From a virus, in IMG/VR virus record IMGVR_UViG_3300023176_002574, positions 1 to 54,496 of that record: DNA of 54,496 nucleotides. One strand, 5' to 3'. Positions 1-54,496 of this stretch are shown here, one piece after another; position 1 is the first letter of the stretch, and each line of letters begins with the position of its first letter. The notes under the pieces were generated by a model, which saw nothing but the letters and a program-made list of their open reading frames with translations, ran no database searches and had not been told where the DNA came from. The position numbers were made by a program, and so were the translations under genes.

Positions 1-2
1 CT

Positions 3-935
3 GGTTATCTTGGTCTTGTAAGTAATGGAACTGGAGTTATGCTCCAGAAGCAAGGTGGGGAATTTATGGGAAGATTCCTCACAGACGGAGCAGTAGAACT
101 CTACTACGACAACTCCAAGAAATTTGAGACCACTTCTGGTGGTATTGAGGTAACTGGTAGTGTTACTGCAACAAACTTTACTGGAAACCTATACTCAACT
201 GGCATTTCCACAATCAGTGGATTTACTTTTCCTGCGTCTGATGGTACAAGTGGGCAAGTTCTGGGCACAGATGGTGCGGGTCAACTAGCATTTATTACTG
301 CGTCCTCCGCAGGTTCTGGAACTACGATTACAAATTTGCATTGGACCGTTGGTGTTGGATCTACAGCATTTCAATCTCCTCAAGATATTGAAGATGGAAC
401 TGCACTAGTATTCAATAACGGTTTAAAATTATCATTAGATGAAGATTATTATATCGAATCTAATACAGTATACATTAAAAATGGTCCGTTACCTGAGGGG
501 GATCGTGTACATGTTACCATTCACTATGACACTTCTTACGAGAGTGAATTTTTCACTGCGACTGATGGGCAAACCACATTCAATTTGGCAGCAACTCTAC
601 TAAGTAGTCAAGATAGAGCAAAGGTATATTTGAACGGTGCAAAATTGCGAGGCACCATTGACTATGGAATTTCCCAAACAGTTAATTTAAATGTTGGTGC
701 TACTGAAGGTGATTTGATTAATATCAGTGCTGACGCAGGAGAAAGTTATACTTCGGCATCAAGTGGTCAGACAGCATTTAGTTATACCTCATCTTCAATT
801 ACTGCCAGTAATCTAATTGTTTACCAAAATGGTATTAGGTTAGAACCTACTGATTATACTGTTGGATCTCTATCTCTTGTTCTTACACAAGGAGCAGAGG
901 CGGGTGACTCTTTGGATGTCTTACTTTACGCTTGA
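3..935 (+). CDS. Virion structural protein, 5'-truncated by window edge
   Basis: The reading frame is open from base 3, so the true start lies upstream of the window; the first internal ATG is at 39. The visible 310 residues are rich in Gly, Ser and Thr, with short beta-type segments (for example a segment LYYDNSKKFETTSGG near the N-terminal end and TDGQTTFNLA in the middle). This style is common in long, repetitive structural or fibre-like proteins next to the neck genes of T4-like cyanophages. It ends in TGA, which overlaps a late-promoter-like motif for gp13. The family is inferred from composition and position; the exact virion location is unknown. Confidence 0.6.
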   Translation, partial: GYLGLVSNGTGVMLQKQGGEFMGRFLTDGAVELYYDNSKKFETTSGGIEVTGSVTATNFTGNLYSTGISTISGFTFPASDGTSGQVLGTDGAGQLAFITASSAGSGTTITNLHWTVGVGSTAFQSPQDIEDGTALVFNNGLKLSLDEDYYIESNTVYIKNGPLPEGDRVHVTIHYDTSYESEFFTATDGQTTFNLAATLLSSQDRAKVYLNGAKLRGTIDYGISQTVNLNVGATEGDLINISADAGESYTSASSGQTAFSYTSSSITASNLIVYQNGIRLEPTDYTVGSLSLVLTQGAEAGDSLDVLLYA

Positions 936-941
936 TAAATA
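935..941 (+). promoter_or_regulatory. T4-type late promoter motif upstream of gp13
   Basis: The sequence ATAAATA starts within the TGA stop of the preceding gene and lies about 20 bases before the gp13 start. It is followed by a strong Shine-Dalgarno CGGAGG at 945-950. The motif matches the core of the T4 late promoter (TATAAATA), which the gp55 sigma factor encoded in this window would recognise. Confidence 0.55.
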
Positions 942-959
942 AATCGGAGGCATATTAAC

Positions 960-1802
960 ATGGCAAAACCCTCAACTAGACACGAACTAGTTCAATACTG
1001 CAAAAGACAGTTAGGTTATCCTGTCTTGGAAATTAATGTTGCCGATGAGCAGATCGATGATCTAGTTGATGATGCGATTCAATATTTTAATGAGCGTCAT
1101 TATGATGGCATCGAAAAGATGTATTTGAAGCACAAAATCGATGAGGATTTTGTCAATAGAATTAAAGCAAGAGGTGGTAATCAAGCAGCAGGTATTACCA
1201 CAACCACTGCAACCAGTACAATTGTTGGTACAGCAGTAACTTTTAATTACGAAGAGAATAGTAATTATATTCAAGTTCCTGATGCTGTTATTGGTATTGA
1301 GAAAGTTTTTAAGATTGATAACCGTGCTATTAGCACAAATATGTTCAGTGTCAACTATCAGTTGTTCCTGAATGAGATCTATTGGTTTAGTTCTACTGAA
1401 CTTCTGAACTACACTATGACAAAGAGATATCTGGAAGATATCGATTTTATTTTGCATCCCGATAAGCAAATTCGCTTTAATAAAAGGCAAGGAAGACTTT
1501 ATATTGATACTGATGCTGCATCGTTCCAGGCAGATGATTATCTAGTTATTGAGTGCTACAGAGCAGTTGATCCAGAAGATTTTTCAAAAGTATATAATGA
1601 TAGTTTCCTCAAGAAATATCTCACTGCTCTAATTAAGAAGCAATGGGGTATGAATATGATGAAATTTACTGGCGTTAAACTTCCTGGTGGAGTTGAACTC
1701 AATGGTCGTCAGATGTATGACGATGCTATGCGTGATCTAGAAATCATCCAAGAGAAGATGATGACAGAATATGAAACTCCACCCCTAGATCTTATTGGTT
1801 AA
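960..1802 (+). CDS. 13: Neck protein gp13
   Basis: This 280-residue protein is the expected head-completion/neck protein that joins the packaged head to the tail. The N-terminus (RHELVQYCKRQLGYPVLEIN, then a DDLVDDAIQYF segment) is typical of gp13 in T4-like cyanophages. The next genes are gp14 and gp15, the same order as in T4. The start has an upstream CGGAGG ribosome-binding site. The stop is followed two bases later by the gp14 start, which suggests co-translation. Confidence 0.85.
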   Translation: MAKPSTRHELVQYCKRQLGYPVLEINVADEQIDDLVDDAIQYFNERHYDGIEKMYLKHKIDEDFVNRIKARGGNQAAGITTTTATSTIVGTAVTFNYEENSNYIQVPDAVIGIEKVFKIDNRAISTNMFSVNYQLFLNEIYWFSSTELLNYTMTKRYLEDIDFILHPDKQIRFNKRQGRLYIDTDAASFQADDYLVIECYRAVDPEDFSKVYNDSFLKKYLTALIKKQWGMNMMKFTGVKLPGGVELNGRQMYDDAMRDLEIIQEKMMTEYETPPLDLIG

Positions 1803-1804
1803 TA

Positions 1805-3190
1805 ATGTTAAACCCATTTTTTCTACAAGGACAAAGTTCTGAGCAAAATCTCATCCAAGACTTGATCAATGAGCAGATCAAGATGTATGGGATTGAAGTG
1901 ATCTACATGCCCAGAACTTTTGTTAATGTAAAGACAATTATGAGAGAGGTAACTACCTCCAAATTTACAAAGTCTTTCCCAATTGAAGCATATGTAGAAA
2001 ATTATGATGGGTATGTTGGTAACGACATCACTCTGTCGAAGTTTGGCATTAGAACTCAAGACCAAACTACTTTAATTATATCACAAGATCGTTATGATAC
2101 TTATATCAGTTCACTGATGACTGGTAGTTCTGGTGAGATGAGACTCACTAACAGACCAAAAGAGGGTGATCTAGTGTATTTCCCGCTGAGCAAAAGTCTC
2201 ATGGAAATTAAGTTTGTTGAAGATAGAGATCCTTTCTTTCAACTGCAAAAGAATTATATCTATAAGTTGACTTGCGAAGTCTTTGAATACGAGGATGAGG
2301 AAATTCTTGGCGTTTCGGAAGTTAATGAGATTGTTGACGAAAAAGGTTATCTAACTACATTAACTCTCGCGGGTGTTGGTACAACTGCTGCAGCAGTTGC
2401 AACATTTAGAGATGGCGGTATTTTTGCCCTGACACTTACAAATGATGGTTCTGGGTATGAAACAACCCCAACGATTAGAATTGAACCCCCAGATAGTGGA
2501 TCTACAGCAAGTGCAGTTGCTATTACAACTGCAAATCAGATGGGGTCCAAGTCTATTCAAAGAATTGAAATAACAAATCCTGGATTTGGATATACTCAAG
2601 TCCCAACCGTTACATTTGTTGGCGGTTTGAACAATGGCAATGCACCAACAAACGCTGCTACAGCAGTTGCTGGTGTTGGTACAACTGGTGTTGTTGGTGT
2701 TGTTACTGTAACTTCTGGAAGTTCCAATTATGGAATCGCTCCTTCGATCACATTCTCTGCACCAGATCTTGGTTATGGTATCACTGCAACTGGATATGCA
2801 GTTATTGATAATCTTGGTGCGGTTTCTCAGATTAAAGTCACCAACGCTGGTTACGGATACACTCAACCCCCAACAATCACGATTGGTATGGGGCAAACAG
2901 TTGGTGTTGGCACATTTGCATATGGCAATCTTGTCAAGGGTGTTAGTAGTCTTACCACAGCGTTTGCTAAGGACTGGGATGTCAGAACTATGCTACTCAG
3001 AGTTAATAATGTTACTGGCAACTTTGAGGTTGGTGAAGTTATCAATACCACAGCATCTGATGCGGCGTACACCATCAAGGCAATTAATTATGATGATGAA
3101 GTAGATCCATTCGCAGATAATGATACATTTGAGACTGAGGCAGATGCAATTCTAGACTTTACAGAATCTAACCCATTTGGTGAGATCTAA
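1805..3190 (+). CDS. 14: Neck protein gp14 with inserted beta-repeat region
   Basis: At 461 residues this is clearly longer than T4 gp14 (about 256). Residues 1-170 look like a neck-protein core: a Gln/Glu-rich N-terminus, a PRTFVN segment and a YKLTCEVFEYEDEE segment. Residues about 213-361 hold four repeats of the form GxGYxxxPTIxI, rich in Thr, Val and Gly, and the acidic C-terminal segment (NPFGEI end) follows. In T4, gp14 completes the head portal vestibule with gp13. The order gp13-gp14-gp15 supports the call. The repeats probably form an exposed beta domain, which is inference. Confidence 0.8.
   Translation: MLNPFFLQGQSSEQNLIQDLINEQIKMYGIEVIYMPRTFVNVKTIMREVTTSKFTKSFPIEAYVENYDGYVGNDITLSKFGIRTQDQTTLIISQDRYDTYISSLMTGSSGEMRLTNRPKEGDLVYFPLSKSLMEIKFVEDRDPFFQLQKNYIYKLTCEVFEYEDEEILGVSEVNEIVDEKGYLTTLTLAGVGTTAAAVATFRDGGIFALTLTNDGSGYETTPTIRIEPPDSGSTASAVAITTANQMGSKSIQRIEITNPGFGYTQVPTVTFVGGLNNGNAPTNAATAVAGVGTTGVVGVVTVTSGSSNYGIAPSITFSAPDLGYGITATGYAVIDNLGAVSQIKVTNAGYGYTQPPTITIGMGQTVGVGTFAYGNLVKGVSSLTTAFAKDWDVRTMLLRVNNVTGNFEVGEVINTTASDAAYTIKAINYDDEVDPFADNDTFETEADAILDFTESNPFGEI
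2441..2888 (+). repeat. Four degenerate GxGYxxxPT coding repeats in gp14
   Basis: Protein repeats are seen near residues 213-227, 258-271, 303-317 and 346-361 of gp14. Each reads roughly T-N-x-G-x-G-Y-x-x-x-P-T-I/V-x-I/F, with Ala/Thr/Gly-rich linkers about 30-45 residues long. The third copy is degenerate (SNYGIAPSITF). The DNA is not repeated exactly, so this is protein-level repetition and not a recent DNA duplication. Confidence 0.7.
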
Positions 3191-3210
3191 ATAGTTAAAA
3201 ATATAATGTC

Positions 3211-4272
3211 ATGTTAGGTAATTATTTCTACTATGAAATTGTAAGGAAGACCGTTATTGGTTTCGGTTCCTTGTTTAATAATATTGAAGTTCGCCACAAA
3301 GCGGACAATACCGACCAGCTTTTGAGTAGGATTAAAGTTCCTATCGCATATGGTCCTATTCAAAAATTTCTAGCACGAATTGATCAGCAACCAAATTTAA
3401 CTGATGGCAGAGCAATTGCACTAACTCTGCCACGACTTGCTTTTGATATTATTGGTTATCAATATGATCCTTCAAGAAAAGCAAGTCCAATCACATCTTT
3501 TTGTGCAACAGACTCCGATGATAGTAATAAAATCAAGAAAGTTTTCTTGCCAGTACCATACAATATTTCCTTTAGACTGAGTTTTGCAACTAAGTTGCAA
3601 GATGATGCTCTACAGATTCTTGAGCAGATTCTACCATACTTTCAACCATCCTACACGATGACCATCAACTTGATGAGTTCTATCGGACAAAAGAGAGATA
3701 TTCCCGTTACACTAAACAATATTGACTTTCAAGATCAGTACGAAGGTGACTTTAGTACTAGAAGATTTATCCAATATGATTTGACTTTTACTGCCAAAAC
3801 ATATTTCTACACTGAACTACCCACTGATGAATCTGGTGGTCTTATTAAGAAAGTTCAAATTGATTATCGCACCACCACACACGTTCCTGCACCAAGGGAA
3901 GTTCGTTACATCGCAGAACCTTTGGCAACAAAGGACTACAACGATGATGCTACAACAACAGTTGCCGAAGAGTTTACTGTTAAGAAGACTGCACTCAAGG
4001 TCGTAAACGCTGCAAATATTGCTGAACAATCTTATATTCAAGTTGATGAAGAGGTTATGTATGTCAAGTCTAAGTCTGGTAATACACTAACTGTTAATAG
4101 GGGCGTTTATGATAGTCCAATTCAACCACACTATGAAAACGCTGTTGTTAATCTCGTCAATAATGCTGATGCGGCGTTGATTGAACTTGGTGATGACTTT
4201 GGTTTCAGCGAAAGTACCACACTGTTCAATGATGGTAGATCCTATAGTGCTTCACAAGGGAGTGATGTATGA
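3211..4272 (+). CDS. 15: Tail sheath stabiliser and completion protein gp15
   Basis: The protein is 353 residues, against about 272 in T4. The N-terminus (LGNYFYYEIVRKTVIGFGSL followed by NNIEV) is characteristic of gp15, which caps the sheath and connects tail to neck. The C-terminal part after about residue 250 looks like an added beta-rich segment (YIQVDEEVMYVKS). A TAAATA sequence at 3188-3193 overlapping the gp14 stop may act as a weak late promoter. The gp15 stop overlaps the gp16 start (ATGA), suggesting translational coupling. Confidence 0.87.
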   Translation: MLGNYFYYEIVRKTVIGFGSLFNNIEVRHKADNTDQLLSRIKVPIAYGPIQKFLARIDQQPNLTDGRAIALTLPRLAFDIIGYQYDPSRKASPITSFCATDSDDSNKIKKVFLPVPYNISFRLSFATKLQDDALQILEQILPYFQPSYTMTINLMSSIGQKRDIPVTLNNIDFQDQYEGDFSTRRFIQYDLTFTAKTYFYTELPTDESGGLIKKVQIDYRTTTHVPAPREVRYIAEPLATKDYNDDATTTVAEEFTVKKTALKVVNAANIAEQSYIQVDEEVMYVKSKSGNTLTVNRGVYDSPIQPHYENAVVNLVNNADAALIELGDDFGFSESTTLFNDGRSYSASQGSDV

Positions 4273-4688
4273 GTGAAAAGTATGATGCAATCAACAAAGC
4301 ATTAGATATTGATGCTGAGATTGTAGAGACCAAAAAAGAGGTGGTCAAAAAGGTCGAACGTCCTGATGATCCCCAAAAGGACTATGAGTATAGTAGAGGA
4401 CAATTGTATAACTTGATTGAAAAAGGTCAAGAAGCACTTAGTGGAATCATTGAGTTAGCACAGGAAACTGAATCTCCCAGAGCATTTGAAGTTGCTGGTC
4501 AACTTGTTAAGTCTGTTGGTGATGTAACTGATAAGTTACTAGACCTTCAAAAGAAAATGAAAGACCTTGATGCACCCACTAAAAACGGTCCTCAGACTGT
4601 TAATAATGCTTTGTTTGTAGGTAGTACAAAAGAATTACAAAAACTATTAAAGCAAGGTGTTCTAAATAATACTACGGATACTGAGTAA
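4269..4688 (+). CDS. 16: Small terminase subunit gp16
   Basis: This 139-residue charged, mostly helical protein lies between gp15 and the large terminase gene, as in T4. The segment YNLIEKGQEALSGIIELAQE and the following AFEVAGQLVKSVGD helix match the central oligomerisation helices of T4-like small terminases. It regulates DNA recognition and the gp17 ATPase during packaging. The start codon overlaps the gp15 stop. An intervening gene of 2.2 kb separates it from gp17, whereas in T4 the two are adjacent. Confidence 0.82.
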   Translation: MSEKYDAINKALDIDAEIVETKKEVVKKVERPDDPQKDYEYSRGQLYNLIEKGQEALSGIIELAQETESPRAFEVAGQLVKSVGDVTDKLLDLQKKMKDLDAPTKNGPQTVNNALFVGSTKELQKLLKQGVLNNTTDTE

Positions 4689-4690
4689 CC

Positions 4691-6928
4691 ATGAAGGATA
4701 AGGATCACGAAGTGTCGATGGCCAAGACACAAGTGAAAAAATCTATTGCTAATCTTCAGAAAGTTGCAAGGGTACTTGCATCAAAAACTGATGATGACAA
4801 TCTTCCTGCGTGGTTACAAGCAAAGTTGACCGATACTGAGCATAATAGTAGTGCTGCCGCCGATTATATGGGCGAAGGTAAACCAGATCGTAAAGGACAG
4901 GTAATTAACGTGAAGACTGAAGAAAGAAAACCTGAAGTTGAAGCACAGGGTAAGAAAGTTGCTGGTTACGAAAAAGAAGGTAAGTATAAAGGAATTACAA
5001 GTAAGTTCCGTAAAGATAATCCTGGTTCACGTCAACCCAAGAAAGATCGTGGTGCAAAACCTTCTGAAGGTGAACGTCAAGCAGCACAAAGATCAACAAT
5101 GAATAGACTTCAGGCAAAGTATGGTAGAACTACCAAACAGAAGCGTGAAGCTGAAATCATGGCAAAACACACTTCCACCCGTGACCACTTTGAACCAGAA
5201 GGTAGTGTAATTCAAGAAAAACCAGGTGATGGTTATCTTGGACCAACACCAATTCCAAACCCAATCCGTTTGGCAAAGGATGCCGTTGATGCATACAATA
5301 GAAAACAACAAAAGACTGTAAATACAGTAAATCAAAGCCTTGGTCGTAATTCTGCATCATTGTCAAGGGTAAACTATTTTAATCCAGGACCTAGCGCAGC
5401 GTCGAAACGTTATCTTGGTCTCAATTCTTATGATGCCAGTAACAATATTGTTGGTGGTGTTGAAGTAATTTCTGAAGCAGGTAAGAAGTGCTGGAAGGGT
5501 TACAAAAAGACTGGAACCCAAAAGATCTTTGGCAAAACATATAATCGTTGCGAAAAAGAAAATTACGATTATTCTAACTGGAGAGATGAATTTCAACCAA
5601 CTGTAATCCAATCGATTAATCTTATCGAACCAGAACCTCTAGTAAGTGAGAAAAAAGATGCTTGCTATCACAAAGTCAAGTCTCGCTACTCTGTTTGGCC
5701 AAGCGCCTATGCTTCTGGTGCTCTAGTCAAGTGCCGTAAGGTTGGTGCTAAAAACTGGGGAAACTCTAAGAAAGAAGAATTTGAGTATGAATTGAATGAA
5801 GGATGGGTGGTAAATACTGCTGCACAATATTTCATTGAGCAAGGTCTTAACGAAGAGGGTGTAGCAATCCTCACCGAAGAGATGGGTCTTGATGATTTTG
5901 TGGAGTTTGTATTTGATCTTGGTGAAGAGACCATGATCACAGAAGCAAGAGCAGGTGGAGTAAAAATTAAACCTGTTACTGCAAAGGGGCAACCTTTCAA
6001 AAGTGGTAAACCATCTGCAAAGTCTATCGAAAGACTTCGTAGACTAAAAGCAGACAGAAGAGAAGCAGAAGCAAAAGCATCTGCAGCAAGACCTTCAGGA
6101 ATGAAGGCAGCACTTCAAAGTCAGTCCAAGACTACTAAGAAGAGAGAACAAGCAGTTAAAAGTGCTAAGAGTCAACAACCTAAGAAGAGAGGTATTCTTG
6201 ACACGGTTGCTAAGCAAGTTCTGAAGGGCATTGATCGTCATAATGCTGCCATGGCAAGGGCAAAAAGTGACCTTGAAACAACCAAAAAAATTGGTAAGCA
6301 CCTAGGTAAAGGGGCAAGAGAATTTGGTAAAGGTTTTAAATCTGGTGTAACAACTGCAGGTAAAGTTGCTAAGGCAGCACATAAATTGGCAACCGAAGCA
6401 GCGCCTCCTGGTGATAAGTATGAAAGGATGATCAGACACATAAAAAAGAACTATGCGAAGGACGGCAACCTAACTGATCGTGAGCGTTCTATTGCATATG
6501 CTACTGCATGGAAGCAGAAGGGTAGAGAGGAGCAAATTGCACCCAAAGGAGTTCCTGCTATTAGAGGTATTAGTGGTAAAAAACTTATGTCTGCACCTTT
6601 AGATCTTCGCACTCCCGCTGAAAAAATGCAGAGTGTAAAAGATCAAGCAAGAAGGAGGTTTGGAGAAGATGTACAAGAAGCATCAGCAGCATGGACCAGA
6701 AAGGCAGGAAAGAATCCTAGCGGAGGACTCAACGAAAAAGGGCGCAAGTCCTATGAGCGTGAGAATCCAGGAAGCGATCTTAAAAGACCTTCAAAGAAAG
6801 TTGGGAACGAGCGTAGAGCGTCTTTTTGTGCGCGAATGCAAGGAATGAAGAAGAGACTGACTTCTGCCAAAACTGCTAATGATCCTAATAGCAGGATCAA
6901 CAAATCACTAAGAGCCTGGAACTGTTAA
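4691..6928 (+). CDS. Large basic mosaic protein between terminase subunits; possible internal virion protein
   Basis: The protein is 745 residues and very rich in Lys, Arg and Ala. Visible modules are: a cysteine-containing KKCWKGYKK...KTYNRCEK unit near residue 265; a KDACYHKVKSRYSVWPSAY unit near 322; an acidic helical stretch near 370-420; long Lys/Ala/Arg helices at about 440-600; and a C-terminal domain with WTRKAGKNPSGG and NERRASFCARM that resembles the short DUF6321-type domain of phage proteins. TEAR and TEAAPP sites could be cut by the gp21 protease. Position and basic charge suggest a DNA-binding virion or packaging protein. Function is not established, and DUF naming is from memory of the motif. 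Confidence 0.6.
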   Translation: MKDKDHEVSMAKTQVKKSIANLQKVARVLASKTDDDNLPAWLQAKLTDTEHNSSAAADYMGEGKPDRKGQVINVKTEERKPEVEAQGKKVAGYEKEGKYKGITSKFRKDNPGSRQPKKDRGAKPSEGERQAAQRSTMNRLQAKYGRTTKQKREAEIMAKHTSTRDHFEPEGSVIQEKPGDGYLGPTPIPNPIRLAKDAVDAYNRKQQKTVNTVNQSLGRNSASLSRVNYFNPGPSAASKRYLGLNSYDASNNIVGGVEVISEAGKKCWKGYKKTGTQKIFGKTYNRCEKENYDYSNWRDEFQPTVIQSINLIEPEPLVSEKKDACYHKVKSRYSVWPSAYASGALVKCRKVGAKNWGNSKKEEFEYELNEGWVVNTAAQYFIEQGLNEEGVAILTEEMGLDDFVEFVFDLGEETMITEARAGGVKIKPVTAKGQPFKSGKPSAKSIERLRRLKADRREAEAKASAARPSGMKAALQSQSKTTKKREQAVKSAKSQQPKKRGILDTVAKQVLKGIDRHNAAMARAKSDLETTKKIGKHLGKGAREFGKGFKSGVTTAGKVAKAAHKLATEAAPPGDKYERMIRHIKKNYAKDGNLTDRERSIAYATAWKQKGREEQIAPKGVPAIRGISGKKLMSAPLDLRTPAEKMQSVKDQARRRFGEDVQEASAAWTRKAGKNPSGGLNEKGRKSYERENPGSDLKRPSKKVGNERRASFCARMQGMKKRLTSAKTANDPNSRINKSLRAWNC

Positions 6929-6935
6929 TTAAATT

Positions 6936-8651
6936 ATGTCTGATAATGTATACCTTGGCAACCCGAATCTAAAAAAAGCAAATACTGCGATTGAATTTAC
7001 ACAAGAGCAAATTATTGAGTTTATCAAGTGTAAAGAAGATCCTGTCTATTTTGCAAAAAACTATATTCAAATCGTCTCTCTGGATGCGGGTCTTGTACCT
7101 TTTGAAATGTATAAGTTCCAAGAGAAACTTATTAAAAGATTCCACAAGAATCGATTCAATATCTGCAAAATGCCACGACAGACTGGTAAGTCTACCACAT
7201 GCGTGTCATATTTGCTACACTATGCAATTTTTAATGATAACGTAAATATTGCTATCCTAGCAAACAAAGCATCCACTGCAAGAGACCTGCTTGGAAGGTT
7301 ACAACTTGCTTACGAGAACTTGCCAAAATGGATGCAACAAGGTATCCTAGTATGGAATAAAGGTAGTGTCGAACTCGAAAATGGATCAAAGATTCTTGCA
7401 GCGTCTACATCTGCATCTGCTGTCCGAGGCGGATCCTATAATATCATCTTTCTTGACGAGTTCGCTTTCATCCCGAATCACATTGCTGACTCGTTTTTTG
7501 CCTCTGTTTATCCTACTATCTCTTCTGGTAAAAGCACAAAGGTCATCATAGTCTCAACGCCTCATGGCATGAACCACTTCTACAGGATGTGGCACAATGC
7601 TGAGCGGGGCAAAAATGAGTATGTACCTACAGAGGTACATTGGTCAGAAGTACCTGGTAGAAATAAAAAGTGGAAAGAGCAAACCATTGCCAACACTAGC
7701 GAAGAACAATTCAAAGTTGAGTTTGAATGTGAATTCCTAGGGTCTGTTGATACTCTAATTAGTAGTAGTAAACTTAAGACATTAGTTTTTGAAGAACCTG
7801 TTCGTAGAAACAAAGGGATGGATATTTTTGTCCCTCCCGCACCAGAAAATAATTATCTGATCACCGCTGACGTTGCAAGAGGTATCGGTAAAGACTATTC
7901 TGCATTTATTGTATTTGATATTACTCAGTTCCCATATAAAGTTGTTGCAAAGTATAGGAATAATGAGATAAAACCGATGCTATTCCCATCGGTCATCCAA
8001 GAAATTGCCGTGGCATATAACAACGCCTATGTACTATGCGAAGTCAATGATATTGGTGACCAGGTTGCTAGTATTCTACACTTTGATTTGGAATATGACA
8101 ACATTCTGATGTGTGCGATGCGTGGTCGTGCTGGTCAGATTGTTGGTTCTGGGTTCTCAGGTAAGAAATCCCAACTCGGTGTCCGAATGACATCGGCAGT
8201 TAAAAAGTTGGGGTGTTCTAACCTAAAAACTTTAGTTGAGGATGATAAGTTATTAGTTTGCGACTATGACATTATTAGCGAACTAACAACTTTTATTCAA
8301 AGGAAGCAATCATTTGAGGCAGAAGAAGGATGTAATGATGACTTGGCAATGTGTCTTGTCATCTTCTCTTGGTTGGTTGCACAAGATTACTTCAAAGAAA
8401 TGACGGACAATGATGTTCGTAAAAGAATTTATGAGGAGCAAAAAAATCAAATCGAACAAGATATGGCACCATTTGGATTTGTTTCGGATGGTTTGAGTGA
8501 TATTGAAGGTGAAGTTGATTCTGTAGGTGATGTGTGGGTAATTGCCGATAAAAAGCAACGAGATGTTTGGTATGGCGAACCATCAATACCAGATGGTGGA
8601 TGGAATGTTGATGAATATGGTGATAGATCATTTATGTGGGATTATAGATGA
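6936..8651 (+). CDS. 17: Large terminase subunit gp17 (ATPase/nuclease)
   Basis: This 571-residue protein is the packaging motor. Walker A is PRQTGKST at residues 80-87, Walker B IIFLDEF has the acidic pair at 174-175, and the coupling motif STPHG is near 207-211. The C-terminal RNase H-like nuclease begins with TADVARGIGKDYSAF, where Asp312 is the expected first metal ligand. The length is close to T4 gp17 (610). The start lies 7 bases after the preceding stop. Confidence 0.96.
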   Translation: MSDNVYLGNPNLKKANTAIEFTQEQIIEFIKCKEDPVYFAKNYIQIVSLDAGLVPFEMYKFQEKLIKRFHKNRFNICKMPRQTGKSTTCVSYLLHYAIFNDNVNIAILANKASTARDLLGRLQLAYENLPKWMQQGILVWNKGSVELENGSKILAASTSASAVRGGSYNIIFLDEFAFIPNHIADSFFASVYPTISSGKSTKVIIVSTPHGMNHFYRMWHNAERGKNEYVPTEVHWSEVPGRNKKWKEQTIANTSEEQFKVEFECEFLGSVDTLISSSKLKTLVFEEPVRRNKGMDIFVPPAPENNYLITADVARGIGKDYSAFIVFDITQFPYKVVAKYRNNEIKPMLFPSVIQEIAVAYNNAYVLCEVNDIGDQVASILHFDLEYDNILMCAMRGRAGQIVGSGFSGKKSQLGVRMTSAVKKLGCSNLKTLVEDDKLLVCDYDIISELTTFIQRKQSFEAEEGCNDDLAMCLVIFSWLVAQDYFKEMTDNDVRKRIYEEQKNQIEQDMAPFGFVSDGLSDIEGEVDSVGDVWVIADKKQRDVWYGEPSIPDGGWNVDEYGDRSFMWDYR

Positions 8652-8863
8652 TGGAAGAAGATTTTCAATTTGATAGTCTATTTCTATCAGAAAGAAAATG
8701 TAAAACTTGCGGTTTAATAAAAGACCTAATGAGTGAATTTTATGTCACTCATAGGCACAGTTCTAATGCATACTCATCTGAATGTAAGCAGTGTGCTATT
8801 AAAAGAGCATCAAAAAATAGAAAAAAACGCATAAGAAATATTTCCGACTATCCAGACTGGTAA
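8648..8863 (+). CDS. Small zinc-ribbon protein, resembles the N-terminal domain of HNH-type proteins
   Basis: This 71-residue protein overlaps the gp17 stop (an alternative start is 8651). It has two Cys pairs, C18-x2-C21 and C46-x2-C49, separated by a Ser/Tyr-rich loop, and then a basic tail (KRASKNRKKRIRN). The pattern CKTCG...SEFY...CKQC is typical of the zinc-binding module that precedes the catalytic part of many phage HNH endonucleases. No catalytic HNH motif follows, so it may be a stand-alone DNA-binding peptide or a remnant of a mobile endonuclease. It is absent from the standard T4 gene order. Confidence 0.55.
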   Translation: MMEEDFQFDSLFLSERKCKTCGLIKDLMSEFYVTHRHSSNAYSSECKQCAIKRASKNRKKRIRNISDYPDW

Positions 8864-8902
8864 ATGTTTTCCCGTGATTTCCTTCTGAAGCACTCGTAAT
8901 TT

Positions 8903-8909
8903 ATAAATA
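8903..8909 (+). promoter_or_regulatory. Late promoter motif upstream of gp18
   Basis: TTATAAATATT in the 82-base gap before gp18 contains the ATAAATA core, 37 bases upstream of the chosen ATG at 8946. The position agrees with gp18 being a late, highly expressed gene. Confidence 0.6.
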
Positions 8910-8945
8910 TTTCTAGATTACATGAGTACCTATAGAGGAGTCCAA

Positions 8946-11105
8946 ATGGCGCTTGGATTAGCATCCCCAGGGATTAAAGTAAGAGAGGTTGATCTTACTA
9001 GAGGTGGTATCAATGCGGGGACTAACGTCACTGCAGGTATTAGCGCACCATATAAGAAAGGACCTGTAGAGGAAATTACTAGAGTTACTTCGGAAGCAGA
9101 ACTTGTAGATAATTTCGGTAAACCAGGTCTAGGAATTACCGATTACCATTATGAATCGTGGTATGCAGGTTCTAATTTCCTGTCTTATGGTGGTCAACTA
9201 GATGTTGTTCGTTGTGATGGTGCAAACCTGAAGAACGCCAACGCTGGTGTTGGTATTGCATCGACTACAACTCTCAAAATTAAGAACTATTCTGATTATC
9301 AGAATACTCACAGCAACGCTACAAATTTCTACTGGGCAGCAAAGAACCCAGGGTCTTGGGCAAATGATCTCAGAGTTGCAGTTATTGACAACTTTGCTGA
9401 CCAAGAACTAACTGTTGTTGATAGCACAAACCTAAGAGTTGGTTATGGTGTTTCTCAAGAACTTTCTGGTGTAACAATTGGTATTGGTACTACAGCAGCA
9501 GCAACTGGATTCCTAGATGGTATCATTTCTGGTATTTCTTCTACCAAGGTTTATGTCAAGGTTCTAAGAACTTTGGTTGGTGCAAGCAGAACCGATGTTA
9601 CCTATCAAGAAAATGGTTTGCACGCATTTAAAGTTGGCGTTACTTCCTTCTTCGATAATGGTTCTGCACTAGTTTCTGGCGTTGGTACAGTCACAGCAAT
9701 TTCTGATTGGTATAATGATCAGAATGTTACAACTTCTGTTGCTGAAGGTGGTAGTGATGCAACCACAATTAAGTGGAGAGCAGTTCTACCCAAACCACAA
9801 TCCAATGCATATGTAACTGATCGTGGTGGCAGAAATGATGCTCTAAATATCGCCATCATTGATAACTCTGGTTCTGTATCTGGTCAACCTGGTACTATTC
9901 TAGAGACCTTTGGTAACCTATCTAAGGCAGAAGACGCTCAAGTTTCTTCTGCTGAGAATGTTTACTATAAGGATATTCTCGCAGATAACTCCCAATATAT
10001 CTACGCTGGTACATCTCCTGCGGTTTGGGATAGTTATCATGGCACTGAGGCGGTTCCTGGTGGTTTTAATACTGGATTTAGTACTTCCACCTCTGGTGCA
10101 TGGGGTCAGGATTCTCCCCGCATCTTTGATTCTGTTGGTAACCAAACCTACACCTTGCTGCATGGTAAGGATTACAGCGGCACCAACAACGAAGGTCAGT
10201 ATAAAGCAGAACTTGGCAACCTAATTAATGGTTATGCCATGTTTGAAGATCCTAATGAGTCTGACATCAGATTCCTTCTACAAGGCGGCGGTTCTCTATC
10301 TAAGGAAGAGGAGCAAGCAAAAGCACAAAAACTGATCAACATTGCCGAGAACAGAAAGGACTGTATTGCATTTATCTCCCCCAACAGAGATTCTCTGGTT
10401 GGTAAGACTCTTGCACAGCAATTGTCTAACACACTTTCTTTCCATGCACCACTAGCATCTTCCTCTTATGCAGTTCTAGACTCTGGTTATCAGTACGTCT
10501 ATGATCGCTGGAATAAGCAGTTTATCTACATGCCAACCAGTAATGATGTTGCTGGTCTCTGTGTAAGAACTGACCTCAACCAGTTCCCCTGGTTCTCTCC
10601 TGCTGGTACTGCTAGAGGTACGCTTCTTAATACAATCAAACTGGCATACAACCCCAGTCAGGCAGATAGAGATAGACTCTATTCTAACAGAATTAATGCT
10701 ATCACTGCGGTTCCTGGTTCTGGTATTGTATTGTTTGGTGACAAGACTGCACTTGCATATCAGTCCGCATTTGACAGAATCAACGTTCGCCGCCTGTTCA
10801 TCACGATCGAAAAGGCAATCGAGTCTGCTGGTCGCGATCAACTCTTTGAATTCAACGATGCTGGCACAAGAGCAAACTTTGTAAATATCGTTGAACCTTA
10901 TCTCCGTGATGTTCAAGCAAAGAGAGGCATTACAGATTTCCGACTGATCTGTGATGAGTCTAATAATACCCCCGATGTTATCGACAGAAATGAGTTTGTC
11001 GCAGACATCTATGTGAAACCTGCACGTTCGATCAACTTCGTTGGTCTGACATTTGTTGCTACGAGAACTGGGGTCTCGTTTGAAGAAGTAATCGGCAACG
11101 TTTGA
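8946..11105 (+). CDS. 18: Contractile tail sheath protein gp18
   Basis: With the start at 8946 the protein is 719 residues and begins MALGLASPGIKVREVDL, the usual beginning of cyanophage gp18. That ATG has an AGAGGAG ribosome-binding site six bases upstream, whereas an in-frame ATG at 8922 has none. The C-terminal half has the conserved sheath core (YDRWNKQFIYMPTSNDVAG, LNTIKLAYNPSQ, RRLFITIEKAIE, YVKPARSINFV). Gp18 forms the contractile sheath around the gp19 tube. The gene has a late promoter motif and is followed by gp19 after 20 bases. Confidence 0.95.
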   Translation: MALGLASPGIKVREVDLTRGGINAGTNVTAGISAPYKKGPVEEITRVTSEAELVDNFGKPGLGITDYHYESWYAGSNFLSYGGQLDVVRCDGANLKNANAGVGIASTTTLKIKNYSDYQNTHSNATNFYWAAKNPGSWANDLRVAVIDNFADQELTVVDSTNLRVGYGVSQELSGVTIGIGTTAAATGFLDGIISGISSTKVYVKVLRTLVGASRTDVTYQENGLHAFKVGVTSFFDNGSALVSGVGTVTAISDWYNDQNVTTSVAEGGSDATTIKWRAVLPKPQSNAYVTDRGGRNDALNIAIIDNSGSVSGQPGTILETFGNLSKAEDAQVSSAENVYYKDILADNSQYIYAGTSPAVWDSYHGTEAVPGGFNTGFSTSTSGAWGQDSPRIFDSVGNQTYTLLHGKDYSGTNNEGQYKAELGNLINGYAMFEDPNESDIRFLLQGGGSLSKEEEQAKAQKLINIAENRKDCIAFISPNRDSLVGKTLAQQLSNTLSFHAPLASSSYAVLDSGYQYVYDRWNKQFIYMPTSNDVAGLCVRTDLNQFPWFSPAGTARGTLLNTIKLAYNPSQADRDRLYSNRINAITAVPGSGIVLFGDKTALAYQSAFDRINVRRLFITIEKAIESAGRDQLFEFNDAGTRANFVNIVEPYLRDVQAKRGITDFRLICDESNNTPDVIDRNEFVADIYVKPARSINFVGLTFVATRTGVSFEEVIGNV

Positions 11106-11125
11106 TCTAAGGAGGAACCCAACTA

Positions 11126-11749
11126 ATGGCACTACAAAACACGCAACAAATTTTAAGCAGCGCAAGAACTATTGATTCCTTCAAGAACAGGTTGACTCAG
11201 GGCGGCGCTCGCCCCAACCTGTTCGAGGTTGAACTCAATTTCCCTGCGGCAATTCCTGGTCTTGACGAGATCAAGAAAGATACTTCTTATAGAATGATGA
11301 TTAAGGCAGCACAGTTGCCCGCATCTAACCTGGTTAGCATTCCCGTTGCTTTCCGTGGTCGTCAGTTGAAAGTTTCTGGTGACAGAACTTTTGATCCCTG
11401 GCAGATTCAAGTCGTCAACGATGGTGACTTCAAGATTCGTGAAGCATTTGAAAAGTGGGCAAACTACATTGTTAAAGTTTCTGATGGTTCGGGTACTGTA
11501 AACCCCGCTGACTATCAGGTTGACTGGGTTGTTCATCAATTGGGTAGAGCACCCTTTACTGATGATGCAGTAAATAATAATGAAATCCCTAAACTGAGAT
11601 CTTATAAATTCTCTGGTTGCTGGCCTTCCACCGTTGGTGCTATTGATCTAAGTTATGAAAGTGTCGATACAATTGAAGAATTCCCTGTAACTCTAGAAGT
11701 TCAATATTGGGAAGCATTTAATGCAAATCAACAGGATTCTGTAGTCTGA
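11126..11749 (+). CDS. 19: Tail tube protein gp19
   Basis: This 207-residue protein is the inner tail tube subunit. The motifs FKNRLTQGGARPNLFEVEL and YRMMIKAAQLPASN, and the C-terminal EFPVTLEVQYWE, are typical of T4-like gp19. A strong AAGGAGG lies about 10 bases before the ATG, consistent with high expression. It directly follows gp18, as in T4. Its stop overlaps the late motif for gp20. Confidence 0.95.
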   Translation: MALQNTQQILSSARTIDSFKNRLTQGGARPNLFEVELNFPAAIPGLDEIKKDTSYRMMIKAAQLPASNLVSIPVAFRGRQLKVSGDRTFDPWQIQVVNDGDFKIREAFEKWANYIVKVSDGSGTVNPADYQVDWVVHQLGRAPFTDDAVNNNEIPKLRSYKFSGCWPSTVGAIDLSYESVDTIEEFPVTLEVQYWEAFNANQQDSVV

Positions 11750-11755
11750 TAAATA
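11749..11755 (+). promoter_or_regulatory. Late promoter motif overlapping the gp19 stop
   Basis: The sequence TGATAAATAG places the ATAAATA core directly on the gp19 TGA stop codon, 33 bases before the gp20 start. Confidence 0.6.
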
Positions 11756-11787
11756 GATCATAAGCAAACATCAGAGTCCATTAGACT

Positions 11788-13446
11788 ATGGCAAAACTAT
11801 TTGGTTTTGATATTGAAGACGATAACAGTCTACCTAAATCTGCTGTGTCCCCCGTTCCTCAGAATAATGAGGACGGGGTTGACTATTATCTAAGTAGCGG
11901 ATTTTTTGGTCAGTACGTTGATATTGAAGGCGTATACAAAAACGAGTTTGATCTAATTAGAAAATATAGGGACATGGCGTTGCACCCTGAGTGCGACACC
12001 GCGATCGAAAACGTTGTTAACGAAGCGATCGTTTCGGATCTTAATGATTCTCCTGTTGATATTGATCTTGAAAATCTAAACGCCAGTGATAACCTAAAAA
12101 GTGTTATCCGTAAAGAATTCAAGTACATTAAAGATCTTCTTCAATTCGACAAAAAATCACACGAAATTTTCCGCAATTGGTATATTGACGGAAGAGTATA
12201 TTACCACAAGGTTATTGATCTCAAGAAACCTGATGAAGGAATTCAGGATCTGAGATATATTGATCCCATGAAAATTAAATTCATGAGGGTCAAACCAAAT
12301 AATAAGGACAAGTTCCAGACTGCACCAGTTAATGGTGCTAATGGGCAAGCAAATCCTGTTGTCGATGCAGACATTCAGGAATATTTTGTTTACTATCCTC
12401 AAGGTTCTGTTCAGAAGTATTCTTCTCAGTCGAAGGGTATCCCCATTGCTAAAGATGCAATTACCCATGTTACTTCTGGTCTTGTAGATAGAAACAAGTT
12501 TCTAACTCTATCATATCTACACAAAGCGATCAAGTCTCTCAATCAACTCCGCATGATTGAAGATAGTCTTGTTATCTACAGATTGTCTCGCGCTCCAGAG
12601 CGTAGAATTTTCTATATTGACGTTGGTAATCTACCCAAAGTCAAAGCGGAGCAGTATCTCCGTGACGTTATGAATCGTTATAGAAATAAACTAGTCTATA
12701 ACGCAGATACTGGTGAGATCAAGGATGACAAAAAGTTCATGTCTATGTTGGAAGACTTCTGGCTTCCTAGGCGTGAAGGTGGTCGTGGCACAGAAATCTC
12801 CACGCTGCCTGGTGGTCAGAACCTTGGTGAACTGACTGACGTTGATTATTTCCAAAAGAAACTCTATAGATCTCTGAATATTCCCGACACCAGAGTCGGT
12901 GGTAATGATGGATTTAACCTGGGTCGTTCCAGTGAAATTCTACGTGATGAACTAATGTTCAGTAAGTTCGTTGGTCGTCTCCGCAAGAGATTCAGTATGA
13001 TCTTCCTGGATATGCTGAAGACTCAACTCATTCTGAAAAACATCTGTACTCCTCAAGACTGGGAGAAGATGGCAGAACATATTCAGTTTGATTATCTATA
13101 TGATAATCACTTTGCTGAATTGAAAGAGACTGAGTTGATGACTGAAAGATTGAACCTTATGGTTGCAATCGAACCTTATATTGGCACTTATTATTCCAGA
13201 GATTACGTTAAGCGTAAAGTTCTCCGTCAAACCGATCAAGAGATCGTTGATATGGAGAAGGAAATGGAAGATGAGAATGAGCAAGGTATCGGTGTCCCTC
13301 TCGAAACTCAAAATCAAATTATGCAAGGTCGTATGAATAATTTGGGTAACGATCAAAAGGAACCTGATCTAGAATCTCAGGGTAGAAGAGCAGACGCGGA
13401 AGCTGATAGAAAGACTTCCGTAGATATCAAGAAAGCAAAGATATAA
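11788..13446 (+). CDS. 20: Portal vertex protein gp20
   Basis: This 552-residue protein is the dodecameric portal through which DNA is packaged and to which the neck binds. Family features are RKYRDMALHPECDTAIENVV near residue 50, RAPERRIFYIDVGNLPK near 268 and FWLPRREGGRGTEI near 328. This gene is the usual phylogenetic marker of marine T4-like phages. It is flanked by gp19 and the prohead core genes. The final codons and stop form part of the next late promoter motif. Confidence 0.96.
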   Translation: MAKLFGFDIEDDNSLPKSAVSPVPQNNEDGVDYYLSSGFFGQYVDIEGVYKNEFDLIRKYRDMALHPECDTAIENVVNEAIVSDLNDSPVDIDLENLNASDNLKSVIRKEFKYIKDLLQFDKKSHEIFRNWYIDGRVYYHKVIDLKKPDEGIQDLRYIDPMKIKFMRVKPNNKDKFQTAPVNGANGQANPVVDADIQEYFVYYPQGSVQKYSSQSKGIPIAKDAITHVTSGLVDRNKFLTLSYLHKAIKSLNQLRMIEDSLVIYRLSRAPERRIFYIDVGNLPKVKAEQYLRDVMNRYRNKLVYNADTGEIKDDKKFMSMLEDFWLPRREGGRGTEISTLPGGQNLGELTDVDYFQKKLYRSLNIPDTRVGGNDGFNLGRSSEILRDELMFSKFVGRLRKRFSMIFLDMLKTQLILKNICTPQDWEKMAEHIQFDYLYDNHFAELKETELMTERLNLMVAIEPYIGTYYSRDYVKRKVLRQTDQEIVDMEKEMEDENEQGIGVPLETQNQIMQGRMNNLGNDQKEPDLESQGRRADAEADRKTSVDIKKAKI

Positions 13447-13449
13447 ATA
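13442..13449 (+). promoter_or_regulatory. Late promoter motif overlapping the gp20 stop
   Basis: A complete TATAAATA contains the TAA stop of gp20 and lies 26 bases upstream of the small core-protein gene. A GGAG ribosome-binding site follows at about 13464. Confidence 0.65.
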
Positions 13450-13475
13450 AATACAGGAAAATTGGAGTTTATTTA

Positions 13476-13655
13476 ATGGATTCTACCGTTGATTTGGTTA
13501 ATATGATGCTGGGCGATGCTTCATCTTCTGAAGTTTCCGACAAAATTAAAGAAATTTTGTACAGCAAATCATCTGAAAAATTGGATAATGCGAAACCTCA
13601 TATTGCTAATGCAATGTTTGGTAATGAAGTTCCCGATGAAACCGAAGAAGAATGA
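13476..13655 (+). CDS. Small acidic prohead core protein, gp67-like
   Basis: This 59-residue ORF fills the gap between portal and gp21, where T4 has the prohead core genes 67 and 68. It has a helical middle (KIKEILYSKSSEKLDNAK) and an acidic tail ending DETEEE, resembling the layout of T4 gp67 (short, helical, acidic C-terminus). It would be a scaffold component removed by the gp21 protease. The start has an upstream TTGGAG, a late promoter motif precedes it, and the stop overlaps the next start. The call rests mainly on position and composition. Confidence 0.6.
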   Translation: MDSTVDLVNMMLGDASSSEVSDKIKEILYSKSSEKLDNAKPHIANAMFGNEVPDETEEE

Positions 13656-14224
13656 GCGCATCACAACCACTTAAAGTTTTTAGTATTGTCGGACCAATTC
13701 TCAGTAATAACGCTACTCGTGTTACTGGGGATCGATACATTGTTAGAACTGGTCTACTACACGCTTCTGCTGCCGCAGGTAAGGATGGTGGACTAGTTGG
13801 TGTTTGTAACACTACGACTTCCAATGTGGGTGTTACTTCTGTCCACGTGAATAAGGCGGATGACGTTCTTCTTAGATACGCTCACCCAAAACAAGCAAAG
13901 ATTACTGGTATCACAACTGGAGCACAAACCACTCTGATTGTTGATAGTCAGGATACTAAGTTTACTGTAGAGGATAGAATTACTATTCTTGGTTCTTCGG
14001 TTGGTATTTACAATACTACTCTACAGCATGTACAGGTCGTATCTGTAATTGGAAGTCAACTTTCTAATAATTATCAAACCAAGATTGTTGTTGACGCAGA
14101 TACTAGTTCGGGTCATGCAGCATTTACTGGTGTTGCAACAGCATATAAATCGGTAATTCCAGTTTTAAAACCAGAGTCCAGCAACGGTTGTGAAGCATAC
14201 TTCGCAGAGGTACAACTAGCATGA
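13652..14224 (+). CDS. Conserved cyanophage protein of unknown function in the capsid cluster
   Basis: This 190-residue protein is rich in Val, Thr, Gly and Ser, with little predicted helix (SIVGPILSNNATRVTGDRY; TSVHVNKADDVLLRY; KFTVEDRITILGSSVGIY). It overlaps both neighbours by ATGA, so it is likely translationally coupled to the core peptide and to the gp21 protease. In T4 this place holds gp68, but I see no clear resemblance to it. The beta-rich composition fits a capsid-associated or decoration protein. Function is unknown. Confidence 0.7.
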   Translation: MSASQPLKVFSIVGPILSNNATRVTGDRYIVRTGLLHASAAAGKDGGLVGVCNTTTSNVGVTSVHVNKADDVLLRYAHPKQAKITGITTGAQTTLIVDSQDTKFTVEDRITILGSSVGIYNTTLQHVQVVSVIGSQLSNNYQTKIVVDADTSSGHAAFTGVATAYKSVIPVLKPESSNGCEAYFAEVQLA

Positions 14225-14868
14225 AACTAATCACAGAAGAAATCGAATCGGTAGAAATTATTACCGAAGAACAAAACGGCAAAAAAACTCTGTATATTCA
14301 GGGTCCTTTCTTGCAGTGCGAAATTACTAATCGCAATGGTCGCATGTATCCCATGCAAACCATGGCAAAGGAAGTTGCTCGTTATACTGAGTCTTTTGTG
14401 AATAAGGGTCGTGCTCTAGGTGAACTTGGTCACCCCGATGGTCCTTCTATCAATCTTGATAGAGTGTCTCATAAAATTGTTGGTCTTTATCAAGAAGGTA
14501 ACAATTTTATCGGTAAGGCACAAATTCTTTCCACACCCATGGGTAAGATTGCATCTTCTCTTCTTGGTGAAGGTGTAAAACTCGGTGTCTCTTCTAGAGG
14601 CATGGGTTCCATCTCTTCTAAAAATGGCGTGAACGTCGTTGGCGAAGACTTTATGCTGGCAACTGCTGCTGATATTGTAGCAGATCCTTCTGCACCTGAT
14701 GCATTTGTTGACGGCATCATGGAAGGTAAAGAGTGGGTTTGGGAAGGAGGAATCCTTCGCGAAGCACGTTGTGAGCAAGTTAAGAAGCAAATTAATACCC
14801 TAGTTGACCAGAAAATGCTTGAGGCAAACAAACTCCGCCTCTTTGGTAATTTCTTGTCAAATATCTAG
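14221..14868 (+). CDS. 21: Prohead core protease gp21
   Basis: This 215-residue serine protease matures the prohead by cutting scaffold and capsid proteins after Glu. The catalytic His is in GELGHPDGPS (near residue 66) and the catalytic Ser in KLGVSSRGMGS (near 122). A conserved ITNRNGRMYP segment lies near residue 36. It precedes gp22 and gp23 as in T4. Likely substrates in this window include gp22, gp23 (LLSE at residues 49-52) and the protein at 40555. Confidence 0.95.
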   Translation: MKLITEEIESVEIITEEQNGKKTLYIQGPFLQCEITNRNGRMYPMQTMAKEVARYTESFVNKGRALGELGHPDGPSINLDRVSHKIVGLYQEGNNFIGKAQILSTPMGKIASSLLGEGVKLGVSSRGMGSISSKNGVNVVGEDFMLATAADIVADPSAPDAFVDGIMEGKEWVWEGGILREARCEQVKKQINTLVDQKMLEANKLRLFGNFLSNI

Positions 14869-14871
14869 GTT

Positions 14872-14879
14872 TATAAATA
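14872..14879 (+). promoter_or_regulatory. Late promoter motif upstream of gp22
   Basis: TTATAAATAAC just after the gp21 stop contains the full TATAAATA, 45 bases before the gp22 start. A CGGAG ribosome-binding site lies at about 14909. Confidence 0.65.
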
Positions 14880-14924
14880 ACTTAAGAACAATAACGGAAT
14901 AATTACTTCGGAGCAGTTCATCAG

Positions 14925-15989
14925 ATGAGTAACGATCTACAGGAAATGGAGAACCAGGTAACAAGAGGCGCTGCAGCCGCTGAACCTATGCAGAAAGTTT
15001 CGGGTTATGTTCCCGATGCTGGCAGTATTGAAGATCTGGGTGGTCCTACTCCCCAGAACAGCAATCCTACTGATGATAGCAACAAGTTGGCAACCCCAAC
15101 CAAAACTATCAAGCAGGTTAAAGATGTTGTAAACAAGGGTGCAAAACCCGCTGACCCCATGCCCAAGGCTCCTGCTTATGCAGAAGAGACCGAAGAGGAA
15201 GAGGGTACAGAAATTGTTGCTGAAGCAGAGACTACCGAAGAGGAAGTCGTTGCAGAACAGCAAGAAGAAACTCTAGAACTTGACCTTGAAGAAGATGTAA
15301 ATGCACTTCTTGAAGGCGAAGAACTCTCCGAAGAGTTTAAAGAAAAAGCAACTATCGTCTTTGAAGCAGCAGTCCGTTCTAAGATTGCTGGTATTCAAGA
15401 GGCACTTGAAGCGCAGTACAATGCTGCACTTCAAGAAGAGATCGAATCTGTGAAGAGCGATCTAGTTGAGCGTGTTGACGCTTACCTAGAGTACGTTTCT
15501 GAAGAGTGGATCTCCGAAAATGAACTCCAGATCGAATCTGGAATCAAGGCCCAAGTAGCAGAAGACTTCATGTCTGGTCTCAAGGGTCTTTTTGAAGAAC
15601 ATTATGTGTACATCCCTGAAGATAAATACAATGTGCTAGATGCTATGGTAACCAAGCTTGATGAGATGGAAACCAAACTCAACGAGCAGATTGATAGAAA
15701 CGTTGCACTGAACAAACAACTTTCTGAGTCTGTCTCTGGCAATATCCTCGATGAAGTATCTGAGGGTCTTGCACTGTCCCAAAAGGACAAACTCGCTTCT
15801 CTTGCAGAGGGCGTTGAGTTTGCTAGTGAGGAACAGTATCGTGAGAAACTGGTGACTCTACGTGAGTCATATTTTCCAAACCAGACTGCAACGGAGACTT
15901 CTGAGCAAGTCCTTACCGAGGAGGCAGTCGTAGATCATGGTTCGACAATGAATGCTTATCTGAGAGCACTCACTAAGTATTCTAAGTGA
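14925..15989 (+). CDS. 22: Prohead core scaffold protein gp22
   Basis: The protein is 354 residues, acidic and mostly helical. The N-terminal 70 residues are Pro/Asp-rich and low in complexity. Then comes a Glu-rich region (TEEEEGTEIVAEAETTEEE) and coiled-coil-like helices (LDEMETKLNEQIDRNVALNK). These are hallmarks of gp22, the internal scaffold digested by gp21 during head maturation. It is placed between gp21 and gp23. It is longer than T4 gp22 (269) because of the acidic N-terminal region. Confidence 0.9.
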   Translation: MSNDLQEMENQVTRGAAAAEPMQKVSGYVPDAGSIEDLGGPTPQNSNPTDDSNKLATPTKTIKQVKDVVNKGAKPADPMPKAPAYAEETEEEEGTEIVAEAETTEEEVVAEQQEETLELDLEEDVNALLEGEELSEEFKEKATIVFEAAVRSKIAGIQEALEAQYNAALQEEIESVKSDLVERVDAYLEYVSEEWISENELQIESGIKAQVAEDFMSGLKGLFEEHYVYIPEDKYNVLDAMVTKLDEMETKLNEQIDRNVALNKQLSESVSGNILDEVSEGLALSQKDKLASLAEGVEFASEEQYREKLVTLRESYFPNQTATETSEQVLTEEAVVDHGSTMNAYLRALTKYSK

Positions 15990-16030
15990 TTATAATTAAC
16001 ACTTTCAAGTAAAAACGGAGACACAAAGCA

Positions 16031-17437
16031 ATGTTCATGTCTGAACAGTTGCAGAAAAAGTGGGAACCTCTCCTTAACGCTGAAGGTCTTGAGCATATCA
16101 AAGATCCTCATCGTAGAGCGGTTACCGCAGTTCTGCTAGAAAACCAAGAATCTTTCCTTCGCCAGGAGCGTGCGCTTCTAAGCGAAACCCCTACAGTTAA
16201 CACCGACCCCGCAGGTACTGGCAACCCTGGTTTCTCGGGTAGTGCAGCAACCTCCCCCGTCGCTGGTTTCGACCCCGTTCTGATCTCCTTGATCAGACGC
16301 TCCATGCCTAACCTGGTCGCATATGACCTCGCAGGCGTTCAACCCATGAACGGTCCTACTGGACTCATCTTCGCAATGCGCTCCCGCTACAACAGCCAGA
16401 GCGGCGCAGAAGCACTGTTCAACGAACCCGATTCGGCGTTCTCTGCACAGAACAACAATGCTTACAACCTCACCCAAGGTGATTACACTGGCGGTACTGA
16501 TGGTGACAGCAGCGTTGGTTTCGGTACAACTGCACAGAGCGGTGTAAACCCTGCTGTTCTTAACGGCGGTTCGGCAAACGAGTATAACGTTGGTCAAGGT
16601 TTCAGAACTTCTGAGCTGGAAGCACTAGGTGACAACACCACCACCAACGACTTCAACGAGATGGCTTTCTCGATCGAGAAAGTTACCGTTACCGCAAGAT
16701 CCAGAGCACTCAAGGCTGAGTACTCCTTGGAACTGGCACAAGACCTCAAGGCAATCCATGGTCTAGATGCTGAAGCGGAACTCGCAAACATTCTCTCCAC
16801 AGAGATTCTTGCTGAGATCAACCGCGAAGTCATCAGAACCATCTACAAGGTTGCTGAAGCTGGTGCTCAGCAGAACGTTGCAACTCAGGGCGTATTTGAC
16901 CTTGACGTTGACTCCAACGGTCGCTGGATGGCAGAGAAGTTCAAAGGTCTTCTGTTCCAACTAGAGCGCGATGCTAACGCAATCGCACAAAGAACTCGTA
17001 GAGGGAAGGGCAACATCATCCTCTGCTCCGCAGACGTTGCTTCCGCACTCTCCATGAGTGGTGTTCTCGATTACAGCCCTGCACTTAACACTGGTCTCCA
17101 GGTTGATGACACTGGCAACACCTTTGCTGGTACAATCAACGGTAAGTACAGAGTCTACATCGACCCCTATGCTGCTAACCTAAGTGCTGATCAGTACTAC
17201 GTTATCGGTTATAAGGGTACTACTCCCTACGACGCTGGTCTGTTCTACTGCCCCTACGTTCCTCTCCAGATGGTTCGTGCAGTTGGTCAGGACACCTTCC
17301 AACCCAAGATCGGTTTCAAGACCCGCTACGGCATGGTCGCGAACCCCTTCGCACAAGGCACAGCCCAAGGTTTCGGTGCAATCGCTGCAAGCAGCAACCG
17401 TTACTACAGACGTGTCAAGGTTGCAAACCTCATGTGA
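16031..17437 (+). CDS. 23: Major capsid protein gp23
   Basis: This 468-residue protein is the main hexamer-forming capsid subunit. Typical motifs are PMNGPTGLIFAMRSRY near residue 105, FSIEKVTVTARSRALKAEYS near 218, RTRRGKGNIILCSADVASAL near 320 and the ending YYRRVKVANLM. The likely gp21 processing site is after Glu52 in LLSE, removing a short N-terminal peptide as in T4. An alternative start is the ATG at 16037. Codons here are strongly biased to C-ending forms (AAC, ACC, CTC, TTC) compared with most genes in the window, as expected for a very highly expressed gene. Confidence 0.97.
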   Translation: MFMSEQLQKKWEPLLNAEGLEHIKDPHRRAVTAVLLENQESFLRQERALLSETPTVNTDPAGTGNPGFSGSAATSPVAGFDPVLISLIRRSMPNLVAYDLAGVQPMNGPTGLIFAMRSRYNSQSGAEALFNEPDSAFSAQNNNAYNLTQGDYTGGTDGDSSVGFGTTAQSGVNPAVLNGGSANEYNVGQGFRTSELEALGDNTTTNDFNEMAFSIEKVTVTARSRALKAEYSLELAQDLKAIHGLDAEAELANILSTEILAEINREVIRTIYKVAEAGAQQNVATQGVFDLDVDSNGRWMAEKFKGLLFQLERDANAIAQRTRRGKGNIILCSADVASALSMSGVLDYSPALNTGLQVDDTGNTFAGTINGKYRVYIDPYAANLSADQYYVIGYKGTTPYDAGLFYCPYVPLQMVRAVGQDTFQPKIGFKTRYGMVANPFAQGTAQGFGAIAASSNRYYRRVKVANLM

Positions 17438-17457
17438 TATCGGGTCACATACTTTCG

Positions 17458-17482
17458 GGACTCCTTCGGGGGTCCTTTTTTT
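17458..17482 (+). terminator. Rho-independent terminator after gp23
   Basis: A 7-base-pair stem, GGACTCC/GGGGTCC (one G-T pair), closes a TTCG tetraloop and is followed by seven T residues. It ends the capsid transcription unit. Confidence 0.9.
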
Positions 17483-17487
17483 ATGCC

Positions 17488-17495
17488 CATAAATA
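17488..17495 (+). promoter_or_regulatory. Late promoter motif upstream of the sulfotransferase-like gene
   Basis: CATAAATAG lies six bases after the gp23 terminator T-run and 16 bases before the next start. It gives the accessory gene its own late start point. Confidence 0.5.
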
Positions 17496-17510
17496 GTCAA
17501 AAAAGTTGTT

Positions 17511-18053
17511 ATGAGATACGTAGTAACTGGTGTCGGTAGGTGTGGAACTACTTTTTTGATGCTAATTTTATGTAAGTTAGGTATAGATACTGGATTTGAT
17601 TTTGAATCAGAATCTCATAGATGTAAACATAAAAAATGCAATTCTGGATTTGAAACTGGTAATTTAAGTTTGACAGTTACAAAATCTCCAGGATATGTTT
17701 TACATAAGCACATGAGGGACAATATAAGAAAAGGATATTTTATCCTTCTTATGCAAAGATCTTTTTCGGAAGTAGCAGCATCACAAGAAAGATATCAAGG
17801 AACAGATGGTGGTTGTATTCCAATTACACATTTACAAAATCATCCACAATATTTGGCAAACTTACATGATGATTTTATTAAATGGATGAAGGAAAATAAA
17901 GTACACTATACTAATATTGATTTTCATTCAGCAATTCAAGATCCAAGATATCTCTACGATAAATTGAAACCTACTGGTGTCATAGATAATATAGATTATC
18001 CTACTTTTAAATCTGCCTGGGAGATTGCAGATAATCATCAAAAACGCAAATAG
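17511..18053 (+). CDS. Sulfotransferase-like P-loop protein, accessory
   Basis: This 180-residue protein begins with a beta strand and a P-loop-like motif, VVTGVGRCGTTFLMLILCKL. This resembles the 5'-phosphosulfate-binding loop of sulfotransferases (GxxRxGTT). A second strand/helix segment, GYFILLMQRSFSEVAASQERY, resembles the 3'-phosphate-binding region (R-x-x-x-E). It is shorter than typical sulfotransferases (250-300), so it could be a minimal or degenerate member. It interrupts the usual gp23-gp3 order, has its own late promoter motif and is visibly more A/T-rich than gp23. Acquisition by horizontal transfer is likely. The substrate is unknown. Confidence 0.55.
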   Translation: MRYVVTGVGRCGTTFLMLILCKLGIDTGFDFESESHRCKHKKCNSGFETGNLSLTVTKSPGYVLHKHMRDNIRKGYFILLMQRSFSEVAASQERYQGTDGGCIPITHLQNHPQYLANLHDDFIKWMKENKVHYTNIDFHSAIQDPRYLYDKLKPTGVIDNIDYPTFKSAWEIADNHQKRK

Positions 18054-18058
18054 TACTA

Positions 18059-18646
18059 ATGGCGCTCGATCAACCAAGTCCTAAATCATCTTCATGTATC
18101 TCTAATCATCCAGAAAGTCCCAACTTTCTAGCGATTACGGGATTTAGATTTATTATCCATAAAGCAAGAAAAGTATCGTTCTATTGCAACTCCGCCAATC
18201 TACCTGGAATCAATCTAGGAAGTGCTATTCAAGCAACCTATTTGAAAAACATTGATGTTCCTGGTGATAAAATAACTTATCAGGATTTGGTAATTAGATT
18301 TCTAGTAGATGAAAATATGGAGAACTATCTCCAAATTTATGACTGGATGACTGGACTTGGTTATCCCGAAGAAGTTAAGCAATATCAAGACCTGAAGGGC
18401 AATTCAAAATATTTCCCATCTAGATCATCTAGGGATCCTTTCAATGAGCGTTCGGATGCAACTCTACAGATTTTGACCAGCAATTATAATGTTAACACAG
18501 AAGTCATTTTTAAAGACGTTTTTCCTTCTGCTTTGACACCATTGACATTTGATGCAACTGTTCAAGATCAGCAGTACTTGACAGCAGAAGCAACATTCAA
18601 GTATACTATTTACGATATCTACAATAGTGACGGCGAAAAAGTATGA
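18059..18646 (+). CDS. 3: Tail completion and sheath stabiliser protein gp3
   Basis: This 195-residue protein (T4 gp3 is 176) has a tube-like fold pattern: FLAITGFRFIIHKARKVSFYCN, then IDVPGDKITYQDLVIRFLVDE and the ENYLQIYDWM helix, which resembles gp19-type tube proteins. Cyanophage maps usually place gp3 between gp23 and uvsY/uvsW. It would terminate the tail tube. Its stop overlaps the uvsY start (ATGA). Assignment to gp3 and not to another tube-like protein is by position. Confidence 0.65.
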   Translation: MALDQPSPKSSSCISNHPESPNFLAITGFRFIIHKARKVSFYCNSANLPGINLGSAIQATYLKNIDVPGDKITYQDLVIRFLVDENMENYLQIYDWMTGLGYPEEVKQYQDLKGNSKYFPSRSSRDPFNERSDATLQILTSNYNVNTEVIFKDVFPSALTPLTFDATVQDQQYLTAEATFKYTIYDIYNSDGEKV

Positions 18647-19077
18647 GCGTAAACCTTGACACCATCCAATCGATGTGGTCAAAGGATTCTGTAATGAACG
18701 AGGATGACCTAGGATTTGAGTCCCTAAGAATACCACAACTTCATGCAAAATACTTTGATCTTTATAATACACTAACACTACTACGCAAGCAGGCAGAAAA
18801 AAGAAGACAGCAAATTGACTTAGAAAGATATAAGTACTACACTGGTAAAGCAGACGCAGCAGTTTATGTTGAAGAACCATTTCCTTACAAAGTAAGGGAA
18901 AAGGATGCTATTCAACGTTACATGCTTAGTGATGAAAAACTTTCAGATGCAAAGTTAAAAGTAGAATACTTTGACGTGATGCTTTCATATCTTGAAGAGA
19001 TTATTAAACAGTTGTCTAATAGGACTTTTCAGATTAAGAACGCGATTGAATGGGCACGCTTCCAGACAGGCGGATAG
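18643..19077 (+). CDS. uvsY: Recombination mediator UvsY
   Basis: The 144-residue protein (T4 UvsY is 137) is a charged helical protein with the UvsY landmarks: ERYKYYTGKADAA (T4 has a DYYSG motif at this place), YMLSDEKLSDAKLKVEYFDVM, and a C-terminal RTFQIKNAIEWARFQTGG ending that resembles the T4 RGFAIKHIQDMRAFEAGK ending. UvsY loads the UvsX recombinase on gp32-coated single-stranded DNA. Clustering with the uvsW helicase agrees with T4. Confidence 0.82.
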   Translation: MSVNLDTIQSMWSKDSVMNEDDLGFESLRIPQLHAKYFDLYNTLTLLRKQAEKRRQQIDLERYKYYTGKADAAVYVEEPFPYKVREKDAIQRYMLSDEKLSDAKLKVEYFDVMLSYLEEIIKQLSNRTFQIKNAIEWARFQTGG

Positions 19078-19116
19078 ACGGTCTAACTAAATACCTTTAG
19101 GTGAATTTTATGATTG

Positions 19117-20577
19117 ATGTCTGATCTAGTCATAACTAAGAAAAACGAAGTATTCCTAAAGGTTGAAGCAGAACCTCACGTCTACTACGAACTATCTGAT
19201 CAATTTACTTTTGATGTACCTGGGGCTAAGTTTATGCCCCAGTACAGAAATAAGTATTGGGATGGAAAGATCAGGTTATTTAATGTTCAGACTGGGGAAA
19301 TATACGCTGGACTAATTGACAAGTTAGTATATTTCTGCAAAAATCATAATTATAATTTTGAATTCGTCGAGAACAAGTATTACGGACTACCCTACGAAGA
19401 GACTGAGATTGTATCTAGGGAGGGTGTAGAAGAGTATATTAAAAGTATCTCCAAGTATAATCCAAGAGAATACCAGGTTGATGGTGTCTATGATGCACTA
19501 AAGAGTAACCGTAGACTGATTGTATCACCAACTGGTAGTGGTAAGTCAATGATGATTTACTCTGTCACAAGATATCATGTGGAGAAAGGTAGAAGGGTTC
19601 TACTCGTTGTCCCTACCACATCTCTTGTTGAGCAGATGTACAAGGACTTTGAAGATTACGGGTGGGATGCCGAGGAGCATTGCAACAAGATCTATTCAGG
19701 CAAAGAAAAAGACACCAATCATGATGTCACTATTACAACGTGGCAGTCTATCTACAAACTAGATCGTAAGTGGTTTGCTAAGTACGATGTAGTGATCGGT
19801 GACGAGGCGCATCTTTTTAAGTCTAAGTCGTTGATCAGCATCATGACCAAGTTAGCAGATGCTAAGTATCGATATGGATTTACTGGAACACTTGATGGCA
19901 CACAGACTCATAAGTGGGTGCTAGAGGGACTGTTTGGACCATCATACAAGACTGTCAATACTTCTGAGTTGCAGGAAGCAGGTCATCTTGCAAAATTAAA
20001 TATTCGCATTTTACTACTACAGCATCACCCTCAAAAATTTGAAACCTATGAGGATGAGGTTCAATATCTTATCGGTCATGAGGTAAGGAATAAGTTTATT
20101 AGAAATCTAGCATTAGATCTGAAGGGAAATACTTTGATTCTCTACAGTAGGGTTGCTGCTCACGGACAGCAATTATATGACTTGATAAATAATCAACAGG
20201 AAGGACAAAAGGTGTTCTTCATTCATGGTGGTGTAGACGTTGAGGAACGAGAAGAAGTAAGAAGAATCACGGAAGAAGAAAACAACGCGATTATCATTGC
20301 ATCTTACGGAACTTTTTCAACTGGAATCAACATTAAAAACCTACACAATTTGATCTTTGCATCACCCTCTAAATCTAGAGTCCGAAATCTACAGTCAATC
20401 GGCAGAGCACTAAGAAAAAGCAATTCAAAAACCAAAGCAATTCTTTATGATATTGCTGATGACTGTACCCATCAGTCGAGAAAAAACTATACTCTCAATC
20501 ATCTTATAGAACGAGTAAAAATTTATAACGAAGAAAACTTTAATTATGATATTGTCAAAATCAATCTCAAAAAATAG
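19117..20577 (+). CDS. uvsW: UvsW RNA-DNA and recombination helicase
   Basis: This 486-residue superfamily 2 helicase has an N-terminal small domain, Walker A SPTGSGKS near residue 135, a GDEAH box at 228-232, motif III FTGTLDG and motif VI QSIGRALRKS. T4 UvsW unwinds R-loops and branched structures and switches replication from origin to recombination mode. The ATG at 19117 is preferred over an upstream TTG at 19114. The stop abuts the next gene (TAG then ATG), with no gap. Confidence 0.95.
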   Translation: MSDLVITKKNEVFLKVEAEPHVYYELSDQFTFDVPGAKFMPQYRNKYWDGKIRLFNVQTGEIYAGLIDKLVYFCKNHNYNFEFVENKYYGLPYEETEIVSREGVEEYIKSISKYNPREYQVDGVYDALKSNRRLIVSPTGSGKSMMIYSVTRYHVEKGRRVLLVVPTTSLVEQMYKDFEDYGWDAEEHCNKIYSGKEKDTNHDVTITTWQSIYKLDRKWFAKYDVVIGDEAHLFKSKSLISIMTKLADAKYRYGFTGTLDGTQTHKWVLEGLFGPSYKTVNTSELQEAGHLAKLNIRILLLQHHPQKFETYEDEVQYLIGHEVRNKFIRNLALDLKGNTLILYSRVAAHGQQLYDLINNQQEGQKVFFIHGGVDVEEREEVRRITEEENNAIIIASYGTFSTGINIKNLHNLIFASPSKSRVRNLQSIGRALRKSNSKTKAILYDIADDCTHQSRKNYTLNHLIERVKIYNEENFNYDIVKINLKK

Positions 20578-21021
20578 ATGGAAGACAACAACTTAGAGTT
20601 CTATGGTTCTATTAAACTAGTCACTGGAGAGGAAATCTTCGGTAGTATCTACGTGGATGAATCTGAAAATCCTCCAGAACAATTAGTCATTACAGATCCT
20701 ATCTGTTTGAAAATGATTAATGCTGGTGGTGTAGATGTAGGATTCAAAATAGAACCATGGATGAAATTTACTACAGAAGATATCTTTGTAATTAAGATGA
20801 CTCAAGTAATTACTATCTCTGAAGTTACAGATAGTAAAATACTAGATACTTATCAAAGGTATCTAAATAGTTCATCTTTTACAACCAAGTCTTTATCCAA
20901 TAAGACTTCTAGTAGATCTAATCCTGATATTACTAAGGATATGGGTTATGTATCCTCTGTAGAGTCTGCTAGAGAGTTATTAGAAAAGATCTATGATGCT
21001 GAGGACTCTAAAGAGCTTTAA
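20578..21021 (+). CDS. Conserved hypothetical with Sm/SH3-like N-terminal domain
   Basis: The 147-residue protein has a beta-rich first 85 residues (SIKLVTGEEIFGSIYVDE; EQLVITDPICLKM; KFTTEDIFVIKMTQV) resembling the Sm-like fold of several cyanophage small proteins. A Ser/Asn-rich linker and a helical tail (ESARELLEKIYDAED) follow. It begins immediately after the uvsW stop. RNA binding is a guess based on fold only. Confidence 0.6.
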   Translation: MEDNNLEFYGSIKLVTGEEIFGSIYVDESENPPEQLVITDPICLKMINAGGVDVGFKIEPWMKFTTEDIFVIKMTQVITISEVTDSKILDTYQRYLNSSSFTTKSLSNKTSSRSNPDITKDMGYVSSVESARELLEKIYDAEDSKEL

Positions 21022-21075
21022 AGCTAATATTCATCTTTACCCCTGACAGAGTAATTCTACTGAAGTTCAGAGGAG

Positions 21076-21105
21076 TTGTCAAGCCCCTTGAAAGTGTGTT
21101 ATAAT
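21076..21105 (+). promoter_or_regulatory. Sigma70-like promoter upstream of gp55
   Basis: TTGTCA at 21076-21081 and TATAAT at 21100-21105 are separated by 18 bases, in the 115-base gap before gp55. This is a host-type promoter, so the late sigma factor would be made before late transcription. Confidence 0.7.
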
Positions 21106-21136
21106 AAGATCATGAACTGTGTGAACCCAAAGGACA

Positions 21137-21613
21137 ATGAAAGTAATGGCAAGAAAGCGTTCAGAGCATTACGTTGACAACAAACAGTTTCTTGCTGCAC
21201 TGATCGTGTACAAGAAAAAGGTTGCTGAGTGCAAAGAGTTGAATCAGGATCCTCCTAGGATCGACAACTACTTGGGTGAGTGCTTCTTGAAGATCGCCAC
21301 ACACCTATCATACAAACCAAATTTCGTCAACTACATGTTCAAGGATGACATGATTTGTGACGGGATTCAGAACTGTGTGCAATACATCAACAACTTTGAT
21401 CCAGCAAAGTCTACAAATCCATTTGCTTATTTCACACAGATTATCAACTATGCTTTCTTGAGAAGAATTCAGAAAGAGAAAAAGCAACTAGATATCAAAC
21501 AAAAAATTATTGAGCGTTCAGGATACGACGAAGTATTCACCTCCGATGAGCATGGTGATTACTCTAGTTACAACACCATCAAAGATTCTGTCCAGCATAG
21601 ATTTGGTAAGTAA
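21137..21613 (+). CDS. 55: Late transcription sigma factor gp55
   Basis: The protein is 158 residues, or 155 if it starts at the ATG at 21146. The core CDGIQNCVQYINNFDPAKSTNPFAYFTQIINYAFLRRIQKEKK matches sigma region 2 in T4-type gp55 (shown here across two adjacent motifs: NNFDPAKSTNPFAYF and INYAFLRRIQKEKK). Gp55 directs host RNA polymerase to TATAAATA late promoters, which are abundant in this window. An AAAGGA lies upstream. It is preceded by a sigma70-like promoter and followed by gp47. Confidence 0.95.
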   Translation: MKVMARKRSEHYVDNKQFLAALIVYKKKVAECKELNQDPPRIDNYLGECFLKIATHLSYKPNFVNYMFKDDMICDGIQNCVQYINNFDPAKSTNPFAYFTQIINYAFLRRIQKEKKQLDIKQKIIERSGYDEVFTSDEHGDYSSYNTIKDSVQHRFGK

Positions 21614-21616
21614 TTT

Positions 21617-22657
21617 ATGAAGATTGCCATTATTAGTGATCAACATTTTGGGTTTAAAAAAGGTTCTAAAATTTATCATGACTTCTTCTTAAAATTTTAT
21701 GAAGAAGTCTTTTTTCCTGTAATCGATAAACTGGGAATCACCACGATTGTTGACATGGGTGATACTTTTGATAGTCGTAAGGGTATTGATTTTGGTGCTC
21801 TTGCTTGGGCAAAGGATAATTACTATGATCCCCTAGCACAACGTAACATTACAATTCATACTATTGTTGGTAATCACACTGCATACTACAAAAATACGAA
21901 TGAGGTCAACGCTGTTGATTTGTTGTTGAGAGAATATGATAATGTCAAAATCTATGCTGAGGCAGAAGAAGTTAAACTTGGAAATCTGAATACACTATTC
22001 ATTCCCTGGATTAACTCAGACAACTCTCAGAGCACCTACAAGACCATCAAACAGAGTGATTGTAGGATTGCTATGGGTCACCTTGAATTAAACGGTTTCA
22101 GGGCGCACAGAGGGCATATCATGGAAGATGGTCATGATGCTAAGATCTATGAGAAGTTTGATAAAGTCTTCAGCGGTCACTATCACACGAGATCTGATGA
22201 TGGTAGAATTTTCTATCTAGGAAATCCATATCAAATGTTTTGGAGTGATGTCAATGACAAACGTGGATTTGTTATTTTTGACACAGAAACACTAGAACAT
22301 AAGTATCTCAATAACCCAAATGAGTTGTACAAGATTGTAAGATACAACAACACTCCAAGACAAACATTTAAGTATCAAGAGTATGCTGGGAAAATTGTCA
22401 AGTTAATTGTTGAACAGAGAGATAGTCATAAAGAGTATGAAAAATTTGTTGACGGATTTGATAAAGTTGATCTTGTAGATCTAAACATAGTTGACCAGAC
22501 AGTTAATATTGCTGACGCTGAGTTGAATGTTGATGAGTTTGAAGATACACTGTCTATCTTGGACAAGTATGTTGATGAACTGGAATTTTCTCTAAGTAAA
22601 TCAACTCTAAAAAGTATCTTGAGAGAGACATATCAGGAGGCATGTAATGTCACCTAA
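21617..22657 (+). CDS. 47: Recombination nuclease subunit gp47 (Mre11/SbcD-like)
   Basis: The 346-residue protein is a calcineurin-like phosphoesterase. Metal ligands are visible in ISDQHFG (Asp8, His10), MGDTFDSRK, VGNHTAYY and SGHYHTRS. It pairs with the gp46 ATPase, encoded 0.9 kb downstream, to resect double-strand breaks for recombination-dependent replication. In T4 the two genes are nearly adjacent; here an oxygenase and a small gene lie between them. Confidence 0.95.
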   Translation: MKIAIISDQHFGFKKGSKIYHDFFLKFYEEVFFPVIDKLGITTIVDMGDTFDSRKGIDFGALAWAKDNYYDPLAQRNITIHTIVGNHTAYYKNTNEVNAVDLLLREYDNVKIYAEAEEVKLGNLNTLFIPWINSDNSQSTYKTIKQSDCRIAMGHLELNGFRAHRGHIMEDGHDAKIYEKFDKVFSGHYHTRSDDGRIFYLGNPYQMFWSDVNDKRGFVIFDTETLEHKYLNNPNELYKIVRYNNTPRQTFKYQEYAGKIVKLIVEQRDSHKEYEKFVDGFDKVDLVDLNIVDQTVNIADAELNVDEFEDTLSILDKYVDELEFSLSKSTLKSILRETYQEACNVT

Positions 22658-23252
22658 TTTTATTTCGGGGTCTTTTATAGACCATGATGTCTGTGATGGA
22701 GTTATTGATTTTTTTGAGAGTAATGTAGAGCACCAGTTTCCTGGTTTAATGGGTTGCGGTCATGTTCCAGAATGGAAAGATTCTACGGACATACAGATTC
22801 ATCCAGAGAATAATGATCCTCGTATAATTGACTACAAAAATGCCCTGGAATTGGTCATGCTGGGATATGTTAATCAGTTTCCCTGGGCAAGTAATGATCA
22901 CAGCACATGGAGAATAAACGAATCGTTTAATATCCAAAGATATTTTCCAAATCAAGGATTTCATAAGTGGCACACAGAAAGAAACTGTGCTGATGGATCA
23001 AACCCATTTCGCCATCTAGTCTTCATGACATATCTAAATGATGTCACTGATGGGGGAGAGACTGAATTTTTACATCAGGAATTGAAAGTAAAACCTGAAA
23101 AAGGTCTAACGATTTTGTGGCCTGCTGATTGGACTCACGTTCATAGAGGCATTCCTTCTCCAACACAAACTAAATACATCATCACAGGTTGGTATGGATA
23201 TGATTCTGATAGATGTAATTACGAATACTACAACGAACTCTCATTGAGATAA
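22647..23252 (+). CDS. 2OG-Fe(II) oxygenase, prolyl-hydroxylase-like
   Basis: The 201-residue protein has a double-stranded beta-helix pattern. The first metal pair appears as His109-x-Glu111 (WHTER, so HxE and not the usual HxD). The distal His is 164 or 166 in DWTHVHRG, and Lys176 in TKYIITGWYGY may bind the 2-oxoglutarate carboxylate. The segment YLNDVTDGGETEF is typical of prolyl-4-hydroxylase-like proteins. The start has AGGAGG and overlaps the gp47 3' end. The substrate is unknown. Confidence 0.82.
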   Translation: MSPNFISGSFIDHDVCDGVIDFFESNVEHQFPGLMGCGHVPEWKDSTDIQIHPENNDPRIIDYKNALELVMLGYVNQFPWASNDHSTWRINESFNIQRYFPNQGFHKWHTERNCADGSNPFRHLVFMTYLNDVTDGGETEFLHQELKVKPEKGLTILWPADWTHVHRGIPSPTQTKYIITGWYGYDSDRCNYEYYNELSLR

Positions 23253-23518
23253 TGTATATACTAACTCTCCTAGGAAAAGAAGATGAAGGTGCATACGCAG
23301 TTAAGAACTCCCTAGGGGAGAAGGTTCTGTTTATGTTTGAGGAGATGGATGATGCTGTTAGATATGCTCTTCAATTGGAGGACATGAATGGTGAGAAGAT
23401 GCATGTCTTGGAAGTTGAGGGAAAAAATGCTATAATGAGTTGTGAGAAGGCAGGATATGAGTACGCTATTATTACACCTAATGACATTGTGATTCCACCT
23501 GACGATCTAGATGATTAA
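23252..23518 (+). CDS. Conserved hypothetical protein between gp47 and gp46
   Basis: This 88-residue acidic alpha/beta protein (YILTLLGKEDEGAYAVKNSLG; FEEMDDAVRYALQLEDM) has an ending rich in Asp (PPDDLDD). The fold looks like a small ferredoxin-like or DUF3110-type domain of cyanobacteria and their phages, but this is uncertain. It overlaps the oxygenase stop (TAATG) and the gp46 start, so it is part of the gp47-gp46 operon. Confidence 0.65.
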   Translation: MYILTLLGKEDEGAYAVKNSLGEKVLFMFEEMDDAVRYALQLEDMNGEKMHVLEVEGKNAIMSCEKAGYEYAIITPNDIVIPPDDLDD

Positions 23519-25229
23519 ATTTACCTGCATTAAGTACAAAAACTTTCTTTCCTCTGGGAACCAATTTACGATTATTCCCTTAGATAAGCATTCTAACACT
23601 TTGATTATTGGTGCTAATGGTGCTGGTAAGTCTAGTATTTTGGATGCTCTTACCTTTTCGCTTTTTGGTAAAGCATTTCGTAAGATCAACAAACCCCAAT
23701 TGGTCAACAGTACGAATGATAAGGACTGCTTGACTGAAATTGAATTTACGATTTCCAACACTGAATGGAAAGTTCGTAGAGGAATTAAACCTGCAATTTT
23801 TGAGATCTATCGAGATGGTAATCTTTTAGATCAGGAATCTAGTTCGCGTGATCAGCAGACTTGGTTGGAACAGAATGTTCTGAAGATGAATTACAAGTCT
23901 TTTACGCAGATTGTAATCTTGGGTAGTGCATCGTTTGTCCCATTCATGCAACTCACCTCACAGAACCGTAGAGAGGTCATTGAGGATCTTTTGGATATCG
24001 GGGTGTTCTCCAACATGAACGCTATTGTCAAAGATAAACTAAAAGATCAAAAGGATCAGGTTAAACAATTAAATCTAAAGAAGCAAACGATTGAAGAAAA
24101 AGAGGAGATGCAGAGAAACTTCATCGCAGAGATGGAGAGACTTAGTTCGGATAACATCACAACTAATAAAAACAAGATCATCGAACTTCAAAATGAAGCA
24201 GAAGGATATGTTAGTGACAACACCGACATTCAAAAAAGAGTTGACACTCTTGTAGAGGATCAGAAAGATTTTTTAAACGCATCTGAAAAAATTCAGAAGT
24301 TGAATACTTTCAAAGGACAGATTAGGCAAAAAGCGACTACGCTTCAGGATGAACATAAGTTTTTTAAAGATAATACGGTTTGCCCAACATGCACTCAAAG
24401 TTTAGAAGATGATTTTAGGTTAAATAAGATTAGCGACGTTCAAAATAAGATAGGGGAACTCAAGAAGGGGTATGAAGACCTGGAGAGCGCCATCAAGTCA
24501 GAGAAGGAAAGAGAGCGTCAATTTAATACTCTTTCTCAGGAGATTGTAAAACTCAACCATGAGATTTCTCAAAACAATACTAGAACTAACCACATTCAAC
24601 GACAAATCGGAGATCTTGAATCAGAAATTCAAACTATTACCGAACGACTTGAAAATGGAAATCTTGAGTATGACAAGTTAACAGAGTTTACTAGAAATCT
24701 CAAAATCACGGCAGATGAACTCTCAAGGCGTAAAGAACAAATCGTCTATTACGATTTCGCCTACTCACTCCTTAAGGATGACGGCGTAAAAACCAAAATC
24801 ATTCACAAATACCTCCCATTCATCAATCAGCAGATTAATCACTACCTACAGTTGATGGATTTTTACATCAACTTCAGTCTAGATGAAGAGTTTAACGAGT
24901 CTATTCACTCTCCAGTTCACGAAAAGTTTAGTTACGATTCGTTCTCTGAGGGTGAAAAGATGAGGATAGACCTCTCCCTCCTTTTTACATGGCGGGAAGT
25001 CGCCAGAGTCAAAAACTCAATCAGCACTAATCTGTTGGTTATGGATGAAGTCTTTGACAGTTCGCTCGACGGTTTTGGGACGGAAGAGTTTCTCAAGATC
25101 ATTCGGTTCGTAGTAAAGGACGCTAACATTTTCGTCATATCACACAAATCCGAACTGCATGATAAATTTGAAAACGTTATCAAGTTTGAGAAGTCTAAGA
25201 ATTTTTCTAGTATCGTAAAAACCAACTGA
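23511..25229 (+). CDS. 46: Recombination ATPase subunit gp46 (Rad50/SbcC-like)
   Basis: The 572-residue SMC-type ATPase has Walker A GANGAGKS at 34-41 and a long coiled coil interrupted by a zinc hook C291-P-T-C294. It also has the signature SFSEGEKMRIDLSLLF and Walker B LLVMDEVFDSSLD near the C-terminus. With gp47 it forms the exonuclease complex for end resection. A terminator directly follows the stop. Confidence 0.96.
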   Translation: MIKFTCIKYKNFLSSGNQFTIIPLDKHSNTLIIGANGAGKSSILDALTFSLFGKAFRKINKPQLVNSTNDKDCLTEIEFTISNTEWKVRRGIKPAIFEIYRDGNLLDQESSSRDQQTWLEQNVLKMNYKSFTQIVILGSASFVPFMQLTSQNRREVIEDLLDIGVFSNMNAIVKDKLKDQKDQVKQLNLKKQTIEEKEEMQRNFIAEMERLSSDNITTNKNKIIELQNEAEGYVSDNTDIQKRVDTLVEDQKDFLNASEKIQKLNTFKGQIRQKATTLQDEHKFFKDNTVCPTCTQSLEDDFRLNKISDVQNKIGELKKGYEDLESAIKSEKERERQFNTLSQEIVKLNHEISQNNTRTNHIQRQIGDLESEIQTITERLENGNLEYDKLTEFTRNLKITADELSRRKEQIVYYDFAYSLLKDDGVKTKIIHKYLPFINQQINHYLQLMDFYINFSLDEEFNESIHSPVHEKFSYDSFSEGEKMRIDLSLLFTWREVARVKNSISTNLLVMDEVFDSSLDGFGTEEFLKIIRFVVKDANIFVISHKSELHDKFENVIKFEKSKNFSSIVKTN

Positions 25230-25250
25230 GACCCTTCGGGGTCTTTTTTT
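25228..25250 (+). terminator. Rho-independent terminator after gp46
   Basis: The stem GACCC/GGGTC, extended by A-T pairs, closes a TTCG tetraloop and is followed by seven T residues. It overlaps the gp46 stop codon. Confidence 0.9.
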
Positions 25251-25272
25251 GTCAGTGTATTCTCACGAACTC

Positions 25273-25303
25273 TTGACAAAAATCTTTATATTTGCTATAT
25301 AAT
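25273..25303 (+). promoter_or_regulatory. Sigma70-like promoter of the hli-ferredoxin cassette
   Basis: TTGACA at 25273-25278 and TATAAT at 25298-25303 have 19 bases between them (17 if TATATA at 25296 is used). It lies between the gp46 terminator and the first hli gene, indicating early host-type transcription. Confidence 0.75.
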
Positions 25304-25328
25304 ACTGTAACAGTTCTTTACAAACATT

Positions 25329-25538
25329 ATGACTGTAACTACAAATGATCGCGGACAACAGAATATGTTCGCTACTGAACCCGCTATGTACATGACGGAT
25401 GAAGATCGTCTCAAGTATGGTCTTGAGTCCCATGCTGAGCGTGCTGAAAAGATGAATGGGCGCTGGGCAATGATGGGTTTTGTCGCTGCCTTGACATCTT
25501 ACGCGATTACTGGTAAACTATTCTTTGGAATTCTTTAG
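25329..25538 (+). CDS. hli: High-light-inducible protein (long form)
   Basis: The 69-residue single-helix chlorophyll-binding protein has the motif AERAEKMNGRWAMMGFVAA, with the Glu/Asn/Arg ligand pattern, then a hydrophobic helix ending TSYAITGKLFFGIL. Such phage proteins are thought to protect photosystems or quench excess energy during infection. It has its own sigma70-like promoter and is followed by ferredoxin 11 bases later. Confidence 0.95.
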   Translation: MTVTTNDRGQQNMFATEPAMYMTDEDRLKYGLESHAERAEKMNGRWAMMGFVAALTSYAITGKLFFGIL

Positions 25539-25549
25539 GAAACTAAATA

Positions 25550-25843
25550 ATGGCATTTAACATTGTCCTACGATCCCCCGATGGAACTGAGCAAACCATT
25601 CAGTGTGAAGACGATCAGTACATCCTTGATGCTGCTGAAGAACAAGGTGTTGACCTCAGTTACTCGTGTCGCGCAGGCGCTTGTTCGTCGTGCGCGGGAA
25701 AACTCATCTCTGGTTCCGTAGACCAGGGGGATCAGTCGTTCCTTGATGATGACCAGATTGATGCTGGTTTCATTCTAACTTGTGTTTCTTATCCCACAAG
25801 TGATTGTGTGGTTGAGACCAGCAAGGAAGAGGAACTGTATTGA
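25550..25843 (+). CDS. petF: Plant-type [2Fe-2S] ferredoxin
   Basis: The 97-residue protein has the four cluster ligands Cys40, Cys45, Cys48 and Cys78 in CRAGACSSC and LTCVS, and the conserved acidic tail. It could accept electrons from photosystem I and supply reductases (for example a bilin or ribonucleotide reduction pathway). The stop overlaps the next start (TGATG). It is similar in length to cyanobacterial PetF. Confidence 0.95.
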
Positions 25844-26106
25844 TGGAAACAGATGTCTACGCTGGTCTTCACATTGCTATAGACCAACTTGGTTGGAGTG
25901 AAGAAGATGATATTGTAGTAGAAATTGGCGGCGTTGCTGTAACGGGTACTGCCACCCATCCAGATGCGAACCCTAAGTGGGCAAAACCTTTTGGAACTGT
26001 CACGTATCAAAAAGATGCCTTCATCGTTATCAAGAACCGCTCGCGTTCTCCTTTTGAACCATCTAAGTACAACCCAGATTTAAAAGCACATCATGCCGAA
26101 TCATAA
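25843..26106 (+). CDS. Conserved cyanophage hypothetical protein
   Basis: The 87-residue protein is beta-rich with VVEIGGVAVTGTATHPDANP and TVTYQKDAFIVIKNR. No family is recognised. The ATG at 25843 overlaps the ferredoxin stop and has AGGAAGAGG upstream, so it is co-translated with petF. Confidence 0.65.
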   Translation: METDVYAGLHIAIDQLGWSEEDDIVVEIGGVAVTGTATHPDANPKWAKPFGTVTYQKDAFIVIKNRSRSPFEPSKYNPDLKAHHAES

Positions 26107-26248
26107 TCAACTATACGAAGACATGGAGAAGTTGAATGCTTTGTATGAAGAACTGTGCTGGAACCACGATGATGAACTAGTTTTTACCCATGATGGTGAA
26201 GAAGTCATCATATACAACAAAACAAAACAGGAGAAATCTCATGAATGA
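26093..26248 (+). CDS. Small hypothetical protein
   Basis: This 51-residue ORF overlaps the previous gene by 14 bases and the next by 8. It is acidic and begins MPNHNQLYEDMEKLNALY. The organised overlaps with both neighbours and an intact frame support it as a gene. Function is unknown. Confidence 0.6.
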   Translation: MPNHNQLYEDMEKLNALYEELCWNHDDELVFTHDGEEVIIYNKTKQEKSHE

Positions 26249-26348
26249 AAAAGCAGAACGTATTAATGGTTGGGCAGCAATGATCGGTGTGATCGCTGCT
26301 ATGGGATCTTATGCGGTCACAGGTCAAATCATTCCAGGTATTTGGTGA
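26241..26348 (+). CDS. hli: High-light-inducible protein (minimal, 35 residues)
   Basis: It encodes MNEKAERINGWAAMIGVIAA followed by MGSYAVTGQIIPGIW. The core E-R-I-N-G-x-A-A-M-I-G is the chlorophyll-binding helix of the Hli family, with Trp in place of the usual Arg (NGW instead of NGR). A CAGGAG ribosome-binding site lies nine bases upstream, inside the previous ORF. This is a second, shorter hli in the same cassette. Confidence 0.88.
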   Translation: MNEKAERINGWAAMIGVIAAMGSYAVTGQIIPGIW

Positions 26349-26473
26349 TGTTGTTGTTAGCAATTATGATGCTAGGGATGTGGATATTAATCAGTGTCCT
26401 TGGTAGTAATGATGCTGACGACGATGACGACCTTGGTGGCGGTATGATGATTCCCGCACACAACCCAATTTAA
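26348..26473 (+). CDS. Small membrane protein with acidic tail
   Basis: The 41-residue protein starts on the hli stop (TGATG). Residues 1-20 form one hydrophobic helix (LLLAIMMLGMWILISVLG), followed by a NDADDDDD cluster and a Gly-rich end. It is probably anchored in the thylakoid or plasma membrane. Co-translation with hli suggests a related role, which is inference. Confidence 0.6.
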   Translation: MLLLAIMMLGMWILISVLGSNDADDDDDLGGGMMIPAHNPI

Positions 26474-26478
26474 AAAGT

Positions 26479-26512
26479 AAACCCTGTTCTATATAAAGGA
26501 CAGGGTTTTTTT
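26479..26512 (+). terminator. Rho-independent terminator of the hli-ferredoxin cassette
   Basis: The 9-base-pair stem AAACCCTGT/ACAGGGTTT has a 12-base A/T-rich loop, and its 3' arm runs into a further four T residues (TTTTTTT in all). It closes the cassette. Confidence 0.88.
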
Positions 26513-26517
26513 GTGTT

Positions 26518-26673
26518 ATGCCTAGAGGAAAAATTGATAAAGACGAGATGATTTGTTATGTACTTAAATTAAAACACCAGGTAGATAGTGACCGTGCATA
26601 TCCTGGAGAGAAGGATATGGTCCAAAAATACCTGAACAGGGTCTTGGACAGGATCTCTGAGTACCGCTATTGA
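26518..26673 (+). CDS. Small conserved hypothetical protein
   Basis: This 51-residue helical ORF begins MPRGKIDKDEMICYVLKL and ends with KYLNRVLDRISEYRY. It starts directly after the terminator T-run. The helical, charged composition and the coherent C-terminal pattern suggest a real protein of the kind often found near the sliding clamp in cyanophages. Function is unknown. Confidence 0.55.
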   Translation: MPRGKIDKDEMICYVLKLKHQVDSDRAYPGEKDMVQKYLNRVLDRISEYRY

Positions 26674-26698
26674 CATCCCAAGATTTTTGTAGTATCAT
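26670..26698 (+). promoter_or_regulatory. Sigma70-like promoter of the replication block
   Basis: TTGACA at 26670-26675 and TATCAT at 26693-26698 have exactly 17 bases between them. The -35 overlaps the stop of the previous small gene. It drives the DUF3310-like gene, gp45 and downstream genes. Confidence 0.7.
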
Positions 26699-26723
26699 GG
26701 ATATGATTCCTTTACTATGAATC

Positions 26724-27035
26724 ATGAGTGAACAGCAAAATCACCTTTGGAAATATGAAGAAGGTGAAACTTTACAAGAAGTAAGAGATTATATTTCTCA
26801 GACATATCAGGGGCATTACACCAGTAAGGAAAATAGAACACAGACCTTGGATCTGCTAGAATCCATTGGGACTGCTCCTGCTTTCTGTCAAGCGAACATC
26901 ATCAAGTATGCTTCTCGCTTTAACAAGAAGGGTCAGGAAAAAAGTGACCTGCTGAAGGTCATTCACTACGCTATCCTCTTGTATCATTTCTCTGGACTTC
27001 ACAAGAAAACTAATGGAACTTATGAAACTTTCTGA
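26724..27035 (+). CDS. DUF3310-like protein
   Basis: The 103-residue protein has the helical core FCQANIIKYASRFNKKGQEKSDLLKVIHYA, split as AFCQANIIKYASRF and KSDLLKVIHYAILLYHF. This resembles the short DUF3310 family (IKYxxRxxKK...DLxKxxxY) of many phages, sometimes called nucleotide kinase-like without experimental proof. It overlaps the gp45 start by 14 bases. Confidence 0.7.
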   Translation: MSEQQNHLWKYEEGETLQEVRDYISQTYQGHYTSKENRTQTLDLLESIGTAPAFCQANIIKYASRFNKKGQEKSDLLKVIHYAILLYHFSGLHKKTNGTYETF

Positions 27036-27681
27036 TTCTACTCTCAATATTCTTGAGAACTTTTCGACTATCAATCAGTCGATCCTGATCAAAGAAGGTT
27101 CTAAGATCAAGACTATTTCTGTCATGCGTAATATCTTGGCAGAAGCAAACGTCCCTGAAGAGTTCCCTAAGGATTTTGCCATCTATGATCTCAAGCAGTT
27201 TCTGAATGGTGTAAAACTCCACAGAAATCCTGATCTTGGATTTGACAACGATTCTTTTGTCACTATCAGTGAGGGTAAACTCAAAGCAAAATATTTCTTT
27301 GCTGATCCTTCTGTGATTGTTGCACCCCCAGACAAAGAACTTTCTCTTCCCAGCAAGGATGTTTGCTTCCAATTGGAAAGTCAGCAGTTGAATTCTCTGT
27401 TGAAAGCGTCTGCTGTCTATGGTCTTCCCGATCTTTCTGCTATTGGTGACGGGGAAAACATCAGTCTAGTTGTTCGCGACAAAGCAAACGACACATCTAA
27501 CGAGTATTCAATCGTTGTTGGCGAGACTGATGCTACGTTTGAGTTCAATTTCAAAATGGAGAATATTAAGATTCTTCCTGGTTCTTACAACGTCGTGATT
27601 TCCGAGAAACTTCTTTCTCAGTTTTTCAACGATTCTATTAACTACTATATCGCTTTGGAACCTGATTCCACATTCGGATGA
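27022..27681 (+). CDS. 45: DNA polymerase sliding clamp gp45
   Basis: The 219-residue protein starts MKLSDSTLNILENFSTINQS, as T4 gp45 does (MKLS...NFATIN), so the ATG at 27022 is preferred over 27013. FAIYDLKQFLNGV matches the T4 VAIYDLNGFLGIL segment. Trimers encircle DNA and tether gp43; in T4 the clamp is also the co-activator for gp55 late transcription. The gene overlaps speD (ATGA). Confidence 0.95.
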   Translation: MKLSDSTLNILENFSTINQSILIKEGSKIKTISVMRNILAEANVPEEFPKDFAIYDLKQFLNGVKLHRNPDLGFDNDSFVTISEGKLKAKYFFADPSVIVAPPDKELSLPSKDVCFQLESQQLNSLLKASAVYGLPDLSAIGDGENISLVVRDKANDTSNEYSIVVGETDATFEFNFKMENIKILPGSYNVVISEKLLSQFFNDSINYYIALEPDSTFG

Positions 27682-28013
27682 GACACATTCTTTTTACCCT
27701 AAAAGGTTGCTCTGAAAAACTTCTAGATGATGAGTCACACATCCGCAATGTACTTGTTCATGCGGCACATCTCTGCAAAAGTACATTGTTGGATGTCTCA
27801 TCACACAAGTTTGATCCTCAAGGTGTGACTGCTATCGCTCTCCTTGCTGAGAGTCATATCAGCATTCATACCTGGCCAGAGAATGGTATGGCAGTGTGTG
27901 ATGTCTTTACCTGTGGTGAGCATACAGTGCCTCGTGCTGGTGTTACTTACATGTATGAGATGTTTGATGCCAATGACATTGTTTCAAATGAGTTTATGAG
28001 ACCCTTAGAATGA
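27678..28013 (+). CDS. speD: S-adenosylmethionine decarboxylase proenzyme
   Basis: The 111-residue bacterial-type SpeD has the self-cleavage site in LLAESHISIHTWPE: the chain is expected to cut between Glu58 and Ser59, Ser59 becoming the pyruvoyl group. The catalytic FTCG segment is at 77-80. It makes decarboxylated SAM for spermidine synthesis and is a known cyanophage auxiliary gene. It sits between clamp and clamp loader, coupled by overlaps on both sides. Confidence 0.94.
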   Translation: MRHILFTLKGCSEKLLDDESHIRNVLVHAAHLCKSTLLDVSSHKFDPQGVTAIALLAESHISIHTWPENGMAVCDVFTCGEHTVPRAGVTYMYEMFDANDIVSNEFMRPLE

Positions 28014-28165
28014 CTTGGACTATTCCTGTTGAAGAAGATGAAAATGGGGAGTTGTTCCTCACATTTCCTGAAGATCTACTACAAGAATCTGGTCTAGAAC
28101 CAGGAGATGATGTAGAGTGGATTGACAATAATGATGGATCATTTACTCTCAAAAAACTGAACTGA
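28010..28165 (+). CDS. AbrB/SpoVT-like small protein
   Basis: The 51-residue ORF overlaps the speD stop. It reads MTWTIPVEEDENGELFLTFP then DLLQESGLEPGDDVEWID, matching the swapped-hairpin pattern (hydrophobic strand, P-x-x-L-L-x-x-x-G-L-x-P-G-D, strand) of AbrB-type DNA-binding or antitoxin proteins. It could be a transcriptional regulator. It is followed three bases later by gp44. Confidence 0.65.
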   Translation: MTWTIPVEEDENGELFLTFPEDLLQESGLEPGDDVEWIDNNDGSFTLKKLN

Positions 28166-28168
28166 CTT

Positions 28169-29122
28169 ATGTCTTCTCGTGATGATTTTATTTGGGTCGA
28201 AAAATATCGCCCCAAAACTATTGAAGAATGTATTCTCCCAGAACGAATCAAGAAAACTTTTCAAGAGTTTTTGGTTAAGGGAGAGATTCCTAATATGCTT
28301 TTGTCTGGACCCCCTGGCATTGGCAAAACTACCGTTGCAAAAGCACTTTGTAGCGAACTGGGGGTTGACGTTTATGTGATCAATGGATCAGATGAAGGAC
28401 GATTTCTTGATACGGTTAGGAACCAAGCAAAGAACTTTGCTTCGACCGTCTCACTTCAAGGACTGGGTTCAAAGCACAAAGTCATCATTATTGATGAGGC
28501 TGACAACACGACCCACGACGTACAACTCCTCCTACGGGCAAATATTGAGGCATTTTATAAAAACTGCCGATTTATCTTCACGTGTAATTACAAAAACAAA
28601 ATCATTCAACCACTCCACTCCAGGTGTAGTGTCGTCGATTTTGCCTTCACGGGAGAAGAAAAACAAGACCTTGCCGCCAAATTCTTTAGGAGACTCAAAG
28701 AGATCCTGGTTGCAGAAGGTATTGAATCTGATCCAAAAGTACTGGTAGAACTAATCAAGAATCACTTCCCAGATTGGCGTCGTGTTCTTAATGAATGCCA
28801 ACGCTACTCTGTAAGTGGTAGTATTGATACTGGTATTCTGTCAACTTTTGGTGAAGTTCAGGTCAATGAGTTGGTTAAGAACCTGAAGAAAAAGAATTTT
28901 ACTGAAGTTCGTAAGTGGATTGTTTCTAACCTAGACAATGATCCTAACCAACTACTTAGAAAAATCTATGACAACCTGCACCAGAGTTTAGTTCCCTCCA
29001 CAATTCCTGCGGCGGTATTGATCATTGCAAAGTATCAATATCAATCTGCGTTTGTCGCTGATCAAGAGATCAATCTTCTTGCCGCACTAACTGAGATTAT
29101 GGTTGACTGTCAATTCAAATGA
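28169..29122 (+). CDS. 44: Clamp loader large subunit gp44
   Basis: This 317-residue AAA+ protein begins with WVEKYRPKTIEECILPE, then Walker A GPPGIGKTT at 47-55, Walker B IIIDEADN at 106-113 and the PLHSRC sensor/arginine-finger region. It loads gp45 with gp62. In T4 gp62 follows immediately; here a 2.3-kb insert separates them. The stop overlaps the next oxygenase start (ATGA). Confidence 0.96.
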   Translation: MSSRDDFIWVEKYRPKTIEECILPERIKKTFQEFLVKGEIPNMLLSGPPGIGKTTVAKALCSELGVDVYVINGSDEGRFLDTVRNQAKNFASTVSLQGLGSKHKVIIIDEADNTTHDVQLLLRANIEAFYKNCRFIFTCNYKNKIIQPLHSRCSVVDFAFTGEEKQDLAAKFFRRLKEILVAEGIESDPKVLVELIKNHFPDWRRVLNECQRYSVSGSIDTGILSTFGEVQVNELVKNLKKKNFTEVRKWIVSNLDNDPNQLLRKIYDNLHQSLVPSTIPAAVLIIAKYQYQSAFVADQEINLLAALTEIMVDCQFK

Positions 29123-29691
29123 GATATCAACAAGTATCTAACTACGTTTATCAGTTTCCATCAGTACTTCCGCCAAAGTTATTTTTGCAGGGATATGATG
29201 AGTTTTCTCTTTCCAACAATAGTTGGATGGTAAAACAGGAACGACAACGTATCACAGAGTATGACCGCCATCCATACTGGTTTGGTATTGAAAAAGTCAG
29301 AGGCGATACTCTAGGTTGGTCTAATTCTTTGATTGACATTGGAGCATCGCTAAAACTGATAGCAGAGCATACGCTCAAAACAAAATTGAGATTAGGAAGG
29401 ATAAACACCAACATCCAGGCATATGGCATGGAGTCTTCTTTTCATAAAGATGGCACCGACAAAGATTGGACCTTTATGGTCTTCTTTAATCCTACATGGA
29501 ATGCTGAATGGGGTGGTGATCTTCGCATTCAAATTGATGAAGGAGATTACATCGGGTTTACACCATTTCCGAATAGTGGTATACTATTCAAAGCAGATCT
29601 TGAACATAAAGGTGATCCTCCAAACAGACTGTGCAACTTTTTGAGATACAGCGCAGCATTTACATTTTTTGATTATGAATCTCCCCTTTGA
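29119..29691 (+). CDS. 2OG-Fe(II) oxygenase, canonical HxD
   Basis: The 190-residue protein has His109-x-Asp111 in SSFHKDGTD, the distal His163 in LEHKGD and Arg176 in NFLRYSAAFTF. Those four residues are the expected Fe(II) and 2-oxoglutarate ligands. The strand FMVFFNPTWNAEWGGDLRI is typical of the family. It is the first gene of the insert between gp44 and gp62, coupled to gp44. The substrate is unknown. Confidence 0.8.
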   Translation: MRYQQVSNYVYQFPSVLPPKLFLQGYDEFSLSNNSWMVKQERQRITEYDRHPYWFGIEKVRGDTLGWSNSLIDIGASLKLIAEHTLKTKLRLGRINTNIQAYGMESSFHKDGTDKDWTFMVFFNPTWNAEWGGDLRIQIDEGDYIGFTPFPNSGILFKADLEHKGDPPNRLCNFLRYSAAFTFFDYESPL

Positions 29692-30274
29692 TAATGACAA
29701 AGTTGATTGGCAACTGGTCGCAAACACTGTTCACTGGTATAAGGATAGTGGCAAACCCATGGAAAGAGCATTTGCCTCTCTCCTGTTTGAGGTTGGCATT
29801 TCCGAAGCATCTGGTGGGCAGTTTCGTTATGTTGGCAACGAAGAAGTTGGCGTTGATCTAAGAATCAATTCCAATAACGAAGGACTGGAAATTAAGTCTC
29901 AGTTCGATCTATTCCCCAAAACAAACCGTGGGAAAAAGACCAAAAAAATGGGATACACTTCATTCCATTCTGCAGAAAAAACCTGTGATGATTTTGACAT
30001 TCATTGCGATCATTTGATTTTGATCGACAAGAATGTGGATCGTTTCAGGTGTGCATATATCTCCAAGGAGACCATGGAGAAGCATAGAACTGAGATTTTT
30101 ACTGAAAACAAATCTGGTATCTTTGCACAGTTCTCTATGGATCATCTGACTTTTATTACTGACAAGTTAGTTTCTCATCCGACTCATGACTTCCAACCCA
30201 TTGAAGTCATTCAAAACATCGTTCGTGAAGAAGTCCTGAAACTATACAATGAAAGAAACCAAACTGACACCTGA
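29675..30274 (+). CDS. PD-(D/E)xK-type nuclease-like protein
   Basis: With ATG at 29675 the protein is 199 residues. An N-terminal helix with ERAFASLLFEVG (near residue 30) is followed by Asp61 in GVDLRI and Glu72-x-Lys74 in LEIKSQFD. This spacing fits a restriction-endonuclease-like active site. A conserved-looking KKTKKMGYTSFH segment may be substrate specific. It overlaps the oxygenase and the DruA-like gene. DNA cleavage is inferred from the motif, not shown. Confidence 0.6.
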   Translation: MNLPFDNDKVDWQLVANTVHWYKDSGKPMERAFASLLFEVGISEASGGQFRYVGNEEVGVDLRINSNNEGLEIKSQFDLFPKTNRGKKTKKMGYTSFHSAEKTCDDFDIHCDHLILIDKNVDRFRCAYISKETMEKHRTEIFTENKSGIFAQFSMDHLTFITDKLVSHPTHDFQPIEVIQNIVREEVLKLYNERNQTDT

Positions 30275-31319
30275 TAATGCTGTCTTGGCAGCAGATAAAT
30301 TTATTGACTATTACTCTGGATTCAATCGGATTGATGATTATCTTCGTCATGTGAAGAAGAGTCGTGTCTCAAAACGTCCTGGTGTTTTGTTTGGTGCAGA
30401 GACGGAGATGTTTAGTAACTTCTCCATGAGACCTGAAGACTTTAAGATTCGTATTCATACAGTTGATACTAATCCTAAGACTACATCCAGGTACAATCAG
30501 AATTTATATTCTGATACTCTTAATCTCACAGCATCAAATGCAGTTGAAGAGGCGATTCCTGGTCGCACGCTTAAGTGGATCGTAGAAGAAGAAACCACAA
30601 AGACTATCTTAGGTGTAGTCAGGTTTGGATCTCCAACAATCAATTCTAAACCTAGGAATGATTACTTTGGGGAAATCTTACCTCTATCGCAAATCAACAA
30701 AGAATTTGTGATGGGTTTCAACATTGTTCCAGTTCAACCTTTTGGTTATAACTATCTGGGTGGCAAACTTCTTGCTCTTCTTGCCTGCTCTCAAGAACTG
30801 AAGTATCAGTTTGATGAGAAGTATGGAACAGATCTCAAGTACTTTGAAACTACATCACTATATGGAACTACTAAAGGAGTGTCCATGTACGACGGTCTAA
30901 AACCGTTTCTAAGGCACATTGGAGACACTGAGAGTAACTTTCTACCTTTGTTCCACGACGAGTACTTTAGAGACCTTTTCTGGTGGTTTAATGATAATGC
31001 CAATCAAGGTGAACGCTTGATTGCTGCAGACAAGTCATCAAAGAAGTTAAAGATTCAAACTAAGATGATCTCCATCATTAGAAATTCTTTGACTGATAGT
31101 GACAAACTTAAGCAGTTCAATGATTGTATTGATCATGCTAAATCACTTACAGAAAAGAAACGATACTATCTTGGAGATTTTCGTCACACTGCTGATCAAG
31201 CGATTGAGTGGTGGGTCAAGAAAGCAACTAAGAGGTATGATAAGTTGAAGACTGAAGGAAGACTGAGGTCTGAACTTGAAATCTGGTCACCTGGTGTTGA
31301 TTTGGAGATCATTAGATAA
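30249..31319 (+). CDS. DruA/DUF4338-like protein
   Basis: This 356-residue protein has segments that resemble the DUF4338 (DruA) family of the Druantia anti-phage system: ILGVVRFGSP followed by NDYFGEI near residue 120-138; YNYLGGKLLALLACSQELK near 171-189; and YFETTSLYGTTKGVSMYDGL near 198-217. The family has no known biochemical activity. A Lys/Arg-rich C-terminal third is helical. It overlaps the nuclease-like gene by 26 bases and the next gene by TAATG. The match is by eye and should be tested. Confidence 0.5.
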   Translation: MKETKLTPDNAVLAADKFIDYYSGFNRIDDYLRHVKKSRVSKRPGVLFGAETEMFSNFSMRPEDFKIRIHTVDTNPKTTSRYNQNLYSDTLNLTASNAVEEAIPGRTLKWIVEEETTKTILGVVRFGSPTINSKPRNDYFGEILPLSQINKEFVMGFNIVPVQPFGYNYLGGKLLALLACSQELKYQFDEKYGTDLKYFETTSLYGTTKGVSMYDGLKPFLRHIGDTESNFLPLFHDEYFRDLFWWFNDNANQGERLIAADKSSKKLKIQTKMISIIRNSLTDSDKLKQFNDCIDHAKSLTEKKRYYLGDFRHTADQAIEWWVKKATKRYDKLKTEGRLRSELEIWSPGVDLEIIR

Positions 31320-31519
31320 TGTGGAGAATCTGGGCAAAAGCACTGGGGCAGAAAGATGGACGAAATGACAGAGAAGCAGATACTGTTGCTGGCATACGCA
31401 CCCTTATTTTTGTTTCTTACTTGGCTACCAACCTTTTTATTATTAGTGGAGTGATTAGGCACTGGAATGACGTACCAACTAAAAGACTGGTTGAACAGCA
31501 TCAACCATCAAAAAAATGA
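31319..31519 (+). CDS. Small membrane protein
   Basis: The 66-residue protein has one likely transmembrane helix (TLIFVSYLATNLFIISGVI, residues 28-46) flanked by charged ends. It is the last gene of the gp44-gp62 insert and overlaps gp62 by 53 bases. Function is unknown. Confidence 0.6.
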   Translation: MWRIWAKALGQKDGRNDREADTVAGIRTLIFVSYLATNLFIISGVIRHWNDVPTKRLVEQHQPSKK

Positions 31520-31850
31520 TCTGTTTGAAGAGGGTGCCTCTGCTAAAGAATACCCTGCATACATTGTCAACCGCTGTTTGTCTGGCGATCTTGATGCAAT
31601 TATGTTTGCTAATGAGATGAATCTGAATCCCAATCTTGATTCTGATTTACAGTATTATTTTTTGCTAAATACTTTGAGAAAACGGAAACGTTTTAATCCC
31701 TGGCTCAAAAAAGAAAAACTTGAAGATCTTGAAGTTGTAAAGTCTTACTATGGTTATAGTAATGAAAAAGCACGAGAGGTTTTGAGCATTTTGAATTCTG
31801 AGCAAATTGCATTTATTAGATCAAGACTTGACCGTGGAGGCAAAACATGA
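31467..31850 (+). CDS. 62: Clamp loader small subunit gp62
   Basis: The 127-residue protein has KDWLNSINHQKNDLFEE at its N-terminus, YIVNRCLSGDLDAIMFANEMN and RFNPWLKKEKLEDLEVVK, which are characteristic of gp62 in cyanophages. T4 gp62 is longer (187). It completes the gp44/62 loader. It overlaps both the upstream membrane protein and regA, as in the T4 44-62-regA operon. Confidence 0.88.
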   Translation: MTYQLKDWLNSINHQKNDLFEEGASAKEYPAYIVNRCLSGDLDAIMFANEMNLNPNLDSDLQYYFLLNTLRKRKRFNPWLKKEKLEDLEVVKSYYGYSNEKAREVLSILNSEQIAFIRSRLDRGGKT

Positions 31851-32281
31851 GCGTCGTGAATGAACCTGAGATTAATTGGAGTCAGGACATGATGGTTGAA
31901 GTCATTCTGGGCGAACCAGATGACTTTCTTAAAGTAAGAGAAACTCTGACACGTATTGGAGTCGCTTCTCGCAAAGAAAAGAAATTATACCAGTCCTGTC
32001 ATATTCTACATAAACAGGGCAGATACTATATTGTACACTTTAAAGAACTGTTTGCTCTAGATGGTAAGAAAGTAAATCTTACTGTCAATGATATTCAGCG
32101 TAGAAATAGAATTACACAACTAATTGCTGACTGGGGACTTATTCAACTTCAAGATGCAAGTTCTATTTCTGATATTGCACCTCTGAATCAAATTAAAGTT
32201 TTGTCTTACAAGGACAAGAATGATTGGATTCTAGAAAGCAAATATAACATCGGAAAGAAGAAAGTAGCACAAACCGAATGA
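31847..32281 (+). CDS. regA: Translational repressor RegA
   Basis: This 144-residue RNA-binding protein is slightly longer than T4 RegA (122). The segments VILGEPDDFLKVRETLTRIG, LYQSCHILHKQGRYYIVHFK and ELFALDGK match. RegA represses translation of early mRNAs, including clamp and clamp loader, by binding at start codons. It follows gp62 (ATGA overlap) and is closed by a strong terminator. Confidence 0.92.
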   Translation: MSVVNEPEINWSQDMMVEVILGEPDDFLKVRETLTRIGVASRKEKKLYQSCHILHKQGRYYIVHFKELFALDGKKVNLTVNDIQRRNRITQLIADWGLIQLQDASSISDIAPLNQIKVLSYKDKNDWILESKYNIGKKKVAQTE

Positions 32282-32286
32282 TTATG

Positions 32287-32310
32287 TAGGGGGATCCACA
32301 CCCCCTTTTT
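32287..32310 (+). terminator. Rho-independent terminator after regA
   Basis: GGGGG/CCCCC with a 7-base loop (ATCCACA) and five T residues. It ends the gp45-44-62-regA unit. Confidence 0.9.
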
Positions 32311-32322
32311 AATGCGTTCTGT

Positions 32323-32328
32323 TATAAT
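32323..32328 (+). promoter_or_regulatory. Possible -10 element for hsp20
   Basis: TATAAT in the 99-base gap between regA and hsp20, 53 bases before the hsp20 ATG. No convincing -35 lies 17 bases upstream because that place is the C-run of the terminator, so it may need an activator or be accidental. Confidence 0.35.
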
Positions 32329-32380
32329 TAGTAGTGGATGCCGAAAGGGTCCAAAATTAACAGACGCTTTAGAGGTCACT

Positions 32381-32827
32381 ATGTTTACCGACGCAAATGT
32401 TTTCACACTCAGTGTGCCCGAAACCAAACGCTATCTGAGAGACATTCAGAGAAATAGTATTGGGATGGATGAATGGTTTAGGAGGTTTGAGACAGCACAT
32501 GAATCTCAAACAAATTATCCCCCATTCAACCTAGTAAAAGAAACCGCAACCAAGTTTAGACTAGAGATTGCTCTAGCAGGTTATGGTAAGGAAGACATTG
32601 AAGTTAGTACGGAATGGAACAAACTTCATATAGAATCCAAGAAAGTAGAAGAAAGCGAAGTAGAGTATGTGCATCGTGGTGTAGCAAAACGTGCTTTCAA
32701 TCGCAGTTGGACACTATCTGATGATGTAGTTGTTGGAGCAGTTTCATTTGAGAATGGAATGCTTACAATTGAACTAAATCGAGTTGTACCAGAACATCAA
32801 ATGCGTAAAGTATACGAAATTGCATAA
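32381..32827 (+). CDS. hsp20: Small heat shock protein Hsp20
   Basis: The 148-residue protein has an alpha-crystallin domain: FNLVKETATKFRLEIALAGY, KEDIEVSTEWNKLHIESK, RSWTLSDDVVVGAVSFENG and a final MLTIELNRVVPE strand. Hsp20 holds unfolded proteins and is common in T4-like cyanophages. The ATG at 32381 is preferred; an in-frame upstream ATG at 32312 lies right after the terminator. It sits between regA and gp43, outside the T4 order. Confidence 0.92.
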   Translation: MFTDANVFTLSVPETKRYLRDIQRNSIGMDEWFRRFETAHESQTNYPPFNLVKETATKFRLEIALAGYGKEDIEVSTEWNKLHIESKKVEESEVEYVHRGVAKRAFNRSWTLSDDVVVGAVSFENGMLTIELNRVVPEHQMRKVYEIA

Positions 32828-32830
32828 ATA
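32824..32830 (+). promoter_or_regulatory. Late promoter motif overlapping the hsp20 stop
   Basis: GCATAAATATAG puts ATAAATA across the hsp20 TAA stop. It precedes a terminator-like hairpin and the nucleotidyltransferase gene. Confidence 0.5.
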
Positions 32831-32833
32831 TAG

Positions 32834-32862
32834 AAGGAGTGAGTATATACTCTCTCCTTTTT
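32834..32862 (+). terminator. Terminator-like hairpin after hsp20
   Basis: AAGGAG-T-GAGTA pairs with TACTC-T-CTCCTT (one T-T mismatch) and is followed by a T-run. It is nearly a perfect palindrome. It ends five bases before the possible ATG at 32867. Confidence 0.75.
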
Positions 32863-32875
32863 CTGTATGAAGTAT

Positions 32876-33595
32876 ATGAAGAATCTTCAAAAATTCTTAG
32901 AGCAATCGGTATCTCATTTTTATCAATCTGATTTAAATGGGACATTTTGGCATGAGAAAAAATTGAAGTCTATTGTGAGACTTCAACTTCTAAGAATTGC
33001 TGATGCTTTCATTGACTTCACTGAGATAAGTCCAGAGGCGGTAGTAGACGTAATTTTAGTAGGCGGAAACGCAGGATATAACTATACTAGTAATTCAGAT
33101 CTTGATCTGCACATTGTTGTAGATACTGATAAAATACCAGATTGCGACGAAAATATAATTTCGGATTATTTTAAAGATAAAAAACACCTCTGGACTTTAA
33201 CTCATAATATTACAATTTACGGAACACCCGTAGAACCTTATATTGAAACTCCTGGTACTCCTAGAAAGAAATATCAAGGTGTATATTCTGTGATGAAAAA
33301 TCAATGGATTCAAGAACCAACCACTCCAACGGGTGAGATTGATTCTGAAGCAGTAGATAAGAAAGTAAAGGATTACATCCATCGTATTGAAAATGTCTTG
33401 CAGACTACTAACGATGAGAATGTAATTAGAGAACTAATTAAAAAACTGGGTCGTTACCGTGAGTCTGGTCTCCAAAAGGGCGGAGAGTATGGTATCGAAA
33501 ACCTTGTATTTAAGAGACTGCGAGCAGGCGGGTATATTGACAAACTCAGGCAGTATGTGGTACACTTAAAGGACAAGAACCTATCCTTGTTATGA
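32876..33595 (+). CDS. Predicted nucleotidyltransferase
   Basis: The 239-residue protein (242 if the start is 32867) has the polymerase-beta-like motif GGNAGYNYTSNSDLDLHIVV: Gly63-Gly64, Ser74, then Asp75 and Asp77 as metal ligands. The rest is helical with KPYRESGLQKGG-like charged segments (seen as LGRYRESGLQKGGEYG). It may add a nucleotide to RNA or a protein, target unknown. Its start lies just after a hairpin; the stop overlaps the next ORF. Confidence 0.68.
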   Translation: MKNLQKFLEQSVSHFYQSDLNGTFWHEKKLKSIVRLQLLRIADAFIDFTEISPEAVVDVILVGGNAGYNYTSNSDLDLHIVVDTDKIPDCDENIISDYFKDKKHLWTLTHNITIYGTPVEPYIETPGTPRKKYQGVYSVMKNQWIQEPTTPTGEIDSEAVDKKVKDYIHRIENVLQTTNDENVIRELIKKLGRYRESGLQKGGEYGIENLVFKRLRAGGYIDKLRQYVVHLKDKNLSLL

Positions 33596-33855
33596 TCAAA
33601 ATTTTGATGTTGAAGTTGGGAATCATTTTGGTTGCCAGTATTGAAGATATTGGTTCTGAACTTGGTGAACCTGATTGCAAACTAACGAATCCGTTTACCT
33701 TGACGCAGAACGTAGACGGCAAGTGGAACGTACTACAACCATGGCCTGAATTTACTAGTCAGAGAACCGCAGTAATTCACTCTGACAGCATCTTGACTAT
33801 TGTCGAACCGACCAAAGAACTGATCCAGAAATTCCAAGAACTGACTGCTGAATGA
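33592..33855 (+). CDS. Conserved hypothetical, small beta-rich protein
   Basis: The 87-residue protein has ILVASIEDIGSELGEPDCKL and TAVIHSDSILTIVEPTKEL, a layout like the Sm/SH3-like small proteins of cyanophages and resembling the N-terminal part of the gene at 20578. An alternative start is the ATG at 33607. It overlaps the DNA polymerase start (ATGA), so it is translationally coupled to gp43. Confidence 0.62.
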   Translation: MIKILMLKLGIILVASIEDIGSELGEPDCKLTNPFTLTQNVDGKWNVLQPWPEFTSQRTAVIHSDSILTIVEPTKELIQKFQELTAE

Positions 33856-36344
33856 AGTTTTACACCAACGTTCAAATGGTTGGTAATCAGTTTCTTGTTC
33901 GTGGTTACGACGATGGTCGTCACTTCATGGTGCGAGAAAAATACCAACCAACTCTTTTTGTACCATCCAAAAAAGAGACATACTACAAGACTCTGGAAGG
34001 TAACTACGTTGAACCCATCAAACCTGGTGGGGTAAAGGACTGTAGAAACTTCATGCAGCAGTATGCAGAGGTTGAGAACTTTCCTATCTATGGTAATGAA
34101 AAGTTTATCTACCAGTACATCTCGGACAATTACACCGAAGATGAGATTAAGTTTGACATCAACAAAATCAAACTGGTTACAATTGACATCGAAGTAGAAT
34201 CCGAGTATGGATTTCCTGATGTGCATTCTGCAGCAGAAGAGATTCTGTTGATTACGCTACAGGATTACACCACCAAGGAGATTATCACATGGGGTAAGGG
34301 TCCATATAAGATTAAAAAAGAGAACCACTTCTACAAGGAATTTAACAACGAGTATGATCTCTTGAATGATTTCATCAACTGGTGGATGATTGAGGAGAAT
34401 ACTCCCGAAGTTATTACTGGTTGGAATAGCAACCTGTACGATATTCCTTATGTTGTTCGTCGCCTAGAGAGGGTTCTGGGTGAGAAGTTGATGAAGCGCA
34501 TATCTCCATGGGGACTAGTGACCGAAGATAAAGTCACTATCATGGGACGTGAGCACATTACTTATGACATCGGTGGTGTAACGTCACTTGACTATCTTGA
34601 CCTGTACAAAAAATTCACCTATACCAACCAAGAGAGTTATCGCCTAGACCACATTGCATTTGTGGAACTTGATCAGAGAAAACTAGATCACTCTGAGTTT
34701 GATACCTTTAAAGACTTTTATCGCAATGGTTGGGAAAAGTTTGTAGATTACAACATCGTTGACGTTGAGATTGTTGACCGTCTGGAAGACAAGATGAAAC
34801 TCATCGAACTTGCAGTCACGCTTGCATATGATGCCAAGGTGAACTTTGGGGATGTATTTTCTCAAGTTCGCATGTGGGATACTATCATTTATAACTATCT
34901 GAAAAAGAGAAACATCGTTATTCCTCCTAAGGTTACCTCTACTAAAGATGAAAAGTACGCAGGAGCATACGTCAAGGAACCGATTCCTGGAAAGTATGAT
35001 TGGGTTGTTAATTTTGACCTTAACAGTCTCTATCCTCACCTCATTATGCAGTACAATATCTCACCAGAGACACTACAGGAAAATAGATACCCAAACGCGA
35101 GTGTTGATCGAATCCTTAAGAAAGAACTTGAGGTAGATTCTGAGTTTGCTGTATGTGCCAATGGTGCAATGTACAGTAAAAATAAACGTGGATTTTTGCC
35201 AGAACTCATGGACAAAATCTACAGTGATCGTGTGATCTACAAAAAGAAGATGCTTGAGGCAAAGCAGAAGTATGAAGACAATCCGTCAGAGGATCTGAAG
35301 AAAGAGATTTCTCGGTGCAATAACATGCAGATGGCGAGAAAGATTCAACTAAACTCTGCTTATGGTGCTATTGGTAATCAGTATTTTAGATACTACAAGT
35401 TGGCAAACGCTGAAGCAATCACTTTGTCTGGTCAAGTTTCGATCCGTTGGATTGAAAATAAAATTAACGAGTATCTAAATAAGTTGCTCAAGACTGATGA
35501 TGATTATGTTATTGCTGTTGACACTGACTCTGTTTATCTTAACATGGGTCCTTTGGTTGACCGTGTATACGAAAAGCGAGAGAAAACTAATGAGAGCATC
35601 ATTAGTTTCCTTGACAAGGTGTGTAAGGTGGAACTTGAAAAATATATTGATCGTTGCTACGAAGAATTGGCATCATACCTAAACGCCTATGAACAGAAGA
35701 TGTTCATGAAGCGTGAGAATATCGCTGACCGTGGCATTTGGACTGGTAAGAAGCGATACATCCTTAATGTTTGGAACAGTGAGGGTGTTGCTTATAAAAC
35801 TCCCAAACTAAAGATGATGGGTATTGAGGCAGTCAAGTCCTCGACACCAGCAGTTTGTCGTGCTAAAATTAAGGAAGGTATCAAAATCATTCTCACCCAA
35901 ACTGAGGATGACATTATTGCCTTCATCGATCAATGGCGGAAGGACTTTAAAAAACTTGGTCCAGAAGAAATTTCGTTCCCCCGTAGTGTTAGCAATGTAG
36001 ACAAGTACAAATCAAGAGAAACTATTTACGCCAAAGGCACGCCGATTCACTCTAGAGGATCTGTGCTCTATAACCACTACATTAAAGAACGAAAGATTGA
36101 CCATAAATATCCCGTCATACAGAACGGGGAAAAGATCAAGTTCTGTTATCTCAAGAAACCCAATCCCATCGGGGAGAACGTAATCTCCTTCATTTCGGAG
36201 TTTCCTGTAGAGTTGGGACTGAATGATTACATTGATTATGATTTGCAGTTTGACAAATCATTTTTGGAACCTCTAAAGATCATCCTAGAGTCTATTGGGT
36301 GGTCACACAAAAAAACAATTACCTTGGAGTCATTTTTTATCTGA
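33852..36344 (+). CDS. 43: DNA polymerase gp43
   Basis: This 830-residue family B polymerase has a 3'-5' exonuclease with Asp112 and Glu114 in TIDIEVE, motif A NFDLNSLYPHL with Asp389, motif B ARKIQLNSAYGAIGN and motif C AVDTDSVY with Asp557 and Asp559. The length is close to T4 gp43 (898). It is a single uninterrupted gene with no intron or split, unlike some T4-like phages. The stop overlaps the next small ORF. Confidence 0.97.
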   Translation: MKFYTNVQMVGNQFLVRGYDDGRHFMVREKYQPTLFVPSKKETYYKTLEGNYVEPIKPGGVKDCRNFMQQYAEVENFPIYGNEKFIYQYISDNYTEDEIKFDINKIKLVTIDIEVESEYGFPDVHSAAEEILLITLQDYTTKEIITWGKGPYKIKKENHFYKEFNNEYDLLNDFINWWMIEENTPEVITGWNSNLYDIPYVVRRLERVLGEKLMKRISPWGLVTEDKVTIMGREHITYDIGGVTSLDYLDLYKKFTYTNQESYRLDHIAFVELDQRKLDHSEFDTFKDFYRNGWEKFVDYNIVDVEIVDRLEDKMKLIELAVTLAYDAKVNFGDVFSQVRMWDTIIYNYLKKRNIVIPPKVTSTKDEKYAGAYVKEPIPGKYDWVVNFDLNSLYPHLIMQYNISPETLQENRYPNASVDRILKKELEVDSEFAVCANGAMYSKNKRGFLPELMDKIYSDRVIYKKKMLEAKQKYEDNPSEDLKKEISRCNNMQMARKIQLNSAYGAIGNQYFRYYKLANAEAITLSGQVSIRWIENKINEYLNKLLKTDDDYVIAVDTDSVYLNMGPLVDRVYEKREKTNESIISFLDKVCKVELEKYIDRCYEELASYLNAYEQKMFMKRENIADRGIWTGKKRYILNVWNSEGVAYKTPKLKMMGIEAVKSSTPAVCRAKIKEGIKIILTQTEDDIIAFIDQWRKDFKKLGPEEISFPRSVSNVDKYKSRETIYAKGTPIHSRGSVLYNHYIKERKIDHKYPVIQNGEKIKFCYLKKPNPIGENVISFISEFPVELGLNDYIDYDLQFDKSFLEPLKIILESIGWSHKKTITLESFFI

Positions 36345-36508
36345 TGGATCTGCCTATTAATGATAACGAACTTAATACTATTGTGAAAGCAATGTCTCTT
36401 GGAGGTGATACTGCGCTATATCAAAAACTCAAACTTGTAAAGGAACTGCGTGAGCAGGATCTGCCTTATAAAAAAATTCTTCGTGAACAATACGGGATGG
36501 TTGCCTAA
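36344..36508 (+). CDS. Small conserved hypothetical between gp43 and uvsX
   Basis: The 54-residue helical protein begins MDLPINDNELNTIVKAMSLG and ends ILREQYGMVA. It starts on the gp43 stop (TGATG) and ends on the uvsX start (TAATG), so all three are coupled. The helix-rich sequence LYQKLKLVKELREQDLPYKK suggests a small DNA- or protein-binding factor. Unknown function. Confidence 0.7.
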   Translation: MDLPINDNELNTIVKAMSLGGDTALYQKLKLVKELREQDLPYKKILREQYGMVA

Positions 36509-37536
36509 TGGACTTTCTGAAAGAAATTGTAAAAGAAATTGGTGATGAATACACCCAACTCGCATCAGATATTGATGAGACTGAGACATTTGTCGATACA
36601 GGTTCGTACATTTTTAATGCACTGGTTTCAGGTAGCATATTTGGTGGTGTATCTGGGAATAAGATTACTGCTATTGCTGGAGAGTCTTCTACTGGAAAGA
36701 CTTTCTTCAGTCTCGCCGTTGTTAAGAATTTTCTCGATTCCAATCCCGATGGTTTTTGTCTCTATTTTGATACTGAAGCAGCTGTCAATAGATCACTCTT
36801 AGAAAGTCGTGGACTTGACTTAAATAGAGTAGCAGTTACCAACGTTGTTACTGTTGAAGATTTTCGCAGTAAAGCACTTAAGGCAGTAGACATCTACCTT
36901 AAGAAACCCGTAGAAGATCGCAAACCTTGTATGTTTGTGCTAGACTCACTGGGTATGCTTTCTACAGAGAAAGAGATCACCGATGCACTAAACGACAAGC
37001 AAGTTCGTGACATGACCAAATCTCAGTTGGTCAAGGGTGCGTTCCGTATGCTCACTCTCAAGTTGGGTCAAGCAAACATTCCAATGATTGTTACCAATCA
37101 CACCTATGATGTTATCGGATCTTATGTACCAACTAAAGAAATGGGGGGAGGCAGCGGACTCAAGTACGCAGCATCTACGATCATTTATCTCAGCAAAAAG
37201 AAAGAAAAAGATGGAACAGAAGTGGTCGGCAATGTTATCAAAGCTAAGACTGCTAAGTCGCGTCTAAGCAGGGAGAACAAAGATGTGGAAGTACGTTTGT
37301 TTTACGACGAGCGTGGTCTTGATCGTTATTACGGTCTTCTTGAACTCGGTGAACTGGGCGGTATCTGGAAGAATGTCGCAGGACGGTACGAGTTTGATGG
37401 CAAAAAAGTCTATGCCAAACAGATTCTTAAAGAACCTGAAAAATACTTCACCCCTGAGGTGATGCAAGCACTTGATGAAATCGCCAATGCAAACTTTAGT
37501 TATGGAAGAAACTCTGACGAAATTAATTCTCAGTAA
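36508..37536 (+). CDS. uvsX: RecA-like recombinase UvsX
   Basis: This 342-residue protein has Walker A GESSTGKT at 58-65, Walker B-like CMFVLDSLGML and the L2/DNA-binding region with TKEMGGGSGLKYAAST. It catalyses strand exchange with UvsY (18643) and feeds recombination-dependent replication. The 3' end overlaps the gp41 start by 35 bases. Confidence 0.96.
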   Translation: MDFLKEIVKEIGDEYTQLASDIDETETFVDTGSYIFNALVSGSIFGGVSGNKITAIAGESSTGKTFFSLAVVKNFLDSNPDGFCLYFDTEAAVNRSLLESRGLDLNRVAVTNVVTVEDFRSKALKAVDIYLKKPVEDRKPCMFVLDSLGMLSTEKEITDALNDKQVRDMTKSQLVKGAFRMLTLKLGQANIPMIVTNHTYDVIGSYVPTKEMGGGSGLKYAASTIIYLSKKKEKDGTEVVGNVIKAKTAKSRLSRENKDVEVRLFYDERGLDRYYGLLELGELGGIWKNVAGRYEFDGKKVYAKQILKEPEKYFTPEVMQALDEIANANFSYGRNSDEINSQ

Positions 37537-38887
37537 TCTGGCGACTAATGACGAGTACTCTCGCAAGGTACTCCCATTCATTAAACCAGAATATTTTGAG
37601 ACTAGGGCAGAGAAGATTGTATTTGATGAGATTTCTAAATTCATCATTTCCTACAATAAAATGCCCGCAAAAGGCGCATTGGCAATTGAGGTAGACAATC
37701 GAAATGACTTGTCTGACAATGAATATCAGCAAGTAAAAGAACTTATAAGTAATATTGTTGAAACAGATCACGATATCACATGGTTGACTGATAACACTGA
37801 GAAGTGGTGTAAGGATCGTGCGATTTATCTTGCTCTGATGGAAGCAGTCAGTGTTGCTGATGGTGGAGATGATAAGAAATCGAGAGATTCTATTCCATCA
37901 ATTCTAACTGAAGCACTGTCGGTATCTTTTGATAATCACATTGGTCACGATTACATTGATGATGCTCAACACCGATATGAGTTATACCACAAAGTTGAAA
38001 CTAAAGTTCCTTTCGATCTTGAATATTTCAACAAAATTACAAATGGTGGTATATCCAATAAGACTCTTAATGTCGCTCTTGCTGGTACAGGTGTCGGTAA
38101 GTCTTTGTTCATGTGCCATGTGGCTTCTTCCATCCTCTTGGCGGGAAGTAATGTACTCTACATCACGCTTGAGATGGCAGAGGAAAAGATTGCAGAGAGA
38201 ATTGATGCAAACCTCCTTAATGTCAATATTCAGGATGTGCGTGAATTACCCAAAAAGAGTTTTGACACAAAACTTGCTAAACTTGCTGACCGTACCAAGG
38301 GTAAACTTATCATTAAAGAGTATCCAACTGCATCAGCACACGCTGGACACTTCAAGGCACTCTTAAATGAACTGGCACTTAAGAAATCATTTAGACCTGA
38401 TATTATTTTCGTTGATTACCTTAATATATGTGCTTCCTCCCGCTATAAGTCAAACCTTTCTGTCAATTCATATTCTTATATCAAAGCGATTGCAGAGGAA
38501 CTTCGAGGGTTGGCTGTTGAGACAAACGTCCCTATCGTTTCTGCCACGCAGACCACTCGCTCTGGTTATAGTAGCAGTGACGTTGACCTTACTGACACTA
38601 GTGAGTCCTTTGGTCTCCCTGCTACTGCTGATCTTATGTTTGCCCTTATTTCTACAGATGAACTTGAAGGGCTTGGACAAATTATGGTGAAGCAGTTGAA
38701 GAATCGCTATAACGATCTCAACATGAACAAAAGGTTTATTGTGGGGGTTGACAGAGCGAAGATGAGGTTGTATGATGTTGAACAGTCTGCCCAAAAAGAT
38801 ATTCTTGATAGTGGTCAGGCAGAGGAAGAATATGAACATAATCAAGATAAACCACAGAAGAAAACATTTGAGGGATTTAAATTTTGA
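37502..38887 (+). CDS. 41: Replicative DNA helicase gp41
   Basis: The 461-residue DnaB-type helicase has Walker A AGTGVGKS at 194-201, NVLYITLEMAEEKIAERID, IIFVDYLNICASS as Walker B and VSATQTTRSGY as H3. The ATG at 37502 gives the usual MEETLTKLILSNL start; a TTG upstream is less likely. It pairs with primase gp61 (44401), which is 5.5 kb away here. Confidence 0.95.
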   Translation: MEETLTKLILSNLATNDEYSRKVLPFIKPEYFETRAEKIVFDEISKFIISYNKMPAKGALAIEVDNRNDLSDNEYQQVKELISNIVETDHDITWLTDNTEKWCKDRAIYLALMEAVSVADGGDDKKSRDSIPSILTEALSVSFDNHIGHDYIDDAQHRYELYHKVETKVPFDLEYFNKITNGGISNKTLNVALAGTGVGKSLFMCHVASSILLAGSNVLYITLEMAEEKIAERIDANLLNVNIQDVRELPKKSFDTKLAKLADRTKGKLIIKEYPTASAHAGHFKALLNELALKKSFRPDIIFVDYLNICASSRYKSNLSVNSYSYIKAIAEELRGLAVETNVPIVSATQTTRSGYSSSDVDLTDTSESFGLPATADLMFALISTDELEGLGQIMVKQLKNRYNDLNMNKRFIVGVDRAKMRLYDVEQSAQKDILDSGQAEEEYEHNQDKPQKKTFEGFKF

Positions 38888-39687
38888 GATTAGAAAGTGC
38901 AGATAAGCATTACGCTGAAATAACAAAAATTAATCCTGATGCTCAGATTGAAGTTAGGGTTGAAAAGGGTCGCGCCTTTTTTGTAGTTGAAAATTTTCTT
39001 TCAAGACCAGATGATTTCAAAGAGTTTCTATTAGCACAGGCACACTGGCAAAATAAAATTGATTCTACTGGGTTTTCAAGACCTGGGAAATCTGCCCTCT
39101 TACCATTGAAGATGGGCGATTTTATTTCTGAATATCTTAGTTCTATCTTTGGTGTAGATGCTTTTGGTATTCATAGCGTTTATACAAATTGTATGAACGG
39201 AGATATGAAAGTTTCTGAAAGAAGTAAGTGGCCTCATACGGATGGATTAGGGCATAATTTTCTTGCAGCAAATATTTTTCTAAGTGAAACGTGTCACGGC
39301 GGTACTGGATTTTGGTCATTCGATGATGGCACAAAACCAGAACCATATCCATCAATGCATCACTTGAATACTTTTGATAAGAACAAGATTCTTAGATTGA
39401 CTGAAAGTAAAGTGTTGACGGATTGGGAGCAGTATGATAGTATAGATGAGTGGAAATTGGATTATGTACTTGAGCACAAGTACAACAGTTTCTTTGTTTA
39501 CTCAGGAATGCTATTTCACAATCCTTATATTCCTCCAACTTCATATCTTGAAGATGATAGATTTTCCTTTGTAACTATGTTAAATCCTTCAGAATCATAT
39601 AATCTGATTGATTCAAACCCAGAAGTTCAGCAGCAGTATGAAAAACTGCGTGAAATTTTTTACTTGACTATCCCCAATTTTCGATGA
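38884..39687 (+). CDS. 2OG-oxygenase-like protein (DUF6445-type)
   Basis: The 267-residue protein starts at TTG overlapping the gp41 TGA. It has His118-x-Asp120 in WPHTDGLGH, distal His212 in MLFHNPYI and Arg226 in DDRFSFVTML, a full set of Fe(II)/2-oxoglutarate ligands. The ETCHGGTGFWSF segment resembles DUF6445-type proteins, a naming I give from memory. The substrate is unknown. The non-ATG start implies low or coupled expression. Confidence 0.7.
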   Translation: MRLESADKHYAEITKINPDAQIEVRVEKGRAFFVVENFLSRPDDFKEFLLAQAHWQNKIDSTGFSRPGKSALLPLKMGDFISEYLSSIFGVDAFGIHSVYTNCMNGDMKVSERSKWPHTDGLGHNFLAANIFLSETCHGGTGFWSFDDGTKPEPYPSMHHLNTFDKNKILRLTESKVLTDWEQYDSIDEWKLDYVLEHKYNSFFVYSGMLFHNPYIPPTSYLEDDRFSFVTMLNPSESYNLIDSNPEVQQQYEKLREIFYLTIPNFR

Positions 39688-40088
39688 CTATTGAATTTGA
39701 ACGCTATCAAAAGTTTGTTGACGCGGTTACTAGCGACGCCTCTACTGATTTTCTCGCACTTTCCGACCGCCTTGTTGCCCTTGATGAGAAGGGTGCCAAT
39801 ATTGAGCGACTTCTTACTGCGGGTGTTGGTATTAATGCTGAGGGTGGCGAGTTTCTTGAAATCATCAAGAAGATGGTTTTCCAAGGAAAACCTTGGAACG
39901 ACGATAACCGTGAGCATCTTATTATTGAACTCGGTGATATTATGTGGTACGTTGCTCAAGCCTGCATGGCACTCAATGTTTCTTTCGATGATGTGATTGC
40001 ACGTAACGTCAAGAAACTTGAAGCACGTTATCCTGGTGGCGCATTTGACATTTACTATTCTGAAAACCGTGCAGAAGGTGATCTATAA
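39684..40088 (+). CDS. mazG: MazG nucleotide pyrophosphohydrolase
   Basis: The 134-residue all-alpha NTP pyrophosphatase has the metal-binding motifs EGGEFLEI at residues 53-60 and ELGDIMWYV at 82-90. Cyanophage MazG has been proposed to alter host (p)ppGpp or nucleotide pools. It overlaps the oxygenase (ATGA) and the next gene (TAATG). Confidence 0.93.
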   Translation: MTIEFERYQKFVDAVTSDASTDFLALSDRLVALDEKGANIERLLTAGVGINAEGGEFLEIIKKMVFQGKPWNDDNREHLIIELGDIMWYVAQACMALNVSFDDVIARNVKKLEARYPGGAFDIYYSENRAEGDL

Positions 40089-40309
40089 TGAATAAGAAAC
40101 CACTGACAGTTGAGGAGACAGAAGTTGCTTGTGAGCAGTTCTTTCCTATCTTTGATCTAATCCGCAACCAAATGCCTGTAGAGGCAACTATTGAGGACAC
40201 ACTTAAAGTAATGGAAACTGTCTGTACCTTGGCGCATAAGATTCGTGCTGAAAAAGAAATGGAAGCACTACCCTTTGGGTTCAATAAAAAAACTACAGTT
40301 GAACAGTAA
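40088..40309 (+). CDS. Small hypothetical protein downstream of mazG
   Basis: The 73-residue protein starts on the mazG stop (TAATG) and begins NKKPLTVEETEVACEQFFPI; it is helical with a charged KIRAEKEMEAL segment. It has no recognised family. Its TAA stop immediately precedes the late promoter motif and hairpin at 40309. Confidence 0.6.
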   Translation: MNKKPLTVEETEVACEQFFPIFDLIRNQMPVEATIEDTLKVMETVCTLAHKIRAEKEMEALPFGFNKKTTVEQ

Positions 40310-40336
40310 TAAATATCCCCGTAAGGGGATTTTTTT
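40309..40336 (+). terminator. Late promoter motif fused to a terminator/RBS hairpin
   Basis: ATAAATA at 40309-40315 runs into the hairpin ATCCCC-GTAA-GGGGAT (40315-40330) and a T-run ending at the ATG at 40337. The 3' arm AAGGGGA is also the only ribosome-binding site for the next gene. A transcript starting about six bases after the late motif would begin in the GTAA loop and could not form the hairpin. Confidence 0.75.
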
Positions 40337-40558
40337 ATGGAAGAGATTATTGGCCTCTTTATTGCGAAGTATCGAAATCGCATGAAAAATATGCGTAAAA
40401 TGCTAAAATCCAAGCGCATACAGCATTTTGCACAGTTCTACGTATCTTCCCTAGATAAATATAAGGAAGACAAGACAAAATACACTAGACTTAGGACACT
40501 AGGTCTTAAGTACATTATGGACCACCAAGACGATATTCTCGCTCAACTTGATACATGA
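40337..40558 (+). CDS. Small basic hypothetical protein
   Basis: The 73-residue, Lys-rich helical protein contains KNMRKMLKSKRIQHFAQFY. The start lies seven bases after the hairpin's GGGGAT, which can serve as Shine-Dalgarno. It overlaps the next gene (ATGA). It begins a block of virion-type genes. Function is unknown. Confidence 0.6.
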   Translation: MEEIIGLFIAKYRNRMKNMRKMLKSKRIQHFAQFYVSSLDKYKEDKTKYTRLRTLGLKYIMDHQDDILAQLDT

Positions 40559-41427
40559 AAAATTTTAGTCAGTTTGTTACTGAGGCAAAAACCACCTCCG
40601 CATCCCAGCAGGCAAAGAGACTGGGACTTGTGGGGGATGGACATGGGGATTGGTATGACAAACAGGGTGCTTTGAAAGCGAAAACAATCAAAGGTAAACT
40701 GGTATTTTTTGACGGGCAAAAAAATAAGTCCGCAGATCAAGGTTCTCCTGAAGGTCAAGCAGTAGAACCTCAAATTGATCAGAGAGCAAGCAGTGATTCT
40801 ACTGATGCAAGAAGAAGCGGACCATCAGTAACAACCGCTGATGTCGCACAAAAGCAATCGGGTCGTGCAGCAGGTAGTGGAGCAACTGTAAATCCTCCTG
40901 CAGAAGGTGGTCGTGCGCTGACCGTTGCATTTGATAGATTTGACGATGCTTCAGTTGCAGAGAATATGTTTGCTACATTAGAAAATGTTGGCGGACAATA
41001 TTTTGTATTTCCTAGCAGGAGTGCAGACATCCAATCTTTAAAGGAAGCATATCCTGAGTTTGCGGAAAGTATTATTGATGATAAGGACGCAGAAACTATT
41101 TTTGATGTTCTGCAAACATTTAATGAAATGGGACACACCAATATTAATATTGTTGTCCGACAAAGTAGAGCAAATCAAACCGAAGAACTTGTTAGTAAGT
41201 ATAACGGCGATCTCTACAACTTCTCTTCTATTAATTATATCCCTGTAGAAGAAAGAACAGTTCGTGAACAGTATGTCGATGGTGATATTTTGAAGATTGG
41301 TGCCAGGGTAGAGAATAATAATGGGCAGGTCGGAGAGATTATTAGGCGCGGAGCAAACCACTTAATTTGTGTGACAGAAGACGGGGAAATGTTTAAATCC
41401 TGGATAAGAGACGTTATTGAAGTATAA
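40555..41427 (+). CDS. Putative internal virion protein with capsid-targeting N-terminus
   Basis: The 290-residue protein begins MKNFSQFVTEAK, very close to the capsid-targeting sequence of T4 internal proteins and Alt (MKTYQEFIAEA), which gp21 cleaves after the Glu. Here Glu10 would be the cut site. Residues 60-115 are a polar linker (Ser/Ala/Gly), and residues 120-200 form an alpha/beta domain (ALTVAFDRFDDASVAENMF). The C-terminal 45 residues resemble an SH3-like fold (GDILKIGARVENNNGQVGEI). It may be packaged and injected. This role is inference from the N-terminus. Confidence 0.6.
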   Translation: MKNFSQFVTEAKTTSASQQAKRLGLVGDGHGDWYDKQGALKAKTIKGKLVFFDGQKNKSADQGSPEGQAVEPQIDQRASSDSTDARRSGPSVTTADVAQKQSGRAAGSGATVNPPAEGGRALTVAFDRFDDASVAENMFATLENVGGQYFVFPSRSADIQSLKEAYPEFAESIIDDKDAETIFDVLQTFNEMGHTNINIVVRQSRANQTEELVSKYNGDLYNFSSINYIPVEERTVREQYVDGDILKIGARVENNNGQVGEIIRRGANHLICVTEDGEMFKSWIRDVIEV

Positions 41428-41430
41428 ATA
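41423..41430 (+). promoter_or_regulatory. Late promoter motif overlapping the stop of the internal-protein-like gene
   Basis: TATAAATA spans the TAA stop at 41425-41427 and lies 33 bases before the next gene. Confidence 0.65.
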
Positions 41431-41463
41431 TAATTAACGCTAATCGTATAGAATTGTACAGTA

Positions 41464-42570
41464 ATGTCTAATCCTTTTGCGCCTATTTACGATGACCTGA
41501 GAGCGCCTTATCTTGGGGAGAAGAAAAAATGTGATAATGATGGCGATCTTGCCAACAATTATCCTCCTTATGATAAGGTAACTAGAGGTGATGTGATCGC
41601 TGGTGCAACTGGCAAAGACCAGATGGGTGGAAAGAAAAAGCACGATTGTGCTAAGAAAGTAAGTTGTGAAGGTAGAGAATTTGATGTCATCCCTGAGATG
41701 CACACGATGCTGGAGGATGGCACTGTAACTCATTACGATATCACTGATGGTGAATACGTTTATGAGAATGTTCCCGTTGAAGATCTTGAGATTCTAATTT
41801 CTGAAAAGCACGAGCATTTTGACAACTATGACAAGAATGCTGAAGTACTTGGTGAAAAATCTTGCGGTTCGATGAAGAAAAAGAAGAAAGGTTCTTACGC
41901 AGAACATTCTTCTTGGCGTGCTGAACTAGGTGAGGTCTTCATTGACAAAGAAGAAGATCAAGAAATGATGGATGTCAGAAAGGGCATCAAGAATAAAATT
42001 CAAGTTATGCCCACAATTAAAACTGAAGAAGTTCTTGCTGATGAGCAAGTTAGTTTCACTGTAGGAAGCACTGGTGGAAGTTCTGCTAGAAGACAGCAGA
42101 AGATCAATAAGGCTGCTGATGCTGGTGTTCCCAATGCCGCTGCTAAAGCGAAAGGTCCTATTCTTCCTGGCAGCATGGTAAGACTTGCTAACTCTTATGA
42201 GATTGATGGTGATCTTGTTGAGGAAGTTGTTGGTAAAATTGAGGGTGTTCTTGAGGGATTCAAATCCATTGATAAGGACAAAGAAAACAGAATGTATCGT
42301 CGTGCTGGTAATCTAGCACGCAAGTCTCTTTCTACTGATGACAAAAAAGAGAAAGAAGAAACTCGTAAGAAGTCTGCAAAAATTGTTTCTGCAATTACCA
42401 GACAGAAGGAGGATGAGCGTTTCGATAGAGATGCTAGACGTGAAAGAAATCTGGCAAGTGAATCTAAAATGTCTAGTGATGAACTCAACTATTGGTTGAG
42501 CGAAAAGAAAATTGAAGAAAAGAAGACAGAACTGGAAAGAGTTACTGAATCAATTCTCAAGAAGTTTTAG
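41464..42570 (+). CDS. Virion-type structural protein, Lys/Glu-rich
   Basis: The 368-residue protein starts SNPFAPIYDDLRAPYLGEKK, a start style seen in cyanophage structural proteins. It has an acidic middle (ISEKHEHFDNYDKNAEVLGE), KSCGSMKKKKKGSYAEHSSW, and a long charged helical C-terminus (RKSAKIVSAITRQKEDERFD). Several V/L-x-E sites are possible gp21 targets. It is preceded and followed by late promoter motifs. Exact virion role is unknown. Confidence 0.65.
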   Translation: MSNPFAPIYDDLRAPYLGEKKKCDNDGDLANNYPPYDKVTRGDVIAGATGKDQMGGKKKHDCAKKVSCEGREFDVIPEMHTMLEDGTVTHYDITDGEYVYENVPVEDLEILISEKHEHFDNYDKNAEVLGEKSCGSMKKKKKGSYAEHSSWRAELGEVFIDKEEDQEMMDVRKGIKNKIQVMPTIKTEEVLADEQVSFTVGSTGGSSARRQQKINKAADAGVPNAAAKAKGPILPGSMVRLANSYEIDGDLVEEVVGKIEGVLEGFKSIDKDKENRMYRRAGNLARKSLSTDDKKEKEETRKKSAKIVSAITRQKEDERFDRDARRERNLASESKMSSDELNYWLSEKKIEEKKTELERVTESILKKF

Positions 42571-42575
42571 AACTC

Positions 42576-42582
42576 ATAAATA
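42576..42582 (+). promoter_or_regulatory. Late promoter motif upstream of a structural gene
   Basis: CATAAATATTTC contains ATAAATA, 32 bases before the ATG at 42615. Confidence 0.6.
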
Positions 42583-42614
42583 TTTCAAGCACAAAATTTA
42601 TCGGTTAGAAACAG

Positions 42615-43403
42615 ATGGCACTTTGGGGTAGTTCTGATAACATCGTAAGCGCGGGTATTTGTACCCTTAACTTGACTGGTGGTGACTGGATTGTCAGTGG
42701 TGAAGAGCATAATGCACAGTTTGGTCAAACTGTAGTTGGTGGTGCAAAAACGGGTGATGTTATTCGTTTTGGTACTCGTAACGGCGGTAACTATTTTGGC
42801 GATGCAGTAATTGTTAGTATTGCATCTTCGACACGCCTTACTATTGGTTCGACAACTGGAATTTTGAATGCTGGAGGTATCTCTGGTGCTCAATATTTCA
42901 TCAGTGAACTTCCTAGTTACACTGTAGAAGACTTTAGTTATAGCAATAGAAGTGATTCTGCAAGTAGTGCAGTTGATCTTTCCTATGTTGGTACAGCAAC
43001 TACCAACTCTGAGATTGGTACAGATACAGTTGCTGTTGTAGTTCCTGGCAGTGCAGACGTTATTGTTGGTGACCTCTTGGTTAATGACAGCACTAACTTT
43101 GTTATTACTGCAATCGGTGCAACTGCACTTACTTTGGCATCTAACATCACTGCAGGCATTTCGACAAGCGATTCGATTTCCTTCAAGCGTCTTGTTGATG
43201 GGTATGATAAGCAAGTCTATGGTATCTCCACGACTGCTTATGCACCTGAAATTTATGCAAAGGCAATCACTCACCAGGGTTGGGTTGGTATCATGACTTA
43301 CATTGATTGTCATGGTAATCTAAGAGTTAAGTCTGAGACACTGGTCGCAGCATCTGGTATTACAACTGGCGCAAACGGTATTCAATATCCTTCCTATAAA
43401 TAA
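42615..43403 (+). CDS. Virion structural protein
   Basis: The 262-residue protein begins MALWGSSDNIVSAGICTLNL, a widespread cyanophage structural protein start. The body is Gly/Thr/Ser/Val-rich and beta-type (VVGGAKTGDVIRFGTRNGG; LVNDSTNFVITAIGATALTL), and the end is PEIYAKAITHQGWVGIMTY-like. It has a late promoter motif upstream and a second one overlapping its final codons. The precise position in the virion is unknown. Confidence 0.75.
   Translation: MALWGSSDNIVSAGICTLNLTGGDWIVSGEEHNAQFGQTVVGGAKTGDVIRFGTRNGGNYFGDAVIVSIASSTRLTIGSTTGILNAGGISGAQYFISELPSYTVEDFSYSNRSDSASSAVDLSYVGTATTNSEIGTDTVAVVVPGSADVIVGDLLVNDSTNFVITAIGATALTLASNITAGISTSDSISFKRLVDGYDKQVYGISTTAYAPEIYAKAITHQGWVGIMTYIDCHGNLRVKSETLVAASGITTGANGIQYPSYK
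43395..43402 (+). promoter_or_regulatory. Late promoter motif within the last codons of the structural gene
   Basis: TATAAATA forms the last Tyr-Lys codons and most of the TAA stop, 21 bases before the next ATG at 43424. Confidence 0.6.
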
Positions 43404-43423
43404 TTTCTAACTGATTCTTTTTA

Positions 43424-43801
43424 ATGAAATTTGATGAACTGAATGAAAAAAATGTACTATTCTTCGCTATAAAGTACTACGAAAATCCCAACGCTACCAC
43501 GATTGAGGATTTTCGTAGTGACATGAGGAGATTTAAGTATATCAAAAGATTATTCAAAAAGTATATGCTTGAGAATGATCTAAAGTACCACTTGATTCTT
43601 AATCATATTATTGTTTTGTATAATGTTTTTGGTGACGCTGCTACACCATTAATGTTTTACAAGATTGAAAAGCAGTATTGGCCTTTTTTAAAAGCATTTC
43701 TGGTCTTCTTGAATAGATTTCCTGAATACCCCAACTGCACAACTACCCTTAATGATATTAAGGAAGACCTGAAATGCCTAACTATTTTGAATTCTATCTA
43801 A
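43424..43801 (+). CDS. Widespread phage protein of unknown function
   Basis: The 125-residue helical protein has FDELNEKNVLFFAIKYYENP, DFRSDMRRFKYIKRLFKKYM and LNHIIVLYNVFGDAATPLMF. This pattern recurs in many T4-like and other marine phages, but I know of no assigned function. T4 gp59 (helicase loader) is helical and placed in a similar region but has no clear match. Followed one base later by the next ATG. Confidence 0.7.
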   Translation: MKFDELNEKNVLFFAIKYYENPNATTIEDFRSDMRRFKYIKRLFKKYMLENDLKYHLILNHIIVLYNVFGDAATPLMFYKIEKQYWPFLKAFLVFLNRFPEYPNCTTTLNDIKEDLKCLTILNSI

Positions 43802-43802
43802 G

Positions 43803-43973
43803 ATGAAAAAGACATTCCAACAATTCTGGGAAGAAGTTCCCACCAACAACATTGGTGCTGGTAAGATTGCTGGAAGTCCAGAGGCTGATCCAGGAAATCC
43901 TCCTGTACGTAAAAAGAAAAGAAAGAAATATGCCTCTTTAGGATGCGGTTCACGTAAACGCTGGATGGTATAA
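43803..43973 (+). CDS. Small basic protein with targeting-like N-terminus
   Basis: The 56-residue protein begins MKKTFQQFWEEV, similar in style to the capsid-targeting sequence of the gene at 40555, and has a C-terminal basic stretch (VRKKKRKKYASLGCGSRKRW). It is consistent with a small DNA-binding internal protein. It ends on the next start (TAATG). Confidence 0.6.
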   Translation: MKKTFQQFWEEVPTNNIGAGKIAGSPEADPGNPPVRKKKRKKYASLGCGSRKRWMV

Positions 43974-44374
43974 TGTTTACTAATTCTAAGGTAGACGTAT
44001 TAGAATCAAAACTTACAATCTACGAAGACTTGTCACGCGAAATGCTGTCAAAGTTGGAATCCGCCGTAGAAAAAATATCGGAAGGAAATAATAGAATTGC
44101 TCAGATTCTCACCAAGCATGATGAGAGAATTGAGCAGAGCATGAAGACTGATACTCTAATCATTAAGATGATTGATGAGTTAAAAGAAGAAAGTGAGAAA
44201 GACCATAAAGTTATTCATGATAGGATCGATAAAATACAGGAAGAACTAAAAGGTTTTTCAAAGTTTCGCTGGCAAGTAGGTGGTGTTTTAGTTGTCGCTG
44301 GACTTTTGGTTGGAACTATAAGCAATATTGTTCCTGCTTTTTTGGAGGTTGACAGACCCGCTCAGGTGCGATAG
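43973..44374 (+). CDS. Coiled-coil membrane protein
   Basis: The 133-residue protein is a long coiled coil up to about residue 98 (ESAVEKISEGNNRIAQILTK; KDHKVIHDRIDKIQEELKGF), then a transmembrane helix (VGGVLVVAGLLVGTISNIV, 103-121) and a short tail. Such a layout is seen in some phage membrane-associated or holin-related proteins, but the function is unknown. Confidence 0.65.
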   Translation: MFTNSKVDVLESKLTIYEDLSREMLSKLESAVEKISEGNNRIAQILTKHDERIEQSMKTDTLIIKMIDELKEESEKDHKVIHDRIDKIQEELKGFSKFRWQVGGVLVVAGLLVGTISNIVPAFLEVDRPAQVR

Positions 44375-44400
44375 ACTGGATACACAACAACTTTTTTGTG

Positions 44401-45378
44401 ATGAGCGTAATCGAACATCGATACATTAGTTTGGTTTCGTCACGACTTGACAAATTTAAAAACGTAAGGCAAAGTCTCTACAACTTTCGCTGTCCTTACT
44501 GTGGAGATTCCCAGAGGTATAAGAATAAGTGTAGGGGATATTTGTATCAGAACAAGTCTGACTATAACTTCAAGTGTCACAATTGCGGCACTTCAAAATC
44601 ATTTGGGTATTTTTTGAAAGACCTTGATCCTACTTTATATGATCAATATGTTTTTGAGCGATTTAAATCGGGACTCACAGGAAGGGGTACAGTGGTCCCA
44701 GAACCCAAGTTTGAGTTCAAGAAACCCGTGTTTAAGAAAAAGGTTTCCATCGACCTTCCAAGGGCATCTAGCGACCCCAGAGCGAGCGATTATTTAAAGA
44801 AGCGTAAGATCAATCCAAATGATTTTTATTACGCCGCCGAGTTTAAGAAGTTTGTCAACAAATACAAACATACTTATGATAATGTTCGCAATGATGAACA
44901 GAGGATTGTTATTCCCTTAATGTATCAGGAGAAACTGATTGGATTTCAGGGGAGAGCATTAAACTCTTTTGTTCAACCTAAATATCTCACCTTGATGATT
45001 GAAGAGGATGCACCCAAAATCTATGGACTTGACACAATTGACAAAACCTCTCCCGTCTACATTACAGAAGGTCCTTTTGACTCAACGTTCCTTCGCAATT
45101 CGATTGCTATGTGCGGAGCTGATCTTGATATCAGCAATTGGGGCATCAGCAATCCTGTTTATGTCTATGATAACGAACCACGCAATAGAGAAATCCTCAA
45201 TCGAATCAGTAAGACTATCGACCAGGGTTTTAGTGTAGTTATCTGGCCCAAGGATGTCACTCAAAAAGACATCAATGACATGTTTCTTGCTGGACATAAT
45301 GTGCAAGACATGGTAGAATCATGTGTATATCAAGGTTTACAAGCACGACTCAAATTCAACGATTGGAAAAAGGTATGA
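44401..45378 (+). CDS. 61: DNA primase gp61
   Basis: The 325-residue protein has an N-terminal zinc ribbon (RCPYCGDS near residue 30 and KCHNCGTSKSFG near 58) and a TOPRIM-like core (VYITEGPFDSTFLRN; NPVYVYDNEPRN; VVIWPKDVTQKDINDM). It makes RNA primers with the helicase gp41. An ATG at 44401 is preferred over the GTG at 44398. It overlaps nrdA (ATGA). Confidence 0.94.
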   Translation: MSVIEHRYISLVSSRLDKFKNVRQSLYNFRCPYCGDSQRYKNKCRGYLYQNKSDYNFKCHNCGTSKSFGYFLKDLDPTLYDQYVFERFKSGLTGRGTVVPEPKFEFKKPVFKKKVSIDLPRASSDPRASDYLKKRKINPNDFYYAAEFKKFVNKYKHTYDNVRNDEQRIVIPLMYQEKLIGFQGRALNSFVQPKYLTLMIEEDAPKIYGLDTIDKTSPVYITEGPFDSTFLRNSIAMCGADLDISNWGISNPVYVYDNEPRNREILNRISKTIDQGFSVVIWPKDVTQKDINDMFLAGHNVQDMVESCVYQGLQARLKFNDWKKV

Positions 45379-47675
45379 GCAACGGTACGAAAGTTATTAA
45401 AAGATCTGGTGAAACTGAAGGTCTGAATCTGGACAAGATTCATAAGATGGTAGAAAGTGCTTGTGAGGGTCTTGCTGGAGTTTCTGCTAGTCAGGTTGAG
45501 ATCCAGTCTGGTATTCAATTTTACGACGGCATCAGAACAAATGAGATTCAAGAAATCTTGGTTCGTTCTGCTAGTGATTTGATCGATCTAGATCATCCGA
45601 ACTATCAGTTTGTTGCGGCACGACTACTGCTGTTTGGTTTGTATAAAGAAGTTTTTGGTCCTGAGTGGAATCAAGGATTTCCATCTATCAAAGAACACCT
45701 TGATAGCGGCATCAAAATAAATATCTATGACCCTGAACTACCTAATAAGTATACTCAGGAAGAGTGGGATAAGATCAACGGTTATGTGGACCATGAACGT
45801 GATCTACTCTTCACCTATGCTGGACTAAGACAAGTAACTGATAAGTATCTTGTACAAGATCGTAGCAATGGTGGTGTATACGAAACCCCACAAATCATGT
45901 ATGCACTGATTGCATCTGCAATCTTTGCTGAGTATCCTAAGGAAACCAGATTGTCCTATGTCAAAAGATACTACGACGCGATCAGCAAGCACAAAATCAA
46001 CATTCCCACACCTATCATGGCGGGGGTTAGAACTCCACTTCGACAATATGCTAGCTGTGTTCTTGTTGATGTTGATGACACCCTCGATAGCATCTTTAGT
46101 TCTGATATGGCTATCGGCAGATATGTTGCACAAAGGGCGGGCATCGGTATCAACGCGGGCAGGATCCGTGGCATCAACAGTAAGATCAGAGGCGGAGAAG
46201 TTCAACACACAGGTGTTATCCCATTCCTCAAAAAGTTTGAAGCAACTGTCAGATGCTGCACTCAAAATGGCATTAGAGGTGGATCAGCAACTGTCCACTT
46301 CCCCATCTGGCACCAAGAAATCGAAGACATCCTAGTCTTAAAAAATAACAAAGGAACTGAAGACAACCGTGTCCGAAAACTTGATTACTCGATCCAGATT
46401 TCTAAAATCTTCTACGAAAGATTTATCTCTAATGGGGACATCACTCTCTTTAGTCCTCACGATGTGCCTGGCCTTTATGACGCTTTCGGCACTCCTGAGT
46501 TTGATGGACTATATGTACAATACGAAGCAGACCAGACGATCCCTAGAAAAACCATTGGTGCTCAAGAACTGATCCTTGATCTTCTCAAGGAACGTGCTGA
46601 GACTGGTCGTTTGTACATCATGAACATCGACCACTGCAATAGTCACTCTTCGTTCAAAGACAAGGTGAATATGAGCAACCTGTGCCAGGAGATCACCCTG
46701 CCAACAGATCCTCTTCAGCACATTGATGGTAAAGGTGAGATTGCTCTTTGCATCCTATCTGCTATTAATGTTGGCAAGGTAAGATCTGACGATGAATTTG
46801 AAAGTCTATGTGATCTGGCAGTTCGTGGTCTTGAAGAGTTGATTGATTATCAGGATTACCCTGTCATCGCTGCAGAACTGGCAACTAAAAATCGTCGTTC
46901 CTTGGGTGTTGGATTTATTGGTCTGGCACACTATCTTGCTAAACTTGGATTTAAATATGAATCTCAAGAAGCATGGGACGCAGTTCATACTCTTGCAGAG
47001 TCATTCCAATATTATCTGCTTAAGTCTTCTAATCAACTTGCCATTGAAAAGGGTAAGTGTGGTTACTTTGACCGAACCAAGTATGCAGATGGAATTCTTC
47101 CGATTGATACATATAAGAAGGACGTAGATGAGATCTCGGAGGCCAAGTATCAGCATGATTGGGAGGATCTTAGAAAGTCTATACGAGAACACGGACTCAG
47201 ACACAGCACACTGTCCGCACAGATGCCTTCGGAGAGCAGTTCCGTTGTGTCAAATGCTACAAACGGAATCGAACCTCCTAGAGACTTCCTGTCCGTTAAG
47301 AAGAGCAAGAAGGGGCCCCTTAAGCAGATTGTTCCACAATATAACTCTTTGAAGAACAACTACACCCTGCTTTGGGATATGCCTTCTAATGAAGGATATA
47401 TCAAAGTTACTGCTGTGATGCAGAAGTTCTTTGACCAGGCAATCTCTGGCAACTGGTCTTACAATCCAGAGAACTATCCTGACAATGAAGTTCCCGTATC
47501 GGTCATGGCAAATGACTTTTTGACTACATATAAGTACGGTTGGAAGACCTCTTATTATCAGAACACTTATGACAATAAATCTGATGAAGTAAAAGAAGAA
47601 AAGTCTGAACTTAGCGCACTAGTAGACCAAATTTTACAAGAAGGAGAGGAAGACTGTGAATCCTGTAAACTTTAG
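45375..47675 (+). CDS. nrdA: Ribonucleotide reductase class Ia large subunit NrdA
   Basis: This 766-residue enzyme has an N-terminal ATP-cone (KVIKRSGETEGLNLDKI), active-site motifs CVLVDVDDTLDS and NLCQEITLP, and a redox-active C-terminal Cys pair in CESCKL. It makes dNDPs for phage DNA. The start ATG at 45375 overlaps the gp61 stop; an upstream in-frame start inside gp61 is not credible. nrdB follows with a 20-base overlap. Confidence 0.96.
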   Translation: MSNGTKVIKRSGETEGLNLDKIHKMVESACEGLAGVSASQVEIQSGIQFYDGIRTNEIQEILVRSASDLIDLDHPNYQFVAARLLLFGLYKEVFGPEWNQGFPSIKEHLDSGIKINIYDPELPNKYTQEEWDKINGYVDHERDLLFTYAGLRQVTDKYLVQDRSNGGVYETPQIMYALIASAIFAEYPKETRLSYVKRYYDAISKHKINIPTPIMAGVRTPLRQYASCVLVDVDDTLDSIFSSDMAIGRYVAQRAGIGINAGRIRGINSKIRGGEVQHTGVIPFLKKFEATVRCCTQNGIRGGSATVHFPIWHQEIEDILVLKNNKGTEDNRVRKLDYSIQISKIFYERFISNGDITLFSPHDVPGLYDAFGTPEFDGLYVQYEADQTIPRKTIGAQELILDLLKERAETGRLYIMNIDHCNSHSSFKDKVNMSNLCQEITLPTDPLQHIDGKGEIALCILSAINVGKVRSDDEFESLCDLAVRGLEELIDYQDYPVIAAELATKNRRSLGVGFIGLAHYLAKLGFKYESQEAWDAVHTLAESFQYYLLKSSNQLAIEKGKCGYFDRTKYADGILPIDTYKKDVDEISEAKYQHDWEDLRKSIREHGLRHSTLSAQMPSESSSVVSNATNGIEPPRDFLSVKKSKKGPLKQIVPQYNSLKNNYTLLWDMPSNEGYIKVTAVMQKFFDQAISGNWSYNPENYPDNEVPVSVMANDFLTTYKYGWKTSYYQNTYDNKSDEVKEEKSELSALVDQILQEGEEDCESCKL

Positions 47676-48849
47676 AACTGGTTCATCAAATTCAATGAAT
47701 GATATTATTTTTGAGGGCATGACTGTATTCAATCCTAACAAGGTTGAGCACAAGAAATCCCCAATGTTTTTTGGTCAACCACTAGGGGTTCAAAGGTACG
47801 ACTCTTACAAGTATCCAGTATTTGATAAACTCACAACACAACAACTTGGATATTTCTGGAGACCTGAAGAGGTTTCCCTTCAAAAAGATCGTGGAGATTA
47901 CCAGACACTGCGTCCTGAACAGAAGCATATTTACACTTCCAACCTGAAGTATCAGATTCTTCTTGATTCTGTTCAGGGTCGTGGTCCAAGCATGGCATTT
48001 GCACCTTACTGCTCTCTTCCTGAACTGGAAGCGTGTATGAAGGTATGGGAATTTATGGAAATGATTCACTCCCGTTCTTATACTTACATCATCAAGAACG
48101 TTTACTCTGATCCAACAGAAGTATTCGATACTATTCTTGATGATGAAAAAATCCTTTCTAGGGCAAAAAGTGTAACTCAAGCATATGATGAGTTTATTAA
48201 TGCCGCCCATCTCTATGATTCGGGCAATATGTGGAGGCATAATCTAGAAGGGGTTCCTGCCGCTCAACAAGAACTGTATGAACTCAAAAGAAAACTCTAT
48301 AGAGCAGTCGCAAACGTCAACATCCTGGAAGGAATTAGATTCTATGTCTCCTTCGCGTGCTCGTTCGCTTTTGGCGAACTTAAGCTCATGGAAGGATCGG
48401 CAAAGATCATTTCTCTTATCGCCAGGGACGAAAACCAACACCTGGTAATCACTCAGAATATTCTGAACAAGTGGGCAGCAGGTGATGATCCTGACATGAA
48501 GAAGATTGCTGAGGAGGAAAAGGAAAACATTACCGACATGTTTAGAGCATGTGTTGAGGAAGAAAAATCTTGGGCAGAATATCTGTTCAAGGATGGTTCT
48601 ATGATTGGTCTAAATGATAAACTACTTTCTAAGTATGTTGAATGGATTGCCAATCGTAGAATGAAAGCAATTGGTCTTAAACCAATTTTTGATGCACCTG
48701 CAAACAATAACCCACTACCCTGGACAGAGCATTGGATTTCTTCTAAAGGTCTTCAAGTTGCTCCCCAAGAAACCGAAGTAGAATCTTACATTGTCGGTGG
48801 TATTAAGCAAGATGTCAAAAAGGACACATTTGCTGGATTCCAACTATGA
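47656..48849 (+). CDS. nrdB: Ribonucleotide reductase class Ia small subunit NrdB
   Basis: The protein is 397 residues from the GTG start. The radical/metal-site segments are NLKYQILLDSVQGRG (first Asp ligand), EFMEMIHSRSYTYI (Glu and His ligands, Tyr nearby), NILEGIRFYVSF and ARDENQHLVIT. The GTG has a strong AAGGAGAGG six bases upstream, inside nrdA. An ATG at 47695 has no such site, so the GTG is preferred. It encodes the R2 partner of NrdA. Confidence 0.95.
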   Translation: MNPVNFRTGSSNSMNDIIFEGMTVFNPNKVEHKKSPMFFGQPLGVQRYDSYKYPVFDKLTTQQLGYFWRPEEVSLQKDRGDYQTLRPEQKHIYTSNLKYQILLDSVQGRGPSMAFAPYCSLPELEACMKVWEFMEMIHSRSYTYIIKNVYSDPTEVFDTILDDEKILSRAKSVTQAYDEFINAAHLYDSGNMWRHNLEGVPAAQQELYELKRKLYRAVANVNILEGIRFYVSFACSFAFGELKLMEGSAKIISLIARDENQHLVITQNILNKWAAGDDPDMKKIAEEEKENITDMFRACVEEEKSWAEYLFKDGSMIGLNDKLLSKYVEWIANRRMKAIGLKPIFDAPANNNPLPWTEHWISSKGLQVAPQETEVESYIVGGIKQDVKKDTFAGFQL

Positions 48850-49106
48850 TACAAACGAGTGCAGTTTCTATTGCTATGCAACAAATTGAACAACAGTATG
48901 AATGGATTGACGATGCATTTCGTGTTGAGAAAGCCCGTTTCATGTGGAAGTCAATCCGTAAGGACACAGGCAAAGATTTTATCTTTGGTATTAGTGAAGA
49001 AGTTGTCACCCGCATGACGCGGTGGTATTTGAAGTGTGAACAGGAAGGCACCTTAGATAAATACACCCGTGTTGTTAATAGCGGTTGTGTCGGTGGCAAA
49101 CTCTAA
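48846..49106 (+). CDS. Conserved hypothetical protein after nrdB
   Basis: The 86-residue helical protein has FRVEKARFMWKSIRKDTGKD and EEVVTRMTRWYLKCEQEGT. It overlaps the nrdB stop (ATGA) and the next small ORF by 20 bases. It belongs to the nrd operon by coupling. Function is unknown. Confidence 0.65.
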   Translation: MIQTSAVSIAMQQIEQQYEWIDDAFRVEKARFMWKSIRKDTGKDFIFGISEEVVTRMTRWYLKCEQEGTLDKYTRVVNSGCVGGKL

Positions 49107-49239
49107 CACTCCTGAGTGGAAAAAAAGAGCATTATCAGATCCAACCTTGACCGACAAACAGGTCGAGGTTCTTTTGTATGGACCAAAATCTCTTGCCCAA
49201 GCATGGATGTTGCAATCATTAAAGTATAAATATAGATAG
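49087..49239 (+). CDS. Small ORF overlapping the previous gene
   Basis: The 50-residue frame starts at GTG, overlapping the preceding gene by 20 bases. It encodes a Lys/Leu-rich helical peptide (TPEWKKRALSDPTLTDKQVE). The frame fills the gap up to the next gene, and its last codons contain the late promoter motif. Support is frame coherence only. Confidence 0.4.
   Translation: MSVANSNTPEWKKRALSDPTLTDKQVEVLLYGPKSLAQAWMLQSLKYKYR
49225..49232 (+). promoter_or_regulatory. Late promoter motif upstream of a structural gene
   Basis: TATAAATA at 49225-49232 is 34 bases before the ATG at 49266, in a region without other promoters. Confidence 0.65.
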
Positions 49240-49265
49240 TAACATTGATTTTATAAGTTAAGGCA

Positions 49266-50363
49266 ATGGCAGGTCTATCTAATCTTAGAGAAGCGTATGC
49301 TTCTGTCTATGACGCAGAACTACGTCAGGAACTACAAGAAGACAATCTTGAGTATATTGATCTTCTGAGCGATGAGGATATTGAGGACGTTGTTCTTCAA
49401 GTTAGCGAGGAACTAGAAGACTTCGGTTACTCTTTGAATGAATCGCTAGAAGCATTTGAAGTTCACGCCATTGAACTTGTTGAAGCAAAGGTTACTTACG
49501 GTCAAGGCAGCGCACTTGCTGCCAAGGCAAGAGTTGAGAAGCGCAAGTCTGAAAGATCTGAAGCAGAAAAAACAGCACGTGCAGAGAAGCGTGCGGCACG
49601 TGTTGAGCGTGTAAAGGGTGCTATCAAGAAAGTTGGTAGCATGGCAAAGGCTGCCATCAAGGGTATGGCAAACAAGGTTGAAATGAAACCTGGTGACTCT
49701 TCCAAGAGCACTGCTGCTAGAGTCCAAAGGGCACGTGATGCTGCAGGTGCTGGTGCTGAGAGAGCAAAGCAAGCAGCAGGTGGTGCAGTCAGTGCTGCTA
49801 AGGCAGGCGCTAAGAAGAAACTAGCATCTGCTCTAAGATCTGTTGCATCTCCTGGTGGCGCAATCAACAGAGCACGTCGCCAAGTTAACAAGGCAGATCG
49901 TCAGTCCAGCGGCGTTGTCAAGTCTGTCGTTGACACTGCAAGAAAAATCAAGGCAAAGGGTTCTGCAGCAAAAGAAAGAGCAGTATCTTATGCCAACAGA
50001 AAACTGGGTGATGCAGAGAAGGGTGCTAGAAATCTAGCAAATAGACTTGATCCCCCCGCTAAGAAGGGCAAGAAAAAGCCTATGGGCGAAGATGCTTATC
50101 AAATTGCTAGCGATCTTGCAGAGAACCTAGTCGAGCAGGGTTTTGCTAGAGACTTTGAAGGTGGCATGACAATCCTTGCCAACATGAATCCTGATTACAT
50201 TGAGGAAATGATGCAGGACATCTATGAACTCACTTTCCCCATGCAGGTTAACGTTGCTGATATGAAAGGTAACACACCTGCATATCAAGGATACCTGAAG
50301 GGTAAGAAACTAAAGGATGGTTCCCCCATGTACAAAGCAGGTCCTGGTGTTAAAGGCGTTTGA
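49266..50363 (+). CDS. Virion-type basic protein with histone-like Lys/Ala repeats
   Basis: The 365-residue protein has an acidic N-terminal 75 residues (LRQELQEDNLEYIDLLSDED; VVLQVSEELEDFGYSLNE), then a very basic, Ala-rich helical region at 85-280 (RAEKRAARVERVKGAIKKVG; AKAAIKGMANKV; RARDAAGAGAERAKQAAGG). The C-terminus again is acidic (FEGGMTILANMNPDYIEEMM), then GYLKGKKLKDGSPMYKAG. ELVEAK near residue 77 could be a gp21 site. It shares the acid/basic alternation of the protein at 4691. Probably a DNA-associated internal protein. Confidence 0.65.
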   Translation: MAGLSNLREAYASVYDAELRQELQEDNLEYIDLLSDEDIEDVVLQVSEELEDFGYSLNESLEAFEVHAIELVEAKVTYGQGSALAAKARVEKRKSERSEAEKTARAEKRAARVERVKGAIKKVGSMAKAAIKGMANKVEMKPGDSSKSTAARVQRARDAAGAGAERAKQAAGGAVSAAKAGAKKKLASALRSVASPGGAINRARRQVNKADRQSSGVVKSVVDTARKIKAKGSAAKERAVSYANRKLGDAEKGARNLANRLDPPAKKGKKKPMGEDAYQIASDLAENLVEQGFARDFEGGMTILANMNPDYIEEMMQDIYELTFPMQVNVADMKGNTPAYQGYLKGKKLKDGSPMYKAGPGVKGV

Positions 50364-50379
50364 TCTAAAAGACAACTAG

Positions 50380-50411
50380 ATAAATACCCCTAGTAATAGG
50401 GGTATTTTTTT
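50380..50411 (+). terminator. Late promoter motif fused to a terminator/RBS hairpin
   Basis: ATAAATA at 50380-50386 runs into the hairpin TACCCCT-AGTAAT-AGGGGTA (50385-50404) and seven T residues ending at the ATG at 50412. The AGGGG of the 3' arm is the only Shine-Dalgarno candidate for that ATG. The geometry matches the site at 40309. Confidence 0.78.
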
Positions 50412-50744
50412 ATGCGTGCCCAGTCTGCTAAAGCAAAGGGTAGACGGTTGCAGCAATGGGTGAGACAGAAACTTATTGAAGCACTGGATATACATCCTGA
50501 GGATATTGAGTCTCGTTCTATGGGAGCAGGTGGAGAAGACCTGATCATGGCGCGTGCGGCACGAGAAAGATTTCCTCATTCTATTGAGTGTAAAAACGTA
50601 GAGAAACTCAATGTGTGGGAAGCATATGAGCAAGCAAAAGCAAATTGTGGTAAGTATGAACCACTTGTGATTATGAAAAAGAATGGTAAAAAACCATTAG
50701 CAGTTATTGACGCTGAATATTTTATTAAACTGTTTGATAAATAG
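50412..50744 (+). CDS. PD-(D/E)xK nuclease, Holliday-junction-resolvase-like
   Basis: The 110-residue protein has Asp43 in GGEDLIM and Glu59-C-Lys61 in HSIECKNVEKLN, the active-site pattern of small archaeal-type junction resolvases and VRR-NUC-like nucleases. The N-terminus (AKAKGRRLQQWVRQKLIEAL) is a basic helix like that of such resolvases. It could resolve branched DNA before packaging, the role of gp49 in T4. Its stop contains the next late motif. Confidence 0.7.
   Translation: MRAQSAKAKGRRLQQWVRQKLIEALDIHPEDIESRSMGAGGEDLIMARAARERFPHSIECKNVEKLNVWEAYEQAKANCGKYEPLVIMKKNGKKPLAVIDAEYFIKLFDK
50737..50743 (+). promoter_or_regulatory. Late promoter motif overlapping the nuclease stop
   Basis: GATAAATAG places ATAAATA in the last two codons and TAG stop of the nuclease gene, 22 bases before the next ATG. 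Confidence 0.6.
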
Positions 50745-50764
50745 CAAGGACTTGCTTTTTACAA

Positions 50765-51235
50765 ATGGCGGAAGAAAATAAAGAATCTCTGCAAGAAAAA
50801 CCAGAAGAAAAGAAGAAAGGACCATTTGCTAAATTGAGGGATGCTGCTACTGATCATGAAGGTCAGTTGGAAGCAATCAGTACAATGGTCAGACTTGGTA
50901 TTCTCGTATGGTCTGGTGGTATTTTGACTCTTGCTTATATTAAACTTCCTGCCGCACTTGGTATTCCCGAGCAAAAACTTGATCCCACTTTCATCGCATC
51001 TGTCTTCACTGGGGTTCTAGCCACTTTTGGGGTTCAGACTGCAAAGAAGTCTGGTGATGGCACAATGAAAATGGGTGGCGGTAGCAATATAACCAAGGCA
51101 GATCTTGAGAAACTTATTGCTGCTGCGGCACAAACAGCACCTGCTCAAACTATCCGTATTGAACAAGCGCCCATTCAGATTGCAACTGTTGCTCCCAAAA
51201 AGGATGGCGAACCACCTGTAATGCCCACAGTATAA
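50765..51235 (+). CDS. Membrane protein, two transmembrane segments
   Basis: The 156-residue protein starts with a Glu/Lys-rich 40 residues. Two hydrophobic segments follow: MVRLGILVWSGGILTLAYIK (41-60) and FIASVFTGVLATFGVQTA (76-93). A glycine-rich linker and an Ala/Gln/Pro-rich tail end it. Two short helices with a charged N-terminus is a layout used by some holins, but no endolysin lies nearby. Function is unknown. Confidence 0.65.
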   Translation: MAEENKESLQEKPEEKKKGPFAKLRDAATDHEGQLEAISTMVRLGILVWSGGILTLAYIKLPAALGIPEQKLDPTFIASVFTGVLATFGVQTAKKSGDGTMKMGGGSNITKADLEKLIAAAAQTAPAQTIRIEQAPIQIATVAPKKDGEPPVMPTV

Positions 51236-51248
51236 ACCTTAAAAAGTG

Positions 51249-51773
51249 ATGAATGATTGTCGTGTTTATCGTAGTGATACGATAGTGAGATATCAGAATG
51301 AGATGATTGAGATACTGGATAGATCAGTATCTCAAAAAGAATTTTCTGAGGGGTATACATGGGCATACGGTAAGTATAATGTCTTCGGACTTACTTCCGC
51401 TACTATACCCTTTTATGATTTATTTGTGGATCTTAGAAACGTAATATTTGACTTTGTTCAAACTGATCAAAGGATGTGGATACAATCTTGGGTCAATTAT
51501 CATACTATTGATGAAGTCTTGGACTGGCATGATCATGGATATCCTTATCATGGATACATATCCATACGTCCACACAAGACTAGGACAGAGTTTGAAGAAT
51601 ATGAGATTAGAAATCAAATAGGAGATATTTACATCGGACCTGGATATCGAAAGCATCGTGTAGTGGTTGATGAGGAATTTGATACTCCCAGAATTACTAT
51701 AGGTTTTGATGTCCTGACGGAAGATCAGATAGGTCTAAATAACAACTTAGGTATGGTTCCTTTACTCAGATGA
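51249..51773 (+). CDS. 2OG-Fe(II) oxygenase-like protein
   Basis: The 174-residue protein (GTG at 51246 is an alternative start) has WVNYHTIDEVLDWHDHGYPY with His94 and His96 (HxH in place of HxD), distal His136 in GYRKHRV and Arg148 in TPRITIGFDVL. The DIYIGPG strand before the distal His is typical of this cupin-fold family. The metal pair is unusual, so activity is uncertain. It overlaps the next small membrane gene (ATGA). Confidence 0.65.
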   Translation: MNDCRVYRSDTIVRYQNEMIEILDRSVSQKEFSEGYTWAYGKYNVFGLTSATIPFYDLFVDLRNVIFDFVQTDQRMWIQSWVNYHTIDEVLDWHDHGYPYHGYISIRPHKTRTEFEEYEIRNQIGDIYIGPGYRKHRVVVDEEFDTPRITIGFDVLTEDQIGLNNNLGMVPLLR

Positions 51774-51946
51774 ACCTATTATTAAAACCCCTGCAAGATG
51801 TCAACGATGTGACATGGAGTATCGTTATTTCTTTAGCGATACTACTTGCAGGGGTGATATATGTTATTTACTGGATACTCACTCTGGACGAGCGCGAATC
51901 GCTTTCGCAACCGCCTCAAGAAGTTGATCATCCATATCAGTCTTAG
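51770..51946 (+). CDS. Small membrane protein overlapping a - strand gene
   Basis: The 58-residue ORF starts on the preceding stop (ATGA). Residues 18-39 (IVISLAILLAGVIYVIYWIL) are a clear transmembrane helix. The polar tail TLDERESLSQPPQEVDHPYQ is encoded opposite the 3' end of the - strand gene, over 68 bases. Confidence 0.6.
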   Translation: MNLLLKPLQDVNDVTWSIVISLAILLAGVIYVIYWILTLDERESLSQPPQEVDHPYQS

Positions 51947-52076
51947 TTAGTTTAACTGCCTTACCAAGAATCACGAGACAGACCTCAATGAGTTTTTCTC
52001 CAAGTTCCTCATTATCGGGAATCCTTTCGACTGCCGACATGATAACTTTTGACGCTAGTGGAAGTAGAAATGCCAT
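51879..52076 (-). CDS. Conserved-looking small helical protein on the - strand
   Basis: The 65-residue protein has two amphipathic helices (LPLASKVIMSAVERIPDNEE and KLIEVCLVILGKAVKLTKTD) ending KAIRARPE. On the - strand an AGAGGA ribosome-binding site lies four bases before the ATG, and the frame has no interior stop. It is one of only two - strand genes. It overlaps the 3' end of the + strand membrane gene by 68 bases. It reads as a real protein and not as an antisense shadow. Confidence 0.68.
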   Translation of the reverse strand: MAFLLPLASKVIMSAVERIPDNEELGEKLIEVCLVILGKAVKLTKTDMDDQLLEAVAKAIRARPE

Positions 52077-52103
52077 AATATCCTCTAAAGAAATTTTTTG
52101 GGA

Positions 52104-52110
52104 ATAAATA
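52104..52110 (+). promoter_or_regulatory. Late promoter motif in a divergent gap
   Basis: GGAATAAATAAC contains ATAAATA, 20-26 bases before the + strand gene at 52130. On the other strand the complementary sequence of 52118-52125 reads CTAAATAC, a weaker late-like motif about 40 bases from the - strand start. The gap may hold divergent promoters. Confidence 0.45.
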
Positions 52111-52129
52111 ACCCTGGTGTATTTAGTAG

Positions 52130-52378
52130 ATGATAATGCAAAAAGTAATTAATGTTTTAGCGGTTTTGTCTTTTGCGGGTGTTGCTGGCATCGTTGGTGG
52201 TGGAACTTATGTATATTTGCAGAGAGATGCAATCCTTGAGGGAATCAAAGTAGGAGTAACAAAGCACGCAACGGAAGCAATTACAAATGCTCTTCCTGGT
52301 ATGTTGAATAGTGCTATGCCAGAGATGCCTAAAGTAACTGGACCTGCAGTATCATCTCCCCCAATTCAATTGCCATAG
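52130..52378 (+). CDS. Small membrane protein
   Basis: The 82-residue protein has one transmembrane helix (INVLAVLSFAGVAGIVGGGT, residues 6-25) followed by YVYLQRDAILEGIKVGV and a Pro-rich end. An alternative start is the ATG at 52136. It is divergent from the - strand gene. Function is unknown. Confidence 0.62.
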   Translation: MIMQKVINVLAVLSFAGVAGIVGGGTYVYLQRDAILEGIKVGVTKHATEAITNALPGMLNSAMPEMPKVTGPAVSSPPIQLP

Positions 52379-52382
52379 TTCT

Positions 52383-52946
52383 ATGAAACTTAGATGGATT
52401 GTTTATACTTTAGGCGGCATTATTGGTGTCGCTCATATTGGAGTACTTGGACATTTGCTGAACGCATCTAGACCAGAATATCCTATTATTCAATTTCCTA
52501 GGGGTGACTATTCTTCTTATGAAGTAGAAGCAACGAGGGATGGATATAAAATTAAGTATAAGGCAAACGATCCTGCTATTCTTAATTCTGAGAGGCAACT
52601 AAGACTTGATAAGAAGAGGGGTGGATTATTCGGTGGTGGAGGAATTGAGCACCGAAGAGAATATCGCCATGATCAGTATACAATGGACGGCGTTCGCAAC
52701 ATAGGGGGTGCCGTTGACGGCGAGGGAAAGTTGGGTGCGAAAAGCGAAGAGTGCATTCGGGCGGACGCTGGCGCACGGTCACAAGGTGCGATGGCAGGGA
52801 CCGCAATTAGTGCTGGTCTCGTAGTCCCAGCAGTTTCTAGCATTCCCTATGTTGGATGGTTGGCATCTGGTTGGGCACTTCTTCTTGGGCAGAAGGTGGG
52901 ATCAGAAGTTGGTTCTGAAGTTGGTAGTGTATTTAACGATTGCTGA
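52383..52946 (+). CDS. Membrane protein with Gly-rich C-terminus
   Basis: The 187-residue protein has an N-terminal hydrophobic segment (WIVYTLGGIIGVAHIGVLGH), a charged middle with GGLFGGGGIEHRREYRHDQY, and a C-terminal hydrophobic stretch (AGTAISAGLVVPAVSSIPYV, then WLASGWALLLG). The C-terminal glycine-rich hairpin resembles that of small membrane-inserting proteins. Function is unknown. Confidence 0.6.
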   Translation: MKLRWIVYTLGGIIGVAHIGVLGHLLNASRPEYPIIQFPRGDYSSYEVEATRDGYKIKYKANDPAILNSERQLRLDKKRGGLFGGGGIEHRREYRHDQYTMDGVRNIGGAVDGEGKLGAKSEECIRADAGARSQGAMAGTAISAGLVVPAVSSIPYVGWLASGWALLLGQKVGSEVGSEVGSVFNDC

Positions 52947-52964
52947 CAAAGGATTTCATCGAAA

Positions 52965-53270
52965 ATGAAATATGAATTTGAATATCAATGGGGTGGCGAA
53001 GACACTTGGTACACCAAAGGCAAGAGATGGGCAAACAAACAAAAGTTTCCAATCAATCATCTTGCCTTAGGTTTTATTGAGTGGTTGTGGCAACACTGGG
53101 TTGATGGTAAAGTTCAGATGGAGATGACTTCTGTTGATAAACAGGCAGAAGAAATAAAAAAACAATGGGAAGAGGAAGAGAAGCATGAACCCATTGTTGA
53201 ATCCAAATCATCAGAAGTGGAAGGACTTGATGATATTCAAATTAAAAATAGAGCGTTTAATGATTGTTAA
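52965..53270 (+). CDS. Hypothetical acidic/aromatic protein
   Basis: The 101-residue protein begins MKYEFEYQWGGEDTWYTKGK and has FIEWLWQHWVDGKVQME, followed by a Glu/Lys-rich tail. The aromatic first half is unusual. No family is recognised. It shares the final FNDC ending with the gene just upstream (both end in Phe-Asn-Asp-Cys). Confidence 0.55.
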   Translation: MKYEFEYQWGGEDTWYTKGKRWANKQKFPINHLALGFIEWLWQHWVDGKVQMEMTSVDKQAEEIKKQWEEEEKHEPIVESKSSEVEGLDDIQIKNRAFNDC

Positions 53271-53295
53271 ATAGTTAAAATAATTTTTTATAATT

Positions 53296-53409
53296 ATGGC
53301 ACAATCCACTTATCAGAAGCGTGCAAAGAAAGAGGCGACGGAAACTTTCTTTCTCTACGTATTCTTTCACTCTATTTGGACAGGCATTGTTAAATTGTTT
53401 GAGGACTAA
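53296..53409 (+). CDS. Tiny membrane-type peptide
   Basis: The 37-residue ORF has a basic N-terminus (AQSTYQKRAKKEATET) and a hydrophobic helix (FFLYVFFHSIWTGIVKLF). It ends on the next start (TAATG), which supports translation. Confidence 0.5.
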   Translation: MAQSTYQKRAKKEATETFFLYVFFHSIWTGIVKLFED

Positions 53410-54197
53410 TGGACATTCAAAATATTACTTCTCCCGATATTCAAATTCGTGAGATTGAAATTCCTCAAACTGTAGTCGGTCAGAATTATACTCCGATTTT
53501 ACTCAGTCCACCAGTAACGCTAACTATCGGCACCCCTATTGTAGATCTTCCTGGTTGCGTAGAAGCACACCCCGATGGTGGTCCGCAACTGGCACAGGAT
53601 GACCCAAGAGGTGCTAGGACTTATTGTGATGGAAGTGTTCCATCATTTAATCCCATTGAGTATTCTCCAGAGGAGATGCTCATTACAAAACCATCACAGG
53701 CAGATACAAGGCAACCTAAAGCCCCCGTTGCTCCCGAGTTACCAGCGACACCTAAAATTCCTCCTGCTACTGCTAAGGTGGACTGTCCTACACCAGCACA
53801 AGCAGCGAAGGAACCTGTCGGTACATACATTGAGGGGTTTAGAAAGAAGGTTACTGACTATCAGTTAGTTGGCAATCAGTGTATTCAGATTACAGAACCT
53901 GTGCCTCTACCAGAGCAGATTGTTGCTGGTCTTCCTGCTGCTGGGACAGTTGTAACAACTGGTGGTATTGCCGTGGTTGCTACAGCATCAGCACTATTGG
54001 CAAAACCGCTGGCAGACATACTTTTGAAAGCAGTCAAACCAACGGTTAAGAAAGTTATGAAGAAGATTGCGACGATTAGGAAGAAACCTATTCCAGTCCT
54101 TTCCTCAGGGGAGCGCCGAGCAGAGCAGCGTCAGATGAACCACGCTGTGATGGAACTTCGCTCTGTTTTCCCAAGGAAGAAGAAGCGGAAGGGATAG
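53409..54197 (+). CDS. Pro-rich protein with hydrophobic segment and basic tail
   Basis: The 262-residue protein begins MDIQNITSPDIQIREIEIPQ. It has a Pro-rich first half (APVAPELPATPKIPPATAK), a hydrophobic segment (AGTVVTTGGIAVVATASALL, 178-197) and a very basic C-terminus (PTVKKVMKKIATIRKKP; FPRKKKRKG). The basic tail may bind nucleic acid or membrane. The last 110 bases overlap the - strand gene. Function is unknown; structural is possible. Confidence 0.55.
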   Translation: MDIQNITSPDIQIREIEIPQTVVGQNYTPILLSPPVTLTIGTPIVDLPGCVEAHPDGGPQLAQDDPRGARTYCDGSVPSFNPIEYSPEEMLITKPSQADTRQPKAPVAPELPATPKIPPATAKVDCPTPAQAAKEPVGTYIEGFRKKVTDYQLVGNQCIQITEPVPLPEQIVAGLPAAGTVVTTGGIAVVATASALLAKPLADILLKAVKPTVKKVMKKIATIRKKPIPVLSSGERRAEQRQMNHAVMELRSVFPRKKKRKG

Positions 54198-54496
54198 TAT
54201 GAACATGTGGGTGAGTATGACCTGGAGGATTATTCACAACGACATCCGCACACACTTTATAGTATGGTGAACGTGGGTGGAACATGATACCCTGCTTCAT
54301 CAATTCGCCACAGTTTTTCAACCTAGCGATCTCAAAATCTAATCTCTTATTAGCAGTTGTTTGCTTCATTAAATCGATATTTGCCGCTGCCGCTTCCTTA
54401 CACTGGTCTTGTAGTTTCTTGTCTTGTGGGATGCTCCAGGTAGCACTGACACCCATAGACAAATTGTAGTTATCCTTCTGCCCTGTTCTGGTGGGA
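54088..54496 (-). CDS. Exported or envelope-type protein, 5'-truncated by window edge
   Basis: The - strand frame is open to the window end (upstream codons read TGQKDNYN), so the start lies outside; the ATG at 54456 may be internal. The protein has GVSATWSIPQDKKLQDQCKE, then RLDFEIARLKNCGELMKQGI and a His/Pro-rich segment (HTHPHVHTIP). The NLSMGVSATWSIPQ stretch resembles the last beta strand of outer-membrane-barrel-type proteins. It overlaps the convergent + gene by 110 bases. Confidence 0.55.
   Translation of the reverse strand, partial: PTRTGQKDNYNLSMGVSATWSIPQDKKLQDQCKEAAAANIDLMKQTTANKRLDFEIARLKNCGELMKQGIMFHPRSPYYKVCADVVVNNPPGHTHPHVHTIPSASSSLGKQSEVPSQRGSSDAALLGAPLRKGLE

Follow-up and report, generated by a model that had tools for sequence, protein, structure and literature searches.

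The DNA directly upstream of a resolvase-like nuclease gene in a cyanophage genome fragment is likely a self-bypassing terminator-promoter junction, as our data indicate. A late promoter is nested here in a predicted intrinsic terminator, and copies with a Shine-Dalgarno (SD) sequence in the hairpin, the resolvase copy included, probably have a second lock in the hiding of the ribosome binding site (RBS). We also lean, with less assurance, toward a wider reading in which promoter-in-terminator junctions, covering about 35 nt from stop to start codon and with the transcription start on the loop side, are in general use among marine T4-like cyanophages. Such a junction would end the upstream operon and start the next one, from either late gp55 promoters or sigma70 extended -10 promoters.

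The source is a 54.5-kb IMG/VR virus fragment of 54,496 nt (the window). For this stretch, nearly all of the closest DNA relatives are phages of Synechococcus and Prochlorococcus, and the source virus is a wild marine cyanophage. By a simple count of ORFs, ~95% of the window is coding. It has 22 copies of ATAAATA on the + strand and none on the - strand, which makes this motif the most strand-biased of its 21 anagrams, and the copies lie mostly 20-50 nt before starts.

Architecture of the junction

The junction before the nuclease gene (site 2, 50376-50420) has the order G-ATAAATA-CCCCT-AGTAAT-AGGGG-TA-TTTTTTT-ATG. All the elements named in a first-pass annotation were found in place, i.e. ATAAATA (50380-50386), TACCCCT (50385-50391), AGTAAT (50392-50397), AGGGGTA (50398-50404), T7 (50405-50411) and ATG (50412). 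The stem and loop described there are present, with a helix longer than the 7 bp and 6-base loop (50392-50397) first given: it has 11 bp and a GTAA loop. The helix pairs 50382-50392 with 50397-50407, and hence the promoter's own AAATA belongs to the 5' arm. The 49-nt region of site 2 folds at -17.3 kcal/mol (z = -4.2), with 1 of 200 shuffles as good. On the + strand, a terminator scan picks up site 2 and a related site 1 (40315-40330) as strong terminator-like sites. Site 2 has the GC-rich stem, the short loop and the U-run right after the stem of an intrinsic terminator, together with the features of an RBS-sequestering element: the late motif overlaps the 5' arm, and the 3' arm carries AGGGG 9 nt before the ATG. 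Within the window, no match to an Rfam family reaches the gathering threshold; the weak E-value matches around site 2 are far under gathering, and a known Rfam element was rejected, these matches being due to chance.

Table 1. Features of the junction at site 2, its neighboring genes and the two other copies in the window
Feature	Position	Strand	Description or basis
Site 1	40309..40339	+	ATAAATA 40309-40315, ATCCCC/GGGGAT, GTAA loop, T7, ATG 40337
Upstream co-directional gene	49266..50363	+	365 aa, phrog_24078, function not assigned by family; ends 16 nt 5' of the promoter motif
Late (gp55-type) promoter motif ATAAATA	50380..50386	+	Sequence, strand bias and T4 consensus
5' arm AAATACCCCTA of the predicted terminator hairpin, contains the promoter end	50382..50392	+	Terminator scan, folding
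Predicted late transcription start (+1), hairpin apex	50392	+	T4 -6 rule
Loop GTAA	50393..50396	+	Folding
3' arm TAGGGGTATTT with SD-like AGGGG (50398-50402), 9 nt before ATG	50397..50407	+	Sequence, folding
T7 run, U-tract of the predicted intrinsic terminator, directly before the start codon	50405..50411	+	Sequence, terminator scan
PD-(D/E)XK-like nuclease, 110 aa	50412..50744	+	PHROG label RusA-like Holliday junction resolvase (T4-GC846)
Third copy, weaker, mirrored (3' arm without SD)	50737..50767	+	ATAAATA 50737-50743, AGCAA/TTGCT, GGAC loop, T5, ATG 50765

At site 1 the upstream stop codon TAA (40307-40309) overlaps the late motif. The third copy overlaps the stop codon of the resolvase gene and folds at -5.0 kcal/mol. 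T4 late promoters have TATAAATA at -13 to -6 (PMC1524935), i.e. the +1 lies six nt after the motif. This rule predicts the +1 at 50392 for site 2, in agreement with the earlier expectation of a start in the loop, at 40321 for site 1 and at 50749 for the third copy, all at the hairpin apex or in the loop. Elsewhere in the window, at 32824, a late motif is located some 6-12 nt 5' of an intact terminator-like hairpin.

We propose that a polymerase coming from the upstream gene would transcribe both arms, so that the hairpin forms and the U-tract releases the polymerase just before the resolvase ATG. A gp55 polymerase would bind ATAAATA and start at about 50392, at the hairpin apex, giving a 20-nt leader. 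This late RNA would lack the 5' arm and therefore could not form the terminator, and would read through. In copies with a purine-rich 3' arm the hairpin would also bury the SD of read-through transcripts, and the late transcript would leave the SD free. Among the matches listed, the median folding energy of the hairpin, from the motif through the U-run, is -11.4 and -13.4 kcal/mol for the two stem classes, and the leader from the +1 to the ATG (14-22 nt) has a median of 0.0; on these values one would expect termination of the upstream polymerase but not of the late transcript. Against our reading, termination could be weak where the GC core is short. Termination, start position and SD use are what we infer from the sequence, the start position being borrowed from T4.

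The downstream protein may be mislabeled as RusA-like in PHROG. Its invariant residues, E42-D43...E59-C60-K61, suggest a PD-(D/E)XK, Hjc-like nuclease. Its AlphaFold model has a pLDDT of 83, and Foldseek gives weak matches to archaeal Hjc and splicing endonucleases, none at E <= 0.001.

Enrichment and spacing of the motif

The composite of TAAATA, hairpin, T-run and ATG is 8.2-fold over-represented in 13 kyanovirus records plus the window when compared with 13 anagrams (14/1972 vs 31/35483, Fisher p = 4e-8). This enrichment in related phages bears out the first-pass claim that the geometry is not due to chance. In the same set of records, all 12 terminators overlapping TAAATA abut an ATG, vs 72 of 275 other terminators (p = 2e-7).

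The association was also found among the IMG/VR matches listed. Of 94 distinct sequences with TAAATA directly before a CCYC/GRGG stem (class A) followed by T5, 72 have a start codon within 6 nt; with the mirrored GRGG/CCYC stem this holds for 56 of 108. Replacing TAAATA by the anagram AATAAT leaves a start codon in 1 of 74, and with the motif shifted 6 nt further upstream the counts are 11/112 and 7/99 (p = 8e-24 and 5e-13). Since both controls fall low, the association with start codons hinges on the motif as well as on precise spacing. These sequences are related, with 35 of the class A genes among the matches listed belonging to this resolvase family, so the p-values overstate independence and the effect size counts more.

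The distribution of the junction is patchy, a point against our reading. The scan of the kyanovirus records gave no junction with a start codon in Syn1, Syn9, S-CAM1, S-WAM1, P-TIM40, DSL-LC02 and HTVC008M. A late motif ~6-12 nt 5' of an intact terminator-like hairpin was observed in S-PM2 (142728 and 146873), P-SSM2 (190738 and 212686), Syn9 (130378) and P-TIM40 (55462). With this spacing the complete hairpin would be part of the late transcript, and the arrangement is either unexplained or due to chance. In one conserved IMG/VR family (AAAGTACGGCTAAATATATAGCCCTC..GAGGGCTTTTTTCTTATGGC), located upstream of a MAFTE-like protein, the spacing is another one: 5-6 nt separate the motif from the stem, and the U-run is followed by a start codon.

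Conservation and variant forms

More than half of 80 nuclease homologues in IMG/VR have the motif upstream, and most of these have the full junction. At least 42 distinct resolvase-linked sequences carry motif and stem, with stems such as CCCCT/AGGGG, CCTCC/GGAGG and CCTTC/GAAGG, and the G-rich SD-like arm stays on the 3' side in nearly all resolvase-linked copies among the matches listed. The isolate S-PM2 carries the resolvase copy at 115170. Other resolvase homologues have no late motif, and several of them overlap the upstream gene. The pairing pattern indicates that the junction stem is conserved with compensatory changes: the free stem position in the ATG-adjacent class A copies listed is C-G in 39, T-A in 26 and T-G in 7 cases, and never a C-A mismatch. 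Mismatches at this position do occur in copies without a start codon and in the anagram set. Among the IMG/VR matches listed, the upstream stop codon is often 0-3 nt before the motif, and the genes that follow the junction group into 55 clusters, with baseplate wedge, head-tail adaptor and major head proteins among them. At five loci upstream of the resolvase (L046, L048, L068, L074 and L076) the late motif is kept and the hairpin is A/T-rich without a U-tract, possibly a T4-like form without the terminator.

In S-H34 the same resolvase gene is preceded by ATAAATAGAGGGGATAACACCCCTCTTTTTTTATG, where the arms are swapped and the C-rich 3' arm hides no SD; this mirrored copy keeps the terminator shape and the start position. 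In isolates, members of the mirrored class stand before baseplate wedge and major head genes, and in IMG/VR before many more genes. S-H34 also has a glutamine riboswitch (RF01739, E = 9e-7; locus L091, 1003-1093) a few hundred nt 5' of the resolvase gene.

In a third form, a sigma70-like extended -10 takes the place of the late motif. A start codon comes after the pattern TATAAT n1-3 GGGG..CCYCTTTTT in 62 of 116 matches listed, vs 11 of 91 for TAATAT, and the TGn of the extended -10 is present in 55 of these 62. Terminators that abut an ATG and carry a sigma70 extended -10 without the late motif were found in Syn9 (NC_008296, 168324), S-PM2 (NC_006820, 138888) and S-RIM8 (NC_020486, 163142). 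In Syn9 and S-PM2 this form lies directly 3' of psbD, whose stop codon TGA gives the TG of TGnTATAAT. The predicted promoter, terminator and start codon are common to all forms and the hidden SD is not. RBS hiding is excluded as the function shared by all forms, given the mirrored copies, whose 3' arm has no SD (56/108 listed), and the sigma70 copies (62/116 listed), and as a general function it was rejected for both.

Comparison with known systems

Documented RBS-sequestering hairpins with late promoters are known from the T4 genes e, soc, 49 and I-TevI, and also from segB and Aeh1 mobE (PMC3014915, PMC2988022). We read the T4 genome directly: gene 49 has AATAAATACCCTTATCTATTTAAGGTAAGGGTTTATTATG (AATAAATACCCTTATC..GGTAAGGGTTTATTATG), and e and I-TevI are alike. 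The parallel with gene 49 drawn in the first-pass annotation is thus a close one, with nearly the same layout of promoter, arm and SD. The T4 late hairpins resemble site 2 in that their SD is in the 3' arm, a late promoter lies within or beside the 5' arm, and the late transcript, as is predicted for site 2, is without the 5' arm; in gene 49 and I-TevI, AATAAATAC runs straight into the arm. However, the T4 late hairpins have no U-tract and are not intrinsic terminators, whereas the cyanophage junction has T5-T8 after the stem and an ATG within a few nt, and also has mirrored and sigma70 forms in which no SD is hidden. Two motif-plus-stem patterns detect the element in S-PM2, S-H34, S-RIM8 and S-T4 but have no match in T4, KVP40, Aeh1 and RB49, and for this reason the U-tract form looks kyanovirus-like on these few genomes.

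The junction shares the motif, the strand bias and the 20-50 nt distance to starts with T4-type late promoters (gp55/gp33/gp45; kyanovirus form [AC]TAAATA), but its motif is nested in a predicted terminator. It shares the GC stem, short loop and U-run with Rho-independent terminators, but its start codon abuts the U-run and its promoter lies within the 5' arm. The candidate cyanophage 5'-UTR RNAs PhotoRC-II, wcaG and manA (PMC2864571) and the S-PM2 psbA leader hairpin (PMC5931967) are also structured RNAs before cyanophage genes; unlike the junction hairpin, they are leaders transcribed whole.

Alternative explanations

Site 2 could be a T4-style timer only, whose hairpin would hide the resolvase SD in early read-through RNA until the late promoter frees it, with no terminator role for the U-run. 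The matching layout in T4 genes 49, e and I-TevI and the 3' position of the G-rich arm in nearly all resolvase-linked copies listed fit this proposal, which we nevertheless consider unlikely: a U-tract is absent from the T4 copies, mirrored copies whose 3' arm has no SD occur commonly, one of them before the same gene in S-H34, and sigma70 copies exist. Moreover, the upstream gene 49266 carries its own ATAAATA at 49226, which makes a strict early/late switch at site 2 doubtful. The RBS-hiding switch of the first-pass annotation therefore holds in that an SD-like AGGGG is freed in the predicted late transcript, but it is not the whole story, having overlooked the intrinsic terminator, the mirrored and sigma70 copies and this second late motif.

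The hairpin and U-run might instead act post-transcriptionally, through protection of 5' or 3' ends, RNase processing or a U-rich ribosomal S1 site at the start codon. A U-rich stretch does lie directly before the ATG in all classes, and initiation in the mirrored class, having no SD, may need a U-rich leader, but the need for the late motif to abut the hairpin would be left unexplained, and we regard such a role as quite improbable. We give very little credence to an ordinary terminator of the upstream gene with a late motif overlapping it by chance and the downstream gene being read from elsewhere. Terminators often follow genes closely and 72 of the 275 non-overlapping ones abut an ATG as well, but the association is specific for motif and spacing, and the strand bias of the motif is 22:0; chance overlap of motif and terminator was rejected by the anagram and 6-nt shift controls.

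Biological implications

The T4 late-hairpin design is already known, and the broader promoter-in-terminator class may be new; no description of the junction came up in the open-access papers searched on promoter/terminator or cyanophage promoter subjects. The earlier RBS-hiding reading is partly supported and is contained in the broader terminator-promoter junction. The terminator function would be separable from the RBS hiding of the T4 late-hairpin design. The signature predicts transcript ends of both kinds, 3' and 5', only a few nt apart, and it is present in the cultured phages S-PM2, S-H34, S-RIM8 and S-T4. If our reading is true, a transcript avoids its own terminator through its start position, without an antiterminator, and a compact phage genome punctuates adjacent transcription units without any spacer.
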